Virus record (IMG/VR): IMGVR_UViG_3300020057_000166
Location: 1 to 21,973 of that record
Length of the DNA stretch: 21,973 nucleotides
Reading direction: 5' to 3' (one strand)
Source of the DNA: a virus
Shown in pieces: positions 1 through 21,973 of this stretch (position 1 is its first letter; the number at the start of each line of letters is the position of its first letter). The position numbers and the translations under genes were made by a program. The notes beneath the pieces are model-generated. The model saw only the letters and a program-made list of their open reading frames with translations. It did no database searches and was not told where the DNA came from.

Positions 1-236
1 CTGCGCAAGTCCGCCCCGGTCAAGTCCGTCCCGGTCAAGCACGCGCGGCTCAAGTTCGCCCCGGTCAAGTTCGCCCGGGTCAAGTCCGCCCGGGTCAAGT
101 TCGCCCGGGTTCCGCCTGCTCCAAGCCATGCTCCAAGCCACAGCGCATGCTCCGCGATGATCTTCTGCATGTCCGTAGCAACCAGAGTGATTCCGCTCTT
201 GCCATCTTTGGTTTTGTACGCGATTGTGGTGGTCAT
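1..236 (-). CDS. Pentapeptide-repeat protein (partial, 3' end outside window)
   Basis: An open frame starts at the ATG at 236 and runs off the left edge; 78 residues are visible. It begins MTTTIAYKTKDGKSG, continues through an amphipathic stretch (about residues 20-42), then enters seven tandem five-residue repeats (TRANL, TRADL, TRANL, TGANL, SRACL, TGTDL, TGADL). These fit the A(D/N)LXX pentapeptide-repeat rule and account for the 15-bp periodicity of positions 1-112. Pentapeptide-repeat proteins form right-handed quadrilateral beta-helices; some (Qnr, MfpA) mimic DNA and bind gyrase, but most have no known role. A strong promoter and a leader hairpin lie directly upstream, in a module shared with the preceding gene. 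The fold is clear from the repeat; function is unknown and the C-terminus is not seen. Confidence 0.8.
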   Translation of the reverse strand, partial: MTTTIAYKTKDGKSGITLVATDMQKIIAEHALWLGAWLGAGGTRANLTRADLTRANLTGANLSRACLTGTDLTGADLR

Positions 237-251
237 GATATTTGCTTTCTG

Positions 252-268
252 GAGGGCTAAATTCCCTC
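252..268 (-). promoter_or_regulatory. Leader hairpin before the pentapeptide-repeat gene
   Basis: GAGGG-aatttag-CCCTC (transcript sense) forms a 5-bp stem between the promoter and the start codon, ending about 16 nt upstream of the ATG. The same hairpin is kept in the second module copy (about 651-667). It could influence ribosome access or be a repressor site; this is inference. Confidence 0.4.
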
Positions 269-277
269 GACAAAAGG

Positions 278-306
278 ATCATATAGAAAATAGACCCCGG
301 TGTCAA
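278..306 (-). promoter_or_regulatory. Strong sigma70-type promoter P1 (pentapeptide-repeat gene)
   Basis: On the minus strand, a perfect -35 box TTGACA (301-306) is followed by a 17-nt spacer and a -10 box TATGAT (278-283, 5 of 6 to consensus). Upstream of the -35 lies an A/T-rich UP-element-like stretch (about 311-326). Transcription would start near 271, giving a leader of about 35 nt. A near-identical promoter lies exactly 400 bp away (P2). Confidence 0.85.
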
Positions 307-340
307 GCTGATATTAAAAATAAATAGGCTGGCTGGAGGA

Positions 341-634
341 CTATGAGGCGCGGCGATAGGTCTCTGCATCGTACCCGGTAGCGAGGATCTGACCGGCCCC
401 GTGTACCTCGATCTTGGCCCTGTCCCATCGAGCGCTCCAGCTGTTTGGCTGCTCGCAGGTATTGAAGCGCCGGGTATTGCCGGTGAGGAGATTGGTACGG
501 CACCGCTCCGCGGCCGCGTAGGTGCGATGCCGGTGCTCGCATTCATCGGTTGCGGTGTGAATGCCGGTGCTGGCGCTCCACGAGTTTGGGTCTCTGACGA
601 TTACGGTGTAGTGGTGGTTCATTGTGGTGGTCAT
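341..634 (-). CDS. Hypothetical phage protein, 97 aa
   Basis: The ATG at 634 starts MTTTMNHHYTVIVRDPNSW and lies inside the duplicated leader module, at the same place as the start of the pentapeptide-repeat gene, which supports this start. The protein is soluble and rich in His, Arg and Thr. It contains two NSWSA motifs (about residues 17-21 and 63-67) and four cysteines, with no recognised domain. Its own promoter (P2) suggests high, independent expression, as is common for small early or accessory phage genes that act on the host. A second ATG at 622 (MNHHYT) is possible. I do not recognise the family. Confidence 0.6.
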   Translation of the reverse strand: MTTTMNHHYTVIVRDPNSWSASTGIHTATDECEHRHRTYAAAERCRTNLLTGNTRRFNTCEQPNSWSARWDRAKIEVHGAGQILATGYDAETYRRAS

Positions 635-726
635 GATATTTGCCTTTCTGGAGGGCTAAATTCCCTCGACAAAAAGGAGCATATAGCAAATAGACCCCGG
701 TGTCAAGCGGATATTAAAAATAAATA
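621..726 (-). repeat. Duplicated promoter/leader module, copy 2
   Basis: Second copy of the module at 223-326, offset by 400 bp. It includes the AT-rich tract, the -35/-10 boxes, the GAGGG/CCCTC hairpin and the start codon of the 97-aa gene. Divergence is limited to a few bases, including the -10 box (TATGCT here, TATGAT in copy 1). Confidence 0.9.
678..706 (-). promoter_or_regulatory. Sigma70-type promoter P2 (97-aa gene)
   Basis: Minus-strand TTGACA (701-706), 17-nt spacer, TATGCT (678-683). The spacer is nearly the same as in P1. It lies just after the stop codon of the zinc-ribbon gene (754), so it starts a new transcription unit at the end of the head-gene operon. No clear terminator lies between the two. 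Confidence 0.8.
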
Positions 727-753
727 TCCTCGGCCATCAATTCTGGTTCTCAG

Positions 754-987
754 TCAACCTCCACCGCCTTCACCCTTGACCCGGATCGGCTTCCGCCCGG
801 CGGCTCCTGGCGTCCATGCGCTGTGCCCCATCTTCTCCCGAGCACACTTCCTGCGCCTCAGAAGACACGGACCGCACGAGCTGTCCGAATGCTTCAGCTT
901 CCTGTTCCCGCAACTTGCGCAGCGGCCTTCCGCCTTCTTCCTGCGCTGATACGCAAGCTGGCGGGATACCGCTTTCTCTTCAGCCAT
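754..987 (-). CDS. Small zinc-ribbon-like protein, 77 aa
   Basis: The frame is open from 1035, but the ATG at 987 (MAEEKAVSRQLAYQRR) has a good Shine-Dalgarno (AAAGGA, about 9 nt upstream) and avoids overlap with the head gene, so I chose it. Two CXXC pairs (CASC at about 23-26, CGPC at about 38-41) about 12 residues apart, surrounded by Arg and Lys, suggest one structural zinc site and nucleic-acid binding. The C-terminus is a basic, Gly-rich tail. It is the last gene of the head operon before promoter P2. Small zinc-finger proteins of unknown role are common in phages; the exact function cannot be assigned. Confidence 0.6.
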   Translation of the reverse strand: MAEEKAVSRQLAYQRRKKAEGRCASCGNRKLKHSDSSCGPCLLRRRKCAREKMGHSAWTPGAAGRKPIRVKGEGGGG

Positions 988-1003
988 TTCGTCTGTCCTT
1001 TCT

Positions 1004-1612
1004 TTAACGGCCGGTCTTCCTCGGCGCAAGCTCATCGGCTATCGCTATCGCGCACCGACACTGGGTATGAGCAGGCGGACCGTCAAGCTCCCCAACCGAT
1101 GTCTCGAACGGCTCCTCCATCGGGACGACGATTCCGTCCATCGGCTCGCAAATATAACACACCCGATCGTCCTCCGTGGACATCCATTCCTTCTGAGAAC
1201 GGTCGGACATTTCCTCGGACTTGATCGCACTGCGCCATTCTTCAAGCTGACCGCGATTTATTGCCCCCAAGATTTCCGTGCGAGAAATAGCCATGGCCCG
1301 TTCCCGGATCTTCTTCGCCGCGTATTTCGCCACAAGCGCTTCCACTTTAGAAGGTCCAAAGTCCTTTCCAATTAGGCTCTGCCTGTAATTGAACACCGCC
1401 GTCACGCCTCGATCCGTCAAGCCGATCATGCTGCGAATCAATCGCGCTGTTCGATAGGGTGTGATCTTCTCCGCAAAAGACTTCACGACCGCCGCACGTA
1501 TCCCGGCCCGAGTCGCCGCGTTGATCTGGACCACGCGATCCGCCGCATATCTCTCGGCTTGGCTTCTCCCGTGCGCTACCTCTCCGAGAAAGCCAGTCGA
1601 GAGAGTGCTCAC
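1004..1612 (-). CDS. Phage head morphogenesis protein (Mu gpF / SPP1 gp7-like), C-terminal part
   Basis: 202 aa from a GTG start at 1612, with Shine-Dalgarno AAAGGA and a GTGA overlap with the stop of the 90-aa gene upstream. It has the family signature: a helical region with the RAMAISRTEI motif (about 107-116), then a C-terminal zinc-like cluster with CYIC (152-155) and AHTQCRC (181-187). Proteins of this family are minor head components made next to the portal and thought to sit at the portal vertex. Full-length relatives are usually near 300 aa; this one plus the 90-aa gene makes 292, so the pair may be a split version. Its position right after the portal fits. Confidence 0.85.
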   Translation of the reverse strand: MSTLSTGFLGEVAHGRSQAERYAADRVVQINAATRAGIRAAVVKSFAEKITPYRTARLIRSMIGLTDRGVTAVFNYRQSLIGKDFGPSKVEALVAKYAAKKIRERAMAISRTEILGAINRGQLEEWRSAIKSEEMSDRSQKEWMSTEDDRVCYICEPMDGIVVPMEEPFETSVGELDGPPAHTQCRCAIAIADELAPRKTGR

Positions 1613-1881
1613 CGTGTTTTCCTTTGGGCGGCTCTGGCGGCTAGCTTCTTCCCGCCCGCGTACGCCTTCGCCAGCCTCGCTTCGAGAATGGCAGTCGATT
1701 CGCCGATGTTCGCCTGGATCATATCCACGAGGTTCAAGGCGCTACCGGTCGAAGCGTGTATCACCATCTTGCCGGTCTTCGCCGAATTACGGAGCGCCAC
1801 GAACGATGAGCGGATCTCCATGTCAAAGCGGGCTTCTATCTCGTCAGCGATCTTGAGGATCGGTCGCGCTCTCGAATCCAT
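1609..1881 (-). CDS. Helical head-associated protein, likely N-terminal part of a split gp7-like protein, 90 aa
   Basis: The ATG at 1881 follows the portal stop by 3 bp and has a strong Shine-Dalgarno (GGAGGAG) formed by the end of the portal gene. The sequence (KIADEIEARFDMEIRSSF...) is helical and amphipathic, with no catalytic motif. It ends in a GTGA overlap with the head-morphogenesis gene, so the two are translationally coupled. Its size and placement match the N-terminal helical region that gp7-like head proteins carry before their conserved core, which is why I suggest a split gene. It could instead be an independent minor head protein. Confidence 0.6.
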   Translation of the reverse strand: MDSRARPILKIADEIEARFDMEIRSSFVALRNSAKTGKMVIHASTGSALNLVDMIQANIGESTAILEARLAKAYAGGKKLAARAAQRKTR

Positions 1882-1884
1882 CGC

Positions 1885-3333
1885 CTACTCCTCCAGCGTG
1901 TCTTCGGTCGGATCCTCTTCCGCCTTCTTACCTGGATTCGGCAGTGTAAAGCCGGGATCCAATTTAATGTCCGCCTTCTCCTTCTCAGAACTGACGCCCT
2001 CACGCGCCCAGCCACCTTCCTGCAGCTTCGTGTAAAACGTCTCGAAGGAAATCGACCCGGCTTGATACGCATGCAGCAGCGCCTCAACATCCTGCGCCGA
2101 CATCTTCACCGAAAAAAAGTCCTTGTTCAGTTCCACTTCACACTCCGCCGACAGCGGATCCTTGACCACGACAAGTCCAGACCACCACGTGTGCCACTTG
2201 AGGCACGTGCTCATCGCCCGCTCAAGGACCTGTCCGATGGTTCGAATCGTGGCGTGCTCGCCGGCGTGTCTCATCGCCACCGTCTGCGCCGCCTCTACAC
2301 CACCGTTGGTATCCGGTTCCAAAAGACGCGCACCGAGAGCCGCCATCATCTTGCGCTTCTCCGACTCCGCCTTCTCCAGAGCACCGAGCCCCTGGCCGGT
2401 GTACTCCAGCATCCCGGCGTGTCCGCCCATGTCGAGAATCCACGCCGAGCCGGAGCCGATCTCCAATGGTCCCTCGGTCTTCAGCCCGCTTACCCACGGA
2501 GTCGGTAGTGCCGTCAGATGCCGTCCGTGTTCAAGGTCCGCCATCGTTCGGTAATGCGAGAGGTTGATGTCCACAAGATCAAGTAACGGCGGCCGATCCA
2601 CATTCACGTTCGTTGAGGACGGGCCGATGCAAACGAACGGGATGAATTCTAACGGAGCACCACGCCGAAGCGGAGTGATGGCTTCGATCGTGATGAACTC
2701 AATCTTGTTGTTCGGGTCCGGCTTCACCACCGTCTGCGTGTATTGCCCATCCTCGATTGAGAGAATCCGATACCGCGTGTCGTCCTTCATCACGAAACGA
2801 TCTTTCGAATCTTCGATGCGGATCGACTCGCGCAGAACGACACGCTTCAGAACTTCATGGCCCTCGACTCTATCGGTCTTCCACGACACGATGTCTTCGG
2901 CGAGGTACTTCACCCAGTACGGGCGGGACACGTGCGGGTTCGACCGAATCTCCGTGGCCATGTCTACAAGGACTCCAACGCGACCAACGAGCAGCGTCTC
3001 GATCGCAAGGTCGATCCCGAACGTGTCGAGCGAGGATCCCGAGAGGCTGATGTCCTTCAGGTGATCCACAATTTCGTCAGGACAACTCACCAATGGGGGC
3101 TTCTGAAACAATGCGCCGGAGAACCCGTTTACGGTTCGGGATGTCCCGTTGAAGAACATTCCGCGCTGCAAATACGCGCTGTACTTCTCGGGCCTCGTGA
3201 TGTGGCTGTCGAGGCGAGGCAGGTATTCAATCCCGGCCGCTTTCACGGCGTCCTCGCCACTGTAGCAATCCCGACATCGCTTCCATCGCGAGTACGCTTC
3301 GCTGTATTCCGGACGCGGTGTGTTTACCGGCAT
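1885..3333 (-). CDS. Portal protein, DUF4055 type
   Basis: 482 aa. The N-terminus RPEYSEAYSRWKRCRDCYSG, followed by KAAGIEYLPRL, YSAYLQRGMFFNGTSRTV and GFSGALFQKPP, is the recognisable opening of DUF4055 phage proteins, which function as portals. The portal is a dodecameric ring at one capsid vertex through which the terminase pumps DNA. Gene order (large terminase, small ORF, portal, head-morphogenesis protein) is the classic head module. The C-terminus is acidic (EEDPTEDTLEE), as is frequent in portals. The start at 3333 overlaps the end of the 54-aa ORF by 10 bp. Confidence 0.88.
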   Translation of the reverse strand: MPVNTPRPEYSEAYSRWKRCRDCYSGEDAVKAAGIEYLPRLDSHITRPEKYSAYLQRGMFFNGTSRTVNGFSGALFQKPPLVSCPDEIVDHLKDISLSGSSLDTFGIDLAIETLLVGRVGVLVDMATEIRSNPHVSRPYWVKYLAEDIVSWKTDRVEGHEVLKRVVLRESIRIEDSKDRFVMKDDTRYRILSIEDGQYTQTVVKPDPNNKIEFITIEAITPLRRGAPLEFIPFVCIGPSSTNVNVDRPPLLDLVDINLSHYRTMADLEHGRHLTALPTPWVSGLKTEGPLEIGSGSAWILDMGGHAGMLEYTGQGLGALEKAESEKRKMMAALGARLLEPDTNGGVEAAQTVAMRHAGEHATIRTIGQVLERAMSTCLKWHTWWSGLVVVKDPLSAECEVELNKDFFSVKMSAQDVEALLHAYQAGSISFETFYTKLQEGGWAREGVSSEKEKADIKLDPGFTLPNPGKKAEEDPTEDTLEE

Positions 3334-3488
3334 GGCGTTCTATACTCCCTGGGCACCACGTCGCTCCCCTCCACGTCGCTCCCCTCAAGATGAGCTTTGA
3401 TCGTGGCGTCGAGCCATGCATTCGCTGCCTCACGTGGCGTCTGGTGCCCGGCGCTTTGCGGATCGTCGATGATGATTCTGTCTAGCAT
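3324..3488 (-). CDS. Small ORF between terminase and portal, 54 aa
   Basis: This frame, MLDRIIIDDPQSAGHQ..., starts at the ATG at 3488, 4 bp after the large terminase stop, and ends at 3324 inside the portal start region. It fills the only gap between the two genes, which supports it being translated. It is acidic and soluble, with a helical stretch (PREAANAWLDATIKAHLEG) and an exact tandem EGSDV-EGSDV encoded by a 15-bp DNA repeat. No family is recognised. Confidence 0.55.
   Translation of the reverse strand: MLDRIIIDDPQSAGHQTPREAANAWLDATIKAHLEGSDVEGSDVVPREYRTPCR
3356..3385 (-). repeat. Perfect 15-bp tandem duplication in the 54-aa ORF
   Basis: CCACGTCGCTCCCCT occurs twice back to back on the plus strand (3356-3370 and 3371-3385). 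In the ORF it gives EGSDV twice without a frame change. The exact identity suggests a recent slippage event. Confidence 0.9.
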
Positions 3489-3492
3489 TGTG

Positions 3493-5034
3493 CTACCCCC
3501 AGCTTACTTCGACTTGCTTCACGACTCTCGTCTTCGCCAGTTCGTTGAACGCACTCGACGAGCCATCGACCTGATCGTCCTGCTTCGCGCTCGGAAACGC
3601 CGTCACTTCGCTGAGATATTGCGCATTCCATACGCCTCGCAGAAGCTTAACATTCCCGGACTGAGCCTGTGACCGATATGGACTCGCGCGCACCGTCTTG
3701 TCTCCGGTGATCTGGACCGGCACGTAGTCAAAGCCCACCATCGCCCTCGCCCGCGCTTCGACCACCGCCTTACCGGATGATCCGCCCTCCTTCTCCTCCG
3801 CCACGGTGCATTCCCTCCCGTCGGCTCGCGCTGTCTCAAGCATGATCTTGTCCACGTCAGCCGGCCCCCACTGCCCGCGAACTACGTCCTCGACGTAGAA
3901 AGTCGGACCGATCTGCGTGATCTTCACCCCGACCGTGTAGTTCCCGCCACCAGCGGTCGCCGCCGTATCCCATCCCCGCACCGACCGGCGCTTTCCCTCC
4001 GGAAGCTTCTCGATGATGCCAAACCACTCCCGCTTGAACAGGCCGCCACCAGCGGGGGACGGACGCTGCTGCAACTGCCCGGCGACGTTGTACTCCTCGC
4101 CGAGTGCAATCTCAAGCTTCTTCACCTTCTCCTCGTCGAATAGGGTCGGCCAGAGAAGCTCGCCCTCAACCGTGCGCTGATCGAGCGGGTCCGGATAGAA
4201 CATTCGGCCGCCGGACTCGACAGGCTTCGCTTCATACCGCATCGGTAGGCGCAAGTGTTCCCAGCCTCCCTTGTCAAGAAGATGTCCAGAGAGATCCTCA
4301 CCGTGAAGGCGCTGCATAATTACGATGATGGCCGCGTTTCGCGTCACGCCGCGAGTCGTGATCGTCGAATCGAACCATGAATTCACAAATTCTCGATCCG
4401 CCTTTGACCGGGCCTGTTCGGCTGTCAGCGCGTCGTCAATGATGATCCGGTCGGGATGGTCTCCGGTCGCCGCTCCGCCGACCGACGTTGCGAACATCCA
4501 TCCGCCCGCCGTCGTCTTGAAAAGCTGCTTCGCGTTCTGATCCCCTGCAAGCCGCACCATCGAATTCTTCTGGTACCACTCGCTCTGGACAATGAGCCGG
4601 ACGCGCAGGTTATCCCGGAGTGAAAGGTGCTCGCCGTACGATGCCTTCAGATACCTCAACTCCGGGTTGCTGAACCACTCCCAACACGGCCACGCCACCG
4701 AGAAGAGAATCGACTTCGTTGTCGCAGGCGGAACGTTCACAAGTAAGCGCGTCACCTCTCCGCGCGTCACCGCTTCGAGCCGCTCGCACTCCACGTCAAG
4801 ATGCCAGTTCCATTTGATCGGCGTGCCGGGCTCGATGAGTGACCAGACCAACCTCGTGAAGTAGGCGAGTGAAGATCGCGCCTTCTCCACTGACTCTTGA
4901 TCGTCGGCGGCTCTGACGTTACGCCGCAGCGAGATCCTCTTCAGCGACTCGATGACCCGGACCTTCTCCCGCTCCGATAGTCCAGAAAGGCGTCCGCTTA
5001 TTGCTGATAGGGTCGCGAGCGCTTCAACGTTCAT
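3493..5034 (-). CDS. terL: Terminase large subunit (packaging ATPase/nuclease)
   Basis: 513 aa, full length for the family. The ATPase domain has a Walker A region VNVPPATTKS (99-108) and a Walker B RIIIDD (196-201). The C-terminal RNase-H-like nuclease starts at RGWDTAAT (353-360, catalytic Asp355) and ends with the typical KQDDQVD (484-490). TerL cuts the replicated concatemer and pumps DNA through the portal. The Walker A is unusual: it lacks the glycine normally before the lysine (ATTKS rather than GTGKS or RHGKS). The gene starts 3 bp after folE, so packaging and base-modification genes share one transcript. Confidence 0.95.
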   Translation of the reverse strand: MNVEALATLSAISGRLSGLSEREKVRVIESLKRISLRRNVRAADDQESVEKARSSLAYFTRLVWSLIEPGTPIKWNWHLDVECERLEAVTRGEVTRLLVNVPPATTKSILFSVAWPCWEWFSNPELRYLKASYGEHLSLRDNLRVRLIVQSEWYQKNSMVRLAGDQNAKQLFKTTAGGWMFATSVGGAATGDHPDRIIIDDALTAEQARSKADREFVNSWFDSTITTRGVTRNAAIIVIMQRLHGEDLSGHLLDKGGWEHLRLPMRYEAKPVESGGRMFYPDPLDQRTVEGELLWPTLFDEEKVKKLEIALGEEYNVAGQLQQRPSPAGGGLFKREWFGIIEKLPEGKRRSVRGWDTAATAGGGNYTVGVKITQIGPTFYVEDVVRGQWGPADVDKIMLETARADGRECTVAEEKEGGSSGKAVVEARARAMVGFDYVPVQITGDKTVRASPYRSQAQSGNVKLLRGVWNAQYLSEVTAFPSAKQDDQVDGSSSAFNELAKTRVVKQVEVSWG

Positions 5035-5037
5035 CGC

Positions 5038-5580
5038 TTATCGGCAGAGGGACAGAAACTCCGCTCGACATTCGGCATTCCTAAACACGCCCTTCAGCGA
5101 GGTGGTCACCATCTCGGCGCGCTGCTTCTTCACCCCCCGGCACGACATGCACAGATGCCGCGCTGTAATCATCACGGCTGCGCCGAGTGGCTCAAGATGC
5201 TTGACGAGTTCGGTCGAGATCGCTTCCGTAAGTCTCTCCTGAATCTGAAGTCTCTTGGCGAAGCAATCCACCAGCCGCGCCAGCTTAGACAAGCCAACCA
5301 CGCGCTGCTTCGGGATATAGGCGACGTGGGCCACCCCGGAAAACGGAAGCAGGTGATGCTCGCATGTCGAGGTGAAGTCAATATTTCTGCACACGATCAT
5401 CTGGTCATAGCCTTCGCCGTGAAAGTCTCGTGCGAGAATCGCTGCCGGATCTTCTGAGTAGCCCGAGCAAGTCTCGCGCATCGCTCGCACCACTCTTGCC
5501 GGAGTGTCAAGAAGGCCTTCGCGGGCTGGATCTTCCCCGATTGCAAGCAAAAGCTGCCGAACGGCTTCCTCGCCAGTCAT
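5038..5580 (-). CDS. folE: GTP cyclohydrolase I
   Basis: 180 aa. FolE opens the GTP ring to 7,8-dihydroneopterin triphosphate, the first step of both folate and 7-deazaguanine synthesis. Zinc ligands are visible as C73 and H76 in TCEHH (72-76) and C144 in HLCMSCRG (142-149). Their 71-residue spacing and the neighbouring active-site histidines (H75, H142) match the family. It starts in an ATGA overlap with the queE stop and ends 3 bp before terL. Since it sits in a queC-D-E operon, its job is very likely supplying the QueD substrate for preQ0 rather than folate. Confidence 0.95.
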   Translation of the reverse strand: MTGEEAVRQLLLAIGEDPAREGLLDTPARVVRAMRETCSGYSEDPAAILARDFHGEGYDQMIVCRNIDFTSTCEHHLLPFSGVAHVAYIPKQRVVGLSKLARLVDCFAKRLQIQERLTEAISTELVKHLEPLGAAVMITARHLCMSCRGVKKQRAEMVTTSLKGVFRNAECRAEFLSLCR

Positions 5581-6176
5581 GTAATCCCCAAGAGCTTATG
5601 TGTCTGTACCGATAGGCTCCATGTTGGATTCTCCAAGCAGAGCCGAATGCAATGTTTGATGTTCTCTCGATCCGGCGCGGCACCCGAAAACTGTGGCGAA
5701 AGGAAATACCTTCGAGCCTTGACCGATGGGCGCGGTACGGCAAGCTGCCCGGAATGCCGTACGTACCGAAGCTCGTCAATCTCTGCGGGCATGTTTTTCT
5801 TCACTACATGTTCGGCGACCTTTGGAGAGCAGGTGATGTAGTCCAGACCGGCCGGCGGTTTGTGATTCCCGTTCGTCTCGATCGCTTGCATGTAGCCTGC
5901 GGCTTTGAAAAACGCCACCGCCTCGGCGGTCAACTGAAGGCTTGGCTCACCACCGGTCCAGACGATCCAACGACATGAAGACGATAAAAGCCGGAGCTTC
6001 TCCAGCAGCGCCTCGGCCGGCAATGCCTTCCCGCTCTCAAACTCGGTGTCACAGAATCCGCAGGTAAGATCGCATCCCGATAGCCGGACAAAAAGCGACG
6101 GATCGCCAGCCCGCCCGCCCTCGCCCTGAAGTGAGTAGAAAATCTCAGATATCTTCAGGTCAACCACGGTATTCAC
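5577..6176 (-). CDS. queE: 7-carboxy-7-deazaguanine synthase (radical SAM)
   Basis: About 199 aa. QueE rearranges 6-carboxy-tetrahydropterin to 7-carboxy-7-deazaguanine using S-adenosylmethionine and a [4Fe-4S] cluster. The N-terminal EIFYSLQGEG motif and the cluster-binding C-x3-C-x2-C (C35, C39, C42 in CDLTCGFCDTEF) are clear, followed by WTGGEPSLQ (73-81), ETNG (100-103) and TCSPK. The frame stays open to a TTG at 6215, which adds 13 non-conserved residues and a larger overlap with queD; I prefer the GTG at 6176 (VNTVVDLKISEIFYS), although no start has a strong ribosome-binding site. Translation is probably coupled to queD. Confidence 0.93.
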   Translation of the reverse strand: MNTVVDLKISEIFYSLQGEGGRAGDPSLFVRLSGCDLTCGFCDTEFESGKALPAEALLEKLRLLSSSCRWIVWTGGEPSLQLTAEAVAFFKAAGYMQAIETNGNHKPPAGLDYITCSPKVAEHVVKKNMPAEIDELRYVRHSGQLAVPRPSVKARRYFLSPQFSGAAPDRENIKHCIRLCLENPTWSLSVQTHKLLGIT

Positions 6177-6525
6177 ATGAACTCGTGCACGTCTCGTGAA
6201 CCCGAACGGCGACAAGCAGTGACAAGCTTGGCTTCAGTTCATCGAACAGCCATCGAGCGATTGCCTCACTTGTCGGGTGCGTCAGCGGCAAGGTGTCGTT
6301 CAAATAGTGGTGATCTAGTTTCTCGTCAAGAATTGGCTTGATAGCACCAGAGACATCTCCGAAGTCCATCACCATTCCGGCCTTCGGCCCCTCGGCCTCG
6401 AGTTCCATTGACTCCAGAATGAGAACCGCCAACCATGAGTGACCATGTAGGCGCGCGCACTTTCCGTCGTGCTGCGGCAGCATGTGGGCCGCTTCGAACT
6501 TCACTTGCTTTTCAAGCCTGAACAT
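6160..6525 (-). CDS. queD: 6-carboxy-5,6,7,8-tetrahydropterin synthase
   Basis: 121 aa from the ATG at 6525, which has an excellent Shine-Dalgarno (GAAGGAG, about 8 nt upstream) and a 14-bp overlap with queC. QueD converts dihydroneopterin triphosphate to 6-carboxy-tetrahydropterin. The zinc histidines are H14 (FEAAH) and H27/H29 (RLHGH), with catalytic C23 (GKCARLHGH). The LDHHYLND motif (70-77) and E111 in HETCTSSCEY complete the family signature. The frame is open to 6570, but those 15 residues are Arg-rich, not conserved and lie inside queC. Confidence 0.94.
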   Translation of the reverse strand: MFRLEKQVKFEAAHMLPQHDGKCARLHGHSWLAVLILESMELEAEGPKAGMVMDFGDVSGAIKPILDEKLDHHYLNDTLPLTHPTSEAIARWLFDELKPSLSLLVAVRVHETCTSSCEYRG

Positions 6526-7189
6526 CCGCGTTCTCCTTCGCATACTTGGTCGGGTCGTCAACTCCGGCAACCTCGAAAGCCTCGCGCCTCTCTACGCATA
6601 TTCCGCATTCTCCGCAATGAACACCCGGCACACCTTCATAACACGAGTACGTCATGCCGAATGGTACCCGAAGCGCCACCCCCATCAAAACGATGTCTGC
6701 CTTCGATAGCTTGACGAACGGGCGAATGATCTTCACGGCATACCAGTCGGCCAAACCTAGTGCTGTATCTAGGGCCGCGACGAACTCCTCGCGGCAGTCT
6801 GGATAGATCGCATGGTCGCCGGCATGGGCGGCGTAAGCGATGGAGTCAGCCTTCCGACTAATTGCCCACGCGCCCGCGACAGCGAGCATGAGCATGTTGC
6901 GATTCGGAACGATGGTCAGCTTCATGCTCTCTTCTGCATAGTGCCCGTGTGGTACCGCAAAATCATCAGTCTGACTGCTCCCGCCAAGCAATGGTCTCAG
7001 CGCCGACAAATCTGCCACCTGATGTTCAACGCCTAGCATCTTGCAAATTAGACTTGCCTGATCCACCTCGTGCCGATGTCTCTGCCCATAGTCAACCGAA
7101 AGCGTGAGGACTTCATGCACCTCCGCTCGCAGTTTGTAAAGCAACACCGTCGAGTCAAGACCGCCGCTGTAAATCAAGACTATTCTCAT
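6512..7189 (-). CDS. queC: 7-cyano-7-deazaguanine (preQ0) synthase
   Basis: 225 aa. QueC uses ATP and ammonia to turn 7-carboxy-7-deazaguanine into preQ0. The PP-loop SGGLDS (8-13), the LSVDYGQRHRHE motif, and the zinc cluster C183, C192, C195, C198 in HCGECGICVERREAF are all present. I chose the ATG at 7189 (MRIVLIYSGG) with AAAGGTG upstream; a GTG at 7198 is also possible. No glutamine-amidotransferase domain is fused, unlike the Gat-QueC of phages that make archaeosine-type DNA. Codons 83-96 are duplicated, inverted, at the end of the neighbouring dpdA. Confidence 0.95.
   Translation of the reverse strand: MRIVLIYSGGLDSTVLLYKLRAEVHEVLTLSVDYGQRHRHEVDQASLICKMLGVEHQVADLSALRPLLGGSSQTDDFAVPHGHYAEESMKLTIVPNRNMLMLAVAGAWAISRKADSIAYAAHAGDHAIYPDCREEFVAALDTALGLADWYAVKIIRPFVKLSKADIVLMGVALRVPFGMTYSCYEGVPGVHCGECGICVERREAFEVAGVDDPTKYAKENADVQA
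6902..6943. repeat. Source arm of a 42-bp inverted repeat (inside queC)
   Basis: This queC segment encodes residues 83-96 (HYAEESMKLTIVPN). Its reverse complement matches 7249-7290 at 40 of 42 positions. Flanking it, the 15 bp at 6855-6869 and the 13 bp at 6941-6953 also recur, in direct orientation, around the second arm. Confidence 0.92.
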
Positions 7190-7236
7190 GTCCTGCACCT
7201 TTTCAAATAGCCTTCACGAAAGAGTCACGCCCGGTT

Positions 7237-7301
7237 CGACTAATTGCCCACTATGCAGAAGAGAGCATGAAGCTGACCGTCGTTCCGAGTGCCCGTGTGG
7301 T
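7237..7301. repeat. Rearranged partial copy of queC at the dpdA 3' end
   Basis: Three adjacent blocks all match queC: 7237-7251 (direct, CGACTAATTGCCCAC, same as 6855-6869), 7249-7290 (inverted, 40/42 to 6902-6943), and 7289-7301 (direct, GTGCCCGTGTGGT, same as 6941-6953). The block carries the stop codon and last codons of dpdA. Direct flanks around an inverted core suggest replication template switching. Confidence 0.88.
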
Positions 7302-8033
7302 GGTTGTCCTGCCCTGCTGGCGACGGCAAGTCATGGGCAACCCATTTAATTCGGTCATCCGCTTTGCCCACTTCGCTCTCGCCCTCCGCTCAAGCCGCAA
7401 GTACCATTCAATCTCCGAACGAAGATCCTGACTTCCGCCGCGCACGCTCATATCTCCGTAGGACTTCCACTGCCCGAACTTACACGGACCAATCTCCCAG
7501 TTTGTCGCATCCACAGAATGCCACGGAACCGCAAGAACTTGCTTCTCGGACCCAAAGCCGAACCCGTGAATCCTGGCGGGCCACACGCGAGCGAAGCACT
7601 GCTCCACCCACTTCATCTTAGCCGCTCCGCGCAAAAGGGCGACACCTCCGAGAGCAATCTTTGGATAGTCCTTCGCGATGTGCTTGAGGTCCATCTCTGG
7701 GCTGCCACGATGAAAGGTAGGAATAGCGGGAACGCCGGCCTGCCACATTCGCTCACAGTTCTTGAGACTAGCCTGCGCGTCGCCTATCACGTCCAGAGAA
7801 AATACTTCTGTGAGCGTCTGGTCCTCGGCAAGCAGCCGCTTCGCCGTTTCGATGTACGCCTCTAGGCTTATCTCAATGCCGCTATAGTATACCGAAAATG
7901 CGCCAGAATCCAGCACCCAATCCCGGTATGCATAACGGTGCTGGTTCTTGAGGAAGCCAGCAAGATATGCGTATGACACGAGCAGCGCCGGTCTCGATTC
8001 TTGCGGAATCTGACTAGCACCATTCTTGCCCAT
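7251..8033 (-). CDS. dpdA: DpdA-like DNA-guanine transglycosylase (TGT family)
   Basis: 260 aa from the ATG at 8033 (MGKNGASQ), with AAGGTG about 13 nt upstream. DpdA swaps guanine in DNA for a 7-deazaguanine. TGT-like signatures are visible: DSGAFS (42-47, compare DSGGFQ), LDVIGD (80-85), KIALGGVAL (125-133, compare GGLAVGE), HGFGFG (156-161) and SVDATNWE (173-180), the last probably holding the nucleophilic Asp175. The frame is open to a TTG at 8174, but that extension crosses a G9 run and two direct repeats read in different frames, so it is probably not coding. The last ~16 residues come from an antisense copy of queC and are not family-like. The adjacent preQ0 genes support a DNA role; a tRNA-modifying TGT is less likely because the protein is short and phage-encoded. 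Confidence 0.88.
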   Translation of the reverse strand: MGKNGASQIPQESRPALLVSYAYLAGFLKNQHRYAYRDWVLDSGAFSVYYSGIEISLEAYIETAKRLLAEDQTLTEVFSLDVIGDAQASLKNCERMWQAGVPAIPTFHRGSPEMDLKHIAKDYPKIALGGVALLRGAAKMKWVEQCFARVWPARIHGFGFGSEKQVLAVPWHSVDATNWEIGPCKFGQWKSYGDMSVRGGSQDLRSEIEWYLRLERRARAKWAKRMTELNGLPMTCRRQQGRTTTTRALGTTVSFMLSSA

Positions 8034-8177
8034 CAACACATTATCACCTTGCGCCCCTGGTGCGTGCGCCAACCGTACCGAGAGTTCCTTCAAGGTTGAG
8101 TCACCAGAATTCCTGTCACGTGCAAACCCAACCGTACCGAGACTGCCACGTTGCCCCCCCCCTCTGGATGACAACCA
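8034..8177 (-). promoter_or_regulatory. Probable leader/regulatory region of dpdA
   Basis: About 144 bp between the ParB-like gene and the chosen dpdA start. It contains a G9 homopolymer (8154-8162) and two exact 15-bp direct repeats TCTCGGTACGGTTGG on the minus strand (8128-8142 and 8069-8083), 59 bp apart. Repeats of this kind can be operator or activator sites. A GATAAT hexamer lies just before the start, but no -35 box is correctly spaced, so no promoter is claimed. Confidence 0.4.
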
Positions 8178-8834
8178 TCATCCCGCAAGAAAATCGGCGC
8201 AGATTAGCTCGACTATTCTTCCATCGCTCGCCTCTTCTCCAGCGTCGGGTGTTGCCTTCTCTTTCGCTCTATCGAAGACCGCGCGCTGTTCCTTCGTCAG
8301 CTTGATTGGATCACCCATCAGAACATGCTCATCGAACGCCTCGACCAACGCCGGAGCCCACTCGGCCTTCAGCAGATTCTCAAGCTCGTGGTCGTCGTAC
8401 CCGGTCAGGGTCTTGTCCATGTCTTCGGCCATCTCTTTGAGCAGCACTCCAAGAACTTGATAATCCGTCTCCGCAAGCTCCGCGATCCGGTTGTCCGCGA
8501 CAAGATGAGCCCACTCATCCGCCTCATTCGCGAACTCCTGAACGTCAACCGGCACGCGCTCCTCGCCAAGCGATATCGCCGCCGAGAGTCGAGCGTGTCC
8601 AGCCACTACGAAACCGGACCGCGCGCTCACCACTACCGGCGACCGCCAGCCCTGATGCTTCACGATCTTGGCAAGTAGCTCGATCTGCTTCTCTGGGTGC
8701 TGGTTCGGATTCCTCGGGTGAGGAACGAGAGCCGTCACCTCGCGCATCTCTTTATACGAACATCGGACCGCAACACCGGGCTTCTTCTTCACCACCGCCT
8801 TCTGTTTCTTGGCCGGTCGTTTCTTGACGCTCAT
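8178..8834 (-). CDS. ParB/Srx-fold protein
   Basis: 218 aa. After a Lys-rich N-terminus (1-20), a ParB N-terminal-like domain is visible: VPHPRNPNQHPEKQIELLAK (about 37-56), HQGWRSPVVVSARSGFVVAGHARLSAA (60-86) with the GHxR nucleotide-binding motif at 79-82, then VPVDVQEF. In phages this domain is often found alone, or fused to DNA methyltransferases, and may bind or cleave DNA or hydrolyse CTP. No methyltransferase or HTH domain follows; the C-terminus is helical. It is coupled (ATGA) to the small-terminase-like gene and stands next to dpdA, so a role in DNA modification or packaging is possible but unproven. Confidence 0.82.
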   Translation of the reverse strand: MSVKKRPAKKQKAVVKKKPGVAVRCSYKEMREVTALVPHPRNPNQHPEKQIELLAKIVKHQGWRSPVVVSARSGFVVAGHARLSAAISLGEERVPVDVQEFANEADEWAHLVADNRIAELAETDYQVLGVLLKEMAEDMDKTLTGYDDHELENLLKAEWAPALVEAFDEHVLMGDPIKLTKEQRAVFDRAKEKATPDAGEEASDGRIVELICADFLAG

Positions 8835-9310
8835 TCCGCCCCCGCACTCTCACCGTCTTCAACCAAGGACTGGATGTTCAGATCCGGGAAGATCGCCGAC
8901 AAAGCCTGCCGCGCCTCCTCGTCCGTTTCGATCTTAACTGACACCCGGTCATTCTGCCCAAGGATCGTCTTGCCCGTCCACACCAGCATCGTGCCCTGAG
9001 CTGCGTGGCCGTCCGTCAGCGCCACCACTATCTGCTTCCGGCGCAGGCTGATATTCAGATCCGCCCGTCCACCCTCTATGGCTTCTTGCACCCCAAACTG
9101 ATCCTTGATCCGATGCGCGAGTGTGTGATCCTCCATCCCCATCGCCCGCGCCATTTCCCATCGTCTTGCTCCCACATTCGCCATCCTTCGAAGCTCGGCG
9201 ATCTGCTCGACCGTGAGCATCTTCCTGGGTCGCCCGTTGATCGGGCCAGGTCCGTATCGTCTCTTGTTACCTTTGGCCTTGTCTGAGCCGGTAACTTTTC
9301 CCTTATTCAT
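8831..9310 (-). CDS. HTH DNA-binding protein, putative terminase small subunit
   Basis: 159 aa. A basic N-terminus (1-30) precedes a helix-turn-helix-like region, LTVEQIAELRRMANVGARRWEMARAMGM (about 32-59). The next part, RRKQIVVALTDGHAAQGTMLVWTGKTILGQND (90-121), resembles the conserved helical core of many phage small-terminase-like proteins (MLIW.GK..LGQ.D). Small terminases recognise the packaging site and hand DNA to TerL. TerL lies in the same operon but is separated by the ParB-like gene and the five-gene deazaguanine cassette, which looks inserted into the packaging module. Assignment is by motif resemblance only. Confidence 0.65.
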   Translation of the reverse strand: MNKGKVTGSDKAKGNKRRYGPGPINGRPRKMLTVEQIAELRRMANVGARRWEMARAMGMEDHTLAHRIKDQFGVQEAIEGGRADLNISLRRKQIVVALTDGHAAQGTMLVWTGKTILGQNDRVSVKIETDEEARQALSAIFPDLNIQSLVEDGESAGAE

Positions 9311-9380
9311 TTGGTTTCCGTTCTTTTATGTACTTGAGGCTGAACGGGTTGACCGTTGCTGTGCTCTTTGCGATACGACG

Positions 9381-9491
9381 TTACTTTTTACCAACTCCAG
9401 CCTCCGCCATCAATGTCGCCAAAGCGGATCCGACCAGATAGGCAATCGCGACTGCTCCGACAACGACGTAGTCCTTCAATTTCTTCTTCAT
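9381..9491 (-). CDS. Small membrane peptide, 36 aa
   Basis: MKKKLKDYVVVGAVAIAYLVGSALATLM... starts at the ATG at 9491, behind an AGGAAGG Shine-Dalgarno. It has a charged N-terminus (KKKLK) and one hydrophobic helix (about residues 8-28), so it should insert in the inner membrane with the N-terminus inside. It fills an otherwise empty gap between the 114-aa gene and the HTH gene. Tiny one-helix phage proteins can be holins, pinholins or antiholins, but nothing here decides this. Confidence 0.55.
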   Translation of the reverse strand: MKKKLKDYVVVGAVAIAYLVGSALATLMAEAGVGKK

Positions 9492-9517
9492 CGCCTATTC
9501 GCCTTCCTGCTGGCCTT

Positions 9518-9862
9518 TCATTCGGGAAGCCTCGCGACAGCCTCGACGACCAATAGCCCAACGAACAAACATCGCTCACTCCCGAGGTCCGTGCGCCAAG
9601 CATCTATGATGTAGGTGGCCGGTTCGATCACGGCGCTCTCTGCGGCAGTGATCGGTCCAGCGAAGGTTCCGCTTATCTCGTTCGTGTGGGTGCAAGTGAC
9701 TGGGCCCACCAGCTTGGTCGTCGTGTTTGGCGAGCGCAGGGTTGGAGAGCGCGCTACCGTCATCTTAATCGTCCACCCGGTGATGTTTGTTGCGGTCGTG
9801 AAGGCGAAAGGAATTGTGACCGATTCGCCGCGGCAGATCGTGATGGTTCCTGTCTCAGCCAT
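9518..9862 (-). CDS. Beta-sandwich virion-associated protein (BppU N-terminal-like), 114 aa
   Basis: The pattern RGESVTIPFAFTTATNITGWTIKMTVARS, then a middle with GTFAGPITAAESAVIEPATYIIDAWRTDLGSERCLFVGLLVVEAVARLP, is typical of small phage beta-sandwich proteins related to the baseplate upper protein N-terminal domain. These are usually virion or adsorption-apparatus parts. Start at the ATG at 9862, behind a GGGGG-containing ribosome site. It lies downstream of the fibre-like protein, which fits an adsorption role. Resemblance is by pattern, not by a search. Confidence 0.6.
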   Translation of the reverse strand: MAETGTITICRGESVTIPFAFTTATNITGWTIKMTVARSPTLRSPNTTTKLVGPVTCTHTNEISGTFAGPITAAESAVIEPATYIIDAWRTDLGSERCLFVGLLVVEAVARLPE

Positions 9863-9875
9863 GGTGTGGTACCCC

Positions 9876-10037
9876 CTATGAAACCGGAACGGAGGAAATA
9901 ATCGCGATTGAGGCTCCGGCCGTCAGTATCACGGCGATACTCACCGACATCGTCGCGTGAATGCGCGGTTCGAAGACGTTCGGGGCGAAGAAGACGTTCG
10001 GGTCGAAGACGTTCGGGTCGAAGACGGGATCAGCCAT
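9876..10037 (-). CDS. Small membrane peptide with FDPNV repeats, 53 aa
   Basis: The ATG at 10037 begins MADPVFDPNVFDPNVFFAPN. The N-terminal third is a tandem repeat of FDPNV-like units, and the C-terminal half (about 30-52) is a hydrophobic, probably membrane-spanning helix (SVSIAVILTAGASIAIIS). It occupies the gap between the 131-aa and 114-aa genes in the same direction. No strong ribosome-binding site is seen. Unknown family; the repeat may have grown by slippage. Confidence 0.5.
   Translation of the reverse strand: MADPVFDPNVFDPNVFFAPNVFEPRIHATMSVSIAVILTAGASIAIISSVPVS
9970..10027 (-). repeat. 15-bp tandem repeat (GAAGACGTTCGGGTC-like)
   Basis: Four imperfect copies of a 15-bp unit encode the (F)DPNVF repeats of the 53-aa peptide. 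One copy carries a 3-bp in-frame insertion, so the reading frame has been kept. Confidence 0.85.
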
Positions 10038-10048
10038 GCGCTACCGAT

Positions 10049-10444
10049 CTACCGGCAAACCGCTCCAGGGATCGCCTGACAGATGGTGAGAAGCGCGGCC
10101 GGGCCTTTGGTGGCAAGGGCGGCGTTTATGGCTTCGATTCGCGCGGCCTTGAGTCTGTCCATCTTGGCGGCGGTTACCTGCGCTTGCTGAGCCCGGGCGA
10201 AAAGGAGATCCGATCCAAAGTGCTTCTCCGCCGGGAGTCGGCCGTCGGTGCAAGGGCTCACCGAGTGGGACACGCACCACGCGGTCAGGACATCGGCGTC
10301 AAGGCATCCATCATCGAGGCCCTCACGGTTGCATACGTTGTCCTTGTAGGTCTGGTGTGCGGCGGCCACGGCATCAGCAAGGGTCTGAGACTGAGCCGGA
10401 AGCACCAGCGCGAGAAGGAGAAGGGAGAGGGAAAGTTTCTTCAT
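10049..10444 (-). CDS. Exported Cys-rich hypothetical protein, 131 aa
   Basis: A classic Sec signal peptide, MKKLSLSLLLLALVLPAQSQ, probably cut near residue 18-20, precedes a soluble helical domain with six cysteines in the mature part (C38, C47, C57, C65, then two near the C-terminus). These could form disulphides in the periplasm. Start at the ATG at 10444 with GAGG about 6 nt upstream. It directly follows the signal-peptide-bearing fibre-like gene. No family recognised; an exported phage protein that acts on the host envelope is a reasonable guess. Confidence 0.65.
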   Translation of the reverse strand: MKKLSLSLLLLALVLPAQSQTLADAVAAAHQTYKDNVCNREGLDDGCLDADVLTAWCVSHSVSPCTDGRLPAEKHFGSDLLFARAQQAQVTAAKMDRLKAARIEAINAALATKGPAALLTICQAIPGAVCR

Positions 10445-10453
10445 GGTGGGCCT

Positions 10454-12880
10454 CTATTGACAGGTGACCGCTCCTGCGCCATGGCTTTTCACGATGGCGT
10501 AGAGGGTGACGGTGGTGGGGACGATGGTGGTGAAAACTGGAGTGACCTTGAGCGAGATCGTGGGCGACGTGCCGGTCGCAGTAAATCCGATGGTGGCCGA
10601 GCCCGAGTTGTTCGCCGAGCTCGATGCCGTGACAGTCGGAGTTGAGACGGTCATCACGGTGGCCTTGTTGACAAAGGCGAGGTTCGCCGACTGCGTTTCC
10701 GAGTCGAAGTTCGTTCCATCGGTAGCCGTGAGGGAGAGTTCAACCGACGCGCCACCGCCCGAGTTTGAGGCGAGAGCGATGGTGGCGAATGTGGTGGCTG
10801 TCGCGCTGGTGTTGCTCAGAATCTTTGAAGCGCATACCGTGAAGGCATTGGCTGTAGTCTGAGCCGTGGTGCCTGTCGCCTTGGTCAATGCCCGGTTGAT
10901 GTTGTTCTGGTTCACGCCCGTGCCGGTTCCGATCTGAGAGCCAAGGGTAAGGCTAGATGCCGCGATGTCCGTTCCCGTGATGCCGTCGTGGGCCTTTAGG
11001 GTCTGCGCGACTGGAGAGCCGTTGACATCTACGCCAAGCTGGATAGCTGCCGCAGCGTCTTTCATAAAAAAAGCATTTGGGCCGGTGGTAATAAGTCCCG
11101 AAGCATTTGTGCCCCACCCTATTTTCAGATTTGTAGTCCCGACCAGTCCTTCCCCAGACCAGTTCATGCCAATACAATATGTAGCTGCATCAGTACAGAG
11201 GCTCACTATTCCTTGGGAGGATGTGTAGTAAAGACCGGCGCTTAAATCTCCGGTCACGAATCCGTAGGCAGGAGTACCCGCCGTGGTATTTCTGACGCCA
11301 CGAATCGAGACTAGTGGGGTAATGGCGGTATTCGAAATGGTCAGAGTACTCGCCAAGGACTGCGGCGTCGTGCTGGATGCGCCTATCGTGGGCGTCTTTA
11401 TAATCACCGCAGGCGATGCGCCCGCGCCCGTGCCGATGCCCGAGGCGAGGCTGAGGCTCGCGCCCGCGATGTCCGTTCCCGTGATGCCGTTGTGGGCCTT
11501 TAGGGTCTGCGCGACTGGAGAGCCGTTGACATCTACGCCAAGTTGGAGGGTTGGTGATGGTATCGAGAGCGTGATCGCACCCGTAGAACCGCTCGCGGCA
11601 ATCTGGTTCGCGGTCCCCGTGATCGTCGTCGGGAGCGCCGTGCATGTCTCCACGACGCCCGATGCATCGACCCCAAGCGGGAACTGATCCGCTGAGCAGT
11701 TCGCACCGTTCGCAGCGAGGGCAGTGGCGGTCCCAGCGTTGCCGGTCGTGCTGCCCGATGAACCGGTAACGTTCCCTGTCACGTTGCCCGAGAATGTCCC
11801 CGTGGTCGTGCCGGGGAGGGTCGGGGATGATGGTATCGAGAGCGTGATCGCACCCGTAGAACCGCTCGCGGCAATCTGGTTCGCGGTCCCCGTGATCGTT
11901 GTTGGCAGCGCCGTGCAAGTCTCAACCGCACCCGAGGCATTGACCCCAAGCGGGAACTGACCCGCCGAGCAGTTGGTCCCGTTCGCAGCGAGAGCGGTAG
12001 CGGTCGCGGCATTTCCGGTCGTTGATCCGGATGAGCCGCTTACGTTGCCTGTCACGTTGCCCGAAAATGTGCCCGTGGTGGTGCCCGGAAGCGTCGGACT
12101 GGTCGGGATTGAGAGCGTGATCCCGCCGGTCGCTGCGCTGGCCGTGATCTGGTTCGCGGTCCCCGTGATCGTTGTTGGCAGCGCCGTGCAAGTCTCAACC
12201 GCACCTGAGGCATCGACCCCAAGCGGGAACTGACCCGCCGAGCAGTTGGTCCCGTTCGCAGCGAGAGCGATAGCCGTCGCGGCTGATGTGGCGGAGGTCG
12301 CATTCGACGCCAGGATGGACGAGTGGCACGCCTGCCCGCCCGCACCATCCCCGTTGATCCCCACGAGGCGCAGGAGGACATCAGCCTTCGCGGCCGTCGC
12401 CACAGAGACGGAGGAGGAAACGGCGATAGCGATGGCATCGACCGCGACCGAAGGCCCTGACGCGCTGTCAAGGTAGGCCCACCCGCTCGCGCCCGTGGTG
12501 TCCGTCGTGTACTGGAGCCGCAGGGCAGACGTAGCCGCGCCTGCCGCGATCACCTGAGTCGTGAGCCGAATGGTCGATGTGTTGGCGAGGTTCGCACGCC
12601 AGCGGTACGTGGTCACCCCGCAGAACTCCGTGAGAGCGGCGGGTTGAATGGGCCACACGATCCCGGTGGGCACGCTAGCGATCAGGATCGCAGGCACGGT
12701 ATGCGCAGCGTTCCACTCATCCTTCGAGACTTTCGTCGCATCGCCGCCCTGGGGCATCCCGCTCACGAATGCATGGATGACGTTTTGGGTCGCCTCAATT
12801 CGGATCGCGCCGAATTGGGGGTCGGTCGCGAAGGCAGGCACCGCGACGAGAACCCCTAATAGCGCCGCCAGAATCTTCAT
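10454..12880 (-). CDS. Large repeat-rich fibre-like protein with signal peptide, 808 aa
   Basis: Starts at the ATG at 12880 with a strong AGAGGGGGA site, in an ATGA overlap with the previous gene. A signal peptide (MKILAALLGVLVAVPAFA) is followed by a short N-terminal domain, then three copies of a 91-residue repeat (LAANGTNCSAGQFPLGV...TGTFSGNVTGNV at about 206, 297 and 388, the last shortened). Two copies of QLGVDVNGSPVAQTLKAH (446-475 and 614-643) flank a central region (about 490-613), and a Ser/Thr-rich beta-type C-terminal domain ends the chain. The composition (Gly, Thr, Ser, Ala, Asn) resembles phage tail fibre or appendage proteins. A cleavable signal peptide is odd for a virion protein, since these normally assemble in the cytoplasm; it may be a surface-exported protein instead. 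Confidence 0.7.
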   Translation of the reverse strand: MKILAALLGVLVAVPAFATDPQFGAIRIEATQNVIHAFVSGMPQGGDATKVSKDEWNAAHTVPAILIASVPTGIVWPIQPAALTEFCGVTTYRWRANLANTSTIRLTTQVIAAGAATSALRLQYTTDTTGASGWAYLDSASGPSVAVDAIAIAVSSSVSVATAAKADVLLRLVGINGDGAGGQACHSSILASNATSATSAATAIALAANGTNCSAGQFPLGVDASGAVETCTALPTTITGTANQITASAATGGITLSIPTSPTLPGTTTGTFSGNVTGNVSGSSGSTTGNAATATALAANGTNCSAGQFPLGVNASGAVETCTALPTTITGTANQIAASGSTGAITLSIPSSPTLPGTTTGTFSGNVTGNVTGSSGSTTGNAGTATALAANGANCSADQFPLGVDASGVVETCTALPTTITGTANQIAASGSTGAITLSIPSPTLQLGVDVNGSPVAQTLKAHNGITGTDIAGASLSLASGIGTGAGASPAVIIKTPTIGASSTTPQSLASTLTISNTAITPLVSIRGVRNTTAGTPAYGFVTGDLSAGLYYTSSQGIVSLCTDAATYCIGMNWSGEGLVGTTNLKIGWGTNASGLITTGPNAFFMKDAAAAIQLGVDVNGSPVAQTLKAHDGITGTDIAASSLTLGSQIGTGTGVNQNNINRALTKATGTTAQTTANAFTVCASKILSNTSATATTFATIALASNSGGGASVELSLTATDGTNFDSETQSANLAFVNKATVMTVSTPTVTASSSANNSGSATIGFTATGTSPTISLKVTPVFTTIVPTTVTLYAIVKSHGAGAVTCQ
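10952..11041 (-). repeat. Repeat block B, second copy (about 90 bp)
   Basis: Encodes QLGVDVNGSPVAQTLKAHDG and following residues (614-643). It matches the first copy at about 11456-11545 (446-475) almost exactly in DNA. Confidence 0.88.
11546..12280 (-). repeat. Three 273-bp tandem repeats in the fibre-like gene
   Basis: A 273-bp unit (91 codons) is repeated with high DNA identity, the third copy truncated. Conserved anchors are CCGTTCGCAGCGAG at about 11706, 11979 and 12252. The near identity at DNA level points to recent duplication or gene conversion. Confidence 0.9.
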
Positions 12881-13224
12881 GCGTTGTTCCCCCTCTTGCT
12901 CCCTGTTGCTAGGTCAATCGCGACCAGTTGCAGATTCTTCACCGCCACGCGCAGCTCCAGCACCAGTTCCCGAATCTGCGCCCCGTGACTCTGTTGCTCC
13001 TGCTTGAGCAGTGCAATCGAGGTCCTATTATCGGCATCGCTCACCATAAGCTTTTCGATCCGCTGCTCATTGATTCCGACCTGCCGCCGATTGACAGCCC
13101 AAGAAGTTACGATCGCAACAAAGACGGTGCCGATGGCGACCCAAAGTTTCGGATCATTGAACGTGTCGACGGAGACGATGGCGAGGTCGAACAAGGCGAC
13201 GGTGAGGATGGCGAGGTCTAACAC
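12877..13224 (-). CDS. Membrane-anchored coiled-coil protein, possible inner spanin
   Basis: 115 aa from a GTG at 13224, just after the stop of the preceding gene. Two hydrophobic stretches (about 1-19 and 26-43, PKLWVAIGTVFVAIVTSWAV) precede a long helical, coiled-coil-prone C-terminal half (about 45-105). This is the layout of phage inner-membrane spanins (Rz-like) and some holin-associated proteins. Candidate outer-membrane lipoprotein partners lie about 2 kb upstream in the same operon. The first hydrophobic stretch contains a repeated LDLAI/FDLAI element. Function is inferred from topology and neighbourhood only. Confidence 0.5.
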   Translation of the reverse strand: MLDLAILTVALFDLAIVSVDTFNDPKLWVAIGTVFVAIVTSWAVNRRQVGINEQRIEKLMVSDADNRTSIALLKQEQQSHGAQIRELVLELRVAVKNLQLVAIDLATGSKRGNNA

Positions 13225-13228
13225 GGCT

Positions 13229-14188
13229 TCAGAACTTCCATCTCTTCAAGCGTGCGCTGATGCCGAACCGCACCGTGTAGGGCTTCGCGGCGAAACGGGA
13301 GGCCTCAAGCGGGATTGCCACGTCGCCGAACCACGAGGCACCGTCGTTGATCTCGTAGACTGCCGAGCCGAGGAACGCTAAGCCGCCAACGGGGCCGTGA
13401 TGCCCCACCGACGCAATGATGTAGCCGCGATTTTGCACATCGAACCGTGCACCACCAGCGACCGTCCACAGTCTCGGATCGGTAGGCTCAATGTTAGCGT
13501 CACGATCCCATGTCACGCCAGAAAATGCAAGAACCGAAAAGCCAGAGCCTACGTCCTTGCGACCGCCGGCGAAAGCCTCCACTGAGCGAAATGTCTGGAT
13601 GTCCAGTACATCGCCCTCCGTCGGGCTGTCCTGGGTGCGCGTGTAGTCCACTCGGGCGAATGCCGTAATGCCCTCCGGGGCTGGCACACTCAGCGACACA
13701 CGACACACAAAGTCCCTATGGTCAGGCTCGCCGCGCGAGGCGAACTGCATAGCACCGCAGTAGAGAGCACCGGAGGCGGCGGCGGGTGATTGCGCGGAGG
13801 CGGCGGCGGGTGATTGCGCGAAGGCTCCGGAGGGTAGGAGAGCCAGGAGTACAATCACGCCCACCTTATTGGCCGCGTCGATGGGTTTGTTGTTGTGCTT
13901 CCAGAAATTCATGAGCGCGACCGACGCGCCGCGCGCGACGAGTACGATGATACCAACATAGGCACCATTGATCCCGACACCAGCGAGGAGGGCCTCAAGG
14001 GCCTGCCCGTCGGAGAGCCCCATGCCCACCGCGTAGATGACCGCGTAAAGCAGAAACGCTCCGATGGCCTGCGCGCCCTTGACCAAACTGACCTTAGGAT
14101 CTGCTCCCATTTTCGTCTCCTTGTCGTATTGATTCGCCGCCCGCGATATCGCGAGGCCCGTCTTGAGTTTCTCGATCATGCCAGGCAT
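13229..14188 (-). CDS. Membrane protein fused to a secreted beta-rich domain
   Basis: 319 aa if started at the ATG at 14188. The ATG at 14110 (MGADPKVSLVK) has a much better Shine-Dalgarno (AAGGAG, 7 nt upstream), giving 293 aa, and may be the real start. The N-terminal ~100 residues contain two or three hydrophobic helices (about 39-57 and 63-95). Next comes a second signal-peptide-like segment (about 108-125, VGVIVLLALLPSGAFA-QS), a duplicated AQSPAAAS linker, and a domain of alternating strands ending in ...YTVRFGISARLKRWKF, a C-terminal phenylalanine as in outer-membrane barrels. It looks like a holin-like membrane protein joined to an exported beta-barrel protein. No family recognised. 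Confidence 0.6.
   Translation of the reverse strand: MPGMIEKLKTGLAISRAANQYDKETKMGADPKVSLVKGAQAIGAFLLYAVIYAVGMGLSDGQALEALLAGVGINGAYVGIIVLVARGASVALMNFWKHNNKPIDAANKVGVIVLLALLPSGAFAQSPAAASAQSPAAASGALYCGAMQFASRGEPDHRDFVCRVSLSVPAPEGITAFARVDYTRTQDSPTEGDVLDIQTFRSVEAFAGGRKDVGSGFSVLAFSGVTWDRDANIEPTDPRLWTVAGGARFDVQNRGYIIASVGHHGPVGGLAFLGSAVYEINDGASWFGDVAIPLEASRFAAKPYTVRFGISARLKRWKF
13772..13819 (-). repeat. Perfect 24-bp tandem duplication
   Basis: Positions 13772-13795 and 13796-13819 are identical. They encode AQSPAAAS twice in the linker between the membrane part and the beta-rich part of the fused protein. Confidence 0.92.
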
Positions 14189-14189
14189 G

Positions 14190-14279
14190 CTAGTCCGATA
14201 TATCCCGGTGCGATGAGCGGGTAGACGAGATGGCCGAGGAGGCCGGGCTCTCGCGGTCTGCCATGATCTCCTCACTCAT
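14190..14279 (-). CDS. Possible small peptide, 29 aa
   Basis: MSEEIMADRESPASSAISST... begins in an ATGA overlap with the stop of the 203-aa lipoprotein gene and ends 1 bp before the next candidate ATG at 14188. The overlap geometry is like that of other genes in this genome, but the peptide is short, Ser-rich and unlike any family. It may only be a translational bridge between the two genes. Confidence 0.3.
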   Translation of the reverse strand: MSEEIMADRESPASSAISSTRSSHRDISD

Positions 14280-14887
14280 CGGACAGACGCCTCGAAAATC
14301 GCATTGAATTGCTCGATGCGATCCGCCAACGGAATCGCCAGCACCGCCGTCACAATGCACCGATCCCCCGCGCGGGTAGACGCCCGGAGGGTGGGGGTGT
14401 AGTTCTGCGCGGTATCCGTGAGCGTGCAGCTCGATGGTGCCCCCATCACTACCCGCGACGTTTCGAGGTACCAGATTGGGAACCTGTTGCGATTGCACGA
14501 GTCGGGAATCTGAACCTCACCGGAGCGAGGGGTCGCATCAAGTCTGCGAGATTCGCCCGGGGCGATGTCCCGGTCATCCGCGGCCGCGGAGTGGAAGCCA
14601 AGCGTCATGCGCGTTGGGAGACATGGGTCAGCGGCCTCAGGGGTCGGACTCACAGTCGGTCGGACAGACGGCGATGGAGTGGCGATCGCGGAGGGACCGC
14701 TTACGGTTGATGTTGCGCACGTGGAGCCCCCGGTGCAGATGAGGTTCCCCAGGTCGCACGCGGCCGCCAGGAGGAAAACCACCGCGGCAAGCAGGGCGGT
14801 AGCAGCGGTGGGAGTCGAACCCACTGATTGCTGGTTATGAGCCAGCCGACGTAACCGTTCGTCTCCGCTGCGTCGTTCCGGGTTCAC
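14276..14887 (-). CDS. Lipoprotein, 203 aa, whose start overlaps a tRNA gene
   Basis: A GTG at 14887 has a very good Shine-Dalgarno (GGAGGT) and a GTGA overlap with the upstream lipoprotein gene. From it, the first ~30 residues (NPERRSGDERLRRLAHNQQS...) are tRNA sequence read as protein. Then follow a hydrophobic segment and lipobox, ATALLAAVVFLLAAAC (Cys near residue 44), a Thr/Ser/Pro-rich linker and a domain with several cysteines. The mature protein would be an envelope lipoprotein of about 160 residues. Whether translation truly starts at 14887 or at an internal GTG after the tRNA (short of a normal signal peptide) is unclear. Function unknown; it is in the lysis cluster. Confidence 0.55.
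   Translation of the reverse strand: MNPERRSGDERLRRLAHNQQSVGSTPTAATALLAAVVFLLAAACDLGNLICTGGSTCATSTVSGPSAIATPSPSVRPTVSPTPEAADPCLPTRMTLGFHSAAADDRDIAPGESRRLDATPRSGEVQIPDSCNRNRFPIWYLETSRVVMGAPSSCTLTDTAQNYTPTLRASTRAGDRCIVTAVLAIPLADRIEQFNAIFEASVR
14800..14872 (-). tRNA. tRNA with CAU anticodon (Met, or Ile2)
   Basis: A cloverleaf can be folded by hand. The acceptor stem is CGCAGCG/CGCTGCT (six pairs and one terminal mismatch). The D-stem is GACG/CGTC with loop AACGGTTA. The anticodon stem is GCTGG/CCAGC with loop CTCATAA, anticodon CAT. A 5-nt variable loop follows, and the T arm is GTGGG-TTCGACT-CCCAC. The discriminator base is A; CCA is not encoded. Position 8 is G rather than T, a deviation. 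The gene lies inside the 5' part of a lipoprotein ORF on the same strand. CAU could mean elongator Met, or Ile if the C is modified to lysidine; it lacks the clear features of an initiator tRNA. Confidence 0.85.
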
Positions 14888-15078
14888 CGCGAACCTCCAG
14901 GGGTGGGGCTGGGTGTCGGGGTCGCGGCGGGCGGCGGGGTGGTGACCGGCTTCGGCTCCTGCGGCGCGGATGTCTCGATGCGCCCGCTTTTGTTCAGGGG
15001 ATTCAGCAGCTCGGCGCGCATTGCAAAGGCGCAGCCCGCCGTGAGGACCACGAGGGCCAGGGTGAGGGTCTTACGCAT
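14884..15078 (-). CDS. Proline-rich small lipoprotein, possible outer spanin, 64 aa
   Basis: MRKTLTLALVVLTAGCAFAM has a signal peptide with lipobox LTAGC (acylated Cys16). The mature part ends in a Pro/Thr-rich tail (PKPVTTPPPAATPTPSPTPG). Size, lipobox and proline-rich character match Rz1-like outer spanins, which join inner- and outer-membrane proteins at lysis. It overlaps the 27-aa lipoprotein gene by 8 bp, has GGGAGG before its ATG, and sits two genes after the lysozyme. Confidence 0.6.
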   Translation of the reverse strand: MRKTLTLALVVLTAGCAFAMRAELLNPLNKSGRIETSAPQEPKPVTTPPPAATPTPSPTPGGSR

Positions 15079-15154
15079 TGGGGCCTCCCAGGCCGAGGGA
15101 TGCGCAGCCGGTCAGGCTCAGCGCGAGGAGTGCGGTTATCAGTCTCAGTCTCAT
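15071..15154 (-). CDS. Tiny lipoprotein, 27 aa
   Basis: MRLRLITALLALSLTGCASLGLGGPNA starts in an ATGA overlap with the lysozyme stop. It is almost only a signal peptide with lipobox LSLTGC (Cys17) and a 10-residue mature peptide, CASLGLGGPNA. Lysis cassettes often have such mini-lipoproteins (bacteriocin-release or outer-spanin type). The coupled overlaps on both sides support translation. A longer frame to 15280 is just a shadow of the lysozyme gene. Confidence 0.6.
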   Translation of the reverse strand: MRLRLITALLALSLTGCASLGLGGPNA

Positions 15155-15693
15155 GATCGTAGCTCGTTCCGCGGGCGAAGAAACTTTTCGCCCTGTAGTC
15201 TGTAGAGTCCTAGCTGAAGCACGTCGGCCTCGCACGACCGCCGCTCGTCGAGGAGCGGCCGTCCGTCTGCAAAACGCCACCAGCGGAGAGCCTCTATCAC
15301 GAGCGTAATAGGCTGCCGAGCGTTGTATCTGGCAATACTTGTCGAGCGGTCGAACGCGGGTCCGATGTTGTAACGCGCGCTCACAAAACAGTCGACGGCC
15401 GCCTGGTCGATATCGTCGCGCGTACAGGCATCGATGGCTACTTCGTCCCGACTCAGCCGCAGCCGGAAGGACGCTACGGCCGTCAGATCAGAAGCGAAGC
15501 GATCCGCCAGCGTAACTCGGCGTTCGCCGCCTGGGCACATCAGTGTCGTCTGCCCGACGCCGACAGTGGGGATCCCGCCCGCGTCAAGGTACGCCCGCAG
15601 CTTTACGCCACCCTCAAGGCCGACGAGCCAACGCACGCCCTGCTCGGACATGGTACGGATTCGTTTTCGCGCCTTGCGATCGACTTCGGCCAT
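15151..15693 (-). CDS. Endolysin, GH24 lysozyme family
   Basis: The muramidase active-site region LEGGVKLRAYLDAGGIPTVGVGQT holds the Glu-Asp-Thr triad (E27, D37, T43 from the ATG at 15693), with one residue more than usual between Glu and Asp. Later signatures follow: DQAAVDCFVSARYNIGPAFDRST, then LRWWRFADGRPLLDERRSCEADVLQLG. It cuts the MurNAc-GlcNAc bond in peptidoglycan. There is no clear signal or SAR segment, so a holin should release it. Start choice is uncertain: the ATG at 15651 gives 166 aa, near the family norm, and a GTG at 15702 follows a T8 run. It is the first gene after the promoter near 15850. Confidence 0.9.
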   Translation of the reverse strand: MAEVDRKARKRIRTMSEQGVRWLVGLEGGVKLRAYLDAGGIPTVGVGQTTLMCPGGERRVTLADRFASDLTAVASFRLRLSRDEVAIDACTRDDIDQAAVDCFVSARYNIGPAFDRSTSIARYNARQPITLVIEALRWWRFADGRPLLDERRSCEADVLQLGLYRLQGEKFLRPRNELRS

Positions 15694-15736
15694 TCGCTGC
15701 ACCAAAAAAAAGCCTCATGATCTTGCGATCCGAAGC

Positions 15737-15818
15737 GCTGTTTGTTGCAGGGCTCCGAGGCCGGTCTAACGTCTGGTAACGAGCGTTACGACGCGCCGGG
15801 GGGCTGTTTGTCGCAGGC
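15737..15818. repeat. Two 16-bp direct repeats in the pre-lysis gap
   Basis: GCTGTTTGTTGCAGGG (15737-15752) and GCTGTTTGTCGCAGGC (15803-15818) differ at two positions and lie 66 bp apart, downstream of the candidate promoter. They could be regulator sites. The rest of 15706-15919 shows no convincing gene. Confidence 0.45.
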
Positions 15819-15840
15819 CCGATGCTTACCCGTCGCAGAG

Positions 15841-15871
15841 AGGGTAGCACGAACCATCCCCTAAAAGTCAA
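15841..15871 (-). promoter_or_regulatory. Possible late promoter before the lysis genes
   Basis: The minus strand has TTGACT (15866-15871, 5 of 6 to -35 consensus), then a 19-nt gap to TACCCT preceded by TG two bases upstream (extended -10 like, 15841-15846). The gap between genes (15706-15919) is one of the few places without coding capacity. The spacer is long, so this is a candidate only. Confidence 0.45.
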
Positions 15872-15919
15872 ACTGGTTTTTTACGCAGGCGGATCCGTGG
15901 GGGTTGGACGGTCACTCGT

Positions 15920-16144
15920 CTAGCGACGATTGCTCCTCCTCCTGGATTGCGGTTCGCGATGTTGCCCGGCCTTGGCAGCGGCCAAGCGGGCTGAGAAGGC
16001 GAACGCTTGAATTGCGGTCCAGCCTTTTCGGCCATCGAATATTTCCAGCACCCATACTGTAATCGCTTCCCTTTTCTTAAGGGCTTTCACGGCCTTGGCG
16101 TAGTTGCGCCCCGCCAGATCGTCTTCGAGCCCGTTGGCGATCAT
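15920..16144 (-). CDS. Small basic hypothetical protein, 74 aa
   Basis: The ATG at 16144 lies just after the stop of the HNH/NinG-like gene. The sequence MIANGLEDDLAGRNYAKAVKALKKRE is helical and the C-terminus (QSRRRSNRR) is strongly basic, suggesting nucleic-acid contact. No domain is recognised. It is the last gene of the replication/recombination block. Confidence 0.5.
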   Translation of the reverse strand: MIANGLEDDLAGRNYAKAVKALKKREAITVWVLEIFDGRKGWTAIQAFAFSARLAAAKAGQHREPQSRRRSNRR

Positions 16145-16149
16145 GTAGC

Positions 16150-16593
16150 CTAGCCGCTCTTCCCCACATCGTCAATCTCGGCGTGCCCGTCCCGAACCGC
16201 CGCCCGCGCAAGACCCATCCGGTCAGGAGGAACCGACTGAGACAGCATCCGCAACTTGTCGTATCCGGCCTGACCCAGCATGGCGATCAGCCCCTCAGTC
16301 CATTCGTACGTATGCGTCGTGTAATGCCCGTGGCAGCCGTGGCACAGAGTCGTCGCGCATCTCCTATCCCACCGGGTTGAGATCCTGCTCCGGGTGAAGA
16401 AATGGGCACATTCAAGATTGATCTCGACGCGACACCCGCTACAGCACCGATCACGCCCGACGATGAACTTCCGAAACGCATCGTCGGCGCGTTCCTTCAG
16501 ACGCGAGAACTCGCTCCTGCCCAACGAAGACAGGGCGCGGGTTCCCTTTCGCGTGATCGGCTTGCGCTCGATGCCGGTACGTCTACCAATCAA
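16150..16593 (-). CDS. HNH-like / NinG-like zinc-binding recombination protein
   Basis: 147 aa from a TTG at 16593, supported by a GAGGA site and a TTGA overlap with the preceding stop. A zinc-finger endonuclease core is visible: RDRCCSGC (47-54), ECAHFFTRSRISTRWD (61-76), then TTLCHGCHGHY (81-91). This resembles lambda NinG (Rap) and HNH nucleases, which cut or process recombination intermediates. The TRW(D/N).RN-like segment before the second Cys pair is typical of NinG-type proteins. RuvC-like, DnaB-like and exonuclease genes nearby support a recombination role. Confidence 0.75.
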   Translation of the reverse strand: MIGRRTGIERKPITRKGTRALSSLGRSEFSRLKERADDAFRKFIVGRDRCCSGCRVEINLECAHFFTRSRISTRWDRRCATTLCHGCHGHYTTHTYEWTEGLIAMLGQAGYDKLRMLSQSVPPDRMGLARAAVRDGHAEIDDVGKSG

Positions 16594-16973
16594 TTCTGTT
16601 CCTCAGGTGGGATCTCGAAGGCGAGGACACCTTGCAGTTCCTCCTCGCTCGCGTCTCGGGTGGAGACGATGGCCTTCGTGTCGAGGCGGCGCAGCGTGAT
16701 CTTCTTCGTTGCAAAGTCGAGACTTTCCTCACACTTCACTTCCTGGCTCTCTTCGCCGGCTTCAAGAATGCGGGCCAGCCTCATGATCGTGTCGGTCAAC
16801 TGCCGCCGCTCGCCCCTGAAGGTTGCCGCCGTCAATTTGAACGTCACCTCCAAATCGTCCCGCTCGATCTCCGCCTGCGCCAGTTCATCTCCGCGCAGAC
16901 GCTTTTCTTCCTCGGTCAACTTTACGGCCAGCACCCTCGTGCCGGTCGCACTCAGCTTCTTCTTCGTCGCCAT
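16590..16973 (-). CDS. Coiled-coil hypothetical phage protein, 127 aa
   Basis: MATKKKLSATGTRVLAVKLTEEEKRLRGDELAQAEIERDDLEVTFK... has a long helical, heptad-prone middle followed by a strand-rich C-terminal half (about 70-115, with ESLDFATKKITLRRLDTKAIV). The start at 16973 has a strong AAAGGAG site. The frame is open to 17030, where an ATG would overlap the RuvC-like stop (ATGA), so a 146-aa form is possible. Similar proteins are frequent near phage replication genes, but their role is not known to me. Confidence 0.65.
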   Translation of the reverse strand: MATKKKLSATGTRVLAVKLTEEEKRLRGDELAQAEIERDDLEVTFKLTAATFRGERRQLTDTIMRLARILEAGEESQEVKCEESLDFATKKITLRRLDTKAIVSTRDASEEELQGVLAFEIPPEEQN

Positions 16974-17026
16974 GTCTTTCGCTTCTCCTTTGAATTCGCG
17001 AACACCCAGCGTGTCACTTTCTGAAA

Positions 17027-17533
17027 TCATACTCCGACGCTCGCCATCCAATCGAAACATGCGATGTTCAAAGCATCCGCGATATTGTGGTCAGGGGTCC
17101 TGCTTCGCGACGTCCGTTTGAGATCCACTCCCGGCCACCGTCGCTGACACGCAAGAACCGACCGGACCTTCGTGTCGCCAGCGCCGCCGCCAAGAATGGC
17201 TTTCTGCCACGTCCTCGGCCCCGGCCTACTCACCGAAATCCCGCAGGACCTAAGCAACCACTCCCAGGCCGCACTTTCGCCGCGCCCAAAGTTTGCGAAC
17301 GATCCACCCATGCTAGACGGAAACGGATGCGCCCTCTCGACCGCAGCGCTGTAATCGCTTGCTGGCACGAGCGTGTGGACACGTTCGATGATGGCGTCCA
17401 CGTCAAATTCCTTCGGACTGAGCATCGGAATCGGCGCTGCCCACAAAATCATCGGCCAACCCCCGATCAGCGCATAGTCGTCAAGACAGGCCCATCCTCC
17501 GGTTTTCCCGGGATCTACACCGAGGTACCTCAC
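17027..17533 (-). CDS. RuvC-like Holliday junction resolvase
   Basis: 168 aa. RNase-H-like fold signatures: LGVDPGKTGGWA (4-15, Asp7), AAVERAHPFPSSMG (63-76, Glu66) and PDHNIADALNIACF (147-160, Asp148/Asp153). These acidic residues would bind two metal ions and cut four-way junctions, resolving recombination and replication intermediates before packaging. It starts at a GTG in an overlap with the 30-aa ORF. Size matches RuvC (about 170 aa), and the neighbours are replication genes. Confidence 0.85.
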   Translation of the reverse strand: MRYLGVDPGKTGGWACLDDYALIGGWPMILWAAPIPMLSPKEFDVDAIIERVHTLVPASDYSAAVERAHPFPSSMGGSFANFGRGESAAWEWLLRSCGISVSRPGPRTWQKAILGGGAGDTKVRSVLACQRRWPGVDLKRTSRSRTPDHNIADALNIACFDWMASVGV

Positions 17534-17622
17534 TTTCCTTTCGCCTTTCGGTTCCGAGACAGCATAAGCCGCTCCAGCGCCGGGCGCTCTCCGGTTGGTT
17601 CATACATGACGATCAATGTCAT
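17530..17622 (-). CDS. Small basic peptide between DnaB and RuvC genes, 30 aa
   Basis: MTLIVMYEPTGERPALERLM... begins in an ATGA overlap with the helicase stop and ends in a GTGA overlap with the RuvC-like start, so ribosomes could pass through all three genes. It has a basic C-terminus (SRNRKAKGK). The exact double coupling argues for real translation; function unknown. Confidence 0.5.
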   Translation of the reverse strand: MTLIVMYEPTGERPALERLMLSRNRKAKGK

Positions 17623-18896
17623 TCTGGCTCCTCCTCGGCTTCCTCCGAAAAGCGCTGATGCTTTCCCGTGAAAATCAGAGTCACCGTCCCGCATGGTCCA
17701 ACTCGGTTTTTCTCGACCATGATGTTCACCGCCACGGGAAAGCTCCGATCCGCGTCCGCGTTGACGCGATGGAGAAGCAACGCCACATCGCAATCTGCTT
17801 CGATGGAACCAGAGTCGCGAAAGTGCGAGAGTCTCGGCTTCTCGTTGTCCGCGTTGGCCGCTTGGCGGTTCAACTGGGCACACACGATCACGGGCACGCC
17901 AAGATCTCCGGCCATTGCTTTCAAGCCGGACGAGATCTCCGTGATCTCCTCGTTCCTGTTCGATCTAAACTTGCCCTCGGATCTCATCAACTGGAGATAG
18001 TCCACCACGATCAGCCCGAGTCCGTGCTTCGTTTTAATCCGCGCCGCCCTAGCCCGAATCGGGCCGAGTGATGGCGCGTACAGCTTCTCGACATAGAGCG
18101 GGGTCTTGCTCTGGCGTCCGAATACCTCTGCCATCCGAGCCATGTGCTGCTCGTGTCCCCACTGCAGCGCGTACCGAGATATCTCCGCCTCGCCGCACGC
18201 CCGCACGACCGCAAGTTCCGCCGCTTCCATTTCTAGCGAAAAAAAAGCCACGACGTGCCCCTCGTTCGCCGCGTGGTCTGCAATCTGGAGAGACAACGAC
18301 GACTTGCCAACGCTCGGCCTCGACCCGATGGCGATGTACTGCCCGGCCCGGAAGCCGCCGGTCATTTCGTCCAGCCTCTTGAATCCGGTTGGAATCCCGG
18401 TCGGACGCCCCTGAGACGCCACCAGTTCTTCGACCGTCCGGATCCCGAGCCTAGAAAGCGCCAACGGATCAAAGCTCGTCCCGTCTTGGGCCACCGAGTC
18501 AAAACCGAACGCGAGAGACCGCAAGAAGGCCAGGAGCCGCTGAGAATCCAGGGCAGGGTCTAGAGCCATGGAGTCGAGCTTAGCGATCTCCTGGGCCAGC
18601 CTTCGTCGCCTACCGGCCTCTTTGACAGCCTCGACCCACCCCTCAACCGCGCTATCAGTCGGATAGGGCAGGTCGTCGATCAGGGCGTCAATAGCCCCGC
18701 GCTCCGCCTCTGGAAGCGAGCCCTTCACCGATATCGCGTCGATGGACCGGCCCCGCTCGTAAAGTTCTCGAATTGTAACGAAGACCAGCCGCGCGTCTGG
18801 TCCAAAGTGATCGGCCCGCAGGGCCTCGACTACCGAACCGAAGATCGAACCGTCGATGAGACAGGCCCCGAGGATTGCACGCTCGGCCGGAAGCAT
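17619..18896 (-). CDS. dnaB: Replicative DNA helicase, DnaB family
   Basis: 425 aa. The N-terminal helical domain (1-100, MLPAERAILGACLID) is typical of DnaB. The RecA-like C-terminal domain has Walker A GSRPSVGKSS (191-200), SLEME (220-224), Walker B LIVVDYLQLM (295-304), QLNR (341-344) and SHFRDSGSIEADCDV (357-371). It forms a hexameric ring that unwinds DNA at the fork with ATP. Start: the ATG at 18896 overlaps the upstream stop (TGATG); the longer frame to 19037 only reads over the upstream gene. Primosome-like genes precede it. Confidence 0.95.
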   Translation of the reverse strand: MLPAERAILGACLIDGSIFGSVVEALRADHFGPDARLVFVTIRELYERGRSIDAISVKGSLPEAERGAIDALIDDLPYPTDSAVEGWVEAVKEAGRRRRLAQEIAKLDSMALDPALDSQRLLAFLRSLAFGFDSVAQDGTSFDPLALSRLGIRTVEELVASQGRPTGIPTGFKRLDEMTGGFRAGQYIAIGSRPSVGKSSLSLQIADHAANEGHVVAFFSLEMEAAELAVVRACGEAEISRYALQWGHEQHMARMAEVFGRQSKTPLYVEKLYAPSLGPIRARAARIKTKHGLGLIVVDYLQLMRSEGKFRSNRNEEITEISSGLKAMAGDLGVPVIVCAQLNRQAANADNEKPRLSHFRDSGSIEADCDVALLLHRVNADADRSFPVAVNIMVEKNRVGPCGTVTLIFTGKHQRFSEEAEEEPE

Positions 18897-19105
18897 CACT
18901 CGTCTCCCTTCGCTGCGCGGATGTGCCACAAGGCTTTCATCGCAGCCCTGCCTCGAGAATCTTTCACCAGTGCAAACGCCGCCAAGATCCGCGCCGCCCC
19001 GGCCCACTGTTCGTCCACGCTCTTTCGCTCTGGGCAATCACGAAACAGCGGATTATCCGGCTCAGGAACGGCCACGGATTCTGGTACCGGATCAGTTGCC
19101 TGCAT
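18896..19105 (-). CDS. Hypothetical protein, 69 aa
   Basis: The ATG at 19105 (MQATDPVPESVAVPEPDNPL) has a GGAGG site about 9 nt upstream and overlaps the previous gene by 14 bp. The first third is acidic and proline-rich; the rest (VDEQWAGAARILAAFALV..., RAAMKALWHIRAAKGDE) is helical. Its stop overlaps the helicase start. Between the helicase and a possible loader, it may help loading, but no family is recognised. Confidence 0.55.
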   Translation of the reverse strand: MQATDPVPESVAVPEPDNPLFRDCPERKSVDEQWAGAARILAAFALVKDSRGRAAMKALWHIRAAKGDE

Positions 19106-19475
19106 TGTTCTTGGCCTCCTCGGCATCAATCGCTGCGCGGAACTTTCGGCGTGCTGCTTCTCCGGCCGCTATCTGCTCTGGAGTCCGGGCCGCCTTTTCC
19201 GCTTCCCACTCAGCGATCTCTTCGCGTTGCCTCTGTGCGGCTTCTTTGCTGAAACGATCACGCTGAAAGCCCGTCGCCAATTCGTAGATCTCTGCAATAC
19301 TCGGAAAAAACCTGCACTGCTTTACGGCCGCCTTGACAGCCTTATCAAAGTCGGCATGATGCAGACCGCCCAGGGCTTCCGCGTAGGCGGCTACGTTAGC
19401 CTCATCAAAAACGATCGCCATCGGATAGCTGGCGCGGAGACGTTTGAATCCGATGCCCAATTCTTCTTTTTTCAT
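19092..19475 (-). CDS. Possible helicase-loader-like protein, 127 aa
   Basis: MKKEELGIGFKRLRASYPMA starts at 19475 and overlaps the DUF1376 gene by 71 bp. The pattern AYAEALGGLHHADFDKAVKAAVKQCRFFPSIAEIYE (about 30-65) resembles the helical N-terminal domain of phage G39P-type helicase loaders/inhibitors. The C-terminus is a long charged helix rich in Ala, Glu and Arg. It lies one gene before DnaB in an operon with a primosome-type protein, which fits loader function. A shorter start at 19421 (MAIVFDEANV) would reduce the overlap. Confidence 0.6.
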   Translation of the reverse strand: MKKEELGIGFKRLRASYPMAIVFDEANVAAYAEALGGLHHADFDKAVKAAVKQCRFFPSIAEIYELATGFQRDRFSKEAAQRQREEIAEWEAEKAARTPEQIAAGEAARRKFRAAIDAEEAKNNAGN

Positions 19476-20484
19476 GTTGTGCTCTTTTTTCTAAAACAAT
19501 GTCAATCGCATCAAAACCGCTTTGGGTCTTGGCATTAAGCTGTGGTGCCGATAGGGCGCGTTGGCGGGCCTCCAGTGAGTCGGCCAGCATTCTCAGGACG
19601 ATCAGTCCGGAGTCCTTCTGCGGAACGCCCAAGTCACCACACATCTGCCAGCGGTGGACCGAGAATGATGGGCGATCCTTGGATCGAACAGAGTCCACGA
19701 AGGCTTGTAGGTCTTGGCCGAGCGCCTCGACGGCGCGGAAGACTCTCTCGACCCGCCGCACCTCGATAGCCCAGTTTTCTCGGAATGCGTCAACGGCCGC
19801 GCACTCTTCAGGCGAGACAGAAACAAGCGAACGGACCAGCCTCGCACCCGCGCGTGTTTGTTCCGTATCCGTTTCTGTAAACGAAGACGAAGACGAAGAC
19901 GAAGACGAAAGGCTTTCGCTGGGCTTTCCGGAATGAAAGCCCGGCGAAAGCCCCGGCTTTCTATCCGGTGTTGATTTCATTGGCCTTCCGCCCTTTCGTC
20001 CATTCTCCGAGTTGAGCATGGAGCGCTCCCGCGGTGGAACTCCTTGTCTCTCCGAAGACGAAGACGAAAGGCTTTCGCCGGGCTTTCCGGAATGAAAGCC
20101 CGGCGGAAAGCCCGGCGAAAGCCCCGGCTTTCTATCCGGTGTTGATTTCATTGGCCTTCCGCCCTTTCGTCCCTTCTCCGAGTTGAGCATGGAGCGCTCC
20201 CGTTGTAGAACTCGTTCTCTCTCAAGACGTAACTGAGACAGGCGGCCATCGCCATCCGGCGCGAAGCATGGAGCCACAGAAGGCCAGCACGATCTGAAGG
20301 TTTTGGATGAGATTTTAAGGAGCCGCTGGAGACGTATCGGATCGGCCGGGATGGAGCCTTCGGTCCAACAGTTCATCAGGAGGCGCATGTACATCCCAAA
20401 CTCCTGGAGCGTCATCGCCTTGCATCGCTCATCCGAGTCGATATCCTTCGGGTAGATCGAGAAGGCCGGCGAGGGGGCCTTCAT
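19405..20484 (-). CDS. DUF1376 replication/primosome-type protein with duplicated linker, 359 aa
   Basis: The N-terminus, APSPAFSIYPKDIDSDERC...LQEFGMYMRLLMNCWTEG, is the DUF1376 winged-helix-like domain (about 1-90) found in phage replication initiators. A basic Ser/Pro linker follows. In it, a ~50-residue unit (RERSMLNSE(K/N)GRKGGRPMKS, TPDRKPGLSPGF, HSGKP) is present twice (about 96-146 and 152-200), ending in serine runs. The C-terminal helical domain (about 215-330) may contact the helicase or its loader. Start at the ATG at 20484, in an ATGA overlap with the upstream 52-aa ORF. The DNA of the linker forms strong hairpins and may be the replication origin. Confidence 0.75.
   Translation of the reverse strand: MKAPSPAFSIYPKDIDSDERCKAMTLQEFGMYMRLLMNCWTEGSIPADPIRLQRLLKISSKTFRSCWPSVAPCFAPDGDGRLSQLRLERERVLQRERSMLNSEKGRKGGRPMKSTPDRKPGLSPGFPPGFHSGKPGESLSSSSSERQGVPPRERSMLNSENGRKGGRPMKSTPDRKPGLSPGFHSGKPSESLSSSSSSSSSFTETDTEQTRAGARLVRSLVSVSPEECAAVDAFRENWAIEVRRVERVFRAVEALGQDLQAFVDSVRSKDRPSFSVHRWQMCGDLGVPQKDSGLIVLRMLADSLEARQRALSAPQLNAKTQSGFDAIDIVLEKRAQHEKRRIGHRIQTSPRQLSDGDRF
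19901..20212 (-). repeat. Near-exact ~150-bp tandem duplication with hairpins (candidate origin)
   Basis: Units at about 19901-20041 and 20061-20212 are nearly the same apart from a short insertion. Each holds a long hairpin: 19911-19952 (GGCTTTCGCTGGGCTTTC pairing with GAAAGCCCGGCGAAAGCC, loop CGGAAT, 17 of 18 paired plus one G-T) and 20070-20112. A six-base GACGAA run flanks each unit. Lambda-like phages place their origin inside the initiator gene, so origin function is possible. Confidence 0.8.
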
Positions 20485-20639
20485 TGGTATCGATCTTTCA
20501 TCTCGCGTCTCCCCGCAATGAAGATTTTTTCTCCCGAAGACGGCCCGCGCAAAGGGCCGGGGGAGATCCGGCGAACTTTCGTTCCGAGGGGGCCGCTAAA
20601 CCGCCCTCGCCCTTTGCGCTTCCATGGATTATATCTCAT
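20481..20639 (-). CDS. Small basic protein, 52 aa
   Basis: MRYNPWKRKGRGRFSGPLGT... starts in an ATGA overlap with the 20-aa ORF, with GGAAG about 7 nt upstream, and ends in an ATGA overlap with the DUF1376 gene. It is strongly basic (many Arg and Lys), suggesting DNA or RNA binding. Its DNA contains a long inverted repeat (20547-20557 with 20609-20619), so part of the conservation may be for structure. A longer frame from 20669 or 20705 exists. Unknown family. Confidence 0.45.
   Translation of the reverse strand: MRYNPWKRKGRGRFSGPLGTKVRRISPGPLRGPSSGEKIFIAGRREMKDRYQ
20547..20619. repeat. 11-bp perfect inverted repeat before the DUF1376 gene
   Basis: GCGCAAAGGGC (20547-20557) and GCCCTTTGCGC (20609-20619) can pair across 51 bp. 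A second, tighter hairpin (GGCCC-gcgcaaa-GGGCC, with CTCCC/GGGAG outside it) lies at about 20531-20565. The two foldings are mutually exclusive, as in an RNA switch. Confidence 0.6.
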
Positions 20640-20698
20640 TTCCCGCTTCCGGTATCTTGAATCGGACATCCTGTGTCCGCGACCCGCGTCTTCTTCAT
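20636..20698 (-). CDS. Possible 20-aa leader peptide
   Basis: MKKTRVADTGCPIQDTGSGK begins in an ATGA overlap with the nuclease stop and ends in an ATGA overlap with the 52-aa ORF. It is very short and may only pass ribosomes on to the next gene. No family. Confidence 0.3.
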   Translation of the reverse strand: MKKTRVADTGCPIQDTGSGK

Positions 20699-21630
20699 CG
20701 CGCAAGCTCCTTGAGGATCTCCTCGAATCGGATCGAAGAACGCAGCGTCCGTTCCATCGTGCTCAGCGGGCTCTTCATCGACTCGACCGCCTTCTCGTCC
20801 TCGACGATGAAGGTCCGGGCTTCGTTCAACTTCTGAAACATCTTCCACCTGGCCTCGTCGAGATACGTGTCCACCTGGAACTCCCGACACACCGGCTCGT
20901 CGCCCCGATACCGCGGAATGCCGATCATCGTTCCGTCGCACGCACCGACCAAGCCCATCTCTCGGAGCAGCATCCGGTACGCGACGTTTTGAAGGTGCAT
21001 CGAATGGCGCTCGACGGGCGGCTTCCAGTCGAGCAGCGTGAGCCGACCTCGAACGAAGGCAAGACAGTCTACGGTACCGGCAAGACAATGCTTTTCGCTG
21101 AAGACCTTGAATTCCATCGCGACCGGGTCGATCTCGACCGACTCGGCCCACCTCCTCCACGGGTCGAACAACTCCAGCGCCCGATCGCTCACGTCCGGGT
21201 CTGGAGTCTTCACGCCGATCAAGGCGTTCAAATGCTGGTCGATCAGTGCATGGATCTGCGTCCCAAGATCCGCCGTCTTCCGAGCGAACTTCGACGCCGC
21301 CGTCTCACGTTGAAGCAGTTCGTCGAACTTCGCCCCGGCGAGTAGGGCCAGTTCCTCGGTTCCGATGCTCCAGCCGTCTCGGAGAATCTCCTGCACCATC
21401 AAAACTGCGGTGCTACGGTCGCTGATCTTCTGCATCTTCGCAGACCATGGACCCATCCACGGTTTCGGAATCATCGCCTCCAGCACCGTCGTGACCGATG
21501 GCAGTCTCGTTTTGATCTTGTCTCGCTTCATGGTGTAGACGTGGCTCCGACTCAGCGTCAGATCCTTCGCCAGTTCCGCGTGCCGTCTGACGAATTCTTC
21601 TCGGAATGCGACTCGTTGTGTCCTGTCCAT
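20695..21630 (-). CDS. PD-(D/E)XK nuclease (RecB/Cas4-like phage exonuclease)
   Basis: 311 aa. From the ATG at 21630 (SD GGAGAAAG) a short N-terminal HTH-like segment (HAELAKDLTLSRSHVYTMKR, 17-36) precedes LPSVTTVL (43-50), LGTQIHALID (122-131, His127), Glu173 in MEFKVF, AGTVDCLAF (184-192, Asp188), LLDWKPP (199-205, D-W-K) and the QNVAY helix (214-218). This is the complete PD-(D/E)XK motif order of the Cas4/RecB/phage exonuclease group, which resects DNA ends for recombination. A TTG at 21645 would add five residues. It is the first gene of the operon. Confidence 0.88.
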   Translation of the reverse strand: MDRTQRVAFREEFVRRHAELAKDLTLSRSHVYTMKRDKIKTRLPSVTTVLEAMIPKPWMGPWSAKMQKISDRSTAVLMVQEILRDGWSIGTEELALLAGAKFDELLQRETAASKFARKTADLGTQIHALIDQHLNALIGVKTPDPDVSDRALELFDPWRRWAESVEIDPVAMEFKVFSEKHCLAGTVDCLAFVRGRLTLLDWKPPVERHSMHLQNVAYRMLLREMGLVGACDGTMIGIPRYRGDEPVCREFQVDTYLDEARWKMFQKLNEARTFIVEDEKAVESMKSPLSTMERTLRSSIRFEEILKELAR

Positions 21631-21651
21631 TTTCGCTTTCTCCAATTTTCC

Positions 21652-21669
21652 GCGCAGACTATTCTGCGC
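21652..21669. promoter_or_regulatory. Perfect hairpin/operator before the nuclease gene
   Basis: GCGCAGA-ctat-TCTGCGC is a perfect 7-bp inverted repeat with a 4-nt spacer, directly upstream of the Shine-Dalgarno of the first gene. It could be an operator or a 5' RNA hairpin. A weak -10-like TATTCT lies just upstream (about 21680-21685), without a good -35. Confidence 0.5.
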
Positions 21670-21689
21670 CGTCCTAAGAATACGCCTTT

Positions 21690-21973
21690 CCGTGCCTGCC
21701 TTGCCTTGTCGTGCCTTGCCTAACCGCGCCCCGCCCCGCCTGCCTTGCCTTGTCGTGCCAAGCCGTGCCTAGCCGCGCCTGCCTTGCCTTGCCCTGCCTC
21801 GCCGGGCCATGCCTGGCCTCGCCTGCCTCGTCTTGCCAGGCCATGCCGCGCCTCGCCTGGCCTCGCCTGCCTCGTCTTGCCAGGCCATGCCTTGCCTTTC
21901 CGTGCCTGCCTTGCCTTGCCCGGCCAAGCCGCGCCCCGCCTGGCCCCGCCTGCCTCGTCTTGCCAGGCCATGC
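21690..21973. repeat. Degenerate GCCNN pentanucleotide repeat tract (no gene)
   Basis: About 280 bp, running off the right edge, split almost entirely into GCCNN units where the two variable bases differ from unit to unit, with occasional GCCT four-base units. A larger unit (GCCTGCCTCGTCTTGCCAGG, then CCATGCC) recurs three times. A minus-strand frame is open across it, but the four-base units would shift the frame and the product would be low-complexity, so it is not annotated as coding. No gene lies between 21650 and 21973. Confidence 0.85.

Follow-up and report, generated by a model that had tools for sequence, protein, structure and literature searches.

Mycobacterium phages of the genera Rosebushvirus and Saguarovirus carry the gene order ParB-dpdA-queC-queD-queE-folE, followed by a terminase gene (phages Blocker23 and Saguaro, respectively). 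The Queuovirinae CAjan and 9g have the same enzymes, with cassettes lying beside DNA polymerase genes and no annotated ParB in the stretch. As measured by LC-MS, dPreQ0 replaces 32% of G in CAjan, which has no amidotransferase, and 28% in Rosebush (PMC6884629). Note that the Rosebushvirus gene order was read from Blocker23, while dPreQ0 was measured in Rosebush. In bacterial dpd systems, DpdA is TGT-like and is accompanied by DpdB, a ParB-like ATPase (PMC12839542), and in other phages ParB is fused to methyltransferases (phrog_498; PMC12704722).

We analyzed a 21,973-base stretch of DNA from an uncultured phage (the window), comprising the record IMGVR_UViG_3300020057_000166, which is a fragment and not a whole genome. 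The window carries a six-gene DNA-modification cassette of the Rosebushvirus type, in the same order as in Blocker23 and Saguaro; the cassette is thus an ordinary preQ0 cassette of a known kind. It differs from the Rosebushvirus and Saguarovirus cassettes in its DpdA, which is shorter and belongs to another clade. Our preferred explanation, to which we assign a probability of roughly 0.78, is that the cassette produces dPreQ0-containing DNA, occupies an exchangeable slot and includes the ParB-like protein as a helper.

Family profile matches over the whole window located folE, queE, queD, queC and dpdA contiguously on the minus strand. folE (5038..5580), for GTP cyclohydrolase I, matched PF01227 (E 1e-70) and exceeded the cut-off of TIGR00063, with the motifs CEHH and HLCMSCRG intact. 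The radical SAM enzyme 7-carboxy-7-deazaguanine synthase is encoded by queE (5577..6215, start uncertain), which matched TIGR04508 with E 6e-38, yet under that model's cut-off, and PHROG QueE with E 2e-29; its CX3CX2C motif is intact (CDLTCGFC). queD (6160..6570, likely start ATG at about 6525), for 6-carboxytetrahydropterin synthase, matched PTPS (E 1e-33) and TIGR03367 over cut-off, and retains CARLHGH. queC (6512..7198), for 7-cyano-7-deazaguanine synthase, matched PF06508 (E 4e-60) and TIGR00364 over cut-off; the PP-loop SGGLDS and the zinc motif CGECGIC are intact, and the protein has no amidotransferase domain, unlike the Gat-QueC of 9g-type phages. The DNA-guanine transglycosylase gene dpdA (7251..8174, open frame from TTG 8174) matched PHROG queuine-transglycosylase families (E 2e-28), with LDSGAF, SLDVI, IHGFG and SVDATNW intact. 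At the level of sequence, this agreement of family and motif in five genes is far beyond chance. It supports the original prediction of five real genes with intact catalytic motifs, encoding a preQ0 pathway and a DpdA-type insertase. The genes had also been described as contiguous and overlapping; the contiguity was confirmed, as was overlap for queC/queD, queD/queE and queE/folE, but dpdA and queC are separated by 52 nt. A promoter scan of the window gave hits no more often than chance, and the terminator-like hits were mostly within genes.

The dpdA boundary proposed at 8033 proved incorrect. A product starting at ATG 8033 would miss SVRLAHAPG (from 8081), a sequence that aligns with relatives and forms the first strand of the barrel, and the true start should therefore lie upstream of 8081, its exact position being uncertain. 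The expectation that an alignment would keep the catalytic aspartates was borne out, the D columns being invariant in all homologues covering them (37-38 rows). The H of IHGFG was invariant in 38/38 aligned rows, its equivalence to position 196 being by motif only. A conserved histidine is a DpdA feature missing from DpdA2 (PMC6884629). With a TGT barrel, catalytic aspartates and this histidine, the transglycosylase has the features of 9g-type DpdA as opposed to DpdA2. Fold comparison matched the DpdA model with TGT structures as well as with DpdA 7ui4 (Z 14.1, 18% identity); the latter, a DNA enzyme, had the highest identity among the solved structures listed. Plain Foldseek with the same model ranked other TIM barrels first. 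When solved structures were searched, the DpdA profile found 7ui4 weakly, with LDSGAF and SVDATNW aligned, and phmmer with the single DpdA sequence found no match. The DpdA query returned no close relatives from viral contigs, after which relatives' loci were collected with QueC as anchor. In the DpdA tree, the window enzyme fell within a ParB-linked clade (support 99/100) that has no cultured member in that tree.

Two 20-nt direct repeats in the 5' region of dpdA (8069-8088 and 8128-8147, minus strand) encode the VRLA strand motif, mutually out of frame. In-frame tandem copies resembling APTVRLA occur in three relatives (L031, L034 and L041). The C-terminal tail of dpdA contains a rearranged piece of queC. 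An inverted repeat at the dpdA end was considered as an invertible switch and rejected, as it represents a short rearranged queC copy.

The sixth gene (8178..8834, minus strand) encodes a DpdB-like protein of 218 aa with a ParB/Srx fold, identified by fold and linkage together with a match to PF02195 (E 2e-4) that is below cut-off. In its predicted fold the protein resembles Noc/ParB and sulfiredoxin-type structures, and a putative nucleotide-binding motif, GHAR, is present. The protein consists of a conserved core and a C-terminal tail (LTKEQR...ICADFLAG). ParB adjoined dpdA in 25 of 40 assessable loci, as compared to 1 of 37 preQ0 loci without dpdA (Fisher p about 1e-8). Judged by this linkage, the ParB-like gene is a member of the cassette. 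The original prediction had treated it as a mere neighbor, with the cassette between small-terminase/ParB genes and terL. The terL border was correct; the name 'small terminase' is unproven, because the open reading frame concerned (8831-9310) matches weak DNA-binding families only (E 7e-4). The likeness to bacterial dpd systems extends to ParB by fold and linkage, but the window showed neither DpdC nor restriction genes, consistent with a self-protecting phage module.

A sister contig, L002, matches window positions 12067-8462 and 5036-340 at about 99% identity, while the sequence between these flanks is unrelated. In place of window segment 5037..8461 (minus strand), L002 has a different parB 3' end and a C5-cytosine methyltransferase gene (L002:3679-5082; PF00145 E 6e-56). 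The breakpoints are just past the ParB core (8461/8462) and at the terL start codon (5036/5037), and the ParB tail is replaced along with the enzyme. The large terminase gene terL (3493..5034, minus strand; phrog_38 E 1e-78; PF17289) forms the right-hand border of the slot and is 99% identical to terL of L002. As a 99%-identical contig has a methyltransferase in the same slot, these viruses seem to trade one form of DNA disguise for a different one, and we infer that the phage exchanges modification chemistries. The exchange is known from this single pair of metagenomic contigs: TerS and portal scans found only L002 and one distant locus, and a TerL scan of genome contigs gave one distant match (32%). 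Cryoconite phages likewise have near-identical core genomes that exchange modules, with DNA methyltransferases the most frequent variable genes (PMC7468147). There, however, homologous variants interchange, whereas here two unrelated chemistries replace each other.

An independent set of loci was gathered with the L002 methyltransferase alone. ParB was upstream of the enzyme in 30 of the 31 assessable loci, and 29 of these 30 ParBs had a C-terminal zinc ribbon, a feature found in 1 of 26 DpdA-linked ParBs. In 56 of 80 loci, ParB formed a fusion with N6/N4 methyltransferases, and it also occurred beside other modification enzymes, including Mom and glycosyltransferases. The known ParB-methyltransferase fusions have the same ParB core with a DNA-modifying enzyme, but in the window ParB is a separate protein and the enzyme is DpdA, or the C5 methyltransferase in L002. 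These patterns suggest that ParB is a partner protein with a tail matched to its enzyme. We advance more tentatively, at somewhat below even odds, that ParB partners with phage DNA-modifying enzymes in general, its constant core carrying an enzyme-class-specific tail (a zinc ribbon with the C5 methyltransferase, and with DpdA a small helical tail), which would allow one-step switching of chemistry by recombination inside parB. In the literature searched, we found no description of an enzyme-matched ParB tail together with phage swapping of modification chemistries. ParB need not be essential, since 9g DpdA needs no phage ParB to function in E. coli (PMC6884629), and some clusters can reportedly do without DpdB (PMC12839542).

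The adjacency to packaging genes had been taken to suggest modification at packaging. The adjacency holds, but the inference from it is weak: the cassettes adjoin terminases of unrelated families (phrog_38, phrog_9 and phrog_675/15), and similar positions hold ParB together with C5 methyltransferases, Mom or glycosyltransferases. By gene order, the position next to the terminase is a slot for DNA modification in general.

Which base the DNA contains depends on enzymes acting beyond preQ0. As predicted, QueF and a Gat domain are absent from the proteins scanned: QueF, ArcS and Gat-QueC gave no family match within the 21,973-base fragment, FolE merely cross-matching QueF. The proposal of dPreQ0 agrees with CAjan and Rosebush, both of which have the same minimal gene set and dPreQ0, and by this analogy dPreQ0 is our best guess. 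Because the genome is incomplete, its missing part could encode QueF, an amidotransferase or a DpdC-like enzyme, yielding dPreQ1, dG+ or dADG. QueF exceeded the cut-off in one relative, L020, and came near it in L038, and several phages contain low dADG although no enzyme for it is obvious (PMC6884629). We nevertheless consider a different base unlikely, as the cassette here is complete without QueF, whereas the L038 QueF lies inside its cassette, between dpdA and queC, and the 43-49 kb contigs of relatives L003, L004, L005 and L009 have no QueF beyond the FolE cross-match. FolE, QueD, QueE and QueC are encoded by queuosine genes in bacteria, and the cassette might supply queuosine to host tRNA, aiding translation. 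Some phages do have these genes without DpdA (PMC6884629). This function is nonetheless extremely improbable here, given the DpdA-type histidine, the resemblance to 7ui4, the Rosebushvirus order and the DNA methyltransferase in the same slot of L002.

An assembly chimera, with que cassette and flanks derived from two different phages and fused at conserved parB sequence, would mimic an exchange. The backbone was seen in two contigs only, and the left break falls inside the conserved core of parB, at which two genomes could be merged during assembly. However, assembly would have had to err twice independently, once precisely at the terL start codon; both modules are coherent, with a DpdA-type ParB tail in the window and a methyltransferase-type tail in L002, and the whole gene order is that of cultured phages. 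We therefore regard a chimera as very unlikely. It is also rather improbable that ParB serves partition or packaging and has no connection with the modification genes. Its ParB_N fold and position near terminase genes would make hitchhiking easy, but ParB tracks DpdA and C5-methyltransferase genes rather than terminase type, the fusions link it physically to modifying enzymes, and its tail type follows the enzyme.

In the preferred dPreQ0 reading, GTP would be converted to preQ0 (7-cyano-7-deazaguanine) through FolE, QueD, QueE and QueC, and DpdA would exchange guanine in phage DNA for preQ0, with the ParB-like protein, similar to the DpdB ATPase, probably assisting it. The altered guanines should stop many host restriction enzymes. 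The whole chemistry would be exchanged by recombination within the conserved parB core and at terL, each ParB tail being matched to its enzyme.

These results place a known pathway in an uncultured phage, with a DpdA whose clade has no cultured member in the tree. The wider point is the natural exchange of a guanine-replacement pathway and a cytosine methyltransferase between flanks that are 99% identical. In parB, the switch falls at a domain boundary of the protein, which raises the testable question of whether the tail acts as an adaptor, docking the enzyme or directing it. Phages with 7-deazaguanines are attacked by the defense system GrwAB, which they escape through dpdA mutations (PMC12137116); the exchange would fit selection by hosts that attack modified DNA in this manner. 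If so, recombination in parB would keep tail and enzyme matched during the switch, and switching may allow escape from both ordinary and modification-dependent restriction, such as GrwAB.

The window, a phage genome fragment, spans a complete IMG/VR record of 21,973 bases. The cassette lies on the minus strand, which reads, in order, a gene of uncertain function (8831-9310), a ParB-like gene (8178-8834), dpdA (7251-8174), queC (6512-7198), queD (6160-6570), queE (5577-6215), folE (5038-5580), terL (3493-5034) and a DUF4055 portal gene (1885-3333). The gene at 8831-9310, labeled a small terminase in the original prediction, has weak matches to DNA-binding families only, and the label is unproven. 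The observation of a five-gene modification cassette is right: catalytic motifs are intact in all five genes, and the genes are contiguous as described. The overlap claimed throughout does not extend to dpdA and queC, which are separated by 52 nt. Outside the cassette, a tRNA-Met (CAT) gene overlapping an open frame is predicted at 14801-14871 (minus strand). The sequence at both contig ends (21720-21973 and 1-60) is GC, of low complexity and rich in repeats, perhaps the reason why the assembly stopped there.

Across 38 aligned DpdA proteins, the aspartates of LDSGA, SLDVI and SVDATNW and the histidine of IHGFG are invariant in all rows covering them. A structural model of DpdA built from an alignment (mean pLDDT 79) best matched tRNA-guanine transglycosylases, with the DNA preQ0 insertase DpdA (7ui4) among the matches (Z 14.1; 18% identity, the highest listed). 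The dpdA boundary originally placed at ATG 8033 would yield a product without the first barrel strand; SVRLAHAPG, encoded from 8081, matches this strand in relatives. The open frame extends to TTG 8174. The true start is uncertain, because the frame overlaps the parB stop in ATGA and the region also contains nine consecutive G and a 20-nt repeat present twice in different frames.

Several repeats were observed in and around dpdA. Close DpdA relatives (L009, L031, L034, L041, L007 and L004) have an APTVRLAxxxG-like motif close to the N-terminus, repeated 2-3 times in tandem with silently differing codons, and those of L004 and L007 also carry it at the C-terminus. In the window, two VRLA-motif copies lie in different frames at 8069-8147, and in L007 the N-terminal copies and the barrel are in different frames. 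The dpdA gene of L004 (630-1486) is divided between two frames inside the barrel, which may reflect a broken gene, a frameshift or a sequencing error. A 40-nt inverted repeat (98%; 6904-6943/7249-7288), with direct repeats on its flanks (6855-6869/7237-7251 and 6940-6953/7288-7301), links the 3' end of dpdA with the interior of queC. The dpdA tail is a copied and rearranged part of queC, in a pattern as from a template switch.

The predicted chemistry, a preQ0 pathway leading to dPreQ0, is probably right. Judged on this genome fragment, dPreQ0 is the likely product, because the gene content is that described by Hutinet et al. for dPreQ0 phages, FolE itself accounts for the QueF family match in the window (32 bits versus a cut-off of 87) and QueF is rare in relatives (among 14, over the cut-off only in L020 and near it in L038). 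The gene arrangement is not new, and the cassette belongs to an already known kind. In Blocker23 (genus Rosebushvirus) and in Saguaro the order is exactly ParB, DpdA, QueC, QueD, QueE and FolE followed by terminase, as in the window, and Sonali shares these six genes in that order.

The packaging-gene neighborhood had been taken as a sign of modification shortly before or during packaging, a weak inference. The terminases beside dpdA cassettes come from unrelated families, phrog_38 (window, L031), phrog_9 (L004, L034, L041) and phrog_675/15 (L069), and therefore indicate no single packaging machine; methyltransferases and Mom are also found in similar places. Late co-expression with terminase is plausible.

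The ParB-like gene, treated as a neighbor in the original prediction, belongs to the modification system by its genomic associations. Among 80 viral loci collected by QueC, 43 have dpdA, 3 of which were excluded because they are truncated upstream. Of the remaining 40, 25 (counting L008, a repeat of L007) have a ParB-like gene no more than ~1.2 kb from dpdA, compared with 1/37 loci without dpdA (Fisher p ~1e-8, computed with 36). The window DpdA falls in a 14-row clade (support 99/100), in which 13 rows have ParB and the other is truncated before reaching it; ParB is absent from the CAjan/9g clade. The predicted ParB fold resembles Noc, ParB and sulfiredoxin-type structures. A database search with the window ParB returned many ParB-methyltransferase fusions. 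In a set of 80 ParB-anchored loci, 56 have a fusion bearing an N6/N4-methyltransferase motif. Stand-alone ParBs adjoin C5 methyltransferases, Mom, TET-associated glycosyltransferases and one radical SAM protein, commonly with terminase genes next. In L094 (94-1537) and L157 (1036-2363) the ParB-like gene is immediately ahead of a Mom-family gene, and its tail looks like the DpdA-linked type. The ParB-like gene of CRB2 was suggested as a possible homologue of DpdB (PMC6392294), the ParB-like ATPase that works with DpdA in bacterial dpd systems and is dispensable in some (PMC12839542).

The surplus interest lies in an exchange at this position and in the pairing of ParB with its enzyme. The sister contig L002 shares ~99% identity with the window along each flank (window 12067-8462 and 5036-340) and is completely different between them. 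In place of window 5037-8461, which comprises the parB end, dpdA and the que genes, L002 carries another parB end together with a methyltransferase of the C5-cytosine type (PF00145, E 6e-56). The left break falls immediately past ADNRIAELAE, a conserved motif in the ParB core, and the right break at the terL start codon. Flank divergence is small (14/514 codons in terL, 4/483 in portal). Ten of 17 left-flank differences cluster within ~90 bases (L002 3120-3207) at the 3' end of the gene ahead of parB, suggesting an older recombination patch.

At its C-terminus the window ParB has a small domain (LTKEQR...ICADFLAG), which several DpdA-linked ParBs share (L031, L004, L050, L041); the L002 ParB has a zinc ribbon there (ECPKCGYKF). 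Across the first two sets, the ribbon occurs in 9/9 ParBs beside a C5 methyltransferase (including that of L002, which the automatic pattern overlooked and which was recognized by eye), 1/26 beside DpdA and 1/~20 others. An independent set was collected by the L002 methyltransferase alone. As ParB immediately precedes the methyltransferase, in the same orientation, in 30 of its 31 loci with sufficient upstream sequence, and 29 of the 30 ParBs have a CxxC tail (typically ETEHxCPKCGYxWSG), the pairing is general; the counts are uncorrected for relatedness among the sequences, some of which are kin. No description of this pairing was found in the literature searched.

We propose that preQ0 would be made from GTP and exchanged by DpdA for guanine in finished DNA, with ParB probably helping through nucleotide binding or DNA handling, its tail matched to the enzyme. 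The modified DNA would be shielded from many restriction enzymes, yet open to modification-dependent restriction. GrwAB is active against 7-deazaguanine phages, with escapers carrying dpdA changes (PMC12137116). Near-identical phages swap flexible modules, DNA methyltransferases being the most frequent variable genes (Bellas et al., PMC7468147); in contrast to those phages, the window and L002 have exchanged unrelated chemistries. Replacement of the whole chemistry beside terL by one recombination would answer both restriction and modification-dependent restriction.

Follow-up and report, generated by a model that had tools for sequence, protein, structure and literature searches.

A duplicated iteron and hexamer-array module in the linker-coding DNA of a phage DUF1376 gene, a probable intragenic replication origin

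Introduction

Replication origins that lie inside the gene of their own initiator are already known. In lambda and the Stx phages, iterons and an AT-rich tract sit inside O (PMC7466680), and in SPP1 oriL lies within gene 38, with initiation requiring the loader gp39 and the helicase gp40 (PMC6316719). On the plasmid pSK41, rep carries the Rep boxes midway along its length, and the linker protein encoded by this origin DNA is dispensable (PMC5703833). The RK2 initiator TrfA binds the repeated 13-mers of the opening region on one strand (PMC4081077).

DUF1376 (YdaU) is an uncharacterized family whose members occur in conjugative plasmids, in phages and in prophages, among them E. coli Rac. We describe here a DUF1376 gene in which the DNA coding for the linker behind the domain carries a duplicated repeat element, and compare this element with the corresponding DNA of other family members. 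The window analyzed is the whole record IMGVR_UViG_3300020057_000166 (21,973 nt), a linear contig and possibly a genome fragment. In the open-access literature, we found no account of DUF1376 family-wide origins with 11–12 bp palindromic iterons and 6- or 7-bp arrays.

Results

Gene context of the window

The gene order in the window is predicted initiator (DUF1376), predicted loader, DnaB:

19405–20484, minus strand: DUF1376 gene (359 aa), predicted replisome organizer or origin-binding initiator (Pfam PF07120, E 1.2e-7; PHROG "primosomal protein", E 5e-12)
20215–20424, minus strand: DUF1376 domain (winged helix), the predicted DNA-binding part (structure model)
19092–19475, minus strand: small helicase-loader-like gene immediately 3' of the DUF1376 gene (phrog_2289 "helicase loader", E 1.3e-5)
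17619–19037, minus strand: DnaB-type replicative helicase (PF03796, E 1.3e-69)

The window protein passes the curated cut-off of PF07120 (32.4 bits against 30.1). DUF1376 is its only Pfam match; PF04492 (Phage_rep_O) was found neither there nor among 56 family members, and the same 56 gave no Pfam match to RepA_N (PF06970) at E<=1. The window gene has no close relatives among viral contigs or phage records, and the family was reached from it only via distant plasmid and phage homologues. One virus contig (L002) is 99% identical to the window, with the DUF1376 gene outside its coverage.

We note several other features of these two contigs. The FolE-QueE-QueD-QueC-DpdA-like block of the window (5036–8462) is missing from L002, which at that place (3606–5090) has a frame of about 470 codons that resembles a DNA cytosine methylase, as judged by eye; these near-identical phages may have exchanged cassettes for DNA modification. 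A tRNA-Met (CAT) gene lies at 14801–14871 on the minus strand, and open reading frames on either strand overlap it. A 273-bp repeat (2.7 copies, 11555–12283) within a large predicted structural gene (10454–12880) suggests a repeated tail-fiber-like module. At one contig end (21684–21973), degenerate repeats rich in the pentamers GCCTT/GCCTGGCC extend over about 290 bp upstream of the exonuclease-like gene and are open in several frames. At the opposite end (6–110), 15-bp repeats encode pentapeptide repeats (LTGANL..) on the minus strand, in a gene truncated by the contig end.

Anatomy of the duplicated element

The linker of the DUF1376 gene contains a head-to-tail duplication. A whole-copy alignment shows that one copy is longer than the other by exactly one 12-bp repeat, the remaining differences being a few substitutions. 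The following parts can be distinguished:

20053–20223, minus strand: copy 1 of the putative origin module, 171 bp (duplication alignment)
20070–20124, minus strand: iteron cluster of copy 1, with GGGCTTTC at 20124, 20113 and 20101 (minus strand), inverted at 20070 (GGCTTTC) and 20080; 20-bp perfect hairpin
20053–20068, minus strand: hexamer array in copy 1, 2.7 units of TCGTCT as read on the coding strand (ACGAAG run)
19894–20052, minus strand: copy 2 of the putative origin module, 159 bp, lacking one 12-bp iteron relative to copy 1
19911–19957, minus strand: iteron cluster of copy 2, with GGGCTTTC at 19953 and 19942 (minus strand), inverted at 19911 (GGCTTTC) and 19921; 18-bp hairpin
19881–19909, minus strand: hexamer array of copy 2, TCGTCT (ACGAAG run), 4.8 units

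The duplication appears as two pairs of direct repeats, 19935–20052/20106–20223 (118 nt, 95%) and 19894–19957/20053–20116 (64 nt, 94%). The first hairpin (20070–20089/20104–20123) has a stem of 20 bp that is 100% complementary and a loop of 14 nt; the second (19911–19928/19935–19952) has a stem of 18 bp that is 94% complementary and a loop of 6 nt. The sequence-only reading of this DNA had placed two duplicated hairpin units with GACGAA runs in the linker, at 19901–20212. These units are real, and the array starting at 19881 begins about 20 bp outside that interval. Each "hairpin" is better seen as several GGGCTTTC repeats spaced 11–12 bp apart in both orientations, that is, as a dyad-symmetric iteron cluster, and the GACGAA run corresponds to the hexamer class among the arrays of the family. 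Read in the coding direction, each copy consists of GGGCTTTC iterons followed by an array of the hexamer TCGTCT (GACGAA).

The array is the best tandem repeat of period 4–9 in the whole 22-kb record. When folded as single-stranded DNA, the element reaches a z of -6.98, and 0 of 200 shuffles are equally stable. Among shuffles of synonymous codons that preserve the protein, 0 of 150 reach its inverted-repeat score (20), lag-6 score (23) or lag-12 score (17); the amino-acid sequence therefore does not explain the pattern. We conclude that the duplicated hairpin and hexamer pattern in the window is not a product of chance.

A chance duplication of a hairpin, a mobile REP-like element or an assembly artifact is extremely improbable as a source of the element. 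No close relative covers the window gene, so that the tandem duplication itself is known only from this record and rests on one assembly. However, the two copies differ at several bases and by one iteron, a search of viral contigs found the hairpin sequence nowhere else, and a single-copy form of the same plan is found family-wide. A search of Rfam for an RNA-level role gave no match in the hairpin region of the window.

A two-part module across DUF1376 genes

DUF1376 genes were gathered without using the linker sequence, by comparing conserved domain peptides with viral contigs and genomes and by searching bacterial genomes with Pfam; others came from records of phages and plasmids and from E. 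coli Rac. Of 163 genes, 104 remained after dropping those more than 70% identical, and 98 had usable linkers; these 98 are not fully independent, though their array and iteron sequences differ, and copies in bacteria may be decayed prophages. Linkers were scored for ungapped self-matches at every lag and for inverted repeats, with synonymous-shuffle nulls, and neighboring ORFs of the same loci (443 windows) were given the same scores as controls. Applied to phage lambda as a positive control, the scoring script picks out the annotated iterons (lag 20, 23), together with a 7-bp repeat, AAAAGAAAAAAGAAAA, within the A-rich region next to them. Bacterial genomes yielded three loci of the lambda-O family, one (L173) with 22-bp iterons and an A-rich 12-bp repeat and two (L174, L175) without a clear pattern.

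At a score of at least 9, period 6 is found in 49 of 98 linkers and in 1 of 443 neighboring coding windows (Fisher P 8e-41), and period 7 in 15 linkers against 1 control window (P 4e-11). The longer periods behave similarly: period 11 marks 28/98 linkers and 1/443 controls (P 1e-21), period 12 marks 37/98 and 6/443 (P 1e-24), while periods 4, 5, 8 and 13 reach this score in 0–1 of 98 linkers each. Inverted repeats scoring at least 9 occur in 36/98 linkers, compared with 2/42 C-terminal regions and 5/98 domains. The signal at lags 11 and 12 comes mostly from iterons with palindromic units, lag 12 also including doubled hexamers. Examples of such iterons are:

L094: AACCATCGTTG, four copies
L116: CAACCACGGTT
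L046: TGCGnnCGCA, three copies
L022: AACGACCGTTC, three copies
L020: CTATGGCTAAGC, three copies

The arrays of relatives are built from hexamers such as TCTTCA, AACCAG, AGTCAG, TGACAG, TCCAGT and TTTTCA, or from heptamers such as TCTCCGA, CTTCAGT, CCAATAA, AACCATA and CACCARA. Despite these unrelated sequences, the family has a common plan, in which palindromic repeats 11–12 bp apart are followed by a tandem array with a period of 6 or 7. The array comes after the iterons, on their 3' side, in 35/37 cases, with a median gap of 31 bp, and the array start is centered on residue 135 (interquartile 131–143). Arrays are G-poor on the coding strand, where C outnumbers G in 55/63 of them, and their GC content is below that of their own gene in 53/63; the TCGTCT hexamer of the window is half G+C and not AT-rich in absolute terms. 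The DNA module, its place, its iteron-then-array order and its gene context are conserved in the family.

The sequence-only reading had regarded relatives with the protein but without hairpins as evidence against an origin. Here, 19 of 103 relatives show neither an array nor 11-bp iterons at a threshold of 8, although several of these 19 have short or degenerate arrays, and domain-only genes mostly hold the module outside the gene. Two loci (L024, 2495–3358; L105, about 2495–3671) carry an HNH-endonuclease-like insert between the domain and a serine array, the hexamer array being kept downstream of the insert. In the ydaU-ydaV region of E. coli Rac (L004, 4120–5730), YdaU shows a dyad besides a weak array (ATAAAGATACAGATAAAGAT), and YdaV contains a DnaC/IstB-like ATPase, which suggests that Rac keeps a relic initiator-origin-loader module.

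The module is conserved as DNA

A repetitive tract in a coding linker could also be protein-level low complexity: a disordered linker would tolerate serine or dipeptide repeats made by slippage, and the DNA pattern would be a by-product. Many arrays do encode Ser-rich linkers, and those of two close relatives (L032, L034) differ by whole units, as slippage would leave them. However, the heptamer (15/98) and 11-bp (28/98) periods ignore the codon frame. Since 7 and 11 are not codon multiples and such repeats run through all codon phases, these periods argue for selection on the DNA. For 64 of 98 genes, the best period of the linker scores above that of its synonymous shuffles at p<=0.05, so that shuffled codons mostly fail to reproduce the periodicity. 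The dipeptides encoded by the arrays vary freely (SS, SQ, NQ, AV, PA, PV, FS, IK, ET, KA, SD), from FS and AV to ET and KA, whereas the DNA period does not.

The position of the module in other members bears on the same point. In the domain-only genes L075 and L154, it follows the stop codon and is non-coding; in L013 and L100, it also lies past the stop, where a short in-frame reading is possible. The sole array of L021 is well downstream of the gene, and Pelagibacter phage Baldr (L007) has a similar pair about 0.4 kb upstream of its DUF1376 gene. Low complexity of the protein is very unlikely to account for these observations, and they indicate that selection on the linker module acts on DNA, not on protein.

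Predicted fold and helicase-loading context

The model of the DUF1376 domain is a winged helix (pLDDT 92.5). The best fold matches are 4pql (Z 6.0), 5kbj (Z 5.8) and 4pt7 (Z 5.6), with unrelated winged helices at Z 5; the Foldseek E is about 0.1. Among the top matches by Foldseek and VIA-align, 4pql and 5kbj are RepA N-terminal domains of pSK41-type staphylococcal plasmid initiators; DnaD is listed as well. Since the fold score is moderate and winged helices are common, shared descent with RepA is a lead rather than a result. A PDB sequence search with the DUF1376 domain profile gave no match.

In a tested set of 20, biased to longer ORFs, the gene after DUF1376 encodes a DnaB-like protein, lambda P, a primase or a loader of the DnaC/IstB type in 17; in L037, a lambda-P homologue lies directly 3' of the DUF1376 gene. 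A PHROG scan of ten short downstream proteins returned one match, to families of unknown function. Plasmid DUF1376 genes adjoin dnaB.

Palindromic sites within the gene of a protein with a predicted winged-helix domain would also suit an autoregulatory operator, to which the DUF1376 protein would bind to control its own transcription or translation and not replication. This is likewise very improbable, given that the element sits mid-gene and not at a promoter, that known origins show a comparable fixed order and neighboring array, here a G-poor 6/7-mer array, and that helicase and loader genes adjoin it. Repeats and dyads mark packaging, recombination and partition sites too, and the element might be such a cis site of the phage DNA. 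We consider this very unlikely: the large terminase gene (3493–5034, Pfam) is about 15 kb from the hairpin element, and in phages, prophages and plasmids alike the module stays with the DUF1376 domain, the plasmid genes of this family standing beside dnaB.

A probable origin within the initiator gene

The window thus combines palindromic direct repeats within a predicted initiator gene, a repetitive element adjacent to them on one side, and a loader and DnaB alongside. From this anatomy, the duplicated element is likely to be the phage's theta-type replication origin, located within the gene of its own initiator, where the DNA codes for the linker. Taking the family together, comparison of sequences suggests that the element is very probably an intragenic origin in the style of lambda, SPP1 and RepA_N, present throughout DUF1376. 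The sequence-only reading had proposed a lambda-O-like origin here, and the comparative evidence favors that proposal: the module follows the DUF1376 domain in most relatives, has periods that ignore the reading frame, occurs in non-coding copies and stands next to loader and DnaB genes. The GC skew of the record has no turning point at 20 kb and lends the origin no support. As the window is a linear and possibly incomplete contig, a second origin could exist elsewhere.

By analogy with known systems, and from the anatomy, we propose that (I) the N-terminal DUF1376 winged helix would bind the palindromic 11–12 bp iterons, (II) the resulting complex would open the adjacent G-poor hexamer array, and (III) the small loader would place the phage DnaB on the strand exposed at the array. 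The tandem duplication doubles the number of iterons and arrays.

Discussion

The array itself may serve easy melting, act as a single-strand docking track or provide primase sites. The binding of RK2 TrfA to a single strand is a precedent for a docking track (PMC4081077). Of two genes whose domains are 96% similar (L140, L141), one carries a heptamer array and the other a hexamer array. Tentatively, and with more doubt than confidence, we suggest that DUF1376 origins could form a widespread class in which the opening element is recognized by its repeat period (6 or 7 nt) and not by its sequence. In such a class, the array could be a docking track for the initiator or the loader, with one protomer per 6–7 nt, its sequence and even its period being free to change beside the iterons.

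If the origin reading is true, the whole DUF1376 family gains a function, that of an origin-binding replisome organizer, and the origin of each member can be located from sequence to about 100 bp. A puzzling low-complexity protein tract would be explained as DNA, synonymous recoding would provide a direct test of the nature of the opening element, and uncultured phages would gain ready mini-replicons.

Among known systems, lambda O and ori-lambda share with the window a mid-gene origin, palindromic iterons with an A-rich opening region after them, on one side only, and a loader, P, encoded next (PMC7466680). In contrast to lambda O (PF04492), the window initiator comes from another family (Pfam: DUF1376 only). 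DUF1376 iterons are 11–12 bp apart and not about 20–23 as in lambda, the predicted opening region is, unlike that of lambda, a 6- or 7-bp tandem array, and the window phage encodes its own DnaB, which lambda does not. SPP1 gene 38 with oriL likewise has direct repeats and an AT-rich opening element inside the initiator gene, and a set of loader and DnaB-family helicase (PMC6316719); no sequence relation to the window was detected, SPP1 being compared by its published description. In the RepA_N initiator of pSK41, a winged-helix N-terminus of about 120 residues binds boxes that are central in rep (PMC5703833). RepA_N differs in being described on Gram-positive plasmids and in having no Pfam sequence match to DUF1376, while the match in fold is moderate.
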